A stretch of 64,000 nt of DNA from an uncultured Flavobacteriales bacterium (GTDB taxonomy: Bacteria; Bacteroidota; Bacteroidia; Flavobacteriales_G; Salibacteraceae). Location of the stretch: the NCBI GenBank assembly GCA_905479105.1, contig CAJQLE010000004.1, forward strand, positions 558,001 to 622,000, written 5' to 3'. Under the pieces are notes generated by a model that worked only from the letters and a program-made list of their open reading frames with translations, was not told where the DNA came from and searched no databases. Shown in pieces: positions 1 to 64,000 of the stretch; positions within the stretch are counted from its first letter, which is position 1, and every line of letters begins with the position of its first letter. A program made the translations under genes and the position numbers.

Positions 1-1979
1 TCGAAAAGTAATAATATCAATGCAGCCACTGCAAATATTGGCCATAATTCTGTTGCCAAATCTCCTTGTGCAATGCTTTCTGATAATTGAGAATTGTCAA
101 GATCAAGTTTTCCAGTGCTTATACCTCGGGATTCAAAATAATTTTCAATATCCTCCAATTTTACAGCTCCAACGGAACTTTCATTTCTGCTATAGTTGAA
201 AGAAAGAATTGCCTCGACAGTTCCATTGTCATTTACGATCTCATAGGTGCCAGCTTCCTTTATTTGCCCATTTATCAAAATTCCATCATAGGTAAGGGCA
301 GGGACGAATGAGGTTGAATCACCTATCGCTGACATTTTGATCTTCTCGTCATCTATTGACACTTTGATTCTGTTCGTCTCAATTGATCTGCTCAATGATT
401 GACTCAGCCCAGAGGCGGCAGAGACATTCATTAGAAAAGGAACAAATAACGAGTGACGATGCAGGTTGGTGTACTTGTCATCGAGAGGTGTTGTAATAAT
501 AAATACTTCGCCCTTTTCAATATTGTTAGAAGCAATGAGTGGCTTTTGGTTGAACAGGCCGGCAATGACATGATCAAAGGATTGCTTGTTCAGCGAATAG
601 TATCCGTTTGTATGAGGATAATTAATGTTTTCTGGATGCGATTCGAAAACTCCTTTGAACGCATAATGATCTTCGTTGATCGAATTCACCGTTAGCATGG
701 TCGTGTCCCAGCTCTGAATGTCAAACCCGAAGGCTTCCTTCATCTTGGAGTAATAACCGGTTGTTTCGGCATCAGCAGGCAGAACAATTATAACGTTGTT
801 TCCGATTTTGAGCTTTTCTAAGCACAAGGCTTCAATGCCGCTATTCCAATTCTCAACTTGATTGATAACGAGAAGGTTTAAGGCCTTTAATGAATCTTGA
901 ACAATTTCGCTCTCATCGAAAGAAAGGAAATCAAAACGATCGCTTTTAAAGAATTTCTCGAACGGACTTAATTTGGAAAGAGAGTTGCCTCTTATTTCAG
1001 CGACATTGATTTTTTCAGCGACATTAATAGTGAAGTAATAATCATTGTCATACGTAATAGGGTAATCATCTATGCGTATTTGACCGATAAGATAGTCCGT
1101 GTTTTCAGGAGTTACAATTAGGAAGGTGTCCAGATAGCTTTCACCTTCTATGGTAACGAAAACGGAGGAGGAGACCTGGTCATTGATATCAACTTCAACT
1201 GGAATGTCATATACTTTTTGTGAACCATGATTATGAATTCGGAAGAATACGCTCATTTCTCGGCCTGTCTGAATAATTGGAGATTCAATCCATGCAGAGT
1301 CAATAGAAATATTCTCTTCAATTGCAGCGTTTAAAGGCACAACTGTTATTGAATAGTTAGAGTCAATATTCGCAAAACTTGAATCAAGAGTGTTTTTGAA
1401 ATCGGATAGAAGGTAAACTTGATGATTAAGCCTTAACTCTTGAGATTTACTTTGACGAATAAAATTGAAGACTTGATCGATTGACTTGTGAAGTGGGCTA
1501 GGAGCTACATTATCTAATTGCGTTGAAAAATCAGCTAAGTCAGAAAATCTCTTTTGTGCAGCTGTGAATTCGTTAGTGATTAATTGAAGTTTTATGCCTT
1601 GTGGGAAAGAGGATGCAATTTCGAACGCTATTCTAGAAGCTTCTTGCAAAAGCTGACCTCGTTCAGTCTCTGCTTGCATACTGAACGAATTGTCTATGTA
1701 GATTGAAACAACCTCTGCTTCTTCCGCATTTCCATTGGATGATGGAATAATTGGTTCGCTAAACGCCAGCACTAGAAGTGCTATAATCCCAATTCTCGAA
1801 ATTAATATGAGTAGGTGCTTAAGTTGGTTTTTGGTCTGTGATTTTGATTTCACTTCCTTCAATAGACTTATGTCTGAGAAGTAAAGCTTCTTGTAACGCC
1901 TAAATTGAAATAGATGTATTGCGATTGGTATCAAAACCAAACTCAGTGCCCAAAGTAGGAAAGGAGAGCTAAAAACCAT
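1..1979 (-). CDS. BatA-type N-terminal domain and VWA protein, 3' part cut by window edge
   Basis: The reading frame starts at an ATG at 1979 and runs open to base 1, so the C-terminus is outside the window. The translation begins MVFSSPFLLWALSLVLIPIAIHL, a first membrane segment followed by FRRYKKLYFSD. This is the hallmark of the BatA N-terminal membrane domain that Bacteroidota use in aerotolerance-type proteins. A second membrane segment follows at about residues 60-80. Then comes a von Willebrand factor A domain whose metal-site start reads YIDNSFSMQ (DxSxS-like). The remaining roughly 500 residues look like extracytoplasmic beta-rich domains. Known family members are inner-membrane proteins of about 650-700 residues. 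The start lies 39 bases after the stop of the SiaB-like gene on the same strand, so the two are probably co-transcribed. The exact role is unknown. Confidence 0.8.
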   Translation of the reverse strand, partial: MVFSSPFLLWALSLVLIPIAIHLFQFRRYKKLYFSDISLLKEVKSKSQTKNQLKHLLILISRIGIIALLVLAFSEPIIPSSNGNAEEAEVVSIYIDNSFSMQAETERGQLLQEASRIAFEIASSFPQGIKLQLITNEFTAAQKRFSDLADFSTQLDNVAPSPLHKSIDQVFNFIRQSKSQELRLNHQVYLLSDFKNTLDSSFANIDSNYSITVVPLNAAIEENISIDSAWIESPIIQTGREMSVFFRIHNHGSQKVYDIPVEVDINDQVSSSVFVTIEGESYLDTFLIVTPENTDYLIGQIRIDDYPITYDNDYYFTINVAEKINVAEIRGNSLSKLSPFEKFFKSDRFDFLSFDESEIVQDSLKALNLLVINQVENWNSGIEALCLEKLKIGNNVIIVLPADAETTGYYSKMKEAFGFDIQSWDTTMLTVNSINEDHYAFKGVFESHPENINYPHTNGYYSLNKQSFDHVIAGLFNQKPLIASNNIEKGEVFIITTPLDDKYTNLHRHSLFVPFLMNVSAASGLSQSLSRSIETNRIKVSIDDEKIKMSAIGDSTSFVPALTYDGILINGQIKEAGTYEIVNDNGTVEAILSFNYSRNESSVGAVKLEDIENYFESRGISTGKLDLDNSQLSESIAQGDLATELWPIFAVAALILLLF

Positions 1980-2018
1980 TAAAGACCAAAGGTAAACTTT
2001 GGATCAGAAGATTGAACT

Positions 2019-3134
2019 TTAATTGAGCTCTATTTTTAAGATGAAATATGGAGGGTTGTCACCGAATTCCTTGATCTCGTATCCAATCTCATGACCAGAA
2101 ATTTTTCTTAAGCGAACTAAGCCTGTTCCTTTTTTAGATGCGTCTTCAGCATGCTTTTTGTCTATAATCTCATTGAGTTGGCTTGTGCTAAGACCATTGA
2201 TAGATTTAAGACTTTTCTCAACCAACTCTTGTTTGCCATCGCTAATGAAATTGCCACTATACATTGCGTAGCTTTCGTTGATTTTTTGAAGCATAAAAAC
2301 ACCAGGCTTACCCAAATGGTTAAGTCTACTGTATGCGTGCTTGGCAACATTTCTCAACAACTCAGTCATTACTGAACTCATACCGCGTGTTTCAGGGCTT
2401 TCATTGAGCGTAGAATCTATTTGGTTAGACAAATGATTGACATTGCTTTCGTGAAGAAGTCCTTTGAAAATGATTTGAGCATCACATTCAAGCATTTCAT
2501 GGTGAAGTGTCATCGCATCATGAATATAATCTGATGCGACTTCTTCATCATATTCTTCCTTGTCGATGGCTATGTTCAAATTCAAATAGTAAAAGAAACC
2601 ACCGTTGACTGGAGCGAATTCGAAGCTCAGTTTGCCCGAGGATTTACGGGCCATATCTACAAGACCTAAACCTGCACCTCCTTTAGAAGAAAACCCTGAA
2701 TTGTTCAAGATCTCCATGTAATATTCCTTTAACTCAACCACATCTTTGGAAACGATAGCGGCAAGGTTCTTTTCTAAATCTTCCTTAACGGCAGCAGAAA
2801 CCCAGTTTCCATAGGTGATACTATAAGCTTGTTCTCTTCTATTAATAATGAATAGAGCACCATCAAAAGGGCTTCCAGAGTCATCATGGTATTGATGTCT
2901 AGTAATGTTCTGTAAACCTTCGATCATCAGGTAATAAACCTTCTTCGCTACCTTTGGTGAATCAAGCTCAAGCAAGTTCCCTTCAGTAAGAAACAGAATG
3001 TTATCGGTGATAGACGAATTGAAACTACCACGACAAGCGAATAAAAACTGTTCAGTTTCTATTTTTTTGCCCGTAGAATAAATTATATCGTAAGCTGACT
3101 TGTTAATAGGTAAGGTCACTGCTTGAGAAAACAA
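2019..3134 (-). CDS. Tandem SiaB-like (DUF6272) protein kinase, two fused domains
   Basis: The 371-residue protein is an internal duplication of one GHKL-like fold. Repeat 1 (about 1-195) carries an N-box-like NITRHQYHD followed by DGALFIINRREQAYSITYGNWVS and a glycine loop KGGAGLGLVDMARKS. Repeat 2 (about 205-371) has NVAKHAYSR, then PGVFMLQKINESYAMYSGNFIS and KKGTGLVRLRKIS at equivalent positions. Single-domain SiaB proteins of about 180 residues are known to phosphorylate SiaC-type (DUF1987) partners in signalling; no SiaC homologue is in this window. Both copies keep a helix with N and H and a glycine-rich loop, so either or both might bind ATP. It precedes the BatA-like gene by 39 bases. 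The family call is by motif recognition; kinase activity is inferred. Confidence 0.7.
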   Translation of the reverse strand: MFSQAVTLPINKSAYDIIYSTGKKIETEQFLFACRGSFNSSITDNILFLTEGNLLELDSPKVAKKVYYLMIEGLQNITRHQYHDDSGSPFDGALFIINRREQAYSITYGNWVSAAVKEDLEKNLAAIVSKDVVELKEYYMEILNNSGFSSKGGAGLGLVDMARKSSGKLSFEFAPVNGGFFYYLNLNIAIDKEEYDEEVASDYIHDAMTLHHEMLECDAQIIFKGLLHESNVNHLSNQIDSTLNESPETRGMSSVMTELLRNVAKHAYSRLNHLGKPGVFMLQKINESYAMYSGNFISDGKQELVEKSLKSINGLSTSQLNEIIDKKHAEDASKKGTGLVRLRKISGHEIGYEIKEFGDNPPYFILKIELN

Positions 3135-3173
3135 AATTTAGGTTCTTTAACTCGGTCACTAATTTAAACGTTT

Positions 3174-3653
3174 ATGATTGATTCTTATAAAAATGATGTG
3201 AAGTGGGCGGAAAGTAATCGTAAAAGAATCGATTCTATAGCAAAGAAAGCAGTTAAGGACAAGCGTATTGATCAGAAAATCAATAATTTACATGAAGAAG
3301 TTTTTGCCGAAGTAGACTGCTTAAAATGTGCAAATTGTTGTAAAACAACAGGGCCTTTACTCACATCTTTGGACATTGGAAGGCTTTCAAAACGTCTTAA
3401 AGTTGCCGAAAAGGACTTTGTAAATGAATTTTTGAGAACAGATGAAGAGGGTGATTTTGTATTTAGATCAATGCCATGTCCTTTTCTAAAAGAAGATAAT
3501 TATTGTTCCGTTTATGAAGATCGTCCTAAAGCTTGTAGGGCATATCCCCATACTGATCAAAAGGGCCAGATGGATATTATGAATTTGACAAGAAAGAATG
3601 CGAGGATTTGCCCAGCGGTGAGTCAGATTTTTCAGCTTTTAGCGAAACTGTAA
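3174..3653 (+). CDS. YkgJ-family cysteine cluster protein
   Basis: This 159-residue soluble protein has the motif CxxCxxCC at residues 49-56 (CLKCANCCKT). Further cysteines follow in PCPFLKEDNYCSVYEDRPKACRAYPH, near residues 102-125. This is the layout of the YkgJ / UPF0153 zinc- or iron-chelating family. The biochemical role of the family is poorly defined; the cysteines are thought to bind a metal or an Fe-S cluster. It is divergently oriented from the SiaB-like gene, 39 bases apart, so the two may share a compact regulatory region. The ATG at 3174 gives the usual start with a helical lead of about 45 residues before the first cysteines. Confidence 0.85.
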   Translation: MIDSYKNDVKWAESNRKRIDSIAKKAVKDKRIDQKINNLHEEVFAEVDCLKCANCCKTTGPLLTSLDIGRLSKRLKVAEKDFVNEFLRTDEEGDFVFRSMPCPFLKEDNYCSVYEDRPKACRAYPHTDQKGQMDIMNLTRKNARICPAVSQIFQLLAKL

Positions 3654-3682
3654 GAGCCAGGCTGAATCGCCATAGTAATTCC

Positions 3683-4054
3683 TTAGTTTACTGCAAGTGC
3701 CTTATTTAAATAGGTGGAATAAAACCATGCACCAAAAAAATAACAAGCTATGTCTAAAGGGTCGGCAGTGAACCGATAATCAAAATAAGGAAGAACGCCC
3801 TCGAAGTATATTGAAAAAACAACTGCAATGGTAATAATTTCAGCCTTGTCAAGTATCAATATACTCCAATCTTTGTTGGTGTATTGTACGATCAAAAGAC
3901 TTGTTTTAAGCAGTATAGGAAGAGCTAGGACATCTTCAAAATAGGCACTGAAAAACACTATGCTTCCATAAAATTGTTCTGCCACTTTATAGATTAGCAC
4001 ACCCATGACAAGTGCCGCGTAAATCTTAATATCAAGTTTTGTGTCAATGCGCAA
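3683..4054 (-). CDS. Small integral membrane protein (family often labelled magnesium citrate secondary transporter)
   Basis: The product has 123 residues and about four hydrophobic segments. It carries the pattern FEDVLALPILLK, then IYFEGVLPYFDYRFTADPLDIACYFFGAWFY. These acidic-in-membrane signatures (FEDVLALP, FEGVLP, TADPLDI) match a small Bacteroidota family that databases often name magnesium citrate secondary transporter. The label is doubtful because the protein is far shorter than a true CitMHS transporter and looks more VanZ-like. It overlaps the 3' end of the upstream zinc-ribbon gene by 11 bases, indicating translational coupling. Function unknown. Confidence 0.7.
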   Translation of the reverse strand: MRIDTKLDIKIYAALVMGVLIYKVAEQFYGSIVFFSAYFEDVLALPILLKTSLLIVQYTNKDWSILILDKAEIITIAVVFSIYFEGVLPYFDYRFTADPLDIACYFFGAWFYSTYLNKALAVN

Positions 4055-4325
4055 ATATTGTTGTTAAGTATATCAGAAAAGCAATGATGGCGTAAAAAAT
4101 CAATTGTGCAACTTGAATTGGCCGTTTAGCAATTTTGACCCAAAAAGGGTCATGTTCATGAATTTGAATTAATGGAACTTTAGGATCACCCAGGTCGTTT
4201 CGCTTTTGGATTTCCTTTTTGTATTCTGCATCAAGTTCAGCACCGCAGAAGGAGCAATTATCCAGTTTCCCATCTGTCCAGTTATTGCAGTTCTTGCATC
4301 TCTTTAGGTGCTTATCTACATTCAT
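4044..4325 (-). CDS. Zinc-ribbon protein with C-terminal membrane anchor
   Basis: This is a 93-residue protein. The N-terminus holds two CxxC pairs, CKNCNN at about residues 10-15 and CSFCGAE at about 24-30, forming a zinc ribbon. One hydrophobic helix follows at about 70-90 (LIFYAIIAFLIYLTTIF). This resembles the N-terminal part of DUF3667-like zinc-ribbon membrane proteins, but the long multi-helix region is absent. It sits 11 bases after phoH and overlaps the next small membrane gene by 11 bases, so the three are probably one transcript. Function is unknown. The ribbon likely faces the cytoplasm as an interaction module. Confidence 0.75.
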   Translation of the reverse strand: MNVDKHLKRCKNCNNWTDGKLDNCSFCGAELDAEYKKEIQKRNDLGDPKVPLIQIHEHDPFWVKIAKRPIQVAQLIFYAIIAFLIYLTTIFAH

Positions 4326-4336
4326 TCAAAAGCAAA

Positions 4337-5671
4337 TTATAGAAGCTCATTGGCTAAATTAGCAAGCTCTGAGCGTTCACCTTTACTTAATGTCATGTGA
4401 GCGAATAGATCACTTCCTTTTAGCCTGTCAATGATATATGTGAGACCGTTTGACTCTTCATCTAAATAAGGTGTATCTATTTGACGGACATCACCAGTGA
4501 AAACAATTTTAGTGTTTTCTCCAGCTCTGGTAATAATCGTTTTTACTTCATGCGGTGTCAGGTTTTGAGCTTCATCGACTATAAAATAAACGTTTGAAAG
4601 ACTTCTTCCTCTTATAAAAGCAAGCGGTGTGATGTTGATCTTCTTTTCCCTTACCATCAACATAATCTGCTTATGCCTTTTTTCACTTTCATTGAATTGA
4701 CTTTTTATAAAGTCTAAGTTGTCATAAAGTGGTTGCATGTATGGGTCAACCTTATTCTCAGCTGTCCCAGGTAGGAAACCTATATCTCGATTGCTTAGAG
4801 GAACAATAGGTCTTGCCAGAATAACCTGAGCGTATTCCTTTCTTTGTTCAATGGCCGCAGCTAAAGCTAGAAGCGTCTTGCCTGTGCCAGCAACTCCTTG
4901 AAGCGTGACCAATTTAATATTTGGGTTGAGCAGGGCATGAATGGCGAACGTTTGTTCTGCATTGCGTGGTTTGATCCCATAAGCGTATTGCTTCTCAACA
5001 CGCTCTATAAGTTGGTTTATCGGGTTGAAATAACCGAGGCATGAAGTTTTACCATTTTTTAAAATGTAATATTCATTGTTGATCAGTTCTGGGATCGGAC
5101 TCAAATCATCGGAAGTGCCCGTGGTGTATAGTTTTCTAATATAATCACTGTCTACATCTTCAACCGTACTATTACCGCTATATAAATCGGCAATATCATT
5201 AACCTTGCCTGTTTCGTAATCCTCAGAATAAAGATTAAGTGCTTTTGCCTTAAGCCTTAAGTTAATGTCCTTCGATACTAAGGTAACCCGAGTGTCCTTC
5301 TCAGTTTCTTGAAGGAAAAGAACAGTATTGAGTATTTTATGGTCGGCTTTATTATCACTAAATACCTTCTCGGCATCTACCATTAGCCTGCCATTTGACA
5401 TTATAATCTTAAATCTCCCTTTCTTTTCTCCTTCAAGGGGAATCCAATCATGAAGCTTATAGTCTGCACTTAACTTATCCAATAGCCTAATAAACTCTCT
5501 GGCTTCAAAGTTTTTTGTGTCTTTTCCTCGTTTGAAATTATCGAGCTCTTCTAAAACTGTTATTGGCAAACAAATATCATGTTCGTCAAAATTGTTGATG
5601 GATTTATGGTCATGAAGAATAACAGATGTATCAAGAACAAATATTTTTCTCTGCGTTGGTTTTCTTGGCAT
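4337..5671 (-). CDS. PhoH2-type PIN domain / PhoH ATPase
   Basis: The protein has 444 residues and two domains. An N-terminal PIN nuclease domain (about 9-150) begins with KIFVLDTSVILHD, where the first aspartate of the metal site is visible. A PhoH-like RNA/DNA-dependent ATPase follows (about 235-440), with Walker A GVAGTGKTLLAL and Walker B VYFIVDEAQNLTPHEV, then VFTGDVRQID. Proteins of this architecture (PhoH2) are known RNA helicases and sequence-specific RNases. The length fits the family. The gene leads a small minus-strand group with the two short membrane-protein genes downstream. A 133-base gap upstream probably holds its promoter, though I see no perfect TAnnTTTG there. Confidence 0.93.
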   Translation of the reverse strand: MPRKPTQRKIFVLDTSVILHDHKSINNFDEHDICLPITVLEELDNFKRGKDTKNFEAREFIRLLDKLSADYKLHDWIPLEGEKKGRFKIIMSNGRLMVDAEKVFSDNKADHKILNTVLFLQETEKDTRVTLVSKDINLRLKAKALNLYSEDYETGKVNDIADLYSGNSTVEDVDSDYIRKLYTTGTSDDLSPIPELINNEYYILKNGKTSCLGYFNPINQLIERVEKQYAYGIKPRNAEQTFAIHALLNPNIKLVTLQGVAGTGKTLLALAAAIEQRKEYAQVILARPIVPLSNRDIGFLPGTAENKVDPYMQPLYDNLDFIKSQFNESEKRHKQIMLMVREKKINITPLAFIRGRSLSNVYFIVDEAQNLTPHEVKTIITRAGENTKIVFTGDVRQIDTPYLDEESNGLTYIIDRLKGSDLFAHMTLSKGERSELANLANELL

Positions 5672-5804
5672 AAGATCGTTTTACTGCTGCAATGTAGTAT
5701 TACCCTAAATTAAATACAGGAATAAGCTCAGGAAGAAATGAACGTTTTATTTTGAGGTTGTTCATATCCGATAGAAAGCTCTAATGATAGGCCTTAAGCC
5801 AATA

Positions 5805-6971
5805 TTAATTTTGAGTTAATTCCATAATTTGAGTAAGCCGACCAGCCTCATTTCTCCAACTGTAGTTGCCAAGCACAAAGTTTTTGCCTGCAATACTGAG
5901 CTTTCGCCCTAAGGCATCATCACTTAGAATGGTGTTGATCCTTTTGGCTAAAGACTCCGTATCATCGCCTATGAGCAAATGAACTTCGTCTTTGGCGCCA
6001 AGAGCATTGTTGGCAAGACTTGTTGTAACAGAAGGCACTTCGCAAGCCATGGCTTCCAGCAGTTTGTTTTGAAGTCCGCTATTGATAAGCATAGGAGCTA
6101 CAAAAACCTTGGCACTATGATATACCTCAGAAATGTCGTCAATCCAGCCCGTAACTTCTACTATCTCAGAGCGAAGAGCTAGAACCGAAGGTGAAGGGTT
6201 TGCGCCTGCCAGCGTAACCTTGGTGTTTGGGAATTTCTGCCAAACCAATGGCATTATCTCATTTACCAAATACTTCGCACTCTCAACGTTGGGCCTATAA
6301 GACATATTACCCGTGAATAATACGTCTCTTGTTTTGTCAATAATTACATCTTTAAAAAAGACCGGATCGATGCCATTTGGCAATACCTCAATGCTTTCAT
6401 TGATACTGATGCATTCCTTATCCTGTTCTGATATTATCAGATGATGATCGAAATAAGGAGCAACTTCCTGTTCAAAAAGCTTCAACCTTAGAAACTCTTC
6501 ATTCATTATGAATGAAAGTGGCCATTTCGCTTTTTTAGCCATTCTTTCCATGCCAATAGAAAAGGCATCCATATAGTCTATGGTTTTTGGAATGAGTGAG
6601 TATTTCTTGGCGTATTCAGCGGTTCTGATCAACTGACAAAAAATATGCTGAGGCAAATGATTTTCTACGAAGTCATCAAATTTTCGCTGAGCTTTTCTGG
6701 AGTAAAAATATTCTACCTGAAAGGGTTTTTTGCTGAATATCGAAAGGAAAAGTTTAAAAAGCTTTGTGAAAATTGGTATACGATGAATGTAGATCTCTGA
6801 ACAGTATTGCTTTAATTGCCTTTCTGCCTCTGGATCAGTTTTTTCATCCGCTAAGCAAAACAGATTTATTTCATGATCCGCGGAGAGTTCTCTGATCAAA
6901 TGAAAGGCTCTTAACTTATCTCCTTTTTCTAGCGGATAGGGGACACGACTTAGAACAAAAAGAACTCTCAT
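5805..6971 (-). CDS. GT4-family glycosyltransferase
   Basis: The product is a 388-residue GT-B fold enzyme. The N-terminus MRVLFVLSRVPYPLEKGDKL and the C-terminal donor-binding part (VLFTGNMSYRPNVESAKYLV, then SGLQNKLLEAMACEVPSV with the EAMAC glutamate) resemble the family labelled sugar transferase, PEP-CTERM/EpsH1-associated. That family adds sugars to exopolysaccharide or lipid-linked glycans at the cytoplasmic face. The acceptor and sugar cannot be told from sequence. The gene starts one base after the LptF/LptG permease stop, so it is co-transcribed with a lipopolysaccharide-transport gene, which fits an envelope glycan role. No exosortase or other EPS gene is in the window. Confidence 0.85.
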   Translation of the reverse strand: MRVLFVLSRVPYPLEKGDKLRAFHLIRELSADHEINLFCLADEKTDPEAERQLKQYCSEIYIHRIPIFTKLFKLFLSIFSKKPFQVEYFYSRKAQRKFDDFVENHLPQHIFCQLIRTAEYAKKYSLIPKTIDYMDAFSIGMERMAKKAKWPLSFIMNEEFLRLKLFEQEVAPYFDHHLIISEQDKECISINESIEVLPNGIDPVFFKDVIIDKTRDVLFTGNMSYRPNVESAKYLVNEIMPLVWQKFPNTKVTLAGANPSPSVLALRSEIVEVTGWIDDISEVYHSAKVFVAPMLINSGLQNKLLEAMACEVPSVTTSLANNALGAKDEVHLLIGDDTESLAKRINTILSDDALGRKLSIAGKNFVLGNYSWRNEAGRLTQIMELTQN

Positions 6972-6972
6972 T

Positions 6973-8406
6973 CTAATTAGGCTTAATTTTATTTTTCTTC
7001 AAACCCAATGCTGACAAGAACCTCTGTACACTTTTAGTATATGTCTCCATGTCGAAAAGACTGCTGTCGGTGGACGCTTTAAAGGTTAAAAACAATCCAA
7101 CCGGGAGAAGAATTAAAGAGGCCATCCACATTCCTCTAAACGGTTCAATCTCTCCTTGTTTTACGAGTTTTTCGAATGTGATGGAGGTAATATGATAGAC
7201 TAAGAAAAACAGAACAGAAATCACAACGGGTAAACCCAATCCTCCTTTTCTAATGATTGCTCCTAGTGGTGCTCCTATGAAGAAAAGAATTACGCATGCA
7301 AAAGATAAAGTGAATTTTCTATGCCATTCTATGAGATGCCTGTTAATGCTCTTTACGGTGCTTTCCCTTATGCTTAATCTAGAAGAGACAAATGTTTTGT
7401 TGCTTCTGAGCTGTGAGATGGCAGTTTCAATCAGCGCTACTTTGTGTTCTTTGAAAATATTGTTGTAGGCGTCAGTTTTTGTGCTGTCTGAATTGGCTAT
7501 GCCCACTAATTTTGCGGAGTCTAAGTCTTCGGGCAATGTTTTTCTCAACATTAAGCGGCCATATTCTTTATCACGTTCAATTAGCTTTAAGTCATAAGTA
7601 TCAACTGCGTTATCCAATTGTTGCAGGTTGAGCATTTGATAATTGTCTTTGAAAATATCTTTATCGCTGCGTTCCATCTGAAATCCGCTCAAATCGAATC
7701 TGAGAATTTCTTTATTAAACTCAGACTTCATATGAGGGTTACGTTCTTCTTGAATCTCTTCGTAACTCGACCCGTTTTCTAATGTGAAAACTAGATAGCG
7801 CTGATCTTCGGACATCTCCATACGTCCTTTTTCTGCGCGTATTACATGAATGTTGCCTTCTTTCTTTGTGTGGTCATAAATTAGGATGTCATTCAATCCT
7901 TTTCCATCCTCATCCTTATTCTCCACTCGAATTACATATCCATCTATTCCGTCATAATAAACTCCCTCGGTAATATCAAAAGCAGGTTTTTTATGCCTTA
8001 TATCATAGAGAAGTGATGCAAATTCCAGGTTTGCTTTAGGCCATACATAGTTTGTGAAAAGAAAGGCACCAAAACTGGTGAAAATTGTTACGATTAGCAA
8101 TGGATACATGATTCGTAAAAGTCCCATTCCACTGGACTTCATTGCTACTAACTCATAGTGTTCACCGAAGCTGCCAAATGTCATAATTGATGCTAACAGA
8201 ATAGCTAAGGGGAGCGCCATAGGCACAAGATTGGCAGAAGCGTAAAATAAGAGTTCGGCAACTAAATACCATTCTAACCCTTTGCCAACGAGCTCGTCAA
8301 TGTACTTCCAAAGGAATTGCATCACGAAAATAAAAAGCGTGATGAAAAACGTAAGGACGAATGGCCCCAGGTATGACTGAACAATTAGTGTGTGAAGTTT
8401 CTTCAA
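6973..8406 (-). CDS. LptF/LptG-family permease
   Basis: The product has 477 residues. It begins MKKLHTLIVQSYLGPFVLTFFITLFIFVM, typical of YjgP/YjgQ permeases. Three helices lie in the first 120 residues, a periplasmic beta-jellyroll region at about 125-340, and three helices at about 360-450 (CVILFFIGAPLGAIIRKGGLGLP). The GAPLGAIIRKGG segment is a family signature. LptF and LptG form the inner-membrane channel of the LPS transporter with the LptB ATPase. Bacteroidota genomes usually carry the two paralogues at separate loci. The C-terminal 30 residues are basic and cytoplasmic. It lies 49 bases after the START-like gene and 1 base before the glycosyltransferase. Confidence 0.93.
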   Translation of the reverse strand: MKKLHTLIVQSYLGPFVLTFFITLFIFVMQFLWKYIDELVGKGLEWYLVAELLFYASANLVPMALPLAILLASIMTFGSFGEHYELVAMKSSGMGLLRIMYPLLIVTIFTSFGAFLFTNYVWPKANLEFASLLYDIRHKKPAFDITEGVYYDGIDGYVIRVENKDEDGKGLNDILIYDHTKKEGNIHVIRAEKGRMEMSEDQRYLVFTLENGSSYEEIQEERNPHMKSEFNKEILRFDLSGFQMERSDKDIFKDNYQMLNLQQLDNAVDTYDLKLIERDKEYGRLMLRKTLPEDLDSAKLVGIANSDSTKTDAYNNIFKEHKVALIETAISQLRSNKTFVSSRLSIRESTVKSINRHLIEWHRKFTLSFACVILFFIGAPLGAIIRKGGLGLPVVISVLFFLVYHITSITFEKLVKQGEIEPFRGMWMASLILLPVGLFLTFKASTDSSLFDMETYTKSVQRFLSALGLKKNKIKPN

Positions 8407-8455
8407 GGCCGTGCTTTAGAATTCACCAAAAGTAACGTGAAAGAAGAAGGTTTAT

Positions 8456-8836
8456 TTAACCTCCAAGGATATGTCTTAATTCTCCTACTTGACTCTCCCA
8501 AAGCATGGTTTGCTCTTCGACCTCATCCTCATCAGCAAAGTCCGTGATGATTAAGGCCACATCACCAGTTAATTGATCTGTTTTGATGGCGAATTCAAAG
8601 AAGTAATCAGTGCCCTCATATTCATCTAGTTGAAAGCGTATGAATAAGTCGGTCTTCTTAGCCAGCACTTTTCCTTCTTCTTCTTGACCATCCCAAACGA
8701 ATTTCGCATAGTCTTTTTTGATAGTTACATCATCTGCAAACCATTCTGAAAGACCACTTGAAGTGCTTAAACACTGATATAAAATTTTGATTGAGCTATT
8801 CATCGTAAATTCTAGCTCTAGTTTTTTCTTTTCCAT
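8456..8836 (-). CDS. START-like domain protein
   Basis: The protein has 126 residues and begins MEKKKLELEFTMNSSIKILYQCLSTSSGLSEWFADDV. This is the helix-grip pattern of the Bacteroidota START-like / AHSA1-like family, with SxxGLxEWFAD as its conserved turn. Such small cytosolic proteins bind a hydrophobic ligand or client, but no activity has been assigned. The gene heads a likely START-LptF-glycosyltransferase transcript, with gaps of 49 and 1 bases. About 150 bases separate it from the divergent tRNA promoter. This association with LptF recurs in the phylum to my knowledge, but I cannot verify it here. Confidence 0.85.
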   Translation of the reverse strand: MEKKKLELEFTMNSSIKILYQCLSTSSGLSEWFADDVTIKKDYAKFVWDGQEEEGKVLAKKTDLFIRFQLDEYEGTDYFFEFAIKTDQLTGDVALIITDFADEDEVEEQTMLWESQVGELRHILGG

Positions 8837-8992
8837 TTTGATTGAGTTGTAATCTTTCTCAAGAAGGTGCGCAATATAAACTTTTGCATAAAAAGTAATA
8901 AGCTAAAAAGGGGGGAATAGAATTATTTGTTCACAATTTCTGCCCTTAAGACACAAAAAATGAAACTCATTAGTATTGAATAAGAAGAACCA

Positions 8993-9000
8993 TATATTTG
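8993..9000 (+). promoter_or_regulatory. TAnnTTTG promoter element for tRNA-Met
   Basis: TATATTTG is an exact match to the Bacteroidota -7 element TAnnTTTG and ends 12 bases before the first tRNA base. A TTG lies at 8976-8978 as a possible upstream element, but the 14-base spacer is shorter than usual. Confidence 0.7.
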
Positions 9001-9012
9001 CAGCCCGAAATT

Positions 9013-9086
9013 GGCGAGGTAGCTCAGACGGTTAGAGCGCAGGATTCATAACCCTGAGGTCGGGGGTTCGATTCCCCCCTTCGCTA
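9013..9086 (+). tRNA. tRNA-Met (anticodon CAT)
   Basis: A full cloverleaf can be folded. The acceptor arms are 9013-9019 and 9079-9085, with wobbles at 1-72 and 6-67. The D stem is GCTC/GAGC. The anticodon stem is 9040-9044 with 9052-9056 around the loop TTCATAA (anticodon 9047-9049). The T stem is GGGGG/CCCCC around TTCGATT, and the discriminator is A9086. CCA is not encoded, so it is added enzymatically. The closing pair of the anticodon stem is A-C rather than a Watson-Crick pair. The CAT anticodon is shared by elongator Met, initiator Met and lysidine-modified Ile2. The weak G-T pair at 1-72 and a standard D arm fit elongator Met best, but the assignment is not certain. Confidence 0.92.
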
Positions 9087-9093
9087 CTTGTAA

Positions 9094-9127
9094 AAGGTCA
9101 GTTGATTGCTGACCTTGTTTTGTTTGT
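9094..9127 (+). terminator. Rho-independent terminator after tRNA-Met
   Basis: An 8-bp stem AAGGTCAG (9094-9101) pairs with CTGACCTT (9109-9116) around a 7-base loop. The T-rich run GTTTTGTTTG follows, 8 bases after the tRNA 3' end. Confidence 0.75.
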
Positions 9128-9210
9128 CCATAGTATCTTTAACAACCCAAAAAAAAACACGCTATAGGGTTTGCTTTTATTCAAAATTGTCATTTTAAGT
9201 AATTTATAAT

Positions 9211-10197
9211 TTGAAAACTTTCGTTACGGGTGCAGACGGTATGCTTGGAACAAATGTGGTTTTAGAACTACTGAGCAGAAATCATGATATTGTGTGTTTG
9301 GTGCATCCATCTAGTAAATCAAAAACTTTGAAAGGGCTTCCTGTTCAAATTATTACTGGAGATGTTTTAAATGTGTCCTCTTTTGAGTCCTATTTATCGA
9401 ACTGCGAATGTGTTGTTCATATTGCTGCATCTACATCTGTATGGCCAGGCAGGAATGAATTGGTCAATCGGATAAATATTGAAGGAACAAGAAACGTAAT
9501 GACGGCATCTCAAAGGGCGGGTGTAAAACGTTTCATTCATGTGGGATCGGCAAATTCATTCGATCCAGGAAACTTGGAGAACCCAGGTACTGAAGCCAAT
9601 GATTACACTGGATGGAAATACAACAATGATTACCTAGACTCAAAATATAAGACCCAACTTATGTTGCTGGGGGAATTCAGGAAGAATAAATTTCCAGTTA
9701 TTATCATTTCACCGACTTTCATGCTCGGCCCTTATGATAGCGGTCCAACGTCTGGTCGACTTTTGCTTTCAATGGTGGAAGGAAAAGTGCCCGGCTATAG
9801 CAAAGGAGTGAAGAATTTTGTTCATACGAAAGATGTGGCAAAAGCCATTGCAAATGCGCTGACAATGGGTAGATTAGGGGAGGTATATATTGCAGGCTGC
9901 GAGAATATGGATTACGCCACCTTTTTTAATAAGGTAAAGACGATCTCTGGTGTAGAGAAAAAGTTATTTCATTTCCCGTTTTTTCTCGTACTTATTGGAG
10001 GCTTCTTTTCTTCAGTTTTCGCCAGAATCATAGGTAAGCAGCCCGATTTGAGTTATGGAATGGTGAGATTAATGGGTATTGAACAATATTATTCATCTGC
10101 CAAAGCGGTTAAAGAACTTCAAATGCCTCAAACGCCTACTGATAAAGCAATTGAGGATTGCCTAAATTGGTTTAAAGCCAATAACATCAAGCTATGA
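9211..10197 (+). CDS. NAD-dependent epimerase/dehydratase family (extended SDR, dihydroflavonol-reductase-like)
   Basis: The 328-residue extended SDR starts with TTG at 9211; there is no in-frame ATG upstream before a stop. The Rossmann glycine motif TGADGMLG is at residues 6-13, the active-site serine at HVGSANSF, and the YxxxK pair is YLDSK. The overall pattern resembles the 3-beta-hydroxysteroid dehydrogenase / dihydroflavonol reductase / ceramide-pathway reductase branch rather than sugar epimerases. A hydrophobic stretch near residues 252-268 (FPFFLVLIGGFFSSVFARII) could touch the membrane, as in lipid-acting members. The gene overlaps the next SDR gene by 4 bases, so both are one operon. 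The substrate is not determined; a lipid ketone or aldehyde is my inference. Confidence 0.82.
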   Translation: MKTFVTGADGMLGTNVVLELLSRNHDIVCLVHPSSKSKTLKGLPVQIITGDVLNVSSFESYLSNCECVVHIAASTSVWPGRNELVNRINIEGTRNVMTASQRAGVKRFIHVGSANSFDPGNLENPGTEANDYTGWKYNNDYLDSKYKTQLMLLGEFRKNKFPVIIISPTFMLGPYDSGPTSGRLLLSMVEGKVPGYSKGVKNFVHTKDVAKAIANALTMGRLGEVYIAGCENMDYATFFNKVKTISGVEKKLFHFPFFLVLIGGFFSSVFARIIGKQPDLSYGMVRLMGIEQYYSSAKAVKELQMPQTPTDKAIEDCLNWFKANNIKL

Positions 10198-11003
10198 CCA
10201 GGTTTAAGAATAAGGTATTTATCATAACGGGCTCTAGTCAAGGACTTGGTAGAGCTATTGCTAGGAAAGTACTCTTAGAAGGAGGAAAGGTTCTCTTGAA
10301 CGGCAGGAGTGAAGGAAAGGCAGTTGAAGTATTATCCAATTTTTCTGAATTCGCTGACCAAGTAGTTTATGTGGGAGCTGACGTTTCAAAGGCAGAAGGC
10401 GCAAAGAAAATAGTAGATGAGGCCATAAAGAGTTTTGGTAGAATAGATGTAGTTGTAAATAATGCGGGAATGTCAGCCTTTGGGACATTGGAAAAAACAA
10501 AACCATCCGTAATTCAAGAAATTATAGATTCAAATCTAACGGGCTCGCTATTTGTGAGTCATTTTGCTATTCCTTATTTAAAGCAGAGCAAGGGGTCAAT
10601 AGAGTTTATCTCATCCTTGGCTGCAATTCACGGTTTAGGAAATTACTCTTTGTACTCTGCAGTGAAAATGGCTTACATAGGAGCTGTGCAAAGTCTTAGA
10701 AAAGAGCTTCAAGAAGATGGAGTGCACGTAGGTGCTATTTACCTGGGGTTCACAAAAAATGACGCTGTAAAAAAGACGCTTAATTCTAATGGTGATCTAG
10801 AGCTTGTGCCGGTTAGAAAAGGACTGCCTGTTGCAACTCAAGAAGAGTCCGCTGAGGTTGTCTTAAATCAGATTTACAAAAGAAAAACATTCGTGGTTCA
10901 ATCAATTCTTGGGAAAGCCAATTTCCTTGTAAATCGAATATTTCCTAAAATTATTCATTTGGTTTTATCTAACCAATATAGAAAGATGACCAAATCTTCC
11001 TAA
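10194..11003 (+). CDS. Classical SDR-family oxidoreductase
   Basis: This is a 269-residue classical short-chain dehydrogenase. The cofactor motif TGSSQGLG is at residues 13-20, followed by NNAG in VVNNAGMSAFG, the catalytic serine in EFISSLAAIHG, and YSAVK as the YxxxK pair. The C-terminus extends past the core into a hydrophobic-basic tail (LVNRIFPKIIHLVLSNQYRKM). Similar tails occur in membrane-associated SDRs such as 3-ketodihydrosphingosine reductases and DHRS7-like enzymes. ATGA overlap with the upstream extended SDR indicates translational coupling. It converges on the hydroxylase gene with a 4-base overlap. The substrate is unknown; a lipid intermediate is plausible from tail and context. 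Confidence 0.85.
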   Translation: MTRFKNKVFIITGSSQGLGRAIARKVLLEGGKVLLNGRSEGKAVEVLSNFSEFADQVVYVGADVSKAEGAKKIVDEAIKSFGRIDVVVNNAGMSAFGTLEKTKPSVIQEIIDSNLTGSLFVSHFAIPYLKQSKGSIEFISSLAAIHGLGNYSLYSAVKMAYIGAVQSLRKELQEDGVHVGAIYLGFTKNDAVKKTLNSNGDLELVPVRKGLPVATQEESAEVVLNQIYKRKTFVVQSILGKANFLVNRIFPKIIHLVLSNQYRKMTKSS

Positions 11004-12265
11004 GAAGCCAATCGGATACTTTCTTCAGATTTCGAGAGCTTCATGTAAGCATACCAAACAGCTGAGATCAAACTATAGGCAACCATTAAAGGTAAAATCC
11101 AGCTTATTTCGGAATAGAAAATAACGCTCAAAACAGAAAGACACAAAAGCCTTAGAACTTCAAAAGGAAGTGCGATTCTTGAATTATCCATTACCCGACC
11201 TTGAGCAAATACTGAAATCAAAAGTGAAACTGTTAGGGCTATCACTTCAGAGTTCTGAATCAGAGAGGCAAGCGTAGGACCTTCCATTTGTTTTATTATA
11301 AAAGTCAATCTGAAAAAAATGGCTGCCGAAGTAATGATAGCGAAGATGATATACGAAGACATTTCTTTCGTGATTCGGACATCGCGTTTAATACGATCTC
11401 CTTTCTTGTCAGTGCGATAAGCTGATGGCAGAAACCCTACGTCCTTAGGAGTCCATGCTGGACCTTTAAGAAATACTCTGATCTTATCTCCAAATGACTT
11501 TGTTCTATATGCTCTCGTGAACAAGTCGTTCCAATAAGAAAATTGAGCGCTTAATGGACTGTTACTCTCGAAGCCAGAGGTGATTCCGTAAAGTGGTTCT
11601 TCTTCTTCTTTCACGAAAGTTCCGAAAAGTCTATCCCAAACAATAAAGATGTGGCCATAATTATGGTCCATGTATTTTTCATTCCTACCATGATGCACAC
11701 GGTGATGAGAGGGTGTGGTCATGAATTCTTCCAAAACTCCCAGACTACCAATCATTCTGCTGTGGGTTAAAAATTGATATCCAGCTAAGAATACACCAAG
11801 CGTGAAAATTGTAAATGGATCAAAACCTATGAGAGGCATCCAAATAAAGAAAAAGGACCTGAAGATTACCGCGAAAAAGGAAACCCTAAAGACTGTGGTG
11901 AAATTTAATTCTTCACTTTGGTGATGTACAATGTGTGCAGCCCACAAAAAGTTAATTTCATGACTAAGGCGATGAAACCAATAAGCAATAAAGTCAAACA
12001 AAATCAAGCCGAGCAGCCAAGTACCCAAATTCGCAGGTAGCTTAAACGGAGCTACGTTCTCATACAAGTATTGAGAAGCCATTAAAAATATTACAGCATA
12101 GAATAAATCAAAAGAGCGCTCTAAAATCCCGCAATAAACATTAGCCAAAGAGTCAGCAAGAGTGTAAACCCTGATATTTTTCCTATAGGATAGGACAGCA
12201 TCATAAGAGACGATCGCAATAAAGGCGGTAGCTATAATGCCAACCAAAATGAGAAACCCTGTCAT
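11000..12265 (-). CDS. Sterol desaturase / fatty acid hydroxylase superfamily, alkylglycerol-monooxygenase-like
   Basis: The 421-residue integral membrane di-iron enzyme shows the histidine boxes of the superfamily. These are HRLSH followed by AAHIVHH (HxxxH and HxxHH, about residues 98-119) and THSR at about 167. HHRVHHGRNEKYMDHNYG follows at about 187-204. Helices flank the boxes. A C-terminal region with four more hydrophobic segments (about 305-405) makes the architecture closer to alkylglycerol monooxygenase (TMEM195-like) than to plain C5-sterol desaturases. Family members insert oxygen into a lipid alkyl chain or cleave ether lipids. The gene sits 4 bases after the stop of the seven-helix protein gene on the same strand. 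Lipid substrate unknown. Confidence 0.85.
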   Translation of the reverse strand: MTGFLILVGIIATAFIAIVSYDAVLSYRKNIRVYTLADSLANVYCGILERSFDLFYAVIFLMASQYLYENVAPFKLPANLGTWLLGLILFDFIAYWFHRLSHEINFLWAAHIVHHQSEELNFTTVFRVSFFAVIFRSFFFIWMPLIGFDPFTIFTLGVFLAGYQFLTHSRMIGSLGVLEEFMTTPSHHRVHHGRNEKYMDHNYGHIFIVWDRLFGTFVKEEEEPLYGITSGFESNSPLSAQFSYWNDLFTRAYRTKSFGDKIRVFLKGPAWTPKDVGFLPSAYRTDKKGDRIKRDVRITKEMSSYIIFAIITSAAIFFRLTFIIKQMEGPTLASLIQNSEVIALTVSLLISVFAQGRVMDNSRIALPFEVLRLLCLSVLSVIFYSEISWILPLMVAYSLISAVWYAYMKLSKSEESIRLAS

Positions 12266-12269
12266 TTCT

Positions 12270-12986
12270 TTAATTTAATTCATCAGACAAATTACCTGAT
12301 TTAAACGCTAATCTGCGAATCGCAAAAATCATTATAATCATATAAACAACAACCAATAAATGACTAATGTCATGATAGTTAAACCACCGGCTTACGCTTA
12401 TTTGATTGTTATATACATAACCCGGCAGAAGACCAAACACTATGGCTGTAATTATTAACAGACTCCCTGTGCTTTTGTTTTGCAGGTAATTCATTATTTG
12501 TAAAGGGATTACAAAACCGGCTAAAACCAACACAGATGCTGTTTGAGGAACTTGAAACCCTCTGGTCTCTGGGTTGATAATCAGTATCCCGAAAACAACA
12601 AACTGGACGATTAAGAGACCAATTATTACTTTCTGGATTGGAATAGATATAGATCTCTTCAAATCACCTAAAGAAGCCATAACCAGAAAAGCTTGTCCTG
12701 TCATACTGCAGAACCAACCGAGCATCTTCCATTCAGGACCAAAATATGCCTGAAGGCCATGCCCAATCCATGCAGCAGCTGTCATACCTATAGCATACAT
12801 AAAGAAGAACCCGCGATAGTAATTAAAGGTATCACTTCTTTCTTGCCGATTAGTTGAGAGCATCCACACGGCAATGCCGCAAGTTATAGCTATCATAAAA
12901 TCAGTGATAGCAGTAACGGGTTCTCTCAGCTCTAATGATCCGATGAATACGGTCGGATTTATAATTGAATCTGAATTTTCTAGCAT
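12270..12986 (-). CDS. Seven-helix membrane protein with TM7 HDxxH motif (DUF6962/CREST-like)
   Basis: This 238-residue protein has about seven hydrophobic helices, near residues 22-42, 55-75, 87-105, 117-137, 147-165, 174-192 and 206-226. Polar residues sit within the membrane: EPVTAITD before helix 1, GHGLQAYFG at the end of helix 2, and NYHDISHLL at the start of helix 7, giving HxxxH. This distribution recalls the CREST superfamily (alkaline ceramidase, PAQR, Per1), in which a helix-2 histidine and a helix-7 HxxxH bind zinc. It also recalls bacterial DUF6962 proteins. I do not see the usual CREST aspartate in helix 3, so the relation is tentative. It is the first gene of a two-gene unit with the hydroxylase 4 bases downstream. 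Confidence 0.7.
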   Translation of the reverse strand: MLENSDSIINPTVFIGSLELREPVTAITDFMIAITCGIAVWMLSTNRQERSDTFNYYRGFFFMYAIGMTAAAWIGHGLQAYFGPEWKMLGWFCSMTGQAFLVMASLGDLKRSISIPIQKVIIGLLIVQFVVFGILIINPETRGFQVPQTASVLVLAGFVIPLQIMNYLQNKSTGSLLIITAIVFGLLPGYVYNNQISVSRWFNYHDISHLLVVVYMIIMIFAIRRLAFKSGNLSDELN

Positions 12987-13026
12987 GATTTCTAGTAAAT
13001 TCTTGAGGTAAGTGAAAGGAACGAAA

Positions 13027-13058
13027 AAAAACCTCGCTCTGAGTGGAGCGAGGTTTTT
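13027..13058 (-). terminator. Strong terminator downstream of lpdA
   Basis: A 13-bp perfect inverted repeat (13027-13039 with 13046-13058, core CCTCGCTC/GAGCGAGG) has a 6-base loop and A/T-rich arms. Read on the minus strand it ends in a run of T and lies 17 bases after the lpdA stop. Confidence 0.85.
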
Positions 13059-13074
13059 ATCGTTTTAATATTTA

Positions 13075-14466
13075 TTACAAGTGAATTACTTCATCATAAG
13101 CTGCAGCAGCAGCCTCCATGATTGCTTCGCTCATGGTCGGATGAGGGTGAACAGTTTTGATGATTTCATGACCTGTAGTCTCAAGTTTTCTAACTGCTAC
13201 CAGTTCAGCTACCATCTCAGTAACGTTATAACCAATCATGTGTCCTCCAAGTAATTCGCCATATTTAGCGTCAAAAATTAGTTTAACAAAACCATCAGAA
13301 TGCCCAGCCGCCTTTGCCTTGCCAGATGCACTGAATGGGAATTTACCAACTTTAATTTCATAACCAGCCTCCTTAGCGGCTTTTTCCGTCATACCAACGC
13401 TTGCCACTTCTGGTGAGCAATATGTACATCCTGGAATGTTGCCATAATCAAGAGCAGCAGGGGATTGTCCTGCGATTTTCTCCACACAAATAATCCCTTC
13501 AGCTGATGCTACGTGAGCCAGAGCTTGACCCGGAACGCAATCTCCAATCGCGAAAATTCCTGGTATGTTGGTTTCATAGTACTCATTTACCATGATTTTC
13601 CCTTTATCTGTGGCAACTCCAACATCTTCAAGTCCGATGTTCTCTATATTGGCAATAACACCCACAGCAGAAAGAACTACATCACATTCAATGCTTCCTT
13701 CTTTGCCTTTTTTATCCTTGTAATTTACTGTGCAACCTTTAGCCGTTGTTTTCACTTCTGTAACCTCTGTGCCAGTCATTACATCCATGCCAGTTTTCTT
13801 GAAGCTTCGGCCTAACTGCTTACTGATATCTTCATCTTCAATTGGCACTATGTTATCCATATATTCAATCAAGGTAACTTTCGTTCCAATAGTTTGATAG
13901 AAATAGGCAAACTCAGAACCGATGGCTCCGGAACCAATAACAACCATTGATTTAGGCTGTTTTGGCAAGGTCATGGCTTCTCTGTAACCTATAATTTTCT
14001 TACCATCTTGTTTGATATGAGGAAGCTCTCTGGATCTTGTGCCAGTTGCTACAATAATGCTTTTGGCTGTAACGTCTTTTTTAGCGCCTTTTGCATCTGT
14101 TACTTCAAGGGTATTTGCGCTTTTTAACTTACCACTTCCCATGATCACTTCGATCTTGTTCTTTTTCATCAAGAACTCGACACCTTTGCTCATTCCGCCA
14201 GCAACTTCACGGCTGCGGCTTATAATACTGTCAAAGTTGATATTACCTTCTTTAACCGTGATACCGAAGTCTGAAGCATGATTCAAATAATCAAAAACTT
14301 GAGCGCTTTTGAGCAATGCCTTGGTAGGAATACATCCCCAGTTAAGACAAATACCACCCAAAGACTCACGTTCAACGATCGCAATTTTCAAACCTAATTG
14401 AGATGCGCGAATGGCCGCCACATATCCACCTGGGCCGCTTCCTAATACTATAAGATCAAAATCCAT
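13075..14466 (-). CDS. lpdA: Dihydrolipoyl dehydrogenase
   Basis: The 463-residue flavoprotein disulfide reductase is the E3 subunit. It reoxidises dihydrolipoamide of the pyruvate, 2-oxoglutarate and branched-chain dehydrogenase complexes and of the glycine cleavage system, passing electrons to NAD. The FAD motif GSGPGG is at residues 9-14, and the redox-active disulfide is GGICLNWGCIPTK with C40 and C45. The NAD motif is VIGSGAIGSEFA. The dimer-interface catalytic dyad HPHPTMSE gives H442 and E447. No E1 or E2 gene is adjacent, so it stands alone as a shared E3. A strong terminator follows. The 286-base upstream gap, shared with the divergent DUF4389 gene, shows no perfect TAnnTTTG element. 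Confidence 0.97.
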   Translation of the reverse strand: MDFDLIVLGSGPGGYVAAIRASQLGLKIAIVERESLGGICLNWGCIPTKALLKSAQVFDYLNHASDFGITVKEGNINFDSIISRSREVAGGMSKGVEFLMKKNKIEVIMGSGKLKSANTLEVTDAKGAKKDVTAKSIIVATGTRSRELPHIKQDGKKIIGYREAMTLPKQPKSMVVIGSGAIGSEFAYFYQTIGTKVTLIEYMDNIVPIEDEDISKQLGRSFKKTGMDVMTGTEVTEVKTTAKGCTVNYKDKKGKEGSIECDVVLSAVGVIANIENIGLEDVGVATDKGKIMVNEYYETNIPGIFAIGDCVPGQALAHVASAEGIICVEKIAGQSPAALDYGNIPGCTYCSPEVASVGMTEKAAKEAGYEIKVGKFPFSASGKAKAAGHSDGFVKLIFDAKYGELLGGHMIGYNVTEMVAELVAVRKLETTGHEIIKTVHPHPTMSEAIMEAAAAAYDEVIHL

Positions 14467-14752
14467 TTATTGTGTTTTATTTGATTCGTTTCAATTCTTG
14501 AGCGCGAATTTAATGCAATAGATTCTATCGTGCAGCATTGCCATCCAAGTTCATCAACTTCAATTAAGATTTTTAATACATACTATTTTAAGTTCATTCT
14601 TCAGACTTAACGTTTCTGAATCGAATTGGGCATATTTATTTGCTCGAATACTGTGCTCGTTTAAAGACTATTCAGACCATTGATTCGCAGGATGATACTC
14701 TATTAACTTGACTTTTGTATTATTGATCAAACTATCACTAAAACTTTTACCT

Positions 14753-15352
14753 ATGATGACATTTGAAATTAAACACCAAGAGTCTTATTCAAGAGGAGAA
14801 TTGCTTCTTCGTAGCTTTTTCGGACTTTTCTACATCATTTTACCTCATGCTTTCCTTTTGGCTTTTGTCGGAATTGCCTCAATTGTTCTAAGTTTTTTAT
14901 CATTTTGGGTGATCCTTTTTATTGGCAGATACCCGCAAAGTTGGTTTGAGTTCCAAGTAAAATACATGAAATGGACGATTCGATTGAATACACGTATTTA
15001 CAATTTGTCCGATGGGTATCCAGCTTTTGGATTGAACGCAACGGATGAGAACGTCACGTTTGATGTAACATATCCAGAGTCAATTTCCAGAGGGTCCGTT
15101 TTGATGAGAGGATTGTTTGGATGGTTATATGTTATGATTCCGCATGGCTTCGTATTGGCGCTGCTATCTATCGCAGTTTCAGTTGTAAGTTTTATAGCAT
15201 GGTGGGCAGTTCTTTTCACAGGGTCTTTTCCGAGATCTATGTTTGATTTTATTCTGAACTTCATGAGATGGTCTCAGAGGGTTTCGGTTTACATGGCTTA
15301 CATGACGGATGATTATCCACCGTTTTCAGGATTACCTGATCCAGTTAAATAA
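14753..15352 (+). CDS. Tandem DUF4389 membrane protein
   Basis: Two copies of one domain are visible. Copy 1 has QESYSRGELLLRSFFGLFYI, then FIGRYPQSWFEFQVKYMKW and DGYPAFGL. Copy 2 has PESISRGSVLMRGLFGWLYV, then FTGSFPRSMFDFILNFMRW and DDYPPFSG. This is the DUF4389 pattern: SRGxxLxR, a long hydrophobic hairpin, TGxxPxxxFxF, and a YP turn. Each copy has one membrane hairpin, giving about four helices. I place the start at the ATG at 14753 (or 14756). A TTG 45 bases upstream would add only a non-conserved hydrophobic lead. Function of the family is unknown. It heads a tight plus-strand series with the DUF4870-like, M48 and SpoU genes. Confidence 0.8.
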   Translation: MMTFEIKHQESYSRGELLLRSFFGLFYIILPHAFLLAFVGIASIVLSFLSFWVILFIGRYPQSWFEFQVKYMKWTIRLNTRIYNLSDGYPAFGLNATDENVTFDVTYPESISRGSVLMRGLFGWLYVMIPHGFVLALLSIAVSVVSFIAWWAVLFTGSFPRSMFDFILNFMRWSQRVSVYMAYMTDDYPPFSGLPDPVK

Positions 15353-15371
15353 ATTTTTATTTATACCCTTA

Positions 15372-15905
15372 TTGATAGTTAACAAAGACCCTATTAGCAG
15401 CGAGTCAGCATATGTGACTCTTCCCCAGCCGGATCAAATTACAGAAAGAGAAAAAGAGGATGCCATGGGCGCATACCTTATGATGTTTGCGGCAGTAGCA
15501 GTGGCATTGCCGCTTCCTGTTGTGAATCTAATTGCGGCTATAGTTTATTACTACGTCAATAGATCTAAAAGTCGTTTTGTTCACTTTCATTCACTTCAGA
15601 GTTTAATTTCTCAATTGCCCACAACTCTACTAAACTGGGGCTTATTGTACTGGAGCATTAGGGTTTGGTTTTTTAATAGTCTTGAAGCGGACGACTATTT
15701 TTTTGGGTATTTTTTGACAACAGTTATTGCTAATCTTCTTTACTTGGTCTTTAGCATTATCGGAGCAGTTCAAGCAAGGAAAGGTCGTATGTATTACTTC
15801 TTGTTTTTTGGCAAGTTGAGCTACGAGCTTGTCTTTTCAAAGTCAAGTACCCTAAAGTATAAAGGCGAGGAGACTATTATTCATCAAAATTCTCCCCCAA
15901 ATTAG
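15372..15905 (+). CDS. DUF4870/Tic20-like membrane protein
   Basis: The protein has about 177 residues with four hydrophobic segments. After an acidic lead (TEREKEDAMGAYL) comes LPVVNLIAAIVYYYVNRSKSRFVHFHSLQSL. The pattern of small helix, charged RFVxFHSLQSL and two more helices is that of DUF4870 / Tic20-like proteins. The start is uncertain. An ATG at 15309 would overlap the upstream gene by 44 bases. TTG at 15372 lies 19 bases after that stop and is my choice. An ATG at 15465 would remove the acidic lead. It ends 5 bases before the M48 gene. Function unknown; probably an inner-membrane protein made together with the DUF4389 and protease genes. Confidence 0.72.
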   Translation: MIVNKDPISSESAYVTLPQPDQITEREKEDAMGAYLMMFAAVAVALPLPVVNLIAAIVYYYVNRSKSRFVHFHSLQSLISQLPTTLLNWGLLYWSIRVWFFNSLEADDYFFGYFLTTVIANLLYLVFSIIGAVQARKGRMYYFLFFGKLSYELVFSKSSTLKYKGEETIIHQNSPPN

Positions 15906-15910
15906 AGTTT

Positions 15911-16726
15911 ATGCGAAAATCTATATGGTTAGATTTTTTAAAGCTCATTGCTGTATTCCTTGCCTTGTGGGTTTTTCTAGTCTTTATTATTTCGAACATT
16001 CCAGTTGAGTGGAGAATGAAATCGGAAATTTCATCTGAGGTATTTGAGATCTCAATGGATGATGAGAAAAAATTGGGAGACTTCCTTTTAGAGATGTACC
16101 TGGAAGATCAAGTTGTTTTAGAAAACAGCTTAATTGATTCTGGTTTACATCAGATTGAGGCCCGTTTGCTAAGATTAACAGGTGATAATACTTACGATAT
16201 AAACTTCATTATTATCAAATCTGAGGCAGTGAATGCGATGACATTTCCAGGAGGAAACATCATCATTCACAGTGCTTTGATCGATTTTTGTGAAAACCCA
16301 GAGGAATTAGCATCTGTTATAGCACATGAATTGGGTCATGTTTATAATCGAGACGTTTTAGACAAGATTCTGGCTGAGGTTGGAATGACTTTGTTGGTTA
16401 CCGTAATTACTGGTGGCGATGCTTCAATAGTTCATGAAATTATGGGGACTTTACTCAAAAGTGTGTTTAGCAGATCCCAGGAGTCAGAGGCCGATGCTTA
16501 TGGGTTAATACTGCTAGAAGATGCTGAAATTGATCCTCAAAATTTGGGAGTATTCTTTGAAAGGCTGAATGAAAATGATTTGGGTTATGATGCACACATT
16601 GAGTTTTTAATGAGTCATCCACATAATGATTCAAGGATAAAGACTAGCTCAGATTATGAGGTTAAAGATGGTTTTTCTTCGCGACCTTTGGATCTCGATT
16701 GGGGGCGAATTAAATCAACTATGTAG
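15911..16726 (+). CDS. M48-family membrane-anchored metalloprotease
   Basis: The 271-residue protein has an N-terminal membrane helix (about 8-28, FLKLIAVFLALWVFLVFII). Its M48 peptidase domain carries zinc site HELGH at H139 and H143, catalytic E140, and third ligand in ESEADAYG (E191). The sequence FPGGNIIIHSALIDFCENPEE ahead of it is a typical M48C segment. These enzymes act in envelope protein quality control on the periplasmic or cytoplasmic side; here a single anchor leaves the domain extracytoplasmic. The start lies 5 bases after the DUF4870-like gene and its stop is 5 bases before the SpoU gene. It lacks the TPR domain of BepA, so it is the short form. Confidence 0.9.
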   Translation: MRKSIWLDFLKLIAVFLALWVFLVFIISNIPVEWRMKSEISSEVFEISMDDEKKLGDFLLEMYLEDQVVLENSLIDSGLHQIEARLLRLTGDNTYDINFIIIKSEAVNAMTFPGGNIIIHSALIDFCENPEELASVIAHELGHVYNRDVLDKILAEVGMTLLVTVITGGDASIVHEIMGTLLKSVFSRSQESEADAYGLILLEDAEIDPQNLGVFFERLNENDLGYDAHIEFLMSHPHNDSRIKTSSDYEVKDGFSSRPLDLDWGRIKSTM

Positions 16727-16731
16727 CTTTT

Positions 16732-17514
16732 ATGGTAATTGAAAGTTTTTCAAATCCGAAGTATAAGTATTTACTCAGTTTATCAAAATCCAAGACCAGG
16801 AAAAAAGATGGCGTATTCTTAATGGAGGGTAGGCCCGAACTGGATCTAGCGATTAAATCAGGGTATGAACCTGCTATGATTGCTTTTAGCGAGGCCTATA
16901 TTCAGAAGTCAGAAATAGTTGCTTTGATTGGGGAAGGCAATACCCAGTTCATCGCGCTATCCAAAGCTCTTTTTGATAGTTTGAGCTATCAGAATGTTCC
17001 TCAAAACTTTATAGGTGTTTTCTCTTCGTTCTCGTCAAGTTTGGAGGATCTTCAGGAAGGCCCGATGGTTTTGCTGGAAAAGGTTGAAAAACCTGGTAAT
17101 CTTGGTGCGATCTTAAGAACGTGTGATGCTTTAGGAATAAAGAATGTTTTAGTCACTGACTCGCCAGTGGATCTGTTTAATCCAAATATTCTCAGGAATA
17201 GTAGAGGAGCATTATTCGCTTTGAAATGTGTTTTTACAAGCAATGAAAAGGCGCTGGAATATTTCCGGAAACGAGGTCTTAAAGTACTGAGCGCTGCACT
17301 TTCCGATCAATCAATAGACTATCGAAAGGCCAGTGTCAGCAATAACGTAGCTTATGTATTTGGATCGGAAGCTAATGGACTTTCTGAGTTTTGGTTGACC
17401 AATTCAGATGAAAACATAATAATACCAATGCAAGGAGTGGTGGATTCTTTGAATGTTTCAGTGAGCGTTGCCATAATTTTGTCACACCATGTGAACGGAA
17501 AAACTAATTCGTAG
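16732..17514 (+). CDS. TrmH/SpoU-family RNA 2'-O-methyltransferase
   Basis: The product has 260 residues. The N-terminal substrate-binding domain (about 1-95) starts IESFSNPKYKYLLSLSKSKTRKKDGVFLMEG. The SPOUT knot domain follows with motif 1 EKVEKPGNLGAILRTCDALG, motif 2 VFGSEANGLSEFWL, and motif 3 IIIPMQGVVDSLNVSVSVAI. The conserved N, E and S of these motifs build the SAM-binding trefoil knot. Members methylate the ribose of tRNA or 23S rRNA; the exact target cannot be assigned, and RlmB- and TsnR-like roles are both possible. It is the last gene of the cluster starting at 14753. It converges with a small secreted-protein gene, overlapping by 11 bases. Confidence 0.92.
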   Translation: MVIESFSNPKYKYLLSLSKSKTRKKDGVFLMEGRPELDLAIKSGYEPAMIAFSEAYIQKSEIVALIGEGNTQFIALSKALFDSLSYQNVPQNFIGVFSSFSSSLEDLQEGPMVLLEKVEKPGNLGAILRTCDALGIKNVLVTDSPVDLFNPNILRNSRGALFALKCVFTSNEKALEYFRKRGLKVLSAALSDQSIDYRKASVSNNVAYVFGSEANGLSEFWLTNSDENIIIPMQGVVDSLNVSVSVAIILSHHVNGKTNS

Positions 17515-17785
17515 CTTGTTTTATTAGCTTTTTCAAGTGAATCTGCTTTTCATCATATGTTTTATCTACTTCGAAAAGTAAAAATCTCTCTGATTCCATG
17601 ACATAATATACCTTCTGATGATGGCTCATTCTCAACTCTGATATTGATTCTGGTGCTAGAGTCAAATAAGGCATGTTTTCAACTTGCAGCGATACGATTT
17701 CATTCGAATCATTATGTACCGAAAAGTTTACTTTTTCTCTGAAAGGATTTAGCATTAGTATGACTAGAAGTAAAGAATATAGCAT
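17504..17785 (-). CDS. Small secreted or membrane-anchored hypothetical protein
   Basis: This 93-residue product is not a family I recognise. It begins with a short hydrophobic leader (MLYSLLLVILMLNPF), then a beta-rich region with NFSVHNDSNEIVSLQVENMPYL and a basic C-terminus (LKKLIKQATN). The leader suggests export or anchoring. Its 3' end overlaps the SpoU gene by 11 bases on the other strand. Codon use looks like the neighbours. It could be a genuine lineage-specific gene or, less likely, a chance frame. Confidence 0.5.
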   Translation of the reverse strand: MLYSLLLVILMLNPFREKVNFSVHNDSNEIVSLQVENMPYLTLAPESISELRMSHHQKVYYVMESERFLLFEVDKTYDEKQIHLKKLIKQATN

Positions 17786-18087
17786 GAATCAGTAATTAAC
17801 TTTTATAACCTGTTGCGAATATGCGCAATTGTCATAACCCTGTGTTTGTCATAAAGGAGAGGTTATTAACAAGGCAATCTCAAATGGCTTTTAAGTGTTC
17901 AATTGAGAAATGATCGAAACATTCTTGTCAGGAATTTAAATGTCACTCGACATCACCACAAATTGAATAAAATGAATACGACAACAATTAAGACTTTAGC
18001 GGTTATTGCATTTCAGGATAATATTCAGAATTTAAGTTTCGCAGAAAATTTCCTTTACTTCGAAAGCAGAATAGATACAATCAAATC
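17786..18087 (+). promoter_or_regulatory. Intergenic region upstream of acs with a direct repeat
   Basis: No convincing gene lies in these 302 bases. A short frame at 17903-18097 overlaps the acs start and has no family features. The 9-mer TTGTCATAA occurs twice, at 17829-17837 and 17846-17854, 17 bases apart on the same face of the helix within 0.4 turn. This is a plausible regulator site for acs. No perfect TAnnTTTG is present; TACTTCGA at about 18055 is a weak match. Confidence 0.4.
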
Positions 18088-19983
18088 ATGGACTTAAGAA
18101 TTAAATCATTCGAAGAATACACCGAAAAATACGCGCTAAGTGTTGAAAATACAGATCAGTTTTGGGGTGAAATAGCAGAGACATTCACTTGGAATAAGCC
18201 ATATGAAAAAATTTGTAATTGGGATTTTGAAACACCTGATATTAAGTGGTTTGTAAATGGTAAGTTAAACATAACTGAGAACTGCCTTGATCGGCATTTA
18301 GCCAAGCGAGGAAACAAGCTCGCACTGATTTGGGAGCCGAACGATCCCAAAGAACGTTTTGTGCGCTATACTTATCGTGAATTGTATGAAAAGGTATGCG
18401 CGTTTGCCAATGCCTTAAAAGCACAAGGCATCAAAAAAGGTGATCGTGTGGTGATTTATATGCCGATGATTCCTGAGCTTACCATTGCTGTGTTAGCTTG
18501 CGCTAGAATAGGAGCAATCCATTCTGTTGTGTTTGCTGGATTCAGTGCTCATGCTATGGCAGATAGAATAAACGATGCTCAAGCTAATATGGTAATTACG
18601 GCAGATGGACTAAATCGTGGCGCAAAACAAGTTCCGTTGAAAAGAGTAGTAGATGAAGCGCTTCGCACGTGCAATTCAATCGAGAAAGTAATTGTTTATG
18701 ATTGTGTGGGATGGTCACCCAACATGGTGGATGGAAGAGATATTTGGTGGAATGATGCCATAGAAGGAATGGCAAAGGACTGTCCGGCTGAGGTTATGGA
18801 CTCTGAAGATATGTTGTTCATTCTTTATACGTCTGGCTCTACAGGAAAACCAAAAGGCGTGGTTCACACGCACGGTGGTTATATGGTATACACTGCTTAT
18901 TCATTCCAGAATGTCTTTCAGTGTGACGAAAGCGATATCTATTGGTGCACAGCTGATGTGGGTTGGATCACGGGACACAGCTACATTGTTTATGGACCGC
19001 TTTTATCAGGAGCTACAACGGTAATGTTTGAAGGAGTGCCTACTTATCCAGATGCTGGAAGGTTTTGGCAAGTGTGTGATAAACATGGTGTTAATCAGTT
19101 TTATACTGCACCGACTGCCATTCGTGCATTGATGGCTTATGGTGAAGATCACGTACTATCCTATAGTCTTGATTCACTGAAAGTTTTAGGTACCGTTGGA
19201 GAACCGATCAATGAAGAGGCCTGGAAGTGGTATCACATTCACGTTGGTAAAGAGCGATGTCCGATTGTAGATACGTGGTGGCAAACCGAAACAGGAGGCA
19301 TTATGATATCTGGTCTTGGTGATTTAAGCCCGATGAGGCCTGCTCATGCTGGATTCCCCCTTCCTGGCATTCAGCCTGTGCTTCTAGATCAAGAGGGTAA
19401 GGAAATAAAGGAGAATAAGGTAGAAGGCTATTTATGCATTAAACACCCTTGGCCATCAATTCTTCGCACAACTTATCGAGATCATGATCGATGCAGAGTA
19501 ACGTATTTCTCGCATTACAAAGGGTATTATTTCACCGGTGACGGTGCCAAAAGAGATGAAAATGGAATGTATCGCATTATTGGTCGAGTAGACGATGTGA
19601 TCAATGTGAGTGGACATCGGTTTGGAACGGCTGAAATTGAGAATGCGATAAATGCGAATGGCATTGTCATTGAATCTGCAGTAGTTGGCTATCCTCATGA
19701 AATTAAAGGACAAGGTATATATGCGTACGTGGTGTGCGAATCACTTCCAGAGGATAGAGAAACAGCCAGAGCTGAGATCGTAGAAACTGTTGTAGAACAG
19801 ATTGGTAAGATTGCAAAACCTGAAAAAATTCAGTTTGTGACTGGTCTTCCCAAGACTAGATCTGGTAAAATAATGCGTAGGATTCTCAGGAAGGTGGCAG
19901 AAGGTGAATCGGATAAATTGGGCGATACAAGCACATTGGTGGATCCAGATGTGGTTGATGAAATAATTAAAGGTGCTCTATGA
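18088..19983 (+). CDS. acs: Acetyl-CoA synthetase
   Basis: The 631-residue ANL enzyme activates acetate with ATP and CoA to acetyl-CoA. The phosphate loop YTSGSTGKPKGVVHTHGGY lies near residue 250. The adenine site reads DTWWQTETGG, the hinge region GRVDDVINVSGHRFGTAEIE, and the C-terminal catalytic lysine motif PKTRSGKIMRR gives K594, the residue acetylated by Pat-type enzymes in well-studied Acs proteins. The length and the tryptophan in DTWWQTE fit true short-chain Acs rather than long-chain ligases. The start ATG at 18088 gives the canonical lead SFEEY. The stop overlaps the thioesterase start by 4 bases. Confidence 0.96.
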   Translation: MDLRIKSFEEYTEKYALSVENTDQFWGEIAETFTWNKPYEKICNWDFETPDIKWFVNGKLNITENCLDRHLAKRGNKLALIWEPNDPKERFVRYTYRELYEKVCAFANALKAQGIKKGDRVVIYMPMIPELTIAVLACARIGAIHSVVFAGFSAHAMADRINDAQANMVITADGLNRGAKQVPLKRVVDEALRTCNSIEKVIVYDCVGWSPNMVDGRDIWWNDAIEGMAKDCPAEVMDSEDMLFILYTSGSTGKPKGVVHTHGGYMVYTAYSFQNVFQCDESDIYWCTADVGWITGHSYIVYGPLLSGATTVMFEGVPTYPDAGRFWQVCDKHGVNQFYTAPTAIRALMAYGEDHVLSYSLDSLKVLGTVGEPINEEAWKWYHIHVGKERCPIVDTWWQTETGGIMISGLGDLSPMRPAHAGFPLPGIQPVLLDQEGKEIKENKVEGYLCIKHPWPSILRTTYRDHDRCRVTYFSHYKGYYFTGDGAKRDENGMYRIIGRVDDVINVSGHRFGTAEIENAINANGIVIESAVVGYPHEIKGQGIYAYVVCESLPEDRETARAEIVETVVEQIGKIAKPEKIQFVTGLPKTRSGKIMRRILRKVAEGESDKLGDTSTLVDPDVVDEIIKGAL

Positions 19984-20375
19984 GGTTTCACACAAGAAAA
20001 TGGGTTAAACCCGAAGACCTAAATGCTAATGAGTCCTTGTTTGGTGGACGGTTATTGCAGTGGATAGATGAGGAAGCAGCGCTTTATACCATCATTCAAT
20101 TGGATAATAAGCGTGTGGTAACAAAATATATGTCTGACATCAACTTTGTGAGTGCTGCCAAGCAAGGCGATATCATCGAAATCGGAATTGATGTAGTAAA
20201 ATGGGGTAAAACGTCCATTACTTTAAATTGTGAGGTTCGCAACAAAATGACTCGTCAAACGATTGTAAGTATTGACCAAATTATAATGGTAGGGCTCGAT
20301 GAAGGTGGATTGCCTAAAATTCACGGCAAATCTGAAATAGAGTATGTCGATGATCGATTAGATGAAGATAAATAG
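19980..20375 (+). CDS. YciA-type acyl-CoA thioesterase (hotdog fold)
   Basis: The 131-residue protein has the HotDog_ACOT pattern. NESLFGGRLLQWIDEEAALYT (trim of residues 17-37) contains the central helix with the acidic active-site pair, followed by RVVTKYMSDINFVSAAKQGDIIEIGI. It hydrolyses acyl-CoA to free acid and CoA, usually on medium or branched chains in this family. Its ATG overlaps the acs stop (ATGA), so synthetase and hydrolase are translated together. This could control CoA availability or acyl-CoA overflow. Specificity is not predictable from what I see. Confidence 0.9.
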   Translation: MRFHTRKWVKPEDLNANESLFGGRLLQWIDEEAALYTIIQLDNKRVVTKYMSDINFVSAAKQGDIIEIGIDVVKWGKTSITLNCEVRNKMTRQTIVSIDQIIMVGLDEGGLPKIHGKSEIEYVDDRLDEDK

Positions 20376-20458
20376 AGCTTATTATTGCCTTTATAAAGCT
20401 GATCTTTGAAAACTCACAGCAACGCTCAACCATATGGAATTTAGATTGTACTACTAAC

Positions 20459-21250
20459 GTGCTTCATTATAAGATTCATCATCATTCCCCAGATTCGCAC
20501 TGGGTAACGTTCGTTCATGGCGCTGGCGGCAACAGTTCTATTTGGTATAAGCAGGTGCGTGCCTTTAAAGAAAACTTTAACGTTCTGTTGATTGACCTTC
20601 GAGGACATGGTAAGAGTAAAAGACCGATTTACGAGAAACTCAAGAAATATTCTTTTAAGGTTATTGGTGACGAAGTGATAGAGGTGCTTGATCATCTCAA
20701 GATTAATTCGAGTCATTTCGTTGGAATCTCTCTTGGCACCATAATTATTCGTGAGATTACTGAACGGTTTCCTGAAAGAACTACGAGTATGGTACTCGGT
20801 GGAGCTGTGATGAAATTGAACACAAAAGGTCAACTTCTAATGAAGATTGGCGATGCGCTGAAAAGTGTTTTACCCTACTTGATACTATACAAGATTTTTG
20901 CGTTTGTCATCTTACCTAAGAAGTCTCATCGAGAATCTAGAAACTTGTTTATCAATGAAGCCAAGAAGCTTTATCAAAAGGAGTTTAAACGATGGTTTTC
21001 TTTGGTTGCCGAAGTAAATCCTTTGCTTTCTTTTTTTAGAACTAAAGATTCTGAAGTGCCAACTCTTTATATCATGGGAGAGGAAGATCACATGTTTCTC
21101 CCTTCGATTAGAAAGTTGATTTTAAATCACTCCTCAGCTGAACTCTATGTTATTTCTAACTGTGGACACGTTGTAAATGTGGAACAGCCAGACATATTTA
21201 ACAATGAAGCTATTCAATTTATGAAGCGAATAGTTAGCTCGAAATATTAG
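20459..21250 (+). CDS. Alpha/beta hydrolase
   Basis: The 263-residue protein starts with GTG at 20459. The oxyanion region HGAGGNSSIW lies at residues 20-29 and DLRGHGKSKRP follows. The nucleophile elbow is GISLG with S91, the acid lies near GEEDHMF (about 214), and the histidine is in SNCGHVVNVEQP (about 240). This is a complete catalytic triad of the hydrolase-4 / esterase-lipase type. The cap region (about 120-195) is basic and includes hydrophobic segments that may contact membranes. The substrate is unknown. It lies 83 bases after the thioesterase on the same strand and is followed by a 154-base gap to the FabH-like gene. Confidence 0.85.
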   Translation: MLHYKIHHHSPDSHWVTFVHGAGGNSSIWYKQVRAFKENFNVLLIDLRGHGKSKRPIYEKLKKYSFKVIGDEVIEVLDHLKINSSHFVGISLGTIIIREITERFPERTTSMVLGGAVMKLNTKGQLLMKIGDALKSVLPYLILYKIFAFVILPKKSHRESRNLFINEAKKLYQKEFKRWFSLVAEVNPLLSFFRTKDSEVPTLYIMGEEDHMFLPSIRKLILNHSSAELYVISNCGHVVNVEQPDIFNNEAIQFMKRIVSSKY

Positions 21251-21404
21251 ATATTCAATTTTCTAATTAAAGTTTCTGATTATTCTGAAATATAATCAGA
21301 TAAAGATTGATTTTTTTGAGTGTTTTTCAAATTTAGAATCCTTCCTTTGAAATGTTTAACTTTTTTAATAATGTTATTATAACATTGACCCAGATTTTAC
21401 AAGC

Positions 21405-22475
21405 ATGATGAATTCAATAATAACAGGAACTGGAAGCTATATTCCAGAAATAGTTCAGCCCAATAAAGCCTTTCATCAAAACAGGTTTTATACTGATGAT
21501 CAAGAATTGATTGAAACACCTGGGGATGTAGTCGCTGAGAAATTTGAAAATATTACGGGAATCAGAGAGAGAAGATATGTCTCTGAGGATTTAGATTCTT
21601 CGAGTATCGGTCTTATTGCCGCTCAGAGGGCTATCGAAGACTCAGGAATCGACCCAGAGACCATTGATCAAATAATTTTCGCTCACAACTTTGGAGATGT
21701 TGTAAAGCATACAATTCAAACAGATGTGTTGCCGGCTTTAGCCACAAGGGTTAAACATGGATTGGGAATAAAAAATCCAATGTGTGTTGCTTATGATATT
21801 CTTTTTGGCTGCCCTGGATGGATTCAAGGTGTTATTCAGGCGAATGCTTTTTTTAAAGCCGGAGAGGCTAAAACTGCTTTGATTGTTGGAAGTGAAACAT
21901 TGTCAAGGGTAATAGATATTCACGATCGAGATAGCATGATCTTTTCAGATGGCGCGGGTGCTTGCATTCTTCAAGCCAAAGAATCAGATAAAAATGAGGG
22001 TATCTTATCTACCGCTAGTTTGACATTTGCTAATGACGAGGCATATTATTTGTTTTTAGGAAAATCTAACCTTCCAGAGGCAGATTCAAGAATTCGATAT
22101 ATAAAAATGAATGGTCGTAAGGTGTATGAGTTTGCTCTTACGAATGTTCCTTTAGCCATGAAATCTGCCATGGACAAGGCTGGTGTCTCAATAGAAGAAA
22201 TTTCTAAGATATTCATTCACCAAGCAAATGAGAAATTAGATGAAGGCGTTGTCAAGCGGCTCTATCGTTTGTATAAAATCAAAGAAATACCTGAAGGTAT
22301 AATGCCAATGAGCGTTCATGAATTAGGCAATAGTTCAGTGGCTACCGTTCCTACCTTATTTGATCGAGTCCGCAGAGGACAGATCGAAGGTCATTCAATA
22401 AAATCAGGTGATCTTGTATTGCTTGCTTCCGTTGGTTCTGGAATGAATATAAATGCAATCTGTTATCGGGTTTAA
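21405..22475 (+). CDS. 3-oxoacyl-ACP synthase III family protein (FabH-like)
   Basis: The product has 356 residues and a thiolase fold. The triad is visible: C136 in DILFGCPGWIQG, H272 in IFIHQANEKLDEG, and N309 in VHELGNSSVATVP. The N-terminal ITGTGSYIPE and the extra loop FHQNRFYTDDQELIETP are typical of the longer Bacteroidota KAS III-like enzymes rather than canonical FabH of about 320-330 residues. It could start branched-chain fatty acids, polyenes or other secondary lipids. The start has two ATGs (21405, 21408). Upstream, TTCCTTTG at about 21341-21348 differs at one position from the promoter consensus. The stop abuts the Lrp gene on the opposite strand. Confidence 0.88.
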   Translation: MMNSIITGTGSYIPEIVQPNKAFHQNRFYTDDQELIETPGDVVAEKFENITGIRERRYVSEDLDSSSIGLIAAQRAIEDSGIDPETIDQIIFAHNFGDVVKHTIQTDVLPALATRVKHGLGIKNPMCVAYDILFGCPGWIQGVIQANAFFKAGEAKTALIVGSETLSRVIDIHDRDSMIFSDGAGACILQAKESDKNEGILSTASLTFANDEAYYLFLGKSNLPEADSRIRYIKMNGRKVYEFALTNVPLAMKSAMDKAGVSIEEISKIFIHQANEKLDEGVVKRLYRLYKIKEIPEGIMPMSVHELGNSSVATVPTLFDRVRRGQIEGHSIKSGDLVLLASVGSGMNINAICYRV

Positions 22476-22961
22476 CTAATCAGATAGGTCAAAAATACTC
22501 TTGAAGAGTCTTTGCTTATCATTGATTGATTCTTCAAGACTGATCATTGATTCGGTGCGAACTACTCCAGTGATGCCGTTTATTTTGAAAATAACGTCTT
22601 TGGCATGCTTGGCATTCATGCAACGAATCTTACAGAAGATGGAAAATTTACCTGTTGCTATATGTGCAACAGTAATCTCAGGTATATCCTTCAAAGCCTT
22701 AATGATTTTCTCTGAGTCGATGGTTCTGCCGAGAATAAGACCCACATAGGCTGTAAAACCATAACCCACAACATCATAATTAATTGATAAAGTAGCACCA
22801 GTAATAATGCGCCTCTGTTCCATTTTCTTCACCCTTCCATGAACCGTTCCGGGTGATATGTTTAGCTTTTTCGCAATTTCTGTAAAAGGCGTTCGGGCGT
22901 CTTCTATTAAAAATGTAAGAATTTGCCGGTCTACTTTATCAATATTGTAATTCGTGGGCAT
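22476..22961 (-). CDS. Lrp/AsnC-family transcriptional regulator
   Basis: The 161-residue protein has an N-terminal helix-turn-helix (about 5-60, DRQILTFLIEDARTPFTEIAKKLNIS, then GTVHGRVKKME). A C-terminal ligand-binding RAM domain follows (about 70-150, YVGLILGRTIDSEKIIKAL). Family members sense amino acids and act as octamers. It converges directly on the FabH-like gene with no spacer. The divergent region 22962-23119 contains the palindrome TGATCA within CTGATCATGATACG near 23036, which could serve autoregulation, but no defined Lrp site can be claimed. Target genes unknown. Confidence 0.93.
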   Translation of the reverse strand: MPTNYNIDKVDRQILTFLIEDARTPFTEIAKKLNISPGTVHGRVKKMEQRRIITGATLSINYDVVGYGFTAYVGLILGRTIDSEKIIKALKDIPEITVAHIATGKFSIFCKIRCMNAKHAKDVIFKINGITGVVRTESMISLEESINDKQRLFKSIFDLSD

Positions 22962-23072
22962 TATAGTTGTCTCTTTTTGAGGTATTCTTAATTCACGCAG
23001 CTAATAAATGAAATTTCCGTAATTGTTTAAATATACTGATCATGATACGTCATTTTTAACCTTGAAGCGAGT

Positions 23073-23080
23073 TAAATTTG
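23073..23080 (+). promoter_or_regulatory. TAnnTTTG promoter element
   Basis: TAAATTTG matches the Bacteroidota -7 consensus exactly. A transcript from it would begin near 23087. This rules out a TTG at 23078 as the start of the next gene and favours the ATG at 23120. Confidence 0.6.
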
Positions 23081-23119
23081 GCTTATTGTAAAAGTAACAC
23101 TAAGCTAAACTTATTCGTC

Positions 23120-23347
23120 ATGAATTATAATAATTTGGAACTCATCACAACTGTCCATAATCCTGAAAGTGTAGTTGAAGTATTTTTTGATCGATTAAAC
23201 GAGCGTATCGTTGAACACAAATGCCTTAACTACAATCGTAAGAAGGAATACTCGTATGAAGTAGGAGCTTATTTAAAGAATGTAAAGAATTTTAAAAAAG
23301 TAGATCAGAAGGTTTTGGCCTATCTGAGAAATTATTCTAATCAATAA
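23120..23347 (+). CDS. Small hypothetical protein
   Basis: The product has 75 residues, starting MNYNNLELITTVHNPESVVEVFF; I recognise no family. The middle is basic and aromatic (CLNYNRKKEYSYEVGAYLKN). There are no membrane segments. I chose the ATG at 23120 because a consensus promoter overlaps the alternative upstream TTG. The stop lies 11 bases before the ANL-fragment gene, so the two are probably one transcript. Confidence 0.6.
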   Translation: MNYNNLELITTVHNPESVVEVFFDRLNERIVEHKCLNYNRKKEYSYEVGAYLKNVKNFKKVDQKVLAYLRNYSNQ

Positions 23348-23358
23348 TATTTATCACT

Positions 23359-23910
23359 ATGACTGAATTAAAGGAAGTTTTTGGAAGCTTGAACGTTCCA
23401 CAGGAGCTGGCATCTTCATTTTTCAATAGTGAGAAGCGTAAATCCATTGAGCAAAAATTGGCATCTGCTGGCAATGCTTTTTCATTGGATGCAATAGAGT
23501 CTGATATGAATGCATTGACCCGTTCTCTTTTATCTCTAGGAGCATCTCATGGAGACAACATAGCAATTTATGGAATTGACTATTCTGATGCTTTAAATCT
23601 CTATTTGGCTGCTGGTCAAGTAGGTGTTAATGTCGTAAACCTTTCTAGCTCAAATAATATTGTTGAGTTTCATGAAGAGGTAGCGAGATCAAAGTCTCGA
23701 TTTGTGTTTTTTGCTGAATCTGCTCATTCGGAGTTTGGCGAAGGTTATCTTGATGATCTATTTATAACTGCTACGAATGGTTTTCCAGAATGTGCGATTG
23801 TTAAAGGGAAAAAAAATAATAATCAAGGTGTTGTTATTACTTGGAATGAATTTCAAAAATTAGAGAGGTTCGCCACGAACTGGGAAGTAGGTTTGTTAAG
23901 AGTCGTGTGA
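23359..23910 (+). CDS. Isolated N-terminal subdomain of an ANL-superfamily acyl-CoA synthetase fold
   Basis: The product has 183 residues. Residues 45-125 read like the first subdomain of AMP-binding acyl-CoA synthetases: ESDMNALTRSLLSLGASHGD, then NIAIYGIDYSDALNLYLAAG, VGVNVVNLSSSNNIVEFHEE and SRFVFF. The protein ends before the phosphate-binding loop (TSGTTGxPKG), and the downstream 60 bases plus the next gene contain no remainder. ATP binding and adenylation are therefore impossible. It may be a decaying fragment, but the frame is intact and has a clean stop. It may instead be a repurposed domain. It follows a small gene by 11 bases and is 60 bases before the acrylyl-CoA-reductase-like gene. 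Confidence 0.6.
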   Translation: MTELKEVFGSLNVPQELASSFFNSEKRKSIEQKLASAGNAFSLDAIESDMNALTRSLLSLGASHGDNIAIYGIDYSDALNLYLAAGQVGVNVVNLSSSNNIVEFHEEVARSKSRFVFFAESAHSEFGEGYLDDLFITATNGFPECAIVKGKKNNNQGVVITWNEFQKLERFATNWEVGLLRVV

Positions 23911-23970
23911 TCTTATAATTTTCTTGTCCTTGATAAGGTTTAGTTCTCTGTAGTCTCTATTTTCGAGGGT

Positions 23971-24969
23971 ATGAACGAATCAACAACTTTCAAAGCGCTG
24001 GTAGTTAGAGAGCTCGAAAACGGAAGCTTTTTTAGGTCAATCGAACAGAAGAGAATTGATGAACTTCCTGCAGGAGAGGTACTTATAAAGAATAAATATG
24101 CCGGACTGAATTATAAAGATGCTTTATCAGCATCTGGACATAAAGGTATTTCAAGAAATTATCCTCATACTCCTGGTGTTGATGCGTGTGGACTAGTCGA
24201 TTCCAGTGAATCATCCGACTTTAGCAAAGGTGATGAGGTAATTGTTACAGGAAATGATCTGGGAATGAATACATCTGGCGGATTTCAAGAGTATATAAGA
24301 GTTCCTTCTGGATGGGTAGTTCCGAAACCTGCTCATCTAAGCTCAAAGGAAGCTATGGTTTATGGTACGGCTGGTTTTACGGCTGCCTTATCCTTGTATA
24401 AGATGGAGAAAATGGGTCAAACGCCAGAAATGGGTCCAATCTTGGTTACTGGAGCTACAGGAGGTGTAGGAAGTATGGCAATTGGTATTTTAGCCAAAGC
24501 AGGATATGAAGTAATCGCATCAACGGGCAAGAAGGATGCTGATGCTCATTTGAAAAAACTGGGAGCTTCGCGAATTGTAGATCGATCTTTTGCAAATGAC
24601 GAATCAGGAAAACCACTTTTAAGGAGTCAATGGGCAGGAGCTATTGATACGGTAGGCGGCAATACCCTTGCCACTTGTGTCAAAGGCTGCCAAAGAAAAG
24701 GAAGTATTGCAAGTTGTGGTTTGGTCGGCAATCATGAATTAAATATGACCGTATATCCTTTTCTGTTAAATGGAGTCAATATTCTTGGTGTAGACTCTGC
24801 GGAAACTGATATGAAATTGAGAGAGCAAATATGGCATCGATTGTCCAAAGAATGGAAGGTCTCGGATTTGATTTCCTTCGGCAGTTTTATTAGTCTGGAT
24901 GGGATTATCGATCAAATGGACTTGATACTTGAAGGCAAAACAAAGGGCAGAGTAGTAGTCGAGTTTTAA
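23971..24969 (+). CDS. YhdH/AcuI-type MDR oxidoreductase (acrylyl-CoA reductase-like)
   Basis: The 332-residue medium-chain dehydrogenase lacks zinc ligands. Family marks are NKYAGLNYKDALSASG, PHTPGVDACGLV near residues 65-76, GTAGFTAALSL, and the NADPH motif TGATGGVGSMAIGILAKAGYEV. A late segment NGVNILGVDSAE is specific for the YhdH/YhfP group. The best-studied member, AcuI, reduces acrylyl-CoA to propionyl-CoA with NADPH, which matters in DMSP breakdown by marine bacteria. No other DMSP gene is visible here. It may belong to the same transcript as the preceding ANL fragment. TATTTTCG just upstream is one mismatch from a promoter element. Confidence 0.9.
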   Translation: MNESTTFKALVVRELENGSFFRSIEQKRIDELPAGEVLIKNKYAGLNYKDALSASGHKGISRNYPHTPGVDACGLVDSSESSDFSKGDEVIVTGNDLGMNTSGGFQEYIRVPSGWVVPKPAHLSSKEAMVYGTAGFTAALSLYKMEKMGQTPEMGPILVTGATGGVGSMAIGILAKAGYEVIASTGKKDADAHLKKLGASRIVDRSFANDESGKPLLRSQWAGAIDTVGGNTLATCVKGCQRKGSIASCGLVGNHELNMTVYPFLLNGVNILGVDSAETDMKLREQIWHRLSKEWKVSDLISFGSFISLDGIIDQMDLILEGKTKGRVVVEF

Positions 24970-24973
24970 TAAG

Positions 24974-26254
24974 TTATCGATATGTTCTACTCTCTTGTTT
25001 CAGCTTTTGCCATTCATTTGCTGGTGTTTCAGGCAATTGTTCTGAAATTAGCTTCTTATAGTCGTACGCTAGACTTGATTTGAATGTGTAAGGATAGGAG
25101 TGAAGTTCCGTAGTAAGCATTTCACATTCATAGACGAAATCCGATGCTTCATTTTCGCTAAAAAGTCTCCTTTTCTCTAAGAATACGTCTGCCTTAAGCC
25201 TTACACCACCTAAGGCCCACTTTCCTTTGAATGGTTGATAATTGAACTCAACCAGTGTGTTTTTAATATCGAAAGAAAGACCGTAAATCCATAATGCGGC
25301 CTTCATATACCCCGGAATGATATGATTTTGGCTATAATCACTTATACCGAATTCAATTTTCACAAAAGCATTCGTTGATTGCTCTATCCACATGGTGCCA
25401 GCTAACATCGGTTTGTGGACTTTCTTTTTCTGATCAAAGTGAACCACTACTAATGATTGGTTGCCATATTCTACTGGCTTTCCATACCAAAATTCATATT
25501 GCGTATGTGTCGCGCTATCTAAGAAGTCGACATTGTCATTATTCACGACAAAGGTCTGGTCGGCATTGCGCAAGGGGTCAAGCGATAAAAGGAAAGGGGG
25601 ATTTCCTATTTCTAAAGGCATAACAAAGTCTTCAGATGTAGCTTCTTGTCCATTCTTTTTGGCTGATTTCAATTCTTTTTTAATTTCCTTTTCTCGTTCT
25701 TTCAGCATAAATTCCAACTCATCTTTCCCGCTCTTATGACCTGCCCGAATGCGAAAGTCAAAGGAATCCTTTGGTGATAGGTAACCGGTTTGAATCGCTT
25801 CTAAAAAAGCCTCTGAATAATTAACATAGTGGTTGTTTTCCTTCAAATACTCTTTATAATAGTGATGAGTTGCAAAAGAATCAGGATAGTAGTTTTTTGA
25901 AATGGATTTTAACGCTAGTCGAACATATTCATCAGCGAGCATTGGCTTGACTATTATTTCATCTAACTCCAAAGCCGATGATTGCAATAGCACACTATCT
26001 CCAGTGATAATGTCTTTACAAATAAGTTTTCGTGAGATATAGCCTATGGACCTGAACTCAAGTATGTCGCTTGATCTTAGGTTATACATATTTACCTGAC
26101 CAGAGTCGTTAGCTACAAAGCCATATTCACCGCCTCGCAGCACTGCTGTAGCATAAGGAATAGGGCTCTTTGAAGAAGCATCGACAATAGTTATCTTCTG
26201 TCCTTTTACAAAGAGGCTTATGCAAAGAAGTAAAAAGACGAATAGATATTTCAT
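24974..26254 (-). CDS. Secreted protein with carboxypeptidase-regulatory-like domain
   Basis: I start at the ATG at 26254, giving MKYLFVFLLLCISLFVKGQ, a clear signal peptide; a longer upstream frame would bury it. Residues 20-90 form a CarboxypepD_reg-like beta-sandwich (TIVDASSKSPIPYATAVLRGGEYG, then EFRSIGYISRKL). The remaining 330 residues resemble the middle part of DUF5686-type outer-surface proteins (LDEIIVKPMLADEYVRLAL, HHYYKEYLKE). The large outer-membrane barrel of full DUF5686 proteins is absent. It is likely periplasmic or surface-exposed. Function unknown. It is 35 bases downstream of recQ on the same strand. Confidence 0.75.
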   Translation of the reverse strand: MKYLFVFLLLCISLFVKGQKITIVDASSKSPIPYATAVLRGGEYGFVANDSGQVNMYNLRSSDILEFRSIGYISRKLICKDIITGDSVLLQSSALELDEIIVKPMLADEYVRLALKSISKNYYPDSFATHHYYKEYLKENNHYVNYSEAFLEAIQTGYLSPKDSFDFRIRAGHKSGKDELEFMLKEREKEIKKELKSAKKNGQEATSEDFVMPLEIGNPPFLLSLDPLRNADQTFVVNNDNVDFLDSATHTQYEFWYGKPVEYGNQSLVVVHFDQKKKVHKPMLAGTMWIEQSTNAFVKIEFGISDYSQNHIIPGYMKAALWIYGLSFDIKNTLVEFNYQPFKGKWALGGVRLKADVFLEKRRLFSENEASDFVYECEMLTTELHSYPYTFKSSLAYDYKKLISEQLPETPANEWQKLKQESRTYR

Positions 26255-26289
26255 AATCAAATCCTTGGACGGTTTATATCCTCTAATGG

Positions 26290-27999
26290 TCACAATTGCT
26301 TTAAGCAGTAATCGCACATACCACAATTTTCCGCGTCTAATTCACCAAAATATTCTAGCAACATTCTACTCCTACATTTTGCCTCTGATTGAACATAATG
26401 GAGCATGGCTTCTGATTTATTCTGAGTCACTTCTTTTCTTAGTTTATAATGTGCGTCAGAAAAACTTAAGTTCTTTTTGTCTAGCCTTTCGCAGGTGAAA
26501 GTAATTTTAGGTAAGTTACTGGCTTTGTTGTAAATAATGTATTCTGAGTTATGTAACCATTCAAGTCCTTTTATTACGTTATCCTTTGACCATTTGGTTC
26601 GTTTTGCCAATGTCCATTCACTTATGGAAGAGGTTTCATCAAAGAGTCTTGAGTATGATCTTAACAAGGCATCTACCAACCAAGATAATCTGTGTTGTGA
26701 TGTTCTGAAATTATAAACTTGTTCATAGCTGGCTTTAAAAATTACCGAAGAGAAATAATCAGATGATTCATTGAACAGTATATAGCCTTCACGTTCTACA
26801 AACTTTAAACTCAGAATAACCTGCCGAATATCCAGGTTGTAATTCTTGCACATCGTTTCTATGTCTAGGACAAATGTTTCATCCTTGCCACTGCCTATTG
26901 CAAGTCTTAGAAAACTCGACATTGCTTCATAAACTCTCTTTATTTCATCTTTTGAAGGAAAGGATTGAACTGATTTTTCAATATAGTTGCTAATGTCTTT
27001 TTTACCCAAAACAGATACAGCAAAAGCCTTGTTGCCATCCCTTCCTCCGCGACCACACTCTTGGTAGTAATTTTCCAAAGTGTCGGGAATATCAACATGA
27101 ATAACAAACCGAACATCGGGCTTATCTATCCCCATTCCAAAAGCATTGGTGGCTGCGATAATCTGAGACTCTCCTGACATCCATCGTTGCTGTTTTTCTG
27201 ACCGAACTTCATTATCCAATCCAGCGTGATAGTAGTCTATGCTTAAACCGCGTTTTTTTAATTCTCTACTAATTCTCTCGGTTCCTTTTCGGCTGCGCAT
27301 GTAGACAATACCTGAACCTTTTTGCTTTTTCGCAATGCGTTCGATTTTGCCCAATTTGTCTTCGTCCCAATCTATGTAATAAGAAAGATTATCTCTCTTG
27401 AAGCTCTTTTGAAATAAGTTTTCCTTCTTAAAGAGTAACTTTTCTTGAATATCCTTAACGACCAAAGGTGTGGCACTTGCTGTTAATGCTATAGTCGGTG
27501 TGCTAGGGATTAAGTGTTTGATCTCGGCTATTTCGAGATAAGAAGGTCTGAAGTCGTATCCCCATTCACTTATACAATGCGCTTCATCAACCGCTAAAAG
27601 CGAAACGTTCATTTGAGCAATTCTAGCCTTAGCTAAATCAGTTTTAAGGCGCTCAGGAGAAAGGTATAAGAACTTGATTTCTTTATCATAGATGGCTCTG
27701 TCAAAAATGGCGTCGATTTGCTTAGCGTCAAACTCAGAAGTTGCGCAGAGTGCCTTTATACCCTTTGAATTAAGAGCGTCAACTTGATCTTTCATTAAGG
27801 CAATGAGCGGAGAGACCACTATACAAATACCTTCTTTGATTAAAGCTGGAACTTGAAAGCAGATAGACTTCCCACCGCCAGTTGGTAATATCGCTAAAGT
27901 ATCTTGACCCTTCAAAACGCTTTCAATTATCTCAAGCTGTAGAGATCTGAATTCTTCGAACCCCCAAAATTTTTGAAGTATGTCGTGTGGCTTACTCAA
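26290..27999 (-). CDS. RecQ-family ATP-dependent DNA helicase (short form, no HRDC)
   Basis: The 569-residue 3'-5' DNA helicase starts with TTG at 27999. Motif I is LPTGGGKSICFQ, motif II DEAHCISEWGYDFRPSY, and motif VI QECGRGGRDG. A zinc-binding and winged-helix region ends in CRSRMLLEYFGE, then CGMCDYC. The C-terminal HRDC domain of full-length RecQ is missing, so the protein ends right after the zinc cysteines. A second, full RecQ probably exists elsewhere, as Bacteroidota often have two; that is inference. Its 5' end overlaps the M14 peptidase gene by 8 bases. RecQ proteins process stalled forks and recombination intermediates. Confidence 0.92.
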   Translation of the reverse strand: MSKPHDILQKFWGFEEFRSLQLEIIESVLKGQDTLAILPTGGGKSICFQVPALIKEGICIVVSPLIALMKDQVDALNSKGIKALCATSEFDAKQIDAIFDRAIYDKEIKFLYLSPERLKTDLAKARIAQMNVSLLAVDEAHCISEWGYDFRPSYLEIAEIKHLIPSTPTIALTASATPLVVKDIQEKLLFKKENLFQKSFKRDNLSYYIDWDEDKLGKIERIAKKQKGSGIVYMRSRKGTERISRELKKRGLSIDYYHAGLDNEVRSEKQQRWMSGESQIIAATNAFGMGIDKPDVRFVIHVDIPDTLENYYQECGRGGRDGNKAFAVSVLGKKDISNYIEKSVQSFPSKDEIKRVYEAMSSFLRLAIGSGKDETFVLDIETMCKNYNLDIRQVILSLKFVEREGYILFNESSDYFSSVIFKASYEQVYNFRTSQHRLSWLVDALLRSYSRLFDETSSISEWTLAKRTKWSKDNVIKGLEWLHNSEYIIYNKASNLPKITFTCERLDKKNLSFSDAHYKLRKEVTQNKSEAMLHYVQSEAKCRSRMLLEYFGELDAENCGMCDYCLKQL

Positions 28000-29743
28000 T
28001 GCGATAAACGGGGTAGATCATATGTCTGTCACCTTCATAGTGAGAGGATTGCTTATATAGAAAGGCAAGTTTAGCTCTTGAATTATTTCTATTTGTAGAA
28101 TCCTTGGATACAAAAACCTCAAGAGCTTTGAGTATTTCAGGGTCTTTTATCATTTCTGACGCCTCAGGATCAAAAACATAGCTGCTAAACCATTCTTTTT
28201 GCTGTAATATTTCATCGTAAAAATTCCAGTTGAAATATGAGTCTGGGCCTTTTGGTTCAAGCATTTCAACAAGAAGTCTCCTTTTCAATTGATTGGTTGA
28301 GATAAGGTAATAGCTGTTAGCCCTAATTTCTCGCTTCACTGAGGACTTTTCAACCTCGACATTTGAATGATAATAGTGGGATTCATAAGGAGAGGAGCTG
28401 GACTCAAAATCAGTAATTTGATAAGCCGAAAACTCGATTATTGTATCCTGACCTATCAATTTCATTTCCACTGCATTTAGCTCCAAACGCTGCACTACTT
28501 GGTCCCAAGAAGAGGGAACCAGATAATAAGATGGGGCAGAAACTATTGTTTTCGCTTTTAAATGAGCTAAGTATGGGATTTGTTTTTCCCATTGCTTGCT
28601 TCGGTCATAGTAAAGTTGTAATTCTCCTGTGACTTCACTCGTGTCATAAAACGCTTCATACCCTTTGAAGTCGAGCAAATCAACCTGTGAATCGTCAATT
28701 TCCCAATCGATGGTAAACTCCTGCTGTTTGCTTAAATACATGTTTGCCGCTGCTCGTGCTTCTTTTACATGGGATCCTTCTTCAACTAGGGTTTCTCCTA
28801 ATGAATTCAAGAAATTCAAAGTTGATACAACACGTTGCTTAAATGGTTTCAACATGTGTGTTTCTGTTAAAAGACCGATTGAGTTATGAAGCGCTGTAAA
28901 TCCCGTTGAATATCTTGGAGTATCATAAAATGAGGCAAATCCGGAATCAGGTGTTGTGCCAAAAACGTTTACATAAGGAATCATCTCATCGCCTTTTCCT
29001 TTCATTTTTGATTTCAGACTTTCTGATATTGTTTCAGAAAGATAAGTGTTCAATGGAGGAGTGAGCTTATCAGGGTGGGAGAGTAGGTAGGTCATTGTGT
29101 AAGGGTAGTCAGCGCCATTACTTACGTGGGTTTCCAAGTATACATCAGGATTCCATTTTGAAAAAAGTTTAATAAAGGAACGAGCATTTTCACTGTCCGC
29201 TTTGGAAAAATCTCGGTTAAGATCCAGGTTTCTAGCGTTTCCTCTGAAGCCATAACTTTCAGGTCCATTTTGATTGGCTCTTGAACAACAATTTCGGTTA
29301 AGAGAACCTCCGACATTGTAAATAGGAATGATCATTATGACAAGATCATTGAATTCACTTTCGAAGTTTTCACGACTTAGAATTTCTCTCGCATAAAGCA
29401 TAGAAGCATCAATGCCATCGGGTTCTCCCGGATGAATTCCGTTATTAACGAGCCAAAGTGTTTTACCACTGTTTTTAATAGACTCATGATTGAAATTTCT
29501 TGAAGTGTTGATGAAAACGATATGCAAGGGAAGTCCTGCGTCAGTCTCGCCAAATTCTTTTACGCATACATAAGGCGATTCTTTCTCCAACGAACGCCAC
29601 CAGCTAATGGCTTCAGGGTAAGTTGCAGTTTCTAAAGAGTCTGAAATTTCAAATGGAGTGACCAAATCTTTAAGATTGCCAACGTCAGAGCAAGCAGATA
29701 AGAATACAACGCTTAATACTGCTAAATTCAGAAGTCTTATCAT
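27992..29743 (-). CDS. M14-family zinc carboxypeptidase lipoprotein
   Basis: I start at the ATG at 29743 so that the lipoprotein leader MIRLLNLAVLSVVFLSAC lies at the N-terminus, with the lipobox cysteine at residue 18. Counted from the alternative upstream ATG at 29764, the zinc ligands are H111 and E114 in GIHPGEPDGIDA, then H213 in ETHVSNGADYPYT. DLNRDFSKAD provides the substrate arginine. TETHMLKPF, about 90 residues later, supplies the probable catalytic glutamate. The C-terminal 250 residues are beta-rich and lack a known domain. It probably degrades peptides at the outer surface or in the periplasm. A second upstream in-frame ATG at 29764 is less likely. Confidence 0.88.
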   Translation of the reverse strand: MIRLLNLAVLSVVFLSACSDVGNLKDLVTPFEISDSLETATYPEAISWWRSLEKESPYVCVKEFGETDAGLPLHIVFINTSRNFNHESIKNSGKTLWLVNNGIHPGEPDGIDASMLYAREILSRENFESEFNDLVIMIIPIYNVGGSLNRNCCSRANQNGPESYGFRGNARNLDLNRDFSKADSENARSFIKLFSKWNPDVYLETHVSNGADYPYTMTYLLSHPDKLTPPLNTYLSETISESLKSKMKGKGDEMIPYVNVFGTTPDSGFASFYDTPRYSTGFTALHNSIGLLTETHMLKPFKQRVVSTLNFLNSLGETLVEEGSHVKEARAAANMYLSKQQEFTIDWEIDDSQVDLLDFKGYEAFYDTSEVTGELQLYYDRSKQWEKQIPYLAHLKAKTIVSAPSYYLVPSSWDQVVQRLELNAVEMKLIGQDTIIEFSAYQITDFESSSSPYESHYYHSNVEVEKSSVKREIRANSYYLISTNQLKRRLLVEMLEPKGPDSYFNWNFYDEILQQKEWFSSYVFDPEASEMIKDPEILKALEVFVSKDSTNRNNSRAKLAFLYKQSSHYEGDRHMIYPVYRIE

Positions 29744-29807
29744 GAATGGCTTATTATTCCCCAAATCAACGTAAAAGGAATGACTATTAAAAGTGAATTA
29801 AAAAGGA

Positions 29808-29815
29808 TATTTTTG
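29808..29815 (+). promoter_or_regulatory. TAnnTTTG promoter element for the SRPBCC/GyrI-like gene
   Basis: TATTTTTG is an exact match to the -7 consensus, 25 bases upstream of the ATG at 29841. The expected transcript would begin near 29822. No clear upstream TTG is seen. Confidence 0.5.
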
Positions 29816-29840
29816 AGAAGCAAACCATACCACAACCATT

Positions 29841-30851
29841 ATGAAAATCATTAAAATACTCGGAGGCATCATTGCTGCCTTAGTTTTCATTCTCTTAATC
29901 TTAGGTTTAATTGCGCCAAGCCACACGCATGTTGATCGATCTGTTACGATAAATGCTCCCTATGATCATGTCTGGTCTTACGTGAATAACTTCAAGGGCA
30001 TGGACGAATGGTCGCCATGGACTGAGCTTGATCCCAATCAAGTTACCACCTTTGAAAATGACGGTGCTGTCGGAGCTATTTATACTTGGTCTGGAAATGA
30101 TTCAGTTGGTAAAGGCGAACAAACGATAACAAGCATGACAGATAATGAAGTGGTTACGCACTTGCATTTTATTGAACCTTTTGATGCAGAGGCGGATGCG
30201 ACAACTACTGTGCTTGAAACGGAAGAAGGGATTCAGGTTACTTGGTCCTATGATGCTGAAGCACCTTATCCAATGAACGTCATGAACCTGTTCATAGATA
30301 TGAATGAAATGCTTGGGCCCGATTTTCAAAAGGGCATGGATAAACTAAAGTTGATCGCTGAAGAGTCAGCGGCAGCTATCGTTGACGAAAAATCTTTTGA
30401 CATTCAAACAATTGAGCTTGAAACCAGAACATATATTGGGGTGAGAAAAACTATTTCATGGTCAGAAATGCAGTCTTTTTTTACCTCTTCATTCGGGGCA
30501 GCACTTGAAGGTGTAGCCTCCGCTGGATTTGAAATGACGGGCATGCCAACTGGAGTTTATTTCACTTGGGATGAAGAAAATCAACAAGCAGATTTATTGG
30601 CTGGTGTGCCAGTAAAAGAAGGTGATCTAGAGGGTATGGATTCTGAAACCATTGGAGGGGGGTCTTTACTTATCGAATATTACGGTCCTTATGCAGGGAC
30701 GGGTGATGCACATATGGCAATCGAAAAGTACCTGAAGGAGAACGGTATTCAAAGCACAGGAATGGCAATTGAGGAATATGTAACAGACCCAACTGCGGAA
30801 CCAGACACATTGCAGTGGTTGACTAAAATATACTATCCATTGACGGATTAG
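29841..30851 (+). CDS. Membrane-anchored SRPBCC plus GyrI-like fusion protein
   Basis: The 336-residue protein has three parts. An N-terminal helix (about 5-24, LGGIIAALVFILLILGLIA) anchors it. A polyketide-cyclase/START-type SRPBCC domain (about 30-175) has RSVTINAPYDHVWSYVNNF and MDEWSPW. A GyrI-like small-molecule-binding domain (about 190-336) has TYIGVRKTISWSEMQSFF and GGSLLIEYYGPYAG. Each domain binds hydrophobic or aromatic ligands in other families. The two together on a membrane anchor suggest an extracytoplasmic ligand-binding or sequestering protein. No AraC-type DNA-binding part is attached. It has its own consensus promoter and no close operon partner. Confidence 0.85.
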   Translation: MKIIKILGGIIAALVFILLILGLIAPSHTHVDRSVTINAPYDHVWSYVNNFKGMDEWSPWTELDPNQVTTFENDGAVGAIYTWSGNDSVGKGEQTITSMTDNEVVTHLHFIEPFDAEADATTTVLETEEGIQVTWSYDAEAPYPMNVMNLFIDMNEMLGPDFQKGMDKLKLIAEESAAAIVDEKSFDIQTIELETRTYIGVRKTISWSEMQSFFTSSFGAALEGVASAGFEMTGMPTGVYFTWDEENQQADLLAGVPVKEGDLEGMDSETIGGGSLLIEYYGPYAGTGDAHMAIEKYLKENGIQSTGMAIEEYVTDPTAEPDTLQWLTKIYYPLTD

Positions 30852-30929
30852 TGAATAGAGTATAATTGGACATAACGGATAGTCAAGCCTGTTATTAACA
30901 AGTAATGTGGTTTACTCTTGCGCTCTAAA

Positions 30930-30960
30930 TTGTTATTGGAACTTTAAGACCTTACCTTTG
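30930..30960 (+). promoter_or_regulatory. Bacteroidota promoter (TTG-N20-TACCTTTG) of the FKBP gene
   Basis: TACCTTTG at 30953-30960 is an exact -7 element and TTG at 30930-30932 gives a 20-base spacer, the usual Bacteroidota arrangement. The start would fall near 30967, giving a leader of about 60 bases to the ATG at 31030. Confidence 0.7.
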
Positions 30961-31029
30961 TGCTAATTATAAGCGAAAGATGACGTTTACATCATCTTCG
31001 TTCATTTTAAACGTTTTAAATAGTTGGTT

Positions 31030-31458
31030 ATGAAAGTTGTAGACAAGAATGATAATGTGTCAATTCATTACAAGGGAACATTAAGTGATGGTCAGTTGTT
31101 TGATTCATCGGAGGGGAAAGATCCCTTGACGTTTGAAGTAGGAAGTGGACAAGTTATCTCAGGATTTGATAAAGCTGTGGTCGGAATGAAAGTAGATGAA
31201 AGTAAGGTGTTTACAATCCCTTCGACTGAAGCTTATGGTGAAGTTAAGGACGACTTGTTATATGAGATTCCTGTGAGTTCGATTCCAGCGGAATTAAATC
31301 CGCATGAAGGTCAAAGATTAGTCTCAAACCTTGAAGATGGAAGACAAATTCCGGTAACTGTGAAATCAGTAAAAGAAGATATCATCACGTTAGATGCAAA
31401 TCATCCTTTAGCAGGAAAAGATCTAACATTTGATATTAAGATAGTAGAGATCAAATAA
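31030..31458 (+). CDS. SlyD-like FKBP-type peptidyl-prolyl isomerase
   Basis: The product has 142 residues from the ATG at 31030; a TTG two codons earlier is unlikely. It is an FKBP core with an inserted flap, as in SlyD: VSIHYKGTLSDGQLFDSSEG, then GSGQVISGFDKAVVGMKVDE, TEAYGEV, and the chaperone IF domain at about 70-120. It isomerises prolyl bonds and assists folding in the cytoplasm; no signal peptide is seen. The histidine-rich nickel-binding tail of E. coli SlyD is absent. It has a good consensus promoter. The desaturase gene follows 35 bases after its stop and may be read through. Confidence 0.93.
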   Translation: MKVVDKNDNVSIHYKGTLSDGQLFDSSEGKDPLTFEVGSGQVISGFDKAVVGMKVDESKVFTIPSTEAYGEVKDDLLYEIPVSSIPAELNPHEGQRLVSNLEDGRQIPVTVKSVKEDIITLDANHPLAGKDLTFDIKIVEIK

Positions 31459-31493
31459 TGCTATAATGCAAATTTTAATTAATTCAAAATATT

Positions 31494-32588
31494 TTGATAG
31501 AAGCAGCACCGCGATTTAATCGTGCTTCAAGTAAGGAATTCTCTCAAACTTTAAGAAAGAGAGTGAATGCTTATTTTGAAGAAAACAACATCAAACGGAC
31601 CGGAGATATAAGAGTTGCGTTCAAGGCTTTAGCAATGTTCAGCTTATACTTTGTTCCTTACATCATTCAAATGACAATGAATTTGGGCACCGTGCCTTAT
31701 CTTCTTTGTTCAGTGCTGATGGGATTGGGGGTGTCTGGAATTGGTCTTGCGATAATGCATGATGCATGTCACGGCTCATTGTCCAGTAAGAAATGGGTTA
31801 ATAACCTCTTTGCGTATTCATTGAATATCATCGGTGGAAATGCCCTTTCATGGAAAATCCAGCATAATGTGTTGCACCATAGTTTTACAAATGTTCATGG
31901 AATGGATGAAGATTTGGAAGCAGGAAACATTATGCGATTTACTCCAAGTGAGCCATGGAAGCCGCGTCACCGAGGTCAACATATTTATTCTTGGGTTTTG
32001 TATTCTTTAATGACATTCAGTTGGGTGTTGTTGAAAGATTTTAAAAGAATCACGAAGTATTCAAAAGTTGGATTGGTTCAATCTCAAGGGGTGAAGTACC
32101 ACAATGCGATTCTTACAATTGCTATTTCAAAGATTATTTATATTGGATACACCCTTGTCCTTCCAATCGCTCTTGGCTATCCAGTTTGGCTTGTTCTAGT
32201 TGGTTTTGGTATAATGCATATGCTTGGAGGCTTGATGTTGGCAATGATTTTCCAGCCTGCACACATTATGGAAGACAATGAATTTATCAACGGAGATGCT
32301 GGTGTGATAAACGAATCATACGAAAGTCACCAATTGAATACGACATCTAATTTTGCTCCTACGAACAAACTACTTACTTGGTATTGTGGTGGGCTTAATT
32401 ATCAAGTTGAGCATCATATCTTTCCAAGCGTTAGCCACGTGCACTATCCTGCTATTTCTAAAATAGTAAAGGCTACTGCTGAAGAATTTCATTTGCCTTA
32501 TAAAAGTGTTCCTTCTTGGGGCGAAGCCTTGAGAATTCATCAGCGTACAATGAAAAAGCTGGGTGAACCTGAATGGTCACTTGCTTAA
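31494..32588 (+). CDS. Membrane fatty acid desaturase
   Basis: The 364-residue di-iron enzyme starts with TTG at 31494. The three histidine boxes are HDACH (H89-H93), HNVLHH (H124, H128, H129) and QVEHH (H307, H308), in the pattern of the acyl-lipid and linoleoyl-CoA desaturase-like family. There are four membrane helices in two hairpins. It introduces a double bond into an acyl chain, usually at the membrane, needing electrons from ferredoxin or cytochrome. No fused cytochrome b5 domain is present. Cold or membrane-fluidity control is common for such genes. A clear terminator follows. Its close spacing to the FKBP gene suggests shared transcription. Confidence 0.93.
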   Translation: MIEAAPRFNRASSKEFSQTLRKRVNAYFEENNIKRTGDIRVAFKALAMFSLYFVPYIIQMTMNLGTVPYLLCSVLMGLGVSGIGLAIMHDACHGSLSSKKWVNNLFAYSLNIIGGNALSWKIQHNVLHHSFTNVHGMDEDLEAGNIMRFTPSEPWKPRHRGQHIYSWVLYSLMTFSWVLLKDFKRITKYSKVGLVQSQGVKYHNAILTIAISKIIYIGYTLVLPIALGYPVWLVLVGFGIMHMLGGLMLAMIFQPAHIMEDNEFINGDAGVINESYESHQLNTTSNFAPTNKLLTWYCGGLNYQVEHHIFPSVSHVHYPAISKIVKATAEEFHLPYKSVPSWGEALRIHQRTMKKLGEPEWSLA

Positions 32589-32598
32589 TGAGTATTTG

Positions 32599-32628
32599 AA
32601 AAGAGGAGCAGTTGTTCCTCTTTTTTTT
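32599..32628 (+). terminator. Rho-independent terminator after the desaturase
   Basis: Stem AAAAGAGGA (32599-32607) pairs with TCCTCTTTT (32616-32624) around an 8-base loop and is followed by a T run to 32628. Confidence 0.8.
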
Positions 32629-32641
32629 GTCTCTTTACTTT

Positions 32642-33433
32642 ATGGTTCTGAATAGATTCTTTCTTTTAAACGTGTTTACTGGAATAAAAGCCAGAGGGAA
32701 TCAATGTTGTGTGTTGATTGTCGATGACCTCAGTGATGATGAGTCATTGTTGAGGATTGCGAGCGATTTCAATTTACCCGCTACAACATTTTTGAAGCAG
32801 GAGAATAGCAATACTTTCAGTGTAAGGTGGTTTGCTCCAATGGCTGAAATTGAACTCTGCGGACATGGTACCTTAGCGGCTGCATGGGTAGCCAACCAAT
32901 TGTTTCCAAAAGAAGTTAAATTTATATTCAACTATGCTGCTGGAAAACTAATAGGAGTTGAAAGTGATGGTAAAGTTGAACTTTCAGGAACAGCAATAAT
33001 TAGCGAGGAATCTGCAATACCAGATCATGTGAAGAAGGCTTTTCATGGCAAAGCAATGGCATACTATCCCTCGTCTAATAAGGATTTAGTCTTATTTGAG
33101 AATGAGTCTGACGTGATAAATATGAAATCTGATTGGAATGCCCTGCGGGAATCAGATACGTTTGGATATGTTATTACAGCTGAGTCTACATCTTATGACT
33201 TCATTTCGAGAGTATTGTTGCCACATATAAATATTCTGGAAGACCAAGCCACTGGCAGTTCACATTTGATATTGACACCCTTTTGGTCCAAGAGACTTAA
33301 TAAAACATCAATGAAAGCATATCAAGCGAGCGAGCGAGGAGGACAAGTTGAAGTTAGGATTAAGGATGATCTAGTCACATTGAGAGCGTCCTGTATCTTA
33401 TTTGGCGAAGGTTCTTATGTTGGCGAGTATTGA
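32642..33433 (+). CDS. PhzF-family phenazine biosynthesis-like isomerase
   Basis: The product has 263 residues from the ATG at 32642. An earlier TTG lies inside the terminator and is rejected. The N-terminal pattern FFLLNVFTGIKARGNQCCVL matches the xxVFTxxxxxGNxxAV opening of PhzF proteins. The active-site glutamate region NSNTFSVRWFAPMAEIELCGH contains E and the conserved CGHG turn. The second half repeats the diaminopimelate-epimerase-like fold, with HINILEDQATGSSHLILTPFW. Family members isomerise small cyclic or enol substrates, and most have no known physiological role. It is not in a phenazine cluster, so its substrate is unknown. Confidence 0.88.
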   Translation: MVLNRFFLLNVFTGIKARGNQCCVLIVDDLSDDESLLRIASDFNLPATTFLKQENSNTFSVRWFAPMAEIELCGHGTLAAAWVANQLFPKEVKFIFNYAAGKLIGVESDGKVELSGTAIISEESAIPDHVKKAFHGKAMAYYPSSNKDLVLFENESDVINMKSDWNALRESDTFGYVITAESTSYDFISRVLLPHINILEDQATGSSHLILTPFWSKRLNKTSMKAYQASERGGQVEVRIKDDLVTLRASCILFGEGSYVGEY

Positions 33434-33496
33434 ATTAATCCTTTTATTTTAGCCTGATACTTAATTTGCGAAAGATCATCAACTTCTAAAAGCTTC

Positions 33497-34567
33497 ATGT
33501 TCGAAAAACCAATAGACTTTGATCGCTTCGTGCGAATGCTAATAACGGCAGGACTTTTAGTTCTGACCTATTTCCTTCTTAATGAATTATCATCTGTGTT
33601 ATTGCCGTTTTTTTTGGCCTGGCTCACAGCATATATGCTAGAACCTCTGGTTTTATTAATTCTAAGGTTGGTTAAGAAAAGAATTATCGCAGTGCTTTCT
33701 TCACTGTTCTTAATTGTTGGGGTGACAACCATGCTTTTAGTTGTGTTGACACCAATTGTAATAGATGAAGTTCTAGGCTTGCAATCACTCCTAGCTTCCC
33801 AAATAAACTCTATGCCTTGGCCTGCATGGATACCAAAAGACATCGGTGAAAAGATAAATGACTATATCTCGGGATATAATTACAAGACTATACTCGCTCA
33901 GGAAGGAGTTGCCGATAAGGCGGCTTCAATTCTGAGCGGAGGATGGAATGTTATTAGCAGTGCTTTCGGAGTTTTGGGAGCCCTATTTGGGACAATTACT
34001 TATGCACTTTATGTGGTTTTTATTATGCTTGATTATTCTAACATATCAAGCAGCTGGAAGAAGCTGATACCGGATAAATACAAAGACTTTTCTTATGGGC
34101 TAATTTCTGATATGGAAGCTGGGATGAATGGTTATTTTAAGGCTCAAACCAATATTGTTATTGTGGTTGCAATCCTTTTCTCAATTGGGTTCTCAATTAT
34201 TGGTTTGCCCTTTGCGATTCTGCTTGGAATAACACTCGGCCTAATGAATTACATCCCTTATGCACAGCTCATTGGAATAATACCGGCTGTTGGACTTACA
34301 GCTTTGCATTGTTTGGAAACTGGCGATAATTTTTGGGTTTATTTAGGTCTAGTATTGCTTGTCTTTACAGTCATTCAATTGGCCCAAGACCTATATTTAA
34401 CGCCTAAGTTTATGGGTTCTTTCAGTGGCTTTAACCCTGCTGTTATTCTTCTTTCTTTAAGTGTTTGGGGTAGTTTACTTGGCGTTATGGGATTAATCAT
34501 AGGTATTCCGCTCACGTCTATCCTTCTCTCTTATTATGAACGCTATATATTAAAATTTAAGTCTTGA
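33497..34567 (+). CDS. AI-2E family transporter (PerM-like)
   Basis: The 356-residue membrane protein has about eight helices. The PF01594 pattern is visible: LLPFFLAWLTAYMLEPLV near residues 35-52, the mid region LFGTITYALYVVFIMLDY, and the late signature PFAILLGITLGLMNYIPYAQLIG, then YLTPKFMGSFSGFNPAVILLS. These act as exporters or as antiporters, and the AI-2 link is established only for TqsA. It overlaps the next flavoprotein gene by 4 bases (TTGA), so the two are translationally coupled. Confidence 0.9.
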   Translation: MFEKPIDFDRFVRMLITAGLLVLTYFLLNELSSVLLPFFLAWLTAYMLEPLVLLILRLVKKRIIAVLSSLFLIVGVTTMLLVVLTPIVIDEVLGLQSLLASQINSMPWPAWIPKDIGEKINDYISGYNYKTILAQEGVADKAASILSGGWNVISSAFGVLGALFGTITYALYVVFIMLDYSNISSSWKKLIPDKYKDFSYGLISDMEAGMNGYFKAQTNIVIVVAILFSIGFSIIGLPFAILLGITLGLMNYIPYAQLIGIIPAVGLTALHCLETGDNFWVYLGLVLLVFTVIQLAQDLYLTPKFMGSFSGFNPAVILLSLSVWGSLLGVMGLIIGIPLTSILLSYYERYILKFKS

Positions 34568-35775
34568 AGATTGCGGTTATTGGAGGTGGCGCAGCTGGAT
34601 TTTTTGCTGCTATTTCAGCAAAAACTCATCATCCTGATGCAGAAGTTCATTTGATTGAGAAGAGCTCCAAACTTCTCTCCAAGGTTCTGATTAGTGGAGG
34701 AGGGAGATGCAATGTCACTCATGCATGCTTCAATAATACACAGCTTTCAAAGTACTACCCAAGGGGAGAGAGATTCCTGAAAAAGGCTTTTGAACAGTTC
34801 AACGTAGAAGATACGGTCAATTGGTATAAGGCTCAGGGTGTAGATCTGAAAATTGAAGATGATGGAAGAATGTTCCCTATTTCGAATGATTCAAGGTCAA
34901 TAGCCAATGCTCTTTTAGATCAAGCAAAGATTTTGGGGGTTATAATTCTTTTGAATTCGCACGTAAAGCATATTTCAAAATCTACGGATGCATTTCATTT
35001 GAATATTGGGGACGAGAAGTTCAATTATGATAACGTGATAATTGCTTCAGGTGGAAGTCCTAAAAAATCTGGTTTGAGTTGGTTAGAGGAGTTAGGGCAT
35101 GATGTTGTAAGTCCAGTACCGTCATTGTTTACGTTTAATATGCCAAAGGAAAGTATTACCCATTTAATGGGTGTGAACGTTCCAAAAGCGAAGCTCCGTA
35201 TTAGAAATACAAAACTCGAAACTTCTGCTCCATTATTAATTACACATTGGGGAATGAGTGGGCCAGCCGTCTTAAAGCTAAGTGCATTTGGAGCGATTGA
35301 TTTAGCTGCTTTAGATTACACGTTCAGTGTTCAAGTCAATTGGCTTGATACCATGAATGAGTCCAATTTGAGAATTGAAGTTGATAATCAAGGCTTAGAT
35401 AAAGAGCAGAAAAAAATAGCGAACAGAAATCCATTTGCTTTACCCAGCAGACTTTGGGAGTTTCTTCTCCGGAAATCTCAAATATCTTTAGACAAACGAT
35501 GGATTGACTTGAGTAAGAAGGAATTGAACAGGCTCGTCAATACCTTAACTAATGATGATTATAAGGTTGATGGTAAAACCACCTTTAAGGAGGAGTTCGT
35601 TACTGCTGGAGGCGTTGATCTCAATAATATTGAAGTCACATCAATGCAAAGTAAGAAGTTACCAGGAGTTTACTTTTGTGGAGAGGTAATGGATATTGAT
35701 GGAGTCACAGGTGGATTCAATTTTCAGGCTGCATGGACTACTGGTTGGATCGCAGGAAAGCTTAAATCAATTTGA
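34564..35775 (+). CDS. BaiN/HI0933-family FAD-dependent oxidoreductase
   Basis: The 403-residue flavoprotein starts with TTG at 34564, overlapping the upstream stop. The FAD-binding motif is VIGGGAAGFFAAISA (residues 4-18). SSKLLSKVLISGGGRCNVTH is the hallmark of the HI0933/BaiN/RdsA (aminoacetone oxidase) family. The C-terminal segment CGEVMDIDGVTGGFNFQAAW closes the FAD site. In gut bacteria BaiN is proposed to act on bile-acid enones. In this organism the substrate is unknown; a reductase of small hydrophobic ketones is a guess. It ends in a 14-base convergent overlap with the S1 protein gene. Confidence 0.92.
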   Translation: MKIAVIGGGAAGFFAAISAKTHHPDAEVHLIEKSSKLLSKVLISGGGRCNVTHACFNNTQLSKYYPRGERFLKKAFEQFNVEDTVNWYKAQGVDLKIEDDGRMFPISNDSRSIANALLDQAKILGVIILLNSHVKHISKSTDAFHLNIGDEKFNYDNVIIASGGSPKKSGLSWLEELGHDVVSPVPSLFTFNMPKESITHLMGVNVPKAKLRIRNTKLETSAPLLITHWGMSGPAVLKLSAFGAIDLAALDYTFSVQVNWLDTMNESNLRIEVDNQGLDKEQKKIANRNPFALPSRLWEFLLRKSQISLDKRWIDLSKKELNRLVNTLTNDDYKVDGKTTFKEEFVTAGGVDLNNIEVTSMQSKKLPGVYFCGEVMDIDGVTGGFNFQAAWTTGWIAGKLKSI

Positions 35776-36592
35776 TTCCATCCGGATTTATTTCGATTAT
35801 TCTTGATTTGTAAAGACCTCCAGCTGCTTTCTTAAATGATTTCTTACTCATCGATAAGGCGGAATAGATTGCTTCAGGGGAGCTCTTATCAGTTAAGGGT
35901 AAAAAACCATTATTTTTCTCTAAGGCATCGATCAAGTCTTTGGTCGAATCATCAATTGATTCAAAGCCTGGCTTTTGAAGAATTACATCTATTCGACCAT
36001 CCTCTCTTATAGCATTCACATAAGCGTTTGTTGCGTCTCCAATATTTAATTCTTGAAATACTTGATTGGCGTATATCATACCAAGATATTGATTATTTAC
36101 TATTACTTGATAACCAAGAGGAGGATGCTCTTTCCAAACAATTGCCTGAACTTCAGAGCCTTTTTCTAGGCCTTCAGGAATAGATTCTAAGTATCGCTCA
36201 AGACGGGGAGAGGCAGCAAGGCGCTGAGTTAAAGTATCAAGATAAACATAGACCAAGTGATTTTCGCCTTCGCGCAGTTTAACAATCTGTTCCTTCATTG
36301 GTACAAAGAGATCTTTACTCAACCCCCAATCTAAAAAGGCTCCTGCTTCAGTTACACTTTTAACATTCATCCAGGCTATTTCATTCAGTTTGCCCTTTGG
36401 AGTTTCTGTTGTCGATATCAATCTATCTTCAGAGTCACGATAGATAAAAACATCGATTTTATCACCTACCTCAATTTTCTTCGGAACATATCTTTTAGGA
36501 AGCAGGACTTCCATTCCTAAATCATCGGAAAGAAAAAGACCTATGGCTGTTTCCTTTTCAATGCGAAGCGTATTAATTTCTCCAATTTTCAC
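35762..36592 (-). CDS. CvfB-like S1 RNA-binding protein
   Basis: The 276-residue protein has consecutive S1-like domains and a C-terminal winged helix. The first domain starts IGEINTLRIEKETAIGLFLSDDLG. The second has GAFLDWGLSKDLFVPMKEQI. The third has GYQVIVNNQYLGMIYANQVF. The final helices read SPEAIYSALSMSKKSFKKAAGGLYK. This is the arrangement of CvfB, a conserved RNA-binding virulence regulator in Gram-positives that is also widespread in Bacteroidota. It likely binds mRNA or ribosomal RNA. It is a single gene between convergent neighbours, with a terminator of the dps gene 28 bases upstream of its start. Confidence 0.88.
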   Translation of the reverse strand: MKIGEINTLRIEKETAIGLFLSDDLGMEVLLPKRYVPKKIEVGDKIDVFIYRDSEDRLISTTETPKGKLNEIAWMNVKSVTEAGAFLDWGLSKDLFVPMKEQIVKLREGENHLVYVYLDTLTQRLAASPRLERYLESIPEGLEKGSEVQAIVWKEHPPLGYQVIVNNQYLGMIYANQVFQELNIGDATNAYVNAIREDGRIDVILQKPGFESIDDSTKDLIDALEKNNGFLPLTDKSSPEAIYSALSMSKKSFKKAAGGLYKSRIIEINPDGIKLI

Positions 36593-36619
36593 AAAGCGAA
36601 ACTAAGGCAATAATTCCTT

Positions 36620-36653
36620 AAAAAGAGAAAGCCCCATTTCGGGGCCTTCTCTT
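36620..36653 (-). terminator. Terminator downstream of dps
   Basis: A GC core GCCCC/GGGGC with a GAAAT loop is flanked by AGAGAA/TTCTCT arms. Read on the minus strand it ends in a T run at 36624-36620. It lies 29 bases after the dps stop codon. Confidence 0.8.
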
Positions 36654-36681
36654 CAACTTAAACCTACTTACCTATGAAAAT

Positions 36682-37158
36682 TTATGAATTGTATGCTCGT
36701 AACATCCAAACTACTTTTTCTTGTTCTCGGATATAATCACTCATCAAAGCATCAGTACCTTCGTCATTCATTTTCCCTGCAATTGAAAGAATCTCACGCT
36801 CTAACTCGATAAGGGTTGTCATGTTGCTAATTGTTACACTAACGGTTTCATTCGCAGTATTAATGTCCTTAGCTGGTTTTACATTCGAATGCGTTAAATA
36901 ATCTTCGAATGTGTGGAAAGGATGTCCTTCAAGTGTTAAGATGCGTTCAGCAATTTCATCTACTGCAAGATTGGCGCTAGTGTATAACTCTTCAAACTTG
37001 GCGTGTAGCTCAAAGAAACTCGGCCCGCTAATGTTCCAATGAAAACCACGTAAGTTCTGATAGAAAACTTGGTAGTTCGCTAAAAGAGAGTTTAGTTTTT
37101 CAACTAATGACTCTGTCTCTAATTTGTCTAAACCTATAGTGTTTTCTGATTTTTTCAT
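36682..37158 (-). CDS. dps: Dps-family ferritin-like DNA protection protein
   Basis: The 158-residue four-helix protein has the Dps ferroxidase signature. NLRGFHWNISGPSFFELHAKFEELYTS (split here as helix A-B) contains the H-W-N metal site and the DEIAERI run. In the dodecamer these residues from two subunits oxidise Fe(II) with hydrogen peroxide, protecting DNA and storing iron. The length and N-terminus fit the family. The gene is divergent from the oxyR-like gene across 62 bases, so OxyR control is highly likely. The reverse complement of GTCAAATCAATA is a near match to the promoter consensus. A clear terminator follows. Confidence 0.94.
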   Translation of the reverse strand: MKKSENTIGLDKLETESLVEKLNSLLANYQVFYQNLRGFHWNISGPSFFELHAKFEELYTSANLAVDEIAERILTLEGHPFHTFEDYLTHSNVKPAKDINTANETVSVTISNMTTLIELEREILSIAGKMNDEGTDALMSDYIREQEKVVWMLRAYNS

Positions 37159-37220
37159 AGACCGAATTTACTTGTGTTAACCTTATTAGTCAAATCAATA
37201 CTCTTTATATTCGCATTGAT

Positions 37221-38165
37221 ATGAACTATACCATTCAGCAATTGAGTTATCTTGTAGCTCTTGATTATTACGGGAACTTTAGTCGTGCAGCAGAGAGCTG
37301 TTACGTCTCTCAGCCAACTTTGAGTATGCAAGTAAAAAAGCTTGAAAATGATTTGGGCGTAATAATTATTGATCGCTCTAAACAACCACTTGTTTTTACT
37401 GAAGTAGGTAAACTCATTCTTGAGCAAGCAAAATCATCGTTGAGTGAATTACATGCTATTGATGATATTATCGCTGAAAGTAGAGGAGAGGTTTCTGGAT
37501 ACTTACATGTTGGGATAATACCAACATTAGCGCCCTATCTAGTGCCATTATTTATTGGAAATTTCCTCAAAAAGTATCCGAAAGTCAATTTAAAACTAAC
37601 AGAATTCAAAACTGAGGAGATCATAGAGCGTTTGCATAATGATAAGCTTGATGTAGGTATCTTGGCTACTCCTTTAAATGAAATAGGCATTTCTGAAGAG
37701 CCAATGTTTTATGAAAAACTGCTTTCATATTCTGATCCAAAGCTTGCTTTGAAATTTGGTAATCGCGTCACCATAGATCAAATATTATCTTCTAAGCTTT
37801 GGGTGTTAAGTGAGGGTAATTGCTTTCGAAATCAAACATTTAATTTATGTTCTTTAGATCAGACAGCTTACAAGGCATTCGATTTTGAATATGAAAGTGG
37901 ATCTATTGAAACCTTAATCCGTTTAGTGGATAAAGAAGGAGGGACGACCATTATTCCTGAGCTTGCACTGGATACTTTAACGGATGAGCAAATTGATCGC
38001 GTTAAGTTTATTGAACAAACCAATCCTGTGCGTGAGATAAGCACAGTTCGAAGACGAAAAGGCTTAAAGACTTCAATTATTCAAGCATTGAGAGAAGAAA
38101 TAAGAATGTCAATCCCTAAATCCTTGATTGAGAATGAGCAAGATAGGCAGGTAGTGGCCTTGTAA
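37221..38165 (+). CDS. oxyR: OxyR-like LysR-family peroxide-responsive regulator
   Basis: The 314-residue LTTR has an N-terminal winged helix-turn-helix (YTIQQLSYLVALDYYGNFSR, then AAESCYVSQPTLSMQVKKLE) and a periplasmic-binding-type regulatory domain. The peroxide switch is conserved: C201 and C210 in SEGNCFRNQTFNLC, nine residues apart. They match C199 and C208 of E. coli OxyR, so an oxidisable disulfide is strongly predicted. The gene is divergent from dps, a classic target. TATATTCG just upstream of the start is one mismatch from the -7 element. It likely controls dps and catalase genes outside the window. Confidence 0.92.
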   Translation: MNYTIQQLSYLVALDYYGNFSRAAESCYVSQPTLSMQVKKLENDLGVIIIDRSKQPLVFTEVGKLILEQAKSSLSELHAIDDIIAESRGEVSGYLHVGIIPTLAPYLVPLFIGNFLKKYPKVNLKLTEFKTEEIIERLHNDKLDVGILATPLNEIGISEEPMFYEKLLSYSDPKLALKFGNRVTIDQILSSKLWVLSEGNCFRNQTFNLCSLDQTAYKAFDFEYESGSIETLIRLVDKEGGTTIIPELALDTLTDEQIDRVKFIEQTNPVREISTVRRRKGLKTSIIQALREEIRMSIPKSLIENEQDRQVVAL

Positions 38166-38241
38166 GTAAAGCAGTTGCCACTTCATTCCAAATCAATCGA
38201 TTATTAATATTCCCTCGAACAGTTTTATGATGAATTAAGCA

Positions 38242-38249
38242 TACCTTTG
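38242..38249 (+). promoter_or_regulatory. TAnnTTTG promoter element for typA
   Basis: TACCTTTG is an exact -7 match, 29 bases before the GTG start of typA at 38279. The TTT at 38223-38226 is only a weak upstream element. Confidence 0.65.
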
Positions 38250-38278
38250 CAGCCGCTAAATTAAAGGCTTAGAAATCA

Positions 38279-40042
38279 GTGCAATCAATTAGAAACATAG
38301 CGATTATCGCTCACGTTGACCATGGTAAAACTACCCTCGTTGACAAAATCATTCACTACGCGAAATTATTAGACGACAGAAAGGAGCAAGTTGATCTTCT
38401 CCTGGATAGTAATGATTTGGAGAGGGAAAGAGGTATTACCATTCTTTCAAAGAATGTTTCCGTTCAATATAAAGGTGTTAAAATCAATATAATTGACACC
38501 CCTGGTCACGCTGATTTTGGCGGTGAGGTGGAGAGAGTGTTAAAAATGGCTGATGGTGTTCTGCTTTTAGTGGATGCTTTTGAAGGTCCAATGCCACAAA
38601 CACGATTTGTGTTGAGTAAGGCTATTGAATTGAATCTGAAGCCAATAGTTGTAGTGAACAAGGTTGATAAAGAAAACTGCCGACCAGACGAGGTACATGA
38701 GCAAGTTTTCGACCTTATGTTTAACTTGGATGCTACTGAAGATCAATTGAATTTTGAAACGCTTTATGGATCATCCAAGCACGGATGGATGAGTAAAGAT
38801 TGGAAAAGACAAACTACTGATATCGTTGAGCTTTTGGATACAATTCTCGAGGTGATTCCTGAAGCGACTTATTATGAAGGTGATGCCCAAATGCAGATTT
38901 CTTCTTTAGATTTCAGCAGTTTTAAGGGTCGAATAGCCATTGGTAAAGTTTATCGAGGCGATCTTTTTGCAGGAAAGGACTACTTCTTGATGAAAAAAGA
39001 TGGTGTCAAGAAAAAGAACCGAGTAAAAGAACTCTTTGTGTTTGAAGGACTTGGAAGACAGCAAGTTGACAAAGTTCGAAGTGGTGATTTATGCGCAATT
39101 GTAGGAATGGAAGATTTTGAAATTGGCGATACTGTTTCGTCCATCGAAAACCCAGAAGCCTTAAAAAGAATTAGTGTAGACGAGCCTACAATGAGTATGC
39201 TATTTACAATTAACAATTCTCCGTTTTTTGGAAAAGAAGGAAAGTTAGTTACATCGAGGCATTTGAGAGATCGCTTGTACAAAGAAACCGAGAAGAATTT
39301 AGCTCTTCGAGTAGAGGACACGGATACAGAGGATAAATTCAACGTTTTCGGACGAGGTGTGCTTCATTTAAGTGTTCTTATTGAGACCATGAGAAGAGAA
39401 GGTTACGAACTTCAAGTAGGTAAGCCTCAAGTAATCATTAAGGAAATTGATGGAGTGAAATCGGAGCCATTTGAAACCTTGGTTATTGATGTGCCAGAAG
39501 AATATAGTGGAAAAGCTATTGAATTGGTTACTCAGCGTAAGGGTGATTTATTGATCATGGAAAGCAAAGGTGATATTCAGCATATCGAGTTTGACATCCC
39601 ATCTAGAGGGCTTATAGGATTAAGGAATAAAGTCTTAACTGCTACTGCAGGAGAGGCAGTTATGAATCACAGATTCAGTGCTTATAAGCCTTTCAAAGGT
39701 GCTATGAGTGGTGTTGAAAAAGGAGCCTTAGTGTCTAGTGAAACTGGTCAGGCTTTAACTTTTGCAATTGACAGGCTTCAAGATCGCGGAAGATTCTTTA
39801 TAGATCCTTCTGAGCAGGTTTACAAGGGTCAGGTGGTTGGCGAGAATTCAAGAGATAACGATTTAGAAGTGAACGTTATTAAGGGAAAACAATTAACCAA
39901 CGTAAGGTCTTCAGGAACTGACCGTGCAGCAAGTGTTGCACCTAAGGTGAAGTTCTCTCTTGAAGAAGCGATGGAATACATTCGAGAAGATGAATACTTG
40001 GAGGTAACTCCACTCAGTATGAGGATGAGAAAGATATCTTAA
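38279..40042 (+). CDS. typA: Translational GTPase TypA/BipA
   Basis: The 587-residue protein starts with GTG at 38279. The GTPase motifs are G1 AHVDHGKTTL, the switch region ERERGITILSKNVS, G3 DTPGHADFGG and G4 NKVDK. The C-terminal BipA-specific region follows, including SRGLIGLRNKVLTATAGEAV near residue 440. TypA binds the 70S ribosome at the elongation-factor site and is needed for ribosome assembly and growth at low temperature. The length is close to E. coli BipA (607). It has a consensus promoter and a strong downstream terminator, so it is monocistronic. Confidence 0.97.
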   Translation: MQSIRNIAIIAHVDHGKTTLVDKIIHYAKLLDDRKEQVDLLLDSNDLERERGITILSKNVSVQYKGVKINIIDTPGHADFGGEVERVLKMADGVLLLVDAFEGPMPQTRFVLSKAIELNLKPIVVVNKVDKENCRPDEVHEQVFDLMFNLDATEDQLNFETLYGSSKHGWMSKDWKRQTTDIVELLDTILEVIPEATYYEGDAQMQISSLDFSSFKGRIAIGKVYRGDLFAGKDYFLMKKDGVKKKNRVKELFVFEGLGRQQVDKVRSGDLCAIVGMEDFEIGDTVSSIENPEALKRISVDEPTMSMLFTINNSPFFGKEGKLVTSRHLRDRLYKETEKNLALRVEDTDTEDKFNVFGRGVLHLSVLIETMRREGYELQVGKPQVIIKEIDGVKSEPFETLVIDVPEEYSGKAIELVTQRKGDLLIMESKGDIQHIEFDIPSRGLIGLRNKVLTATAGEAVMNHRFSAYKPFKGAMSGVEKGALVSSETGQALTFAIDRLQDRGRFFIDPSEQVYKGQVVGENSRDNDLEVNVIKGKQLTNVRSSGTDRAASVAPKVKFSLEEAMEYIREDEYLEVTPLSMRMRKIS

Positions 40043-40043
40043 A

Positions 40044-40072
40044 AAAAAAGGCCGCTTTTAGCGGCCTTTTTT
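40044..40072 (+). terminator. Terminator after typA
   Basis: An A-run plus GGCCGC (40050-40055) pairs with GCGGCC (40061-40066) plus a T-run around TTTTA. The U-tract is on the plus strand and the stem starts 2 bases after the typA stop codon. Confidence 0.9.
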
Positions 40073-40145
40073 AATGGAGTGTTTTTTATTAAAATTTCCG
40101 ATGTTTTTCAAATATTTTTCGAGTCCTAAGGCCTAAAGATTATGT

Positions 40146-41315
40146 TTGCCCAAGATTATTAAAAGCTTGAAAGAACAGGTTGTTTCTACTGAAAATAAGT
40201 ATTTGGAGGTATTAGAGTATTTAGCAAGACAAGATTCAATTGCGGTTGATCTTGAGTTTGATAAAAATAGATACCGTTATGGATTTACTATGTGCCTTAT
40301 GCAAGTTGCAGTGGGGTCCGATTGCTTCGTTTTAGATCCATTAAGTGATGGGATAGATATTTCTAGAACATTTCATTTGATGGAGAATCCAAAAATCCAA
40401 AAATTGACATTTGAGTTTGGAGAAGATATTCGATTGTTTCATCATTTAGGTTGTAAGCCAAAGAATATTTATGATTTGAGCGTTTCCTCTAAACTACTTG
40501 ATTATTCTCAGGTGTCATTAGGGAATATTCTTGGTCAGTTTTTAAATATTGATGCAGATAAATCCTCACAGAAAAGTAACTGGTTTCAAAGACCATTGAC
40601 CGAAAAACAAGTGCAATATGCGGCAGATGATGTAAGGTATTTACATCAATTGGAGTCATTACTGAATAATAAGATTATTCATAAAAAGATGATGAGTTGG
40701 GTTCAAGAAGAACGTGAGTTTTTTGAAAGTCAGGATTTTGAAAACACTGAAAACAGTAATTATTTCAAGTCAAGAGATAAAGATGGAATGAGTGAAGTAC
40801 AATGGTTCATATTTGAGAAGTTGATTGCTTATAGAGAGAAATTAGCTGAAGAGGCCAATAAACCATCGTATCAAATACTAGACAAGGACTATCTACTTTC
40901 TCTGGCAAAGAGTAAAAATGAGATTCAATCTTTTTACGCGGAATCAAAGGCTCCGAAGAAGCTAATGAATGAATCATTTAAGAATCAGCTGTTAGAGGTC
41001 CTCAATAAGTCAAAGGTTGAAGCTATTCAACTTGGATTATCTCTGGATAAACTTGTAAATCCAATGCTTTCGAAAGAGGAGATGTCCCTTGTTAGGTCCA
41101 CTAAAAAGGAGCGGGATTCTATAGTAGCGAATATTTACAAACCAATTCAGTCGTTGATTAAACGAGACTTTGGAGAAAATGCGGCTGTCTATATTATGGG
41201 AAATAAACTAATGACTGAACTTGCTTCTGGATCATATTTGAATTTACGTGCTTATAAGCGAGAGTTAATATCCAAATATGCAGATGAATTGAATTTGAAA
41301 ATTGAGCTTAATTAA
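40146..41315 (+). CDS. rnd: Ribonuclease D-family 3'-5' exoribonuclease
   Basis: The 389-residue protein starts with TTG at 40146. The DEDDy exonuclease motifs are visible: D35 and E37 in AVDLEFDKN (Exo I), the Exo II acidic residue in TFEFGEDIRLF, and the Exo III pair in YAADDVRYLHQL, with Y ahead of the last aspartate. C-terminal helices (about 210-389) match the HRDC region of RNase D (EVQWFIFEKLIAYREKLAE). RNase D trims tRNA and other stable RNA 3' ends. It is 103 bases after typA, behind its terminator, and 29 bases before egtB, so it could be in one unit with egtB or separate. Confidence 0.88.
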   Translation: MPKIIKSLKEQVVSTENKYLEVLEYLARQDSIAVDLEFDKNRYRYGFTMCLMQVAVGSDCFVLDPLSDGIDISRTFHLMENPKIQKLTFEFGEDIRLFHHLGCKPKNIYDLSVSSKLLDYSQVSLGNILGQFLNIDADKSSQKSNWFQRPLTEKQVQYAADDVRYLHQLESLLNNKIIHKKMMSWVQEEREFFESQDFENTENSNYFKSRDKDGMSEVQWFIFEKLIAYREKLAEEANKPSYQILDKDYLLSLAKSKNEIQSFYAESKAPKKLMNESFKNQLLEVLNKSKVEAIQLGLSLDKLVNPMLSKEEMSLVRSTKKERDSIVANIYKPIQSLIKRDFGENAAVYIMGNKLMTELASGSYLNLRAYKRELISKYADELNLKIELN

Positions 41316-41344
41316 ATTGAATTGTTTGTCTTTATAGTTGATAA

Positions 41345-42499
41345 ATGAATATTATAGCGCGATATAAAAATGTTAGGGCTTATACGATGGAACTGTGTAA
41401 ACCTTTATTCCTTGAAGACTACATTCCGCAAGGTTCTGTTTTTGCAAGTCCAGTTAAATGGCATATCGCTCATACAACCTGGTTTTTTGAAACGTTTCTT
41501 CTCAAAAACTATCTGAAGAATTATAAAGAATTTCATTCAGATTTTAATTTTCTGTTCAATAGTTATTACAATGCTATTGGAACGCGCACTGCCAGAATAA
41601 ATAGAGGTGTTATGTCTCGACCATCAGTGGAAGACGTGCATAAGTACAGAGCTCATGTTGATAATGCCATGATGCTTCTTTTTGATAAAGTGGCTTTAGA
41701 TCTAATTTTTCCTTTGCTTGAAATTGGAATAAACCATGAACAGCAGCACCAAGAGTTATTATTAACTGACCTTAAGTATAACTTTAGCTTAAACCCAATC
41801 CACCCTTTATACAAAGAAGGTGCTTCTTTGGTTTCAAATGAAAACACTGACGCAGGATTTGTCTCTGTAAGCGCAGGAGTATACAAGGTGGGTTATGAAG
41901 GGGGTGGCTTTAGTTTTGATAATGAGCATTCGCGTCATGACGTATTTCTGCGTGATTGTATCATTTCGAAAAGCCTAGTGACAAACGGTGAGTTTTTACA
42001 GTTTATCCATGATGATGGATACAAAAGGCATGAACTATGGCTAGACGAAGGATGGTCATGGATTAATCAGGAGGGAATAGAAAATCCTCTTTATTGGAAG
42101 AAAGCAAACGGTAAGTGGTTTCAGTTCTCTCTTGAAGGATTGATTCCATTGAATGAAAAAGCTCAGTTAGCCCATATCTCCCATTATGAAGCAGCTGCTT
42201 TTTCCGAATGGAAAGGCATGAGATTACCTACTGAATTTGAATGGGAGGTAGCAAGTGAGAGCTTTAATTGGGGAGCCCGCTGGGAACATACATCAAGTGC
42301 TTACTTGGCGTATCCTGGTTATAAAAAACCTTCAGGTGCGGTGGGTGAGTACAATGGTAAATTTATGATGAATCAAATGGTTCTTCGTGGAGCAAGCAAT
42401 GCGACTCCCAAAGGCCATTCCCGAAGAACCTACAGGAATTTTTTTCACCCAAATATGCAATGGCAGTTTGCTGGAATAAGATTAGCAAGTGATGAATGA
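41345..42499 (+). CDS. egtB: EgtB-like iron-dependent sulfoxide synthase
   Basis: The 384-residue protein has an N-terminal DinB-like helical domain with the Fe-binding histidines: H43 in WHIAHTTWFFE and H131 and H135 in NHEQQHQELLL. A C-terminal formylglycine-generating-enzyme-like domain (about 175-384) has AGVYKVGYEGG and WKGMRLPTEFEWEVAS. EgtB joins oxygen, a thiol donor and trimethylhistidine (hercynine) to form the sulfoxide of ergothioneine biosynthesis. The pair with EgtD downstream, overlapping by 8 bases, supports this rather than OvoA. The donor thiol, cysteine or gamma-glutamylcysteine, cannot be told. No EgtC or EgtE gene is visible. Confidence 0.9.
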   Translation: MNIIARYKNVRAYTMELCKPLFLEDYIPQGSVFASPVKWHIAHTTWFFETFLLKNYLKNYKEFHSDFNFLFNSYYNAIGTRTARINRGVMSRPSVEDVHKYRAHVDNAMMLLFDKVALDLIFPLLEIGINHEQQHQELLLTDLKYNFSLNPIHPLYKEGASLVSNENTDAGFVSVSAGVYKVGYEGGGFSFDNEHSRHDVFLRDCIISKSLVTNGEFLQFIHDDGYKRHELWLDEGWSWINQEGIENPLYWKKANGKWFQFSLEGLIPLNEKAQLAHISHYEAAAFSEWKGMRLPTEFEWEVASESFNWGARWEHTSSAYLAYPGYKKPSGAVGEYNGKFMMNQMVLRGASNATPKGHSRRTYRNFFHPNMQWQFAGIRLASDE

Positions 42500-43439
42500 A
42501 GTTATGATGAAGTTGTTCGCTCAAGAAGTGAAAGAGGGATTAAGCCAATCACCTAAGCGTTTATCCTCAAAATGGTTTTATGATAAGAAAGGAGATGAGC
42601 TCTTTGTTAAGATTATGGGATTGCCTGAATATTACCTAACCAAGTGTGAAGAGGAAATATTTGAGCAAAAAACTGAAAGCTTGATTTCGTCATTGATAGA
42701 AGGAGTCGAAGATTTTGATCTTCTTGAATTGGGTGCAGGGGATGGCACTAAGACAATGCACCTTTTATCTGCCCTGCGCGATCAAGTTTTTACGTATCGC
42801 CCGATCGATATTTCATCAAATGCAATTAAAACATTAGAAGAGCGAGTGTCAAAGGAATTACCGGATGTAAAAGTTGAAGGCCTTCAGGGCGAGTATTTTG
42901 AGGTTCTGTCCAAGATAAAGTCGGATAAGCCCAAAGTCATCTTGTTCATGGGTTCTAACATTGGAAATATGCTTGATGAGCGCGCTAATGATTTTTTACT
43001 TGAGCTAAGTGCTGCAATGAATAAAGGAGACCGGCTGTTACTCGGAGTTGATCTCATTAAAGATGAAAGCATCATTCTCCCAGCATATAACGACTCTCTT
43101 GGCATAACTGCGGAGTTTAACCTGAATCTGTTGGATAGAATTAACCGCGAGCTGGGAGGGAACTTCAATAGGCGATTTTTCAAGCATACTCCTCGATATG
43201 ATAAGCAAAAGGGGGTTGCTTACAGTTACATTACTTCATTGGCCGATCAGGATGTCAGGATAGACGCTTTAGATCAATCATTCCATTTTAATGAAGGAGA
43301 TAGAGTATTCACAGAAGTTTCTAGGAAATATGATGACAAAGCTTTAGAGACAATTACCAATCATACGTCCCTTGTTCTGAAGAATAAGATATTCGATTCA
43401 AAAGAATATTTCTGTGATGCTATCTATTTTAAAGAATGA
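42492..43439 (+). CDS. egtD: EgtD-like L-histidine N-alpha-methyltransferase
   Basis: The protein has about 315 residues. I use the ATG at 42492; a GTG one codon earlier and ATGs at 42504 and 42507 are alternatives. The SAM motif LLELGAGDGTKTMHLL lies near residues 78-93. An EgtD-type core (KWFYDKKGDELFVKIMGLPEYYLT) precedes it, and RFFKHTPRYDKQKGVAYSYI follows late. EgtD trimethylates histidine to hercynine, the substrate of EgtB. The coding region overlaps the end of egtB by 8 bases, so the two enzymes are made together. There is no methionine-cycle gene nearby. Confidence 0.92.
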   Translation: MNEVMMKLFAQEVKEGLSQSPKRLSSKWFYDKKGDELFVKIMGLPEYYLTKCEEEIFEQKTESLISSLIEGVEDFDLLELGAGDGTKTMHLLSALRDQVFTYRPIDISSNAIKTLEERVSKELPDVKVEGLQGEYFEVLSKIKSDKPKVILFMGSNIGNMLDERANDFLLELSAAMNKGDRLLLGVDLIKDESIILPAYNDSLGITAEFNLNLLDRINRELGGNFNRRFFKHTPRYDKQKGVAYSYITSLADQDVRIDALDQSFHFNEGDRVFTEVSRKYDDKALETITNHTSLVLKNKIFDSKEYFCDAIYFKE

Positions 43440-43528
43440 ATCTTGTTTCGTCTAATTGATAAGGAACTGTCTCGGAATAGTTTCTTTTGCAACTCATTAG
43501 AGAAATTTGAATATCAAAGAGAAATAAA

Positions 43529-44290
43529 ATGAATAAAAAGGAAATAGCACAATTAGTTGATAATGCAGCTACTAGCTGTATTCCAGTTAAACAAATAAGT
43601 GAGATTCAAGTTATTTCATTAGTTGATGCGTACGAAATCCAAAAACTAATGATTGACTTACGCTTGGATAGAGGTGAAAAGCTAATAGGGTTGAAAATGG
43701 GCTTCACATCGGAAGCCAAAATGAAGCAAATGGGTGTTCATGACATGATTTGGGGTAGATTGACTGATGAGATGATTGTTGAGAATCAAGGCTCAGTTGG
43801 TAAGAGCAAGTATATTCATCCACGCGCAGAACCTGAAATTTGTTTCAGAATATCGAAAGATATTGAAGGTGAAATAGCTCTTCAGGATCTAGATCAATAT
43901 GTTGATGGTATTGCATGTGCTATAGAAATAATTGATTCGAGGTTTGAGAACTTTAAGTTTAGCCTAGAGGATGTGGTTGCTGATAATTGTTCTTCAACTG
44001 GCGTTGTTGTTGGCGACTGGAAAAAGCCTTCGAGAGATATTGCCAATTTGAAAATGAAATTATCATTCAATAATGAAGTGAAAGCGGAAGGTTCATCATT
44101 TGATATTCTCGGTGATCCTTGGAAGTCTTTGCAAGCTGCAACTCGTTTAGCTAACCAATACGGAGAGAAAATTAAAGCAGGACATATTATCATGGCTGGA
44201 GCTTCAACTGCGGCCATTTTTATTGAACAAGGAACTACTGTTTCTGTTGATGTAGAAGGGCTAGGCATTGCTCGTTTTGATGTCATTTGA
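43529..44290 (+). CDS. 2-keto-4-pentenoate hydratase/FAH-family enzyme
   Basis: The 253-residue protein is an MhpD/DmpH-like member of the fumarylacetoacetate hydrolase superfamily. It shows YEIQKLMIDLRLDRGEKLIGLKMGF at the N-terminus, the metal-binding PRAEPEICFR (two glutamates), and GIACAIEIIDSRF. Family members hydrate 2-oxopent-4-enoate or decarboxylate 4-oxalocrotonate in meta-cleavage of catechols. No other meta-cleavage gene is in the window, so an unrelated 2-keto acid may be the substrate. It is 89 bases after egtD and 42 bases before the DUF427 gene. Confidence 0.88.
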   Translation: MNKKEIAQLVDNAATSCIPVKQISEIQVISLVDAYEIQKLMIDLRLDRGEKLIGLKMGFTSEAKMKQMGVHDMIWGRLTDEMIVENQGSVGKSKYIHPRAEPEICFRISKDIEGEIALQDLDQYVDGIACAIEIIDSRFENFKFSLEDVVADNCSSTGVVVGDWKKPSRDIANLKMKLSFNNEVKAEGSSFDILGDPWKSLQAATRLANQYGEKIKAGHIIMAGASTAAIFIEQGTTVSVDVEGLGIARFDVI

Positions 44291-44332
44291 AAGGAATGAA
44301 AGTCATCTACGTCATACTTAAAAAGATTTATT

Positions 44333-44614
44333 ATGAAAGCAATTTGGAACGGTAAAATAATAGCCGAAAGTAACGATACAACTGTGATTGAGGGTAATCA
44401 CTATTTTCCTGAAGATTCAATTGTAAAGGAGTTTTTTAAAGACTCAAGTACTCAATCTGTATGCCATTGGAAGGGTACGGCATCGTATTATTCTTTGGAT
44501 GTTGAAGGGAAGTTGAATACTGACGCAGCTTGGTATTATCCTGAGGCCTCAGAAATGGCTAAAAGTATCAAAGGGAAAATCGCGTTTTGGAAAGGAGTGC
44601 AAGTAACAAATTAA
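44333..44614 (+). CDS. DUF427 protein
   Basis: The product has 93 residues and the DUF427 sequence pattern: MKAIWNGKIIAESNDTTVIEGNHYFP, then SVCHWKGTASYYSLDVEGK and AWYYPEASEMAKSIKGKIAFW. This compact beta domain is widespread in aerobic bacteria. No activity is established, although it often sits near redox or amino-acid genes. It follows the hydratase-like gene by 42 bases and its last base is shared with the next gene (TAATG), so the two are translated in a coupled way. Confidence 0.9.
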   Translation: MKAIWNGKIIAESNDTTVIEGNHYFPEDSIVKEFFKDSSTQSVCHWKGTASYYSLDVEGKLNTDAAWYYPEASEMAKSIKGKIAFWKGVQVTN

Positions 44615-45378
44615 TGACAGTCTCAGAATCACTTCATAGGGCCCTGCAATACCTGGCTACAGCATCTAAGAGCTTTTTACCTGCAAAAGATGACGATAGT
44701 CATACTAGTGTGGACTGGAATCCAGTTTCTAAGAGCTTTGAAACACACCCATTTAATAAAGGTGGATTAGCACTTGCATTAAACTTGGAAGTTTTCTCGC
44801 TAGACTTTATTCATCCTGTTTCTGGAATTGAAGCCTCTTTTCCATTGGGAGGCGCCAAGCATTTGGATATTTTAAATTGGATTGAAAGAGAAAGACTATT
44901 CTGTAAAATTGATAAAGATTACAAGTTCGAATTGCACTACGAACTTCCGTATAAAAAAGGGTTTGATGATTCCCTGACTTATCCAAAGATTAAAGAAGCT
45001 GAATTGAAGTCTCACATTCAATTGAGATGGTTAGCCAACAAATCTCTAGAACTAGCCTCTAGTCATTTTGATGTGTTTTCAGATATAAGGGTTTGGCCCC
45101 ATCATTTCGATACAGGAGCCATTGGATATCAATTAAATGAGAAGGGTTCATCATTTGGCTTGGGGCTATCGATTCCAGATAATGTTTCTGACGATTATTA
45201 TTTCTACGTTTCTAAATACAATGAAAACGAGTCTGTAAATGTCTCGAGATTTTCAAAACTGAAGAATGGCGAATGGAAATTTAAGGGTTGGAACGGAGCT
45301 GCACTTGACGCTTCAGGAAAGTCACTACCGGGAGTTATTTCCTTTTTCAGTGAGGCGATTAAAGGCTATTCCGAGTAA
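44614..45378 (+). CDS. WPHHFD-motif protein, possibly DUF5996-related
   Basis: The product has 254 residues from the ATG at 44614. An upstream in-frame ATG at 44587 would sit inside the DUF427 gene and add only a basic tail. I do not recognise a characterised family. The motif DIRVWPHHFDTGAIGY and the earlier DWNPVSKSFETHPFNKG are similar in kind to DUF5996 proteins, which carry a WPHHFD signature. The mixed alpha/beta sequence has no signal peptide. The start codon overlaps the DUF427 stop by one base. It is convergent with the DsbA-like gene 3 bases away. Function unknown. Confidence 0.65.
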   Translation: MTVSESLHRALQYLATASKSFLPAKDDDSHTSVDWNPVSKSFETHPFNKGGLALALNLEVFSLDFIHPVSGIEASFPLGGAKHLDILNWIERERLFCKIDKDYKFELHYELPYKKGFDDSLTYPKIKEAELKSHIQLRWLANKSLELASSHFDVFSDIRVWPHHFDTGAIGYQLNEKGSSFGLGLSIPDNVSDDYYFYVSKYNENESVNVSRFSKLKNGEWKFKGWNGAALDASGKSLPGVISFFSEAIKGYSE

Positions 45379-45381
45379 CAG

Positions 45382-46059
45382 CTACTTCTCAGACTCAATG
45401 TCTGAAATGATTTTCAGTAGATCTTCAGCATCTCTAAATCCATTGGCAGCAAGATAAAGCTGGCTGTTATGTCTAACAATAACCGAAGGAAAGCCCTTAA
45501 TGCCCATTTCAGCGGCCAATTGAAAATCTGATCGTGTGTTGTAGCGAGCTTCTTCAGAATTGAATTTTTGAGCGTAAGCCGATGTGTCAAGGCCAAATTT
45601 ATCGGCTATTTCGATAAAGGTTTTCTCAGAGCGCATGTCCTTATTATCAATGTAAAAGGCCCTTTGAACGGCTTTAAAGAAATCCAATTCAATTTCCGGT
45701 TTCATCTCTCTTGCAACCACTATAGCACGGCATCCAGGTTCTGTATCCAAAATGAAACTATCGTCTCCGATGCTTCCATAGTTAATAGGCAAGCCTGTTC
45801 TTTTCTCTATTTCTTTCCAATGATGCTCTAGAAAGTCACCCAAATCGGCCATGGTTTCAGTTCCTTGAGGTCTTAATCCACCAAGAACAACCTTAAATTC
45901 ATGATCAGGAAGGGCTTCTTTGACTTTAGTGATTTCAGGTGCGAATCCATAACACCAACTGCACATTGGATCACCGATATAAATAATGGTTGGGTTTTGA
46001 GCTTGTAGCCAAGAATAAGACATGAGGGATAAAAATATTAGTGTTGATTTAATGGTCAT
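45382..46059 (-). CDS. Exported DsbA-family thiol-disulfide protein
   Basis: The 225-residue protein begins with a signal peptide (TLIFLSLMSYSWLQAQ). The thioredoxin-fold motif is IGDPMCSWCYGFAPE, so the active pair is CSWC. A long helical insert follows (about 75-160) and a late cis-proline segment IKGFPSVIVRH. The length and the CSWC motif resemble FrnE-like DsbA relatives. It likely works as an oxidoreductase or disulfide isomerase outside the cytoplasm. It is the last gene of a three-gene unit (binding-protein fold, LysE, DsbA) with overlaps of 1 and 4 bases. Confidence 0.87.
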   Translation of the reverse strand: MTIKSTLIFLSLMSYSWLQAQNPTIIYIGDPMCSWCYGFAPEITKVKEALPDHEFKVVLGGLRPQGTETMADLGDFLEHHWKEIEKRTGLPINYGSIGDDSFILDTEPGCRAIVVAREMKPEIELDFFKAVQRAFYIDNKDMRSEKTFIEIADKFGLDTSAYAQKFNSEEARYNTRSDFQLAAEMGIKGFPSVIVRHNSQLYLAANGFRDAEDLLKIISDIESEK

Positions 46060-46679
46060 CGTTCAATAAAAACTAAAAGAAGTGTTAGTGAAATTAATAA
46101 CACAACTTTTACCCATTTAGTTGTTGTCCAAAATGCTTTATGTTCAATAAGTCGGGCAGTGCGCCCTGAAATAAGAGCAATGCTTGAGAATACCACGAAT
46201 GAAACCAACATGAAGATAAATCCTAAAATCATCATTTGATACATCGGTGAAAAGCCTGGCGAACTCACAAATTGGGGAAGAAGTGCGATGAAGAAAATAC
46301 TCACTTTAGGATTTAACACATTCATGAGAAAACCTCTTTTAAAGATGACAAGAAAGGGCTCAGTTTTGGCTTGTCCTTTCATATGCACATCCATGGGTTT
46401 TTCATTAAAGGCGCCATAGGCTAGGTATAATAAATAAGCTGCACCCAGATATTTAAGAAAGTCAAATGCAGTATCACTTTCTATTAATATGAGCGAGACT
46501 CCTGTGGCAACCAGCGTAGTGTGAATGATAACACCACTCATTAATCCTGCTGTTATTCCAACGCCTTGCCTCCAACCTTTGGACACGCTTTCCGTGAGAA
46601 CATAGATGTTGTCAGGGCCGGGCATTAGCGCAAGTGCTAATGTGGCAGTGATAAATCCAAGAACTAGCGACAACTCCAT
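46056..46679 (-). CDS. LysE-family amino acid exporter
   Basis: The 207-residue membrane protein has about six helices. The family opening is LGFITATLALALMPGPDNIYVLTES, followed by GITAGLMSGVIIHTTLVATG, and a mid signature KRGFLMNVLNPKVSIFFIALLPQF. LysE/RhtB proteins export amino acids or their analogues. Its start overlaps the last base of the upstream binding-protein gene and its stop overlaps the DsbA-like gene by 4 bases. The exported compound is unknown, but the linked binding-fold protein might sense or carry it. Confidence 0.9.
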   Translation of the reverse strand: MELSLVLGFITATLALALMPGPDNIYVLTESVSKGWRQGVGITAGLMSGVIIHTTLVATGVSLILIESDTAFDFLKYLGAAYLLYLAYGAFNEKPMDVHMKGQAKTEPFLVIFKRGFLMNVLNPKVSIFFIALLPQFVSSPGFSPMYQMMILGFIFMLVSFVVFSSIALISGRTARLIEHKAFWTTTKWVKVVLLISLTLLLVFIER

Positions 46680-47521
46680 TAACCTGTTACGTTTTGAGGC
46701 TGAATAATATTTAAGTCAATAAGAATTTGCTCAATATGCTCAAACTCTTGATCTGATAAAACGGCTTTAACGTCCCATTCTACTTGTTCAAGCCAATAAG
46801 AAACATCTGAAGCTTCTAGTTTAAATCGAGTTGATATATCGTTGATAGATTCAATACGATTTTGTTTTATACGCATTGTTTCCGTCCTTAGCCAAGCAAT
46901 TAGAGCTTCGATAAAAGGGGTTTCATTTTTTTGAATGACATCATTTGCCACAATAACAAATGGCTCCCAAGGTGAAGATAGTTCGTCTATTCTGCTGAAA
47001 ATTCCCTGCGATATTAAAGGCTTGATGGTGTATTTCTCCCAAAGAAATAGGTCGGCTTGATCAACTTCCATGGCCATGGCAGCTCCATTCATGTTATTTA
47101 CGACTTCGAATTGATCATCGTGAATGTTTACTCCAAATTTCTTAGCATATAGATAGGCCATTAAATGAGATCCACTCTTGGGCCGGCTAATTGCAAAACG
47201 GGTTTTTTGACTTACACCATTTTTTAAATCAAAAGCATTGTTCACGTGCTTATGAACCCCCCAAACTAAAGGTGACTTTACATAGTGCGCTACAATCTTC
47301 GCAGAGTTTCCTTCATGCTGATCGGTAATTATGCCTTCAGTCAGTAATACAGACATGTCGAGATGGTTATCCCGCAAATCAGACAACATTGAACCAGTTC
47401 CTGTTGAGTATCCAGTGAAATCGACTTTATAGCCCAAAGATAGAAATGGCTGTTTTTCGCAAATGCGATAAAACGGTAAATTATAATGCTCAGGAACGCC
47501 TCCGATTCTTATGGTTTTCAT
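46679..47521 (-). CDS. Leaderless periplasmic-binding-protein-fold protein
   Basis: The 280-residue protein has the PBP type II pattern: IRIGGVPEHYNLPFYRICEK, then GTGSMLSDLRDNHLDMSVLLTE. The ligand region RFAISRPKSGSHLMAYLY and ADLFLWEKYTIKPL follow. The C-terminal tail (about 215-280) is helical. It has no signal peptide or lipobox, so it is probably cytoplasmic. The closest thing I recall is the cytosolic family of Candida albicans CA3427, reported also in some bacteria, but I cannot check identity here. It is the first gene of a unit with LysE and a DsbA-like protein and touches the LysE start by one base. The ligand is unknown. Confidence 0.75.
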   Translation of the reverse strand: MKTIRIGGVPEHYNLPFYRICEKQPFLSLGYKVDFTGYSTGTGSMLSDLRDNHLDMSVLLTEGIITDQHEGNSAKIVAHYVKSPLVWGVHKHVNNAFDLKNGVSQKTRFAISRPKSGSHLMAYLYAKKFGVNIHDDQFEVVNNMNGAAMAMEVDQADLFLWEKYTIKPLISQGIFSRIDELSSPWEPFVIVANDVIQKNETPFIEALIAWLRTETMRIKQNRIESINDISTRFKLEASDVSYWLEQVEWDVKAVLSDQEFEHIEQILIDLNIIQPQNVTG

Positions 47522-47691
47522 CTTTGATTAGATTCCAATGCAAACGCCTAAATGGCATTAATAATTAGTTGAATAACAATAGGAGAATTACAAACGATTT
47601 CTCCTCTAAAGCGAATTGACGAAGTTAACCTCTCAAATGGCGGTTTATTAGTCATTTCACTGAAACTTGAAGGTTCTTCTGTTAAAAAGAT

Positions 47692-49023
47692 TTACCCCTG
47701 AGCTAAGTCCTCTTCAGCACCATGTGCTAAAGCTTTTAGTCTTTTGACGAATACAAGCAATAGTAAGCCGAATGCAAGGCAGAAAATTGTGACACCAGTA
47801 AATACTTCCAAAGCCCCAGCGCTCTCGGCAGCTTCACCAATCCAGCCGGCTACTTTGTTGCCAAGACCTGTTACCGCAAAATAAGCACCCATCATAAAGC
47901 TTGCATACTTCGCTGGTGCAAGTTTTGTGATAAAAGAAAGTGCTACAGGAGAACTACTTAATTCCCCGACTACGTGTAAGAAATAGGAGAGAAGCAACCA
48001 GTAAAGACCAGCTTTTTCAAGAGCTAATACGCTTACTTCATAAGCGGCTCCCATTAATGCCATAAATCCAAAACCCATCACGATTGTTCCGATGGCCATT
48101 TTGAATATAGCAGATGATTCTTTGCCCTTCTTTTTCCACCAAAGCCAAAATGCAGCCATCGGAGCACCTAAAAGAATGACGTAAAATGCGTGCAAAGACT
48201 GAAGAAAACTCGCTGGTATCTCATATCCAAAAACTACACGATCTACAGTTTGTTTGGCATATAAATTCATAAAACCACCCGCTTGTTCATAGGCGCCCCA
48301 AAAGACAATCATGATCAAAAATGAAAGCAGTAAAACGATCGTTCTGTCTTTTTCTATTTTGGTTAAAGGCTGCTTCATAAGCGCAGCTGATTCTGGATTT
48401 GATTTGTGAGATTCTCCTATACCCTTCAGGTGTTTCTGACCAAAAACATATACAATTTGACCTAAGATCATCCCAAATCCAGCCAAGCTAAAACCAAGAT
48501 GCCAATCTACAATCTCTCCGAAATATCCCACAAGAAGAGGAGCAGAGAATGCACCAATATTGATTCCAATATAGAAAATGGTGAATCCAGCATCTCGTTT
48601 TATATCACCTTTTTTATAAAGCCCGCCCACCATGGTGCTGATGTTAGGCTTAAGTGCGCCTACACCCGATATAATCAAGGCCAGTCCTGAATAGAATGCC
48701 ACGAGAGAATCAACAGCCAAAATAAACTGACCAAGTATGATTAACACACCGCCTACTAGAACTGATTTTTTCTGGCCAAGCCAACGATCTGCAAGTAAAC
48801 CACCAGGAATACTCATCATGTAAACAAGCATACCATACCAGCCGTATAATTCAAGGGCAGATTCATTACTCCAGCCCAGTCCAGGATTGTCTCCAAGTGT
48901 TTCCGCTGTTAGATATAATATGAGAATCGCCCGCATTCCATAGAATGAAAAACGCTCCCATAGCTCTGTAAAGAATAGAATAAACAGGCCTTTTGGATGG
49001 CCAAAAACGGTACTTTGCTCCAT
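47692..49023 (-). CDS. POT-family proton-coupled peptide transporter
   Basis: The 443-residue transporter has about 12 helices. The POT signature LWERFSFYGMRAILILYL lies at residues 22-39, matching ExxERFxYYGMR. The second motif FYIGINIGAFSAPLLVGYFGE is at about 146-166. The late ELSSSPVALSFITKLAPAKY also fits. These proteins import di- and tripeptides with protons across the inner membrane. It is shorter than many Bacteroidota POT proteins of 500-plus residues but complete in its motifs. A 170-base gap to the binding-protein gene and a divergent acetyltransferase define it as a single unit. Confidence 0.93.
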   Translation of the reverse strand: MEQSTVFGHPKGLFILFFTELWERFSFYGMRAILILYLTAETLGDNPGLGWSNESALELYGWYGMLVYMMSIPGGLLADRWLGQKKSVLVGGVLIILGQFILAVDSLVAFYSGLALIISGVGALKPNISTMVGGLYKKGDIKRDAGFTIFYIGINIGAFSAPLLVGYFGEIVDWHLGFSLAGFGMILGQIVYVFGQKHLKGIGESHKSNPESAALMKQPLTKIEKDRTIVLLLSFLIMIVFWGAYEQAGGFMNLYAKQTVDRVVFGYEIPASFLQSLHAFYVILLGAPMAAFWLWWKKKGKESSAIFKMAIGTIVMGFGFMALMGAAYEVSVLALEKAGLYWLLLSYFLHVVGELSSSPVALSFITKLAPAKYASFMMGAYFAVTGLGNKVAGWIGEAAESAGALEVFTGVTIFCLAFGLLLLVFVKRLKALAHGAEEDLAQG

Positions 49024-49087
49024 GATCTTTAAGTTGGGGCTGAAAATATGACCTCTAATTTAATTTCTAGCATCTATTTTAAGAGAT

Positions 49088-49591
49088 ATGTTAATAAGAG
49101 AGGCAAATAGGAGCCATGAGCATGAAGTTATTGAGATCATGAATCAAGCGATCATGGATCGAAAAAATGCCTACTTAGAAATATTCAATGCCGAAAATGG
49201 TCGTCAATGGTATGACTCATTGCGGGCTAAGGCTATTAAATTTTGTGTATGTGTCATCGATAATAGAATTGTAGGGTGGGGAAGTTTAACGTCTTATCGA
49301 GAGAATAGGGGAGCGCTAAGCGGAAATGTAGAAATCACATTTTATGTTCATAACGACAATAAAAAACAGGGAATTGGCACTTTAATTATAAAATACCTGG
49401 AAGAAGTCGCGTTGAGATTGAATAAAACTCACGTTGTAGCAATCTTATTGGATGATAATGAAGCGAGTCAAATATTACTAACTAAGAAAGGGTATAAAAC
49501 TTTGGGGCATTTTGAGTCTATTGCAACTTTTCCCAATAAAACACTAGGACATCTATATATGTGGAAAAAACTCAGAGGACATGAGTCATAG
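49088..49591 (+). CDS. GNAT-family N-acetyltransferase
   Basis: The 167-residue protein has the GNAT fold: N-terminal LIREANRSHEHEVIEIMNQA, strand 4 NVEITFYVHNDNKKQGIGTLIIKYL with the acetyl-CoA loop QGIGT, and C-terminal ILLDDNEASQILLTKKGYK. The overall look is closest to the phosphinothricin/methionine sulfoximine acetyltransferase subgroup, but the substrate is unknown. It is divergent from the peptide transporter by 64 bases. Confidence 0.9.
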   Translation: MLIREANRSHEHEVIEIMNQAIMDRKNAYLEIFNAENGRQWYDSLRAKAIKFCVCVIDNRIVGWGSLTSYRENRGALSGNVEITFYVHNDNKKQGIGTLIIKYLEEVALRLNKTHVVAILLDDNEASQILLTKKGYKTLGHFESIATFPNKTLGHLYMWKKLRGHES

Positions 49592-49695
49592 TCAAATGTG
49601 AACATTGTCTATGTTGGTTTTAGAACATGTCATTTCGATAAAGCTGGTTTAATGCATAAAGAGACAACAAGTGAACGCTTAGTGATGAAGCATTA

Positions 49696-50061
49696 TTAAT
49701 TTCTGACGGAATGTTCTATGAGTTGATCAATTGACACAATAGCTAAAGTTCTTTCGTGTGTTGCCTCCAACAAAACCTTAGGGGCTTTTCCTTCATCATA
49801 TGCCTCTTTCCAGCGGGCAGCGCATAAACACCATTTATCTCCTGGTTTTAATCCATTGAAATTGAATTCAGGACGAGGAGTTGAAAGATCATTTCCTTGG
49901 GATTTCGAGAAGGACAAAAACTCCTCTGTCATTACAGCGCATACTGTATGCATGCCATGGTCAGCAACATCCGTACTGCAGCATCCATCGCGAAAAAACC
50001 CTGTTAAAGGATCGTTACTGCACGTGATCACCGGTTCTCCAAAAACATTTAGATTCTCCAA
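49696..50061 (-). CDS. DUF2237 protein
   Basis: The product has 121 residues. The DUF2237 pattern is complete: NLNVFGEPVITCSNDPLTGFFRDGCC, then TDVADHGMHTVCAVMTEEFL, and GDKWCLCAARWKEA with VLLEATHERTL. Several conserved cysteines and a histidine are typical. The family is small, widespread and has no assigned function. Its start is 1 base after the stop of the PPK2 gene, so the two are co-expressed. Confidence 0.92.
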   Translation of the reverse strand: MENLNVFGEPVITCSNDPLTGFFRDGCCSTDVADHGMHTVCAVMTEEFLSFSKSQGNDLSTPRPEFNFNGLKPGDKWCLCAARWKEAYDEGKAPKVLLEATHERTLAIVSIDQLIEHSVRN

Positions 50062-50062
50062 A

Positions 50063-50962
50063 TTATTGATTTTTATTTTCTAAACTAAGCTCAGACTCTA
50101 ATTGTTCACAAGACTGGTTCAATCGTGATAAGGCCTTTTCGTCTATTGTTGGGTATTTAGGATTGAGGCTGCTGATTTCATCTGCTATTATTTGACTTAC
50201 AACAGCCCTTGTATACCATTTATGATCGGCAGGTACTACATACCAAGGATTGGTTTTATTTGCTGTCTCTTTAATGCAAACTTCATAAGCTGACTGGTAA
50301 TCATCCCAATATGCTCGTTCTAGCATATCAGATTCTGAAAATTTCCAATTCTTATCCTGTCTTTTAATTCGCTTTAAAAAACGCTTTGCCTGTTCATTTT
50401 TGGAGAGATGTAAAAAGATTTTTATAACCTTATTACCGTTAGTAGTCAATCGTTTTTCGTAATTATTGATTTGCTGATATCGTTCTTTCCAAAAGGATGC
50501 TTTGATATCTTTTTCTGAGTTTATTCCAGGCAAGTTCTGTTTGAGAACTATCTGTGGATGAACCCTCGCGACTAAAACCTCTTCATAATAGGATCTATTA
50601 AAGATTCCTATCATTCCTCTTTCTGGCAAATCTCGGGTACTACGCCACAAGTAATCATGACTCAGTTCTAGGTCATTAGGATGTTTGAAACTCTTAACAA
50701 AGCAACCTTGTGGATTGATACCAGACATTACATGATTTATCGTACTGTCTTTTCCTGCAGCATCCATGGCTTGGAAAATGATCAATACTGCATTGCGGCT
50801 ATTTGCATACAACTTATCCTGCAGAGGCCTCAGATCCAAAACATTCCCCACCATTTTTTCAATGGCCTCAATTTTTGTAAGACCTAAAGTAGAAGATGGG
50901 TTAATCTGACTGAGAGAAAAACTTTTTTCAGGAACTTCAATTTTGTATTGCTCTGTTAACAT
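50063..50962 (-). CDS. Polyphosphate:nucleotide phosphotransferase (PPK2 family)
   Basis: The 299-residue enzyme has Walker A FQAMDAAGKDSTINHVM with D67 and K71 and a lid region EVLVARVHPQIVL. Walker B is FNRSYYEEVLV. It transfers phosphate from polyphosphate to AMP, ADP or GDP; the subclass cannot be assigned with certainty from sequence alone. It stands between the histidine-rich small gene (37 bases upstream) and DUF2237 (1 base downstream), forming a three-gene unit. No PPK1 gene is in this window. Confidence 0.93.
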   Translation of the reverse strand: MLTEQYKIEVPEKSFSLSQINPSSTLGLTKIEAIEKMVGNVLDLRPLQDKLYANSRNAVLIIFQAMDAAGKDSTINHVMSGINPQGCFVKSFKHPNDLELSHDYLWRSTRDLPERGMIGIFNRSYYEEVLVARVHPQIVLKQNLPGINSEKDIKASFWKERYQQINNYEKRLTTNGNKVIKIFLHLSKNEQAKRFLKRIKRQDKNWKFSESDMLERAYWDDYQSAYEVCIKETANKTNPWYVVPADHKWYTRAVVSQIIADEISSLNPKYPTIDEKALSRLNQSCEQLESELSLENKNQ

Positions 50963-50999
50963 CTCAGTTTATTAATCACTTGAGCAATGTAAACAAAGT

Positions 51000-51218
51000 C
51001 TAATAACGTTCGGGATGAATGAATTGATCAAGGAACTGCAAAAAGTTCTCTGGAGCGTGATGGCCGTTATCATAGTGCTTCGTGAGGTGATGAAAGACGG
51101 CATCTTGGTGTAAATGAAATCTATGTGCTATTCTATGAGCTCGGTCAACTTTATTAGGATCATGGCGTTCAAAGAATTCCTCCAGTCTTTTCTGAAAATG
51201 TTCTTGGCTAGGTGTCAT
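51000..51218 (-). CDS. Small histidine-rich protein
   Basis: The 72-residue protein has 12 histidines (one residue in six), including HRIAHRFHLHQDAVFHHL and YDNGHHAPENF. It is charged and predicted mostly helical, with no signal peptide or membrane segment. I recognise no family. An exact -7 element on the minus strand lies 24 bases upstream, supporting that it is expressed. It is followed by PPK2 after 37 bases. The histidine clusters suggest metal binding or an acidic-polymer contact, such as polyphosphate; that is inference. Confidence 0.65.
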   Translation of the reverse strand: MTPSQEHFQKRLEEFFERHDPNKVDRAHRIAHRFHLHQDAVFHHLTKHYDNGHHAPENFLQFLDQFIHPERY

Positions 51219-51241
51219 TTCTTATAGTTTTTGATTGAAGT

Positions 51242-51249
51242 CAAAGTTA
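51242..51249 (-). promoter_or_regulatory. TAnnTTTG promoter element for the histidine-rich/PPK2/DUF2237 unit
   Basis: CAAAGTTA on the plus strand reads TAACTTTG on the minus strand, an exact match. A transcript would start near 51235, about 17 bases before the ATG. Confidence 0.6.
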
Positions 51250-51386
51250 GAATGAAGCGCATTAAAATTTCCTGATCAAAATCTGTTTTCAAACCTATTT
51301 TGGACAGTTTATCCCCATGATAATTTTATTGTTCTTCTTGGTCATTTGGCTACCTTACACAATTAATTTTTAATAAAATATTGAGT

Positions 51387-52196
51387 ATGAAAGTTCCGAA
51401 GTTTATTGTCCCGATTGTAGCTGTAGTTTTTATAGTTATTTACATTTTAGCAACCTCCACAAAAACCATTGATTCTGGTAAAGCAGGTGTGCTTTATAGA
51501 AAATTTGCCGGTGGAGTAGATACGACCCAAACTTTTAGTGAGGGGTTTCACATAATTGCACCATGGAACACCATGTTCATTTATGAGGTAAGGCAGCAAG
51601 AAATTTTTGAAAAAATGGCAGTTCTTTCATCCAATGGATTGGATATCAAATTGGATGCCTCAATTTGGTTTCAGCCAGACTACAGGAAACTCGGAAAGCT
51701 TCATCAAGAAAAAGGCGAAAATTATATCGAAAGAATTATAATGCCTGCAGTAAGATCTGCCACCAGGAGCGTAGTTGGTAGGTATACTCCTGAGCAAATA
51801 TATTCAAGTAAAAGAGACGCTATTCAACAAGAGATCTTTGTGGAAACCAAGAAAATAGTTGAGGATCAATACCTACAGCTCAATGATGTGTTAGTTCGTG
51901 ATGTAACCCTTCCAACAACAATCAAGGAAGCTATTGAGCGTAAACTGAGACAAGAACAAGAGTCACTTGAGTATGAGTTCAGACTTGAAAAGGCAACGAA
52001 AGAAGCAGAAAGACAGCGTATTGAGGCCGAAGGTAAATCAGCAGCAAACAGATTGTTGAATGCGTCTCTTACTTCAAACATTTTAAAAGAGAAGGGTATC
52101 GAAGCAACGTTGAAATTGGCAGAATCCAATAATTCTAAGGTGGTCATTATTGGCTCTGGAGATAGTGGGATGCCAATTATTTTGAATTCAAATTAG
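51387..52196 (+). CDS. Prohibitin/SPFH-family membrane protein
   Basis: The product has 269 residues from the ATG at 51387; a TTG two codons upstream is less likely. An N-terminal helix (about 5-25, FIVPIVAVVFIVIYILATS) precedes an SPFH domain with DSGKAGVLYRKFAGGVD and TTQTFSEGFHIIAPWNTM. A coiled-coil tail follows (EAIERKLRQEQESLEYEFRL, then EKATKEAERQRIEAEGKSAA). Prohibitins form large rings that organise membrane domains and regulate proteases such as FtsH. It is a single gene followed after 79 bases by the T9SS protein. TACCTTAC at 51351 is an imperfect promoter match. Confidence 0.94.
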   Translation: MKVPKFIVPIVAVVFIVIYILATSTKTIDSGKAGVLYRKFAGGVDTTQTFSEGFHIIAPWNTMFIYEVRQQEIFEKMAVLSSNGLDIKLDASIWFQPDYRKLGKLHQEKGENYIERIIMPAVRSATRSVVGRYTPEQIYSSKRDAIQQEIFVETKKIVEDQYLQLNDVLVRDVTLPTTIKEAIERKLRQEQESLEYEFRLEKATKEAERQRIEAEGKSAANRLLNASLTSNILKEKGIEATLKLAESNNSKVVIIGSGDSGMPIILNSN

Positions 52197-52275
52197 AATT
52201 AACTCAGTCCATTGATGGTCACAACCATTAAGATTTATAACGTCTGAGCTAGGAGTAACTAGTCCTAAAGAGTAA

Positions 52276-55233
52276 TTGAAAACCTACAGAAATAACATTC
52301 TTTCCGTTCTAAGGCTCGCGGTATTAACTGCGGCCTGGGTTTTTATTGCTCTTCATTCCTTTGCTCAAATCCCGACAAATCAAGACTGTCTTGGGGCTAT
52401 ACCCATTTGTAGCAATACGTACACGGTTAGCTTCAACCACAACGGTATGGGGAACTTCCCAAGCGAAATATTTAATGTTTCATCTTGCTATGCACCTGAA
52501 CAAAGAAGTGTGTGGTTGAAATTTACGGTTCAACAAGCAGGCCTATTGAGGTATTCGATCACTCCATTGAATGCAAATCAGGATCATGATTGGACGTTAT
52601 TTGATATGACTTCAACCTCTTGTGCTCAGCTTGCTACATCCGTGGGTGCTTCTGGTGCAATGGCAAGGTCGAATACTTGGGGTGTTTTTGGTGCCAACGG
52701 TCCTACAGGCGTTAGCACGCCAAATGGTGGTTTTGGAATTTGTAATGGACCTGGAAATCTAAATGGACCTCAGTGGAATGCTGACCTTCCAGTTGCCGCA
52801 GGAAGTTCATACTATTTGCATATTACCAATTGGACTGGAACAGTTTACGGTTTTACAATCGATTTCTCTTCTTCAACAGCTGTTCTGTTTGATAATACTC
52901 CTCCAGCCATGGATACGATAACATCTTCAACATCATGTCAGTCATTTGATAGTTTAGTGATTCAGTTTGATGAACCGTTGCTTTGCAGTTCTGTTCAATC
53001 GGGTGACTTTTCTTTGAGTGGTCCTGGTGGCCCGTATACAGTAACATCGGCTTCTTCACTGAATTGCACGAATGGTTTCTCGAATGAAATTGTGGTACAT
53101 TTTTCGCCTGCTGCTAATGCCATTGGCAATTACACCTTGGGTATAATTCCTGGAGCTGGATATGTTGAAGATGCATGTGGAAACCTAGATACGTTGGACA
53201 GTGTATCTTTTTCTATTTCTCAGCTTATAGAGACTGAAATGATTGCAACGAACTTAGACTGTTTTAACGAATGCAACGGGCAGATACAGCTGAACGTGAC
53301 AGGAGGTGCATTGCCCTTGACATTTAATTGGAGTAATGGCCTTCCCTCGGGTACGAATCAAACGCAATTATGCGCTGGTTTATATTCTGTTTCTGTCTTG
53401 GATGACGCTGGTTGTGAAGTGATTGACACGATAACTGTTGAACAGCCAGATGATATTGTACAGTCTGTGCTTTCTTCAACCAATCTTTCATGTCCTAATT
53501 CAACGGGTTGTGATGGGACTGCTACTGTATCGGCTGCTGGAGGTACTTTTCCATACTACTATTCATGGTTATCAGGCACGGCAGGACCCACAGCATTTAA
53601 TCTATGCAGTGGATTTAATACTGTAATAACTACTGATGTCAATGGATGTGTTGATTCATTTGATGTGAGCATAGGAGTACCTAATACCATTTCTACGATT
53701 AGTGCGGGTGATACTTTGATTTGTATCGGTGAAATTGCTTCTATGGCTGCGGCTTCATCTGGAGGAACACCGCCTTTTTCATATACTTGGTTTGAAGATT
53801 CATTATTAACCAATGTTCTATCTCAGAGTCAAACACCTCAAGTATCAATTGCAACAACAACAAGTTTTTGGGTGAGAGCAACCGATGCAAATGGTTGCCC
53901 AGGGGATACGGCTAAAGTTGTAGTTAGAATTCGACCACCATTGGGGTTAGACTTGCCAAAAATTGATACGATTTGCCCTTATGATACGATAAATATTGCA
54001 GTTTCAGGAACAGGAGGTGATTCTATTTACACCTTCTCATGGAGCACTGGAGTATTTGGCCCCAGCATTAAGGTAAGTCCAGATCTTCCAACGTGGTATA
54101 GAGTTACAGTTTCAGATTTTTGCGGAACGCCAGCTTATGAGGATAGTGTTTATGTGCAAGTAGGCGGGTATTCAGCGATAAAGTCGGAGATATCCTTCGA
54201 GGACGATTCTGTTTGTGCGGGAAGATCACTTTACTTAATTGCTTCCGGAAGAGGAGGGTTTAATGGTTCTAAAGAATATCAATACCGCTGGTCTCATACC
54301 AACGATACTAAGCCTATTCAATTTGTTAAACCATCCGCTAACGCGACATATAGGGTGACTATATCAGATCTTTGCCTTTCAAGGCCTGACACCTCTATTA
54401 AAACTATTTATGTTGGAAATCCTGAGCATCCAAAACTTGAGGCTTTACCAAATATTGCATGCGAAGAAGCTGAAGTACACATAAGAAATACGAGTTTTAA
54501 TTTAACCAGTAAGTATACATGGACCTTTAGTGACGGGTCTGTGCTGTCAAACTTCTATACGGATAGTGCTTTACTTGCTTTTGATGAGACCGGATGTTTT
54601 GATGCACGGGTAGATGTACAAACCGAATTCGGATGTTATTCAAGTACTGAGTTTCCTTGTCTCATTCAAATACTTGAACAGCCCAGGGCTGAATTTTCGG
54701 CAGATCCTATCAATCCTACTAATGTTCATCCTGACGTTACTTTGACAAATAGGTCGTTAAATGAAAGTTCATTTACCTGGTATATAGGAAACAATACGAT
54801 TTCAAATAAAGATCAGGTTTACAAGTTGTTTGATGAGTATTCAATGGATAGCACAGTCACTCTTGTTGCGATTTCCGAAGAAGGCTGTGTTGATAGCGTT
54901 ACTAAAAGCTTTCAATTCTTATATGAAACATTACTTTACTACCCAAATAGTTTTTCACCAAATGAAGATGGGCTAAACGATGTTTTTAAGATTACAGGAG
55001 AGGCGATTCAAATTGAAGATTTTCACATTCAAATCTTTAACCGATGGGGTAAGCTGATGTTTGAAAGCAAGGATATTTCTAAAGGTTGGGATGGTAAAAT
55101 GCAAGACGGAAGATACATTACTGCCGGTGCGTATCCTTTTGCATTAGAATATAGAAACAACCTTGCACAACTGAAAACCATTCGAGATCAGATTATTGTA
55201 TCCAACACGGGCAAGAAAGTCGGATTGAGGTAG
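52276..55233 (+). CDS. T9SS type B sorting-domain surface protein with SprB-like repeats
   Basis: The 985-residue exported protein starts with TTG at 52276. A signal peptide (VLTAAWVFIALHSFAQ) leads into a cysteine-containing N-terminal domain common in CHU_C proteins (about 40-200). An Ig-like beta domain follows (about 215-315). Two SprB-like repeats come next (about 320-400 and 400-470), each with the LTxNWSNG/YYYSWLSG and DxxGCVxxxxxxV features, then further Ig/PKD-like beta domains (about 475-880). The C-terminal CHU_C sorting domain begins YYPNSFSPNEDGLNDVFKI and ends near the stop. Type IX secretion with type B sorting exports such proteins to the surface, where they serve in adhesion or gliding. 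Confidence 0.92.
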   Translation: MKTYRNNILSVLRLAVLTAAWVFIALHSFAQIPTNQDCLGAIPICSNTYTVSFNHNGMGNFPSEIFNVSSCYAPEQRSVWLKFTVQQAGLLRYSITPLNANQDHDWTLFDMTSTSCAQLATSVGASGAMARSNTWGVFGANGPTGVSTPNGGFGICNGPGNLNGPQWNADLPVAAGSSYYLHITNWTGTVYGFTIDFSSSTAVLFDNTPPAMDTITSSTSCQSFDSLVIQFDEPLLCSSVQSGDFSLSGPGGPYTVTSASSLNCTNGFSNEIVVHFSPAANAIGNYTLGIIPGAGYVEDACGNLDTLDSVSFSISQLIETEMIATNLDCFNECNGQIQLNVTGGALPLTFNWSNGLPSGTNQTQLCAGLYSVSVLDDAGCEVIDTITVEQPDDIVQSVLSSTNLSCPNSTGCDGTATVSAAGGTFPYYYSWLSGTAGPTAFNLCSGFNTVITTDVNGCVDSFDVSIGVPNTISTISAGDTLICIGEIASMAAASSGGTPPFSYTWFEDSLLTNVLSQSQTPQVSIATTTSFWVRATDANGCPGDTAKVVVRIRPPLGLDLPKIDTICPYDTINIAVSGTGGDSIYTFSWSTGVFGPSIKVSPDLPTWYRVTVSDFCGTPAYEDSVYVQVGGYSAIKSEISFEDDSVCAGRSLYLIASGRGGFNGSKEYQYRWSHTNDTKPIQFVKPSANATYRVTISDLCLSRPDTSIKTIYVGNPEHPKLEALPNIACEEAEVHIRNTSFNLTSKYTWTFSDGSVLSNFYTDSALLAFDETGCFDARVDVQTEFGCYSSTEFPCLIQILEQPRAEFSADPINPTNVHPDVTLTNRSLNESSFTWYIGNNTISNKDQVYKLFDEYSMDSTVTLVAISEEGCVDSVTKSFQFLYETLLYYPNSFSPNEDGLNDVFKITGEAIQIEDFHIQIFNRWGKLMFESKDISKGWDGKMQDGRYITAGAYPFALEYRNNLAQLKTIRDQIIVSNTGKKVGLR

Positions 55234-55291
55234 ATAATCCTCTTAGTTTTCTATTCCTTTGCACTTTCAGTAAAAGCAACTCTTAAAATTT

Positions 55292-56599
55292 ATGGATATA
55301 CTCATATTAATTATTGGAATCGCTGTAGGTGTGATTATCGGCTGGTTATTGGCTAAAGTTTTGAGACCAGATATGAATAGCGAGTTGGACGCGAATAACT
55401 CAGTTAGTTTAGATAGGTTCAATGACCTTCAAAACCGATTAAATTCTGTACTTGAAGAGAAGACCAAAGTTGATGATGAGGTTATAAGATTGAGCAGTGA
55501 ATTAAGCCGCTGGACTGAGCGCCATGAACAAATGGAGCTTAGATTAAAAGAACAGAAAGGTGAGATCGGTCAATTGCAGGATAAATTCAAGAATGATTTT
55601 AAAGTGTTGGCTCAAGAAATATTGGAAAAGACGGGCAACACCTTCAAAGAGCAAAACAAAGAACAAATAGGAACCATTTTGGCCCCATTCAAAGAGAAGC
55701 TTGAAAACTTTGAGAAGAAGGTAGAAGAAACGTATGAGAAAGGAAAAGCGGAGACTATTTCACTGAAGAGTGAAGTAAAGATGCTCAGTGAACAAAGCGC
55801 TAAATTATCCAAGGATGCCGAGAACTTGACTAAAGCACTGAAGAGTGACGTGAAGGCGCAAGGAAATTGGGGAGAAGTTATACTTGAGCGAATTCTTGAA
55901 AAAAGCGGCCTCACAAAAAATCAGGAATACTTCATTCAAAACAGCATAACAACGGAAGATGGTAAACGCTTCCAACCTGACGTGATTATTAAGTTGCCAG
56001 AGGATAAGAACGTGATTGTTGACTCAAAGGTTTCTTTGATTGCTTATGAGCGATTTTCATCAGCTGAAAATGTAGAGGAACAACAAGGTCACCTTAAGGA
56101 GCATATAGCATCAATAAAGGCTCATGTGAAAGGATTAAGTGATAAGAATTATCAAAGCCTATATGGAATAGACGGACTGGATTTTGTGTTACTTTTTATT
56201 CCAATTGAAGGTGCTTTTTCAGCAGCAGTTCAATATGATAACACACTTTTTCAAGACGCGTTTGATAAAAACGTTGTTATCGTATCCACCTCTACATTAT
56301 TGGCCACTTTGCGTACGATAGCCAGTATTTGGAAGCAGGAAAAACAAACTCAAAATGCCATTGAAATAGCGCGACAAGGAGGTGCTTTATATGACAAGTT
56401 TGTTGGACTTACAGAAGACTTGTTAAACCTTGGTAAGCAAATGGATACGGCCAAGAAGTCATATGAAGGAGCGATGAATAAGATATCATCAGGTTCAGGG
56501 AATCTAATAAAGAGGGCAGATGATCTCCGTAAATTAGGATTGAAGACCAGCAAGCAGATCGAGCAAAAGATTATAGATAAGGCAGGTGCCGAAGACTAG
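55292..56599 (+). CDS. rmuC: DNA recombination protein RmuC
   Basis: The 435-residue protein has an N-terminal membrane helix (about 2-20, DILILIIGIAVGVIIGWLLA) and a long coiled coil (about 30-195). The RmuC core (about 190-360) includes KAQGNWGEVILERILEKSGL, then RFQPDVIIKLPEDKNVIVDS with the acidic nuclease-like residues, and FVLLFIPIEGAFSAAV. RmuC limits inversions and rearrangements at short repeats and probably acts as a structure-specific nuclease. It is followed by a hairpin terminator before the convergent RRM gene. TTCCTTTG in the upstream gap is one mismatch from the promoter consensus. Confidence 0.95.
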   Translation: MDILILIIGIAVGVIIGWLLAKVLRPDMNSELDANNSVSLDRFNDLQNRLNSVLEEKTKVDDEVIRLSSELSRWTERHEQMELRLKEQKGEIGQLQDKFKNDFKVLAQEILEKTGNTFKEQNKEQIGTILAPFKEKLENFEKKVEETYEKGKAETISLKSEVKMLSEQSAKLSKDAENLTKALKSDVKAQGNWGEVILERILEKSGLTKNQEYFIQNSITTEDGKRFQPDVIIKLPEDKNVIVDSKVSLIAYERFSSAENVEEQQGHLKEHIASIKAHVKGLSDKNYQSLYGIDGLDFVLLFIPIEGAFSAAVQYDNTLFQDAFDKNVVIVSTSTLLATLRTIASIWKQEKQTQNAIEIARQGGALYDKFVGLTEDLLNLGKQMDTAKKSYEGAMNKISSGSGNLIKRADDLRKLGLKTSKQIEQKIIDKAGAED

Positions 56600-56606
56600 A
56601 AAAATA

Positions 56607-56637
56607 AAATCCCACAAGAATTTGTCTTGTGGGATTT
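56607..56637. terminator. Bidirectional terminator between rmuC and the RRM gene
   Basis: A 12-bp perfect stem (AAATCCCACAAG with CTTGTGGGATTT) has a 7-base loop. The plus-strand side is followed by TTTAAAA and the minus-strand side by TTTTATTTTT, so it can end both converging transcripts. Confidence 0.8.
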
Positions 56638-56676
56638 AAAACAGAGGTCTTTAAAACCAATGATATAAAGAAGATA

Positions 56677-56928
56677 TTATCTTCTTCTATTTTCTTCTGC
56701 TTTCTTAACTACTATCTCGCGTCCTTTCAATGAACTTCCGTCCAATTGATTGATTGCGTTCATAGCGTCTTCTTCGCTTTCCATTTCTACGAAACCGAAT
56801 CCTTTAGAACGACCTGTATCGCGATCAGTTATTACTACTGCTGACATTACAGCGCCATGCTCTTCGAATACTGTTTGGAGGTTTTCACTTGTTACTCCGT
56901 AATCCAGTTTTGCTACAAAAATCTTCAT
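56677..56928 (-). CDS. RRM-type RNA-binding protein
   Basis: The 83-residue protein is a single RNA recognition motif. RNP2 is IFVAKL at residues 3-8, RNP1 KGFGFVEM at 42-49, and there is a basic tail KKAEENRRR. Small glycine-rich or plain RRM proteins in Bacteroidota resemble cyanobacterial Rbp proteins and plant cold-shock RNPs. They bind mRNA and are often cold-induced. It lies 95 bases downstream of the sigma factor gene on the same strand, with a terminator after it. Specific targets unknown. Confidence 0.95.
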   Translation of the reverse strand: MKIFVAKLDYGVTSENLQTVFEEHGAVMSAVVITDRDTGRSKGFGFVEMESEEDAMNAINQLDGSSLKGREIVVKKAEENRRR

Positions 56929-57023
56929 GTTATAAATTGTGTAATTGAAAAAAAATCCTCCAACGTTTTTTTTTGTTATTGAAGGGGTGAATAAAATTGT
57001 TTTGTCGAAATCGACTTGTATTG

Positions 57024-57875
57024 TTATAAATAGGCCTTTAACTCGTTACCAAGTGTCTTTGCCATTCTTTTTAGTGCTTGTTTTTTAATTTGTCTAACGC
57101 GTTCTTTACTTAAGTCAAGTTTAAGTGCAATGGCTGTCAAAGATAATTCTTCAGCGCCTATTCCAAAATTAAGATTAAGTACCTCACGCTCGGTAGGATT
57201 TAAGTTCACCATTGAACGTTGTAATTCAATATTCAATGACCCTTTCATCAGCGCTCTATCTGTTTCTACTTCTCCTCCTGATAAAGTGTCTGCAATACAG
57301 AAATCATCTGTATCCCACAGTGGAACATCAATTGACACTCCTTTTTGAGCGCTTTCGATAGAAGAGGATATGCTCTCTTCAGAGAAGTCGAGCAATTCAG
57401 CGAGTTCGTTTGCTGTCGGTTCCCGCTCAAATGCCTGCTCCAAATTAACACTGGCTTGTTTTATCTTCCTAATGTTATTGGTCTGACTTAACGGCAAACG
57501 AACAGTTCTTGAATGCTGCGCAATAGCAGACATAATCGATTGTCTGATCCACCACACCGCATATGATATAAACTTAAAGCCTCGTGTTTCATCGAATTTC
57601 TCTGCGGCCTTAATCAAACCTACATTTCCTTCGCTGATCATATCAATTAAAGGCATGCCTTGTCCTTGATACTGTTTTGCAACTGAAATCACGAATCGAA
57701 GATTAGCTCTAACCATTCGGTCAAGAGCCAAAGAATCACCTTCTCTAATGCGCTTAGTTAGCTCCACTTCCTCTTCTTGAGTGATCATACCTTCACGACT
57801 TACTTCGTTCAGGTATTTATCAAGCGTCAGATTGTTTCTGTCGGTGAAAGTGGCTGCTATTTTTAATTGACGCAT
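57024..57875 (-). CDS. rpoD: Primary sigma factor RpoD/SigA (short Bacteroidota type)
   Basis: The 283-residue sigma-70 has region 1.2 (TLDKYLNEVSREGMITQEEE), then region 2 with the -10 recognition helix KFISYAVWWIRQSIMSAIAQ. Region 3 is QTNNIRKIKQASVNLEQAFE. Region 4 ends in a helix-turn-helix (LSLTAIALKLDLSKERVRQIKKQ). The acidic region 1.1 of proteobacterial RpoD is missing, as is usual in Bacteroidota. It reads the TTTG/TAnnTTTG promoters seen in this window. It lies 30 bases downstream of a DEAD-box helicase gene and 95 upstream of an RRM gene on one strand, an unusual RNA-linked neighbourhood. Confidence 0.96.
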   Translation of the reverse strand: MRQLKIAATFTDRNNLTLDKYLNEVSREGMITQEEEVELTKRIREGDSLALDRMVRANLRFVISVAKQYQGQGMPLIDMISEGNVGLIKAAEKFDETRGFKFISYAVWWIRQSIMSAIAQHSRTVRLPLSQTNNIRKIKQASVNLEQAFEREPTANELAELLDFSEESISSSIESAQKGVSIDVPLWDTDDFCIADTLSGGEVETDRALMKGSLNIELQRSMVNLNPTEREVLNLNFGIGAEELSLTAIALKLDLSKERVRQIKKQALKRMAKTLGNELKAYL

Positions 57876-57905
57876 TTGGTGTCTAAATCTTTAATTGTTA
57901 ATAAT

Positions 57906-59135
57906 TTACGAAACGAATGTTAAAGCTTTACCTGCTTTTCCTGCGCGACCTGTTCTTCCAATTCTGTGGATGTAACTGTCAAAAGTTTGTGGCACTTGAT
58001 AATTGATCACATGCGTCACATCAGATACATCAATTCCTCTTGCCGCAACGTCAGTCGCAACGAGAACTTTAATGCGTCCTTGCTTGAAAGCGTTCAATGC
58101 TGTTTGTCTCGCATTTTGACTTTTATTGCCATGAATGTCGTCAGAATCAAACCCAGCTTTATTCAATTGAATGCAAAGTTTTTTAACTTGATGCTTTGTT
58201 TCTTCAAAAACAAGCACCTTCTGATATTCTTCATTAGCGATAATTCCACATAGGACATCGAACTTATTTTCGCCTGTGCCGATTCTCACGATATCTTGTT
58301 CGATATGATCACCTGTACTTTCTCCTTGACTAACTTTCACTGTCGCTGCATTGGTTAAAATACCACCGATCAATGATTCTTGAGTCTTATCTAAGGTAGC
58401 AGAGAAGAGTAGGGTGTGCTCACGATTATGCATTGAGCTAATAAGCTTCTTTACATCATGTACAAAACCCATATCAAGCATTCTGTCAAATTCATCTAAC
58501 ACAAGCGTGTGAAATGACTTCAAATCTAATGCTCTTCTATTTGCAAGGTCAAGCAAGCGGCCAGGAGTTCCGATCACTACATGACTCTTTTTTCTAAGAT
58601 TATCTAGATCTCTATTGATGTTAGTTCCACCAATATGACATGAACTGTAAAGACCAAGACCATTTGTCATGCTCTTAAATTCATCTTCTACTTGAGTAGC
58701 CAACTCTCTTGTCGGCACCATAATCAATGCATAGTTCTTTTGAGGAGATCTAAGCAATTGGTCAATTATTGGAATAAGGAAGGCTCCAGTTTTACCGGTT
58801 CCGGTTTGAGCGATACCTAAAAGGTCTCTTCCTTCAAGAAGAGTTTCTAATGTTTTATCCTGAATTTCAGTTGGACGCTCAAAGCCTTTAGCTTGAAGAC
58901 ACGCTCTTAATTTTTCATTGACAGGAAGGTCAGCGATAAGTCTGTCGGATTTGTAGTCGACTACTTCTTGACTTACAGCTTTCTTAATAAGTAATGATGG
59001 GTTTAATGTAGAAGGTTTTCTACCTCCTCGACTTTGTGGTCTTCGACCAGCGTCACGATTACCACCAGAAGGTCTTCCTCCCGAAGGTGTAGCGCTTGTT
59101 TTTTTGTTATTGTTTTTAAACGATGTATGATACAT
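57906..59135 (-). CDS. DEAD-box RNA helicase with basic glycine-rich N-terminus
   Basis: The 409-residue protein has an R/G/S/P-rich lead of about 45 residues (GGRPSGGNRDAGRRPQSRGG), likely an RNA-binding tail. The two-lobe core follows: motif Q PTEIQ, motif I AQTGTGKTGAF, motif II VLDEFDRMLD (DEFD in place of DEAD), motif III SAT and motif VI HRIGRTGRAG. The protein ends soon after motif VI (GKALTFVS), so it lacks a long C-terminal extension. It probably remodels RNA in ribosome assembly or mRNA decay. It has a long leader (see 59136-59482) and ends 30 bases before rpoD, with which it may be co-transcribed. Confidence 0.93.
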   Translation of the reverse strand: MYHTSFKNNNKKTSATPSGGRPSGGNRDAGRRPQSRGGRKPSTLNPSLLIKKAVSQEVVDYKSDRLIADLPVNEKLRACLQAKGFERPTEIQDKTLETLLEGRDLLGIAQTGTGKTGAFLIPIIDQLLRSPQKNYALIMVPTRELATQVEDEFKSMTNGLGLYSSCHIGGTNINRDLDNLRKKSHVVIGTPGRLLDLANRRALDLKSFHTLVLDEFDRMLDMGFVHDVKKLISSMHNREHTLLFSATLDKTQESLIGGILTNAATVKVSQGESTGDHIEQDIVRIGTGENKFDVLCGIIANEEYQKVLVFEETKHQVKKLCIQLNKAGFDSDDIHGNKSQNARQTALNAFKQGRIKVLVATDVAARGIDVSDVTHVINYQVPQTFDSYIHRIGRTGRAGKAGKALTFVS

Positions 59136-59482
59136 TTACTATAGATACTTTGCGGAATGTTATCCGCGTTTTTTTACTCATCAACTCACGCGCTGAATTG
59201 AATCTTAATATTTAATTTGGATTGTTTTATGAAGCCTTTGTCTTCCGCCTCATGGGTGTGCTCCTATAAATTCTTTAACTGCGCTGGGCTAGAGAACAAC
59301 TCATAAATCCTCAATTTGCGATGCGAAACATTTTAAATGCATCTATTGAGAATGAGCGAAAAAATCACTTTCGCTGTACTTAGCCGAGTCAGAAAGTAAA
59401 GAGAGGGTTTCTTGAGATGCCGGATGGCCTTGAGGAAAAACTGTCTTGACAGAAAGTCTGCTAAGAATATGGCACAAAGGTA
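59136..59482 (-). promoter_or_regulatory. Promoter and long structured leader of the DEAD-box helicase
   Basis: CAAAGGTA at 59475-59482 reads TACCTTTG on the minus strand, an exact promoter match, which implies a leader of about 330 bases. Within it, CTGTCAAGACAG followed by TTTTT (minus strand, at 59452-59436) looks like a weak attenuator. Hairpin GCGGA/TCCGC (59151-59166) lies 16 bases before the start codon and could hide the initiation region. The rest of 59483-59606 has no gene that I can support. Long leaders are a known feature of cold-shock RNA helicase mRNAs in other phyla. Function here is inferred. Confidence 0.45.
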
Positions 59483-59606
59483 AAGGAATAAATGCACCAA
59501 TTACATACGCAGCAACTAATAACGCTTATTGTGAGAATTCAAACCCGCTTTTAGTCTACCTTACATCGGTTTTCAGAAACCCTCAATGCACGTTGCCTTG
59601 TGAAAT

Positions 59607-59834
59607 ATGTACCCAGTAATGAATTACTCCAAGAAAAGTGAACCTGCAGATATCGGATCGTTTTATACTCAAATCGGAAGATTGAAAAGACTTTATACTT
59701 CATTGACCAATGATGATTTGAATTATGAAGAGAGACGTAAAGGTGAGTTGATACAGAATTTGGCTATAAAGTTGAGTGTTTCAGAGAAAGAAATTAAGGG
59801 AGTAATGGATAAAAGCATCCTAACATTAGGATAA
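59607..59834 (+). CDS. Small hypothetical protein
   Basis: The 75-residue soluble protein starts at 59607; a second Met at 59619 is an alternative. The sequence is charged and helical: FYTQIGRLKRLYTSLTNDDL, then NYEERRKGELIQNLAIKLSV. I recognise no family and see no membrane segment. It is 115 bases upstream of the second DEAD-box helicase on the same strand and might be co-expressed with it. Confidence 0.6.
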   Translation: MYPVMNYSKKSEPADIGSFYTQIGRLKRLYTSLTNDDLNYEERRKGELIQNLAIKLSVSEKEIKGVMDKSILTLG

Positions 59835-59949
59835 TGGTGAGGATTGTCTACAGACGATTCAATATTATTGTTTCTGCATCGAATGTTTTGTGCGTCTTCA
59901 GCCGATCAAGTGGAGCTTTATAACTAATCTTGCGGAGCATTAGTTGATT

Positions 59950-61203
59950 ATGAAGTTTGAACAATACCGCATAGCTGAAGGAATTAAGACGAGTATAGCC
60001 AAGCTTGGTTATAAAAAACCCACTGACATTCAGTATAAATCCATCCCACCAATTCTAAAAGGTGAGGATGTTCTTGCAATTGCTCAAACCGGTACAGGAA
60101 AGACCGCGGCATTTGTCATACCTATTTTACATCTATTACAAGAACGCAAAATTGAGCGAAGAGCTGATGGTGTAAAGTGCTTGGTAATGACGCCTACGCA
60201 TGAATTAGCACTTCAAGTAAACAGTGTTTTTCAAGAATTAGGAAAACATACTCGCATTACTTCCTATTGCATACACGGTGGAGTGGAGCAAGCACCTCAA
60301 ATTGAGAAGCTCAACGAAGGTGTTGACGTATTGGTTGTGACTCCAGGTAGAATGTTTGACTTGGTCAGTCAAGGAGAACTGCGATTAGGGCGGGTGGAAA
60401 TTCTAGTACTCGATGAAGCTGATCACATGCTTGATCTAGGTTTCATTAAGGATATCCGTGACGTAATGAGACACATTCCTGAGCGCAGACAAACCTTGTT
60501 TTTCTCAGCAACCATAAACGAAGAGATCAAGGATTTAGCCTATTCTTTGGTGCGTAATGCGATACGCATACAGATATCTCCGAAAGATCCTGTTTCCAAA
60601 AACATAGAGCATTCGGTTGCATTTATAGAAATGGATGATAAACGATTCTTTCTTGAAGGTTTTATCAATAATCACCTTGAAAGCAAGATGCTGGTTTTTG
60701 TTCGTACAAAGGTCAGGGCAGAGCGAGTCAAAAAAGCCATGGAACGCGTAGGTTTAATTACAGATACTATTCACAGCGACCGAGAGCATTCTGATAGAGA
60801 GAAGATAATGAAGGATTTCCGCTCAGGAGACTTGAAAGTTTTAATAGCCACAGATGTTAGTGCTAGAGGAATTGATATTCCAAATGTGGAATATGTCATT
60901 AATTATGATTTACCTGAAACCGCAGAGCAATATGTGCATAGGGTAGGGAGAACGGGTAGAGGAACACAAAAAGGCCAGGCTTATTCGTTCTCGAGCATTG
61001 AAGAAAAAGACCTTCTTAAGCAGATAGAGGAAAACTTGGGAAAACCGATTAGTAGACTGATCGTAACTAAGGATGAATATCAACTTACTGTTGATAATAG
61101 CAAAGAGAACCCTCATGATTGGCAAGCCCTAATTGATGATGCAGAGGAGTTTGAGGTCAAGAAAAGAAAGGCCAAGGCCAAGAAAAAGGCCAAAAAGAAG
61201 TAG
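59950..61203 (+). CDS. DEAD-box RNA helicase (RhlE-like)
   Basis: The product has 417 residues from the ATG at 59950. A TTG two codons earlier is less likely. Motif Q is KPTDIQYKSIP, motif I AQTGTGKTAAF, motif II VLDEADHMLD, motif III FSATI and motif VI HRVGRTGRG. The tail (about 380-417) is rich in lysine and alanine (KKRKAKAKKKAKKK), typical of RhlE-like enzymes that work on ribosomal RNA. It is divergent from the other helicase and differs from it by true DEAD residues and a C-terminal instead of N-terminal basic tail. Confidence 0.93.
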   Translation: MKFEQYRIAEGIKTSIAKLGYKKPTDIQYKSIPPILKGEDVLAIAQTGTGKTAAFVIPILHLLQERKIERRADGVKCLVMTPTHELALQVNSVFQELGKHTRITSYCIHGGVEQAPQIEKLNEGVDVLVVTPGRMFDLVSQGELRLGRVEILVLDEADHMLDLGFIKDIRDVMRHIPERRQTLFFSATINEEIKDLAYSLVRNAIRIQISPKDPVSKNIEHSVAFIEMDDKRFFLEGFINNHLESKMLVFVRTKVRAERVKKAMERVGLITDTIHSDREHSDREKIMKDFRSGDLKVLIATDVSARGIDIPNVEYVINYDLPETAEQYVHRVGRTGRGTQKGQAYSFSSIEEKDLLKQIEENLGKPISRLIVTKDEYQLTVDNSKENPHDWQALIDDAEEFEVKKRKAKAKKKAKKK

Positions 61204-61273
61204 TTTTTTTTTAAGTTATAAAATAGCTGAATATGGCTATTGTTTCTCATTTCACATCGCTTTAAGTTGCAAG

Positions 61274-61513
61274 ATGAAATTTGAAGAGATTATGCTTAAA
61301 AGTTATCGATTGTGCAACAGCACTAGGCATAAAGTTGAGAATCATGTCGTCCATGCGGATGATTGTGCTGAATTTGACAAGGCAGAAGAATTGGAATTCA
61401 TTGGATTATGCACTTCCACCAAAGCAGCTATTTCTGAAGCACAAAGACGAGGATACCATCCAGTGAAAGCATGTAATGTTTGCTCACATAGGTGGGATCC
61501 GCTCATGTCTTAA
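61274..61513 (+). CDS. Small Ada-like zinc-binding protein
   Basis: The product has 79 residues from the ATG at 61274. An earlier in-frame start would overlap the helicase gene. The arrangement HVVHADDCAEF, then AISEAQRRGYHPVKACNVC resembles the metal-binding module of Ada and the small proteins with a similar fold. In those, two cysteines in a GYxPxxxCxxC turn and an upstream cysteine/histidine bind zinc. No DNA-binding or methyltransferase part is present. Function unknown. It follows the second helicase by 70 bases and is convergent with the sensor kinase gene. Confidence 0.65.
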   Translation: MKFEEIMLKSYRLCNSTRHKVENHVVHADDCAEFDKAEELEFIGLCTSTKAAISEAQRRGYHPVKACNVCSHRWDPLMS

Positions 61514-61562
61514 ATCTGTTATTGAACTATTATAGGAGAGAAAAGGGTAGAGCAGGGGTTAA

Positions 61563-63713
61563 TTATTCTGGCAATAGAATAGTAACGGTCGTTCCCTTGT
61601 TGACTTCGCTTTCAAGCTTAATGATCCCGCCAAGTTTTGTAACAACCTCTTTACAAAGCGTTAAGCCGAGCCCGGTGCCTACTTCTTTTTCAGTGCCTAA
61701 GGTAGATTCATGACTCAATTCAAAAATCCCCGCTATTTTATCTTTTTGAATACCCACACCGTAATCTTCAATCTTGATTTCAATCCGATCGTCATCCTTT
61801 TCTGCACTCAGATTGATTATACCACCTTGATGACTGAATTTAATGGCATTACCTATTAAGTTCCTCATTAAAAGTTGAATCAAATCAGGATCAGAAATGA
61901 TTCGAAAGTCTTCGTCAACTTCATTGAGAATGCTAATTTTCTTCTCCTTAATAGGAAATTCAAAAGTTTCAACAGCTCTTCTGCAAATCTCACTTATTAT
62001 AATTGTGCTTTTGATAACAACCAATCCACCTAATTGACTTTTGGACCATAGTAGGAGGTTCTCAATAAATCCGTGATTTGCACCGACTGATTTGTTGAGC
62101 TTCAGCAATAACATTTGAATTTCATCATGATTAAGATCTCCACTCGCTGTAAGGTCTAAGATCATTTTTAAAGAATTGAACGGGCCGCGCAGATCATGTG
62201 AAACTATTGAGAAAAGCTTGTCCTTGTCGCTATTAGATCGTTTTAATGCCTCACGTTGCTCTTCAATATGCTGATTCGTTTTCCGAAGGCTTTCATTACG
62301 CGCGATCTTTACTCTATATTCTCTCAGTATGAAAATCAGAATAATCAAAACGAGTAATAAAACAGAGACAAGCGCAATGATTTGTGCTTGCTGAGTTTTG
62401 GCCTCTGAATTTTGTTTTAGAACAGTCAATTTCTGTTTTTCAATTTCTCGCTCTTGCTTTGCAGCTTGATATTGGTTATCCAACATCAAAAGAGCTTCTT
62501 TTTGAGCCGATGAATTGAGGCTGTCGTTCAGATTTACCTTGAGGGCAAAGTATGCTAAGGCTTTTTCAGTATTCCCGAGTCCTTTGTAAGCATTGGAGAG
62601 GTTGTCATAGAGACTAATTTTTGGTCTTACGTTATTCACGGATTCGGTGATAAGGATCGCTTCTTGAGAGAGCTTTATAGCATCTTCATAATTACCGAGT
62701 TCAACATTTATCATCGATAAATTAGCCAAAGTCATCACGGTATGTGGCTTATGATTAATTGACCTGGCTTTTGCAAGAGCAGAAAGCATAAGGTCATAAG
62801 CAAGTTTATATTGCTTGAGATCATAATATGTCAAGCCTAAGTTGTTCTTTGATAAAATCTCTACATCTTGATCACCGAGTCTTGTGCTAATTTCAATTGA
62901 TTTATTAAAAAGTACACTTGCTGTATCTAGGTTTTTAAGTCTTCTATATGCTGAACCCAAATTATTATAGGCGCCAGCCCATTGAATTTCTGGCATATGC
63001 TCCATCTTTAGATCTATGGACAATTGAAAGTATTCTCTAGACTTTTCGTGATAATTTAGCTTCGCATACAGTGATCCAATATTGCCATATAACCTCCCTA
63101 GCTCAACATGATTCTGAAGCACTTCATTGATCTCTAGAGCTTTTTGGTAGGTGAGTATGGCATTTTCAATTTCATTGATTTGAGAATATACCAACCCTAG
63201 ATTATTGTAAGAACGTGCTAACCTTGATGAGTCATTAAGTTCTAAAAGAATACTTATAGCCTCTGTGTGAAGTTTAAAGGCTGCTGATTGCTCACCATTA
63301 AAACATTCGTAAATGCCTGCAGTAGTTAATACGTCAGCTAGCCTAGCTTGATTTCCTGATTCTTGAAATATGTGCTTAGCATTGTCAAGATTTTGAAGCA
63401 CATCATCTCTGGATCCTTGATGCCTCAGTTGATAAATCCCTATGCGCATGAATGCCATTCCTTGCAAATCGATCAGATTATAATCTTCACGATATTGCGT
63501 CAATAGCAGTGCACTTTGAAACCAACCTAACGCAGAGTCGTTTCCGGTTCGCTCATATTCAGAACCAACCTTAATCATGCAATATGCTTTCAAGGAATCG
63601 TCTGCAGTCGCCTCTATTAAACGAATCAAACTATCTGCAACAGCATTAGTTTGACTCTGAGTGCAAAGGGCAGAGGTGATTAAAAAGCAAGAGAGTAGAA
63701 AGGCCTCTTTCAA
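61563..63713 (-). CDS. TPR-containing sensor histidine kinase
   Basis: The 716-residue protein begins with a signal-type leader (FLLSCFLITSALCTQSQ). About eight TPR-like repeats (about 40-400) follow, with phrases such as ARSYNNLGLVYSQINEIENA and LGRLYGNIGSLYAKLNYHEK. A transmembrane helix lies near 445-465 (IIALVSVLLLVLIILIFIL). The kinase has a phosphoacceptor H-box FSIVSHDLRGPFNSLK, N-box NLIGNAIKFSHQGG, D-box DYGVGI and G-box GTGLGLTLCKEV. The periplasmic TPRs are the likely sensor. No response regulator gene is adjacent, so it is an orphan kinase. This architecture is common in Bacteroidota. Confidence 0.93.
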   Translation of the reverse strand: MKEAFLLSCFLITSALCTQSQTNAVADSLIRLIEATADDSLKAYCMIKVGSEYERTGNDSALGWFQSALLLTQYREDYNLIDLQGMAFMRIGIYQLRHQGSRDDVLQNLDNAKHIFQESGNQARLADVLTTAGIYECFNGEQSAAFKLHTEAISILLELNDSSRLARSYNNLGLVYSQINEIENAILTYQKALEINEVLQNHVELGRLYGNIGSLYAKLNYHEKSREYFQLSIDLKMEHMPEIQWAGAYNNLGSAYRRLKNLDTASVLFNKSIEISTRLGDQDVEILSKNNLGLTYYDLKQYKLAYDLMLSALAKARSINHKPHTVMTLANLSMINVELGNYEDAIKLSQEAILITESVNNVRPKISLYDNLSNAYKGLGNTEKALAYFALKVNLNDSLNSSAQKEALLMLDNQYQAAKQEREIEKQKLTVLKQNSEAKTQQAQIIALVSVLLLVLIILIFILREYRVKIARNESLRKTNQHIEEQREALKRSNSDKDKLFSIVSHDLRGPFNSLKMILDLTASGDLNHDEIQMLLLKLNKSVGANHGFIENLLLWSKSQLGGLVVIKSTIIISEICRRAVETFEFPIKEKKISILNEVDEDFRIISDPDLIQLLMRNLIGNAIKFSHQGGIINLSAEKDDDRIEIKIEDYGVGIQKDKIAGIFELSHESTLGTEKEVGTGLGLTLCKEVVTKLGGIIKLESEVNKGTTVTILLPE

Positions 63714-63813
63714 ATGTCTAGGTTAAAATACAAAACACGTATCGTCAATTAGCCATAGGCTTTGATTAGATATTATCAAATCTTCAGGAAAATCCAATGA
63801 GCTGGCTAATATT

Positions 63814-64000
63814 TTACAACTGAGCTTTTACCCAACGCAGTATTTGCTCATCACCATCTACAGTTCTGACCTGCGCCAAGTAAACTCCAGCAGGGAGCTG
63901 ACGAACTGAGATTGAACCATTAGGATTATTATGACTAGCAACAACTTGACCAGCAAGATTGATAATATGCACTGATTCTATTTCAACACTCGATTGAATA
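63814..64000 (-). CDS. T9SS type A C-terminal sorting domain, 5' part beyond window edge
   Basis: Only the last 62 residues are visible, in a frame that stays open to base 64000. The segment SVHIINLAGQVVASHNN, then SVRQLPAGVYLAQVRTVDGD ends in LRWVKAQL, followed by TAA at 63814. The pattern of a hydrophobic strand, LPAGVYL and a C-terminal VKA/QL tail is the type A Por secretion sorting domain. The protein is therefore surface-secreted by type IX secretion, but the functional domain lies outside the window. Confidence 0.85.
   Translation of the reverse strand, partial: IQSSVEIESVHIINLAGQVVASHNNPNGSISVRQLPAGVYLAQVRTVDGDEQILRWVKAQL

Follow-up and report, generated by a model that had tools for sequence, protein, structure and literature searches.

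To our knowledge, the control of RNA helicase levels in bacteria has been studied in few models. Long structured leaders are characteristic of the cspA-type cold-shock mRNAs. In E. coli, RNase E exerts feedback in cis through the leader of its own gene, as stated in PMC10989929, and the helicase CrhR of Synechocystis is under temperature-linked control, with self-control at both the transcriptional and the post-transcriptional level (PMC3485376). In F. psychrophilum, which belongs to the same phylum as the bacterium considered here, 64 structured 5' regions are cis-acting RNA candidates, some of them without an Rfam match (PMC9723704, in part); the word 'helicase' is absent from the main text of that paper and from the main texts of PMC11697453 and PMC7366714, and in the part of PMC8632094 covered, the one RNA helicase named is hflX in Bacillales. 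No description of the present leader was found in titles and abstract openings among the literature matches listed.

The locus lies in a 64,000-nucleotide stretch of DNA (the window), part of the 2.79 Mb genome of an uncultured Flavobacteriales bacterium. Comparison of orthologous sequences supports well that a DEAD-box helicase gene is preceded there by a long, structured and conserved leader (Table 1). An earlier note on this DNA had proposed such a leader, and the proposal is borne out by a conserved box far upstream and by a conserved three-helix domain, P1-P2-P3. The note had named neither this 5' domain nor the two hairpins with GCGC loops described below.

Table 1. Genes, promoter box and RNA elements of the helicase locus (positions in the window)
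Feature	Position	Strand	Basis or remark
-7 promoter box TACCTTTG, Bacteroidota sigma-A type	59475..59482	-	TAnnTTTG consensus
Conserved 5' domain (model R1), 89 nt, three stacked helices P1-P2-P3	59378..59466	-	R1 81.7 bits, E 1.2e-17, window sequence itself included in the model
P1 5' arm CTTAGC	59460..59465	-	partner 59384-59379 GCTAAG
P1 3' arm GCTAAG	59379..59384	-	partner CTTAGC 59460..59465
P2 5' arm GTCAAGACAG	59441..59450	-	partner 59405-59396
P2 3' arm CTCTCTTTAC	59396..59405	-	partner 59441..59450
P3 hairpin TTTC...GAAA, inner GCC/GGC	59408..59438	-	pair counts and window fold
P4 hairpin AGCGAAA...TTTCGCT, directly behind P1	59355..59375	-	analogous hairpin in short leaders
Middle hairpin CTCAAT...ATTGAG	59310..59350	-	fold; kept in L003 and L004 (by eye)
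Hairpin A, loop with GCGC (59284-59281)	59270..59297	-	
Hairpin B, loop GCGCG (GCGC 59193-59190)	59181..59201	-	stem covaries among relatives
P5, pre-start hairpin GCGGATAACATTCCGC, ends 16 nt before ATG	59152..59167	-	GCGGA/TCCGC stem; z -0.86
DEAD-box RNA helicase, 409 aa, core domains only	57906..59135	-	PF00270 and PF00271
Sigma-70 family factor	57024..57875	-	begins 30 nt 3' of the helicase gene
RRM protein	56677..56928	-	NCBIfam NF058537 Rbp_regulator, above cut-off; 3' of helicase and sigma factor

The helicase locus and its promoter

The closest named relatives of the window's helicase come from Flavobacteriales and Salibacteraceae MAGs. A ResIII match overlaps the PF00270 and PF00271 matches, and the protein falls below the cut-off of all 25 NCBIfam families listed (the best 25 of 56). 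The sigma-70 family factor encoded next to it is probably on the same transcript. The earlier note had made this sigma link part of the system, a view that comparison does not support: by tblastn, the window's sigma factor lies directly 3' of the helicase in only 5 of the 20 named-record loci with the 5' domain, and the other 15 have no adjoining sigma factor within the DNA examined. In the 80 loci from named records it is found directly behind the helicase in L032, L033, L034, L042 and L045, and farther off in L086 and L088. The sigma factor is outside the conserved unit of helicase and leader, and its linkage is local. A second, RhlE-like helicase gene (59944-61203, +) is divergent from the leader-bearing one, and this divergent upstream rhlE is more widely shared than the sigma factor (L032-L034, L044, L048, L049, L052, L054 and L056). 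A 75-aa ORF (59607-59834, +) has no Pfam or NCBIfam match but, given its tblastn relatives in L033 (73%) and L040 (44%), probably encodes a genuine small protein. Downstream of the RRM gene there is a terminator-like site of 13 pairs (56637-56607).

The box TACCTTTG conforms to TAnnTTTG, the Bacteroidota -7 consensus given in a passage of PMC7366714. It is the sole TAnnTTTG within 600 nt upstream of the helicase, at a distance of 347 nt from the ATG at 59135, and it closes the interval marked in the earlier note; the same sequence is present five times across both strands of the window. The promoter had been described earlier as perfect and 340 bases upstream; 'perfect' applies to the -7 box alone, and as regards a -33 element (TTTG) the nearest TTG (59500-59498) is spaced 15 nt from the box. 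Should transcription start 5-8 nt behind the box, the leader would measure about 332-335 nt, in agreement with the roughly 330 bases predicted in the earlier note. This is long, since the median length of a 5' UTR is 24 nt for F. psychrophilum and 32 nt for B. thetaiotaomicron (PMC9723704, in part); long 5' UTRs are not rare, however, as 13.5% of B. thetaiotaomicron mRNAs have one of more than 100 nt (PMC7366714, in part).

Orthologs were taken from 60 genomes (23 loci, L002-L024, E 2e-109 or better) and from named genome records (80 loci). Removal of the 16 loci common to both sets left 87 distinct upstream regions, of which 84 were used and three were too short. TAYCTTTG occurs 130-480 nt before the gene in 35 of the 84 regions, against 1.3 expected from Markov-resampled sequences (maximum 4 in 200 runs), the relatives behind this count not being independent of one another. 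Control from a distant promoter is not universal, because 49 of the 84 regions have no such box in this range; by eye, another coding sequence ends near the helicase in several of them. Such a coding sequence, which we take to resemble a fatty-acid desaturase, ends just before the helicase in L021, L022, L023, L063, L067, L070, L071, L072 and L087, leaving scant room for a long leader. Two more distant orthologs, L020 and L024, have in common a different upstream sequence around CTTGGCTAGTCAGGCA (by eye), which is maybe another leader type. An upstream peptide starting at 59253-59251 was considered and rejected: by eye, its ATG is ACG in L003 and missing in L004.

The P1-P2-P3 domain

A domain of 74-93 nt made of P1, P2 and P3 is common to 21 loci (alignment A1), from records titled Flavobacteriales, Bacteroidales, Cyclobacteriaceae or unplaced Bacteroidetes MAGs. 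In every one of the 21 members P1 begins 7-12 nt downstream of the box, which places the domain right at the 5' terminus of the predicted transcript. Next to the core of P1 comes a non-canonical pair, A.G in the window and C.A elsewhere, and then GA/TC. P2 has the consensus GU.AAGG.AG with CU.UCUU.AC and shows compensatory changes, from G-C and U-A to A-U and A-U, in 8 of the 21 sequences, while P3 reads UUCCC/GGGA or similar across loci. In the 21 sequences, 91.8% of the 417 cells of the three helices are paired, against at most 54.4% in slid controls, and both sides are altered in 22 cells, compared with 9.8 for shuffles, of which not one in 500 gets that high. The same sequences show no excess over shuffles in the number of pairs with a double change (5, reached by 83 of 500) or of further pair types (15, reached by 326 of 500). 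RNAalifold recovered P1 and P2 unaided, and the window's 89-nt domain alone folds into the same three helices.

The folding energy of this 89-nt domain is ordinary (z -1.01; 29 of 200 shuffles as good), and the whole window leader is only slightly better folded than shuffles (z -1.81; 3 of 100). With both values near those of shuffles, the case rests on comparison and not on energy. The short leader of L043, folded whole, forms P1-P2-P3, P4 and P5 at z -3.71 (0 of 200 shuffles). In L005, L014, L006 and L007, identity to the window is 48-66% in the domain versus 18-56% in the rest of the leader; in the close relatives L003 and L004, the segment spanning P4 to hairpin A equals or surpasses the domain in conservation (92-94% versus 78-89%).

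P1 was followed further in alignment A4, which joins 18 of the 21 A1 rows (without L008, L048 and L050) to eight more distant leaders. Its six core pairs hold in 155 of 156 cells, with C-G replaced by U-A in two rows, a figure that favours P1 in that the added rows were picked for visible P1 arms and L074, L077 and other leaders without clear arms were left out. Covariation of P1 is weak in A4 (2 double-changed cells, matched by 43 of 500 shuffles), because the helix is so conserved. A single-leader test of P1 was significant in none of 28 leaders (smallest p 0.099); the recurring TTAGC/GCTAA arms are visible by comparison only.

Two other readings bear on this part of the leader. The earlier note had pointed to an attenuator-like hairpin with a T run, and CTGTCAAGACAG followed by five T is indeed present at 59452-59436. 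As a transcription attenuator, however, it is most improbable: it is absent from the terminator scan, stem and T run are not conserved, and the same bases form P2. Alternatively, a terminal P1-P2-P3 stem might merely protect the mRNA from decay, as its constant place at the end of the predicted transcript would suit. Such a stabiliser would have no need of conserved unpaired bases, yet 20 of the 98 columns of A1 are invariant, some of them outside the helices. We consider protection of the 5' end an improbable main role for a cis-acting leader here.

Downstream hairpins and folding of the whole leader

Behind the 5' domain, a hairpin analogous to P4 covaries among ten short leaders. Hairpins A and B, with their GCGC loops, are an addition of the window's lineage. 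Within the window's family, 16 leaders contain 19 copies of WGCGCA where 3.5 would be expected (maximum 10 in 500 runs), and 12 of the 16 contain at least two GCGC (null 3.7, largest 9), the exceptions being L006 with none and L008, L016 and L017 with one each. Most GCGC sit at about -95 to -149 and -42 to -64; L014, L015 and L016 have others elsewhere. When 12 of the 16 leaders were folded, 17 of their 23 GCGC sites were placed in a hairpin loop (12 of 12 nearer and 5 of 11 farther sites), versus 14 of 95 GCGC sites elsewhere in these loci. The loop stays constant while the stems differ, for instance CAATTCA/TGAGTTG in L002, CAGTTCA/TGAACTG in L003 and TTTCCA/TGGAAA in L005. As GCGC is self-complementary, the two loops could pair with each other; they could also make a double protein site.

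The GCGGA/TCCGC hairpin just before the start codon was read correctly in the earlier note, and GCGAA/TTCGC in its position in L003 and L004 is a compensatory change. In a hand-chosen set of 40 promoter-defined leaders (the start of L007 and L008 being uncertain), the segment from -55 to -7 beats shuffles (z below -1.5) in 18, versus 4 of 50 control window ORFs, with a mean z of -1.34 versus -0.36. Whether or not this fold is significant, its last paired base falls 9-17 nt ahead of the ATG in 32 of the 40. A predicted pre-start hairpin with changing sequence is thus recurrent in many orthologs.

In equilibrium folds of full leaders, P1 is lost in 10 of the 21 sequences, the window included; for L006, L035 and L036 an extension of 30 nt is enough. 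This loss says little, because shuffled downstream sequence also abolishes P1, in 17-22 of 25 runs for nine of the ten leaders (3 of 25 for L014); a two-state switch was rejected on these grounds. Mimicry of rRNA was also rejected: leader and domain were compared with both strands of the genome's own LSU and SSU rRNA genes, and sense-strand scores were equalled by 11 to 64 of 100 shuffles, no more than chance would give. The lowest of the eight comparisons, in which primary sequence alone was compared, was 5 of 100 for the leader against antisense LSU, and a 16-base exact match from the whole rRNA loci lies behind the LSU gene, outside it.

A long structured leader on a helicase gene also calls to mind a cold-responsive element of the cspA type, whose fold would change with temperature so that more helicase is made in the cold. 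The temperature-linked control of CrhR (PMC3485376, in part) lends this some weight, and in four leaders computed between 5 and 37 C the probability of P1 depends on temperature in two, L043 and L039. The two shifts are opposite in direction, however, the openness of the start site rises smoothly in all four leaders, and no match to an E. coli-type cold box was found inside 59136-59482 at up to 3 mismatches. No consistent switch was computed in the four leaders, and an RNA thermometer was set aside. Cold sensing is in our view an unlikely main function of a cis-acting leader at this gene.

Distribution, proposed function and comparison with known systems

Rfam returned no family above threshold for the whole window except a tRNA elsewhere; around the leader (58900-59700) it gave three hits with E 2.9 to 8.5, all under the gathering threshold. 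Model R1 has one real match in the window (Table 1), the next best scoring 10.7 bits. Among 41 genomes, the window's own included, 8 have a strong match, one each and always just upstream of this helicase, and four further matches are weak (E 0.16 to 0.99). The helicase occurs in 9 of the 13 genomes of the window's genus, and 8 of those 9 have the domain (G001 is without it). Of the 20 genomes behind named loci, 12 match R1, with 13 strong hits, all at known helicase loci; one weak hit (25.4 bits) was also seen among the 20, and the other eight genomes, all with divergent leaders, gave no match. Two of the 13 strong hits are from G459, where two helicase contigs (L048 and L050) have near-identical leaders, reflecting either a duplication or a strain mixture.

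These strong hits are the sequences from which R1 was built; two matches are independent of the model, L065 (E 6e-5) and a weak one, L019 (E 0.13). Filtering in the genome searches loses weak matches, and the whole-genome search of L065's genome missed L065. Under stricter filters, which make absence weak evidence, R1 found only the window's genome among 395 genomes of the phylum, and gave four matches and no new member among 394 genomes of the class: the window's own and three whose coordinates coincide with those of G005, G007 and G009. The confinement of strong matches to this helicase fits self-control better than a regulon. It also weighs against a small-molecule riboswitch, which the compact conserved fold and the conserved internal-loop bases could suggest: the one target gene of the strong matches is a helicase with no metabolic link, and we deem a riboswitch very unlikely. 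Riboswitch, attenuator or any other such device, taken together, have a slender chance of being what a cis-acting leader does here.

The element is very probably a cis-acting regulatory leader of some kind, and within that reading feedback by the helicase or its partners is the leading, if tentative, candidate. In the scheme that we propose, the helicase mRNA would start with a structured leader acting in cis for post-transcriptional control of its own gene, and the 5' domain would be recognised by a protein, for which the helicase itself, or a ribonuclease or RNA-binding protein that cooperates with it, is most likely. Binding or unwinding at this domain would set the stability or the translation of the mRNA and so feed back on helicase supply. 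A binding site is the simplest reading, since the domain is at the predicted 5' end, is tied to one gene and contains conserved unpaired bases. As a whole, a structured cis-acting leader whose 5' domain is a protein site for feedback on helicase supply is the best explanation that we can offer, and it may prove right or wrong about equally well. More speculatively, and rather doubtfully, the leader might define a novel Bacteroidota RNA family through which the helicase gauges its own supply by recognising or unwinding its own P1-P2-P3, relayed in one family through paired GCGC-loop hairpins near the start codon.

The RNA domain that emerges from the comparison is small and defined, shows compensatory changes, starts clearly and has a single target gene. 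It could enter RNA catalogues as a new family, and feedback or cold control of a helicase becomes directly testable in Bacteroidota.

Like the rne 5' UTR (rne5 in Rfam), the leader is a structured one on an RNA-processing enzyme's own gene, and filtered searches found strong copies nowhere else in the genome. It differs in having no Rfam match, in its enzyme and in its phylum, and feedback through it is a proposal. With crhR of Synechocystis it shares an RNA helicase gene, in another phylum, the comparison being one at the level of the gene. It is long and structured, as cspA-type leaders are, but unlike them it has no cold box, Rfam match or predicted switch. We call this leader a new RNA element of a known kind, the cis-acting leader.
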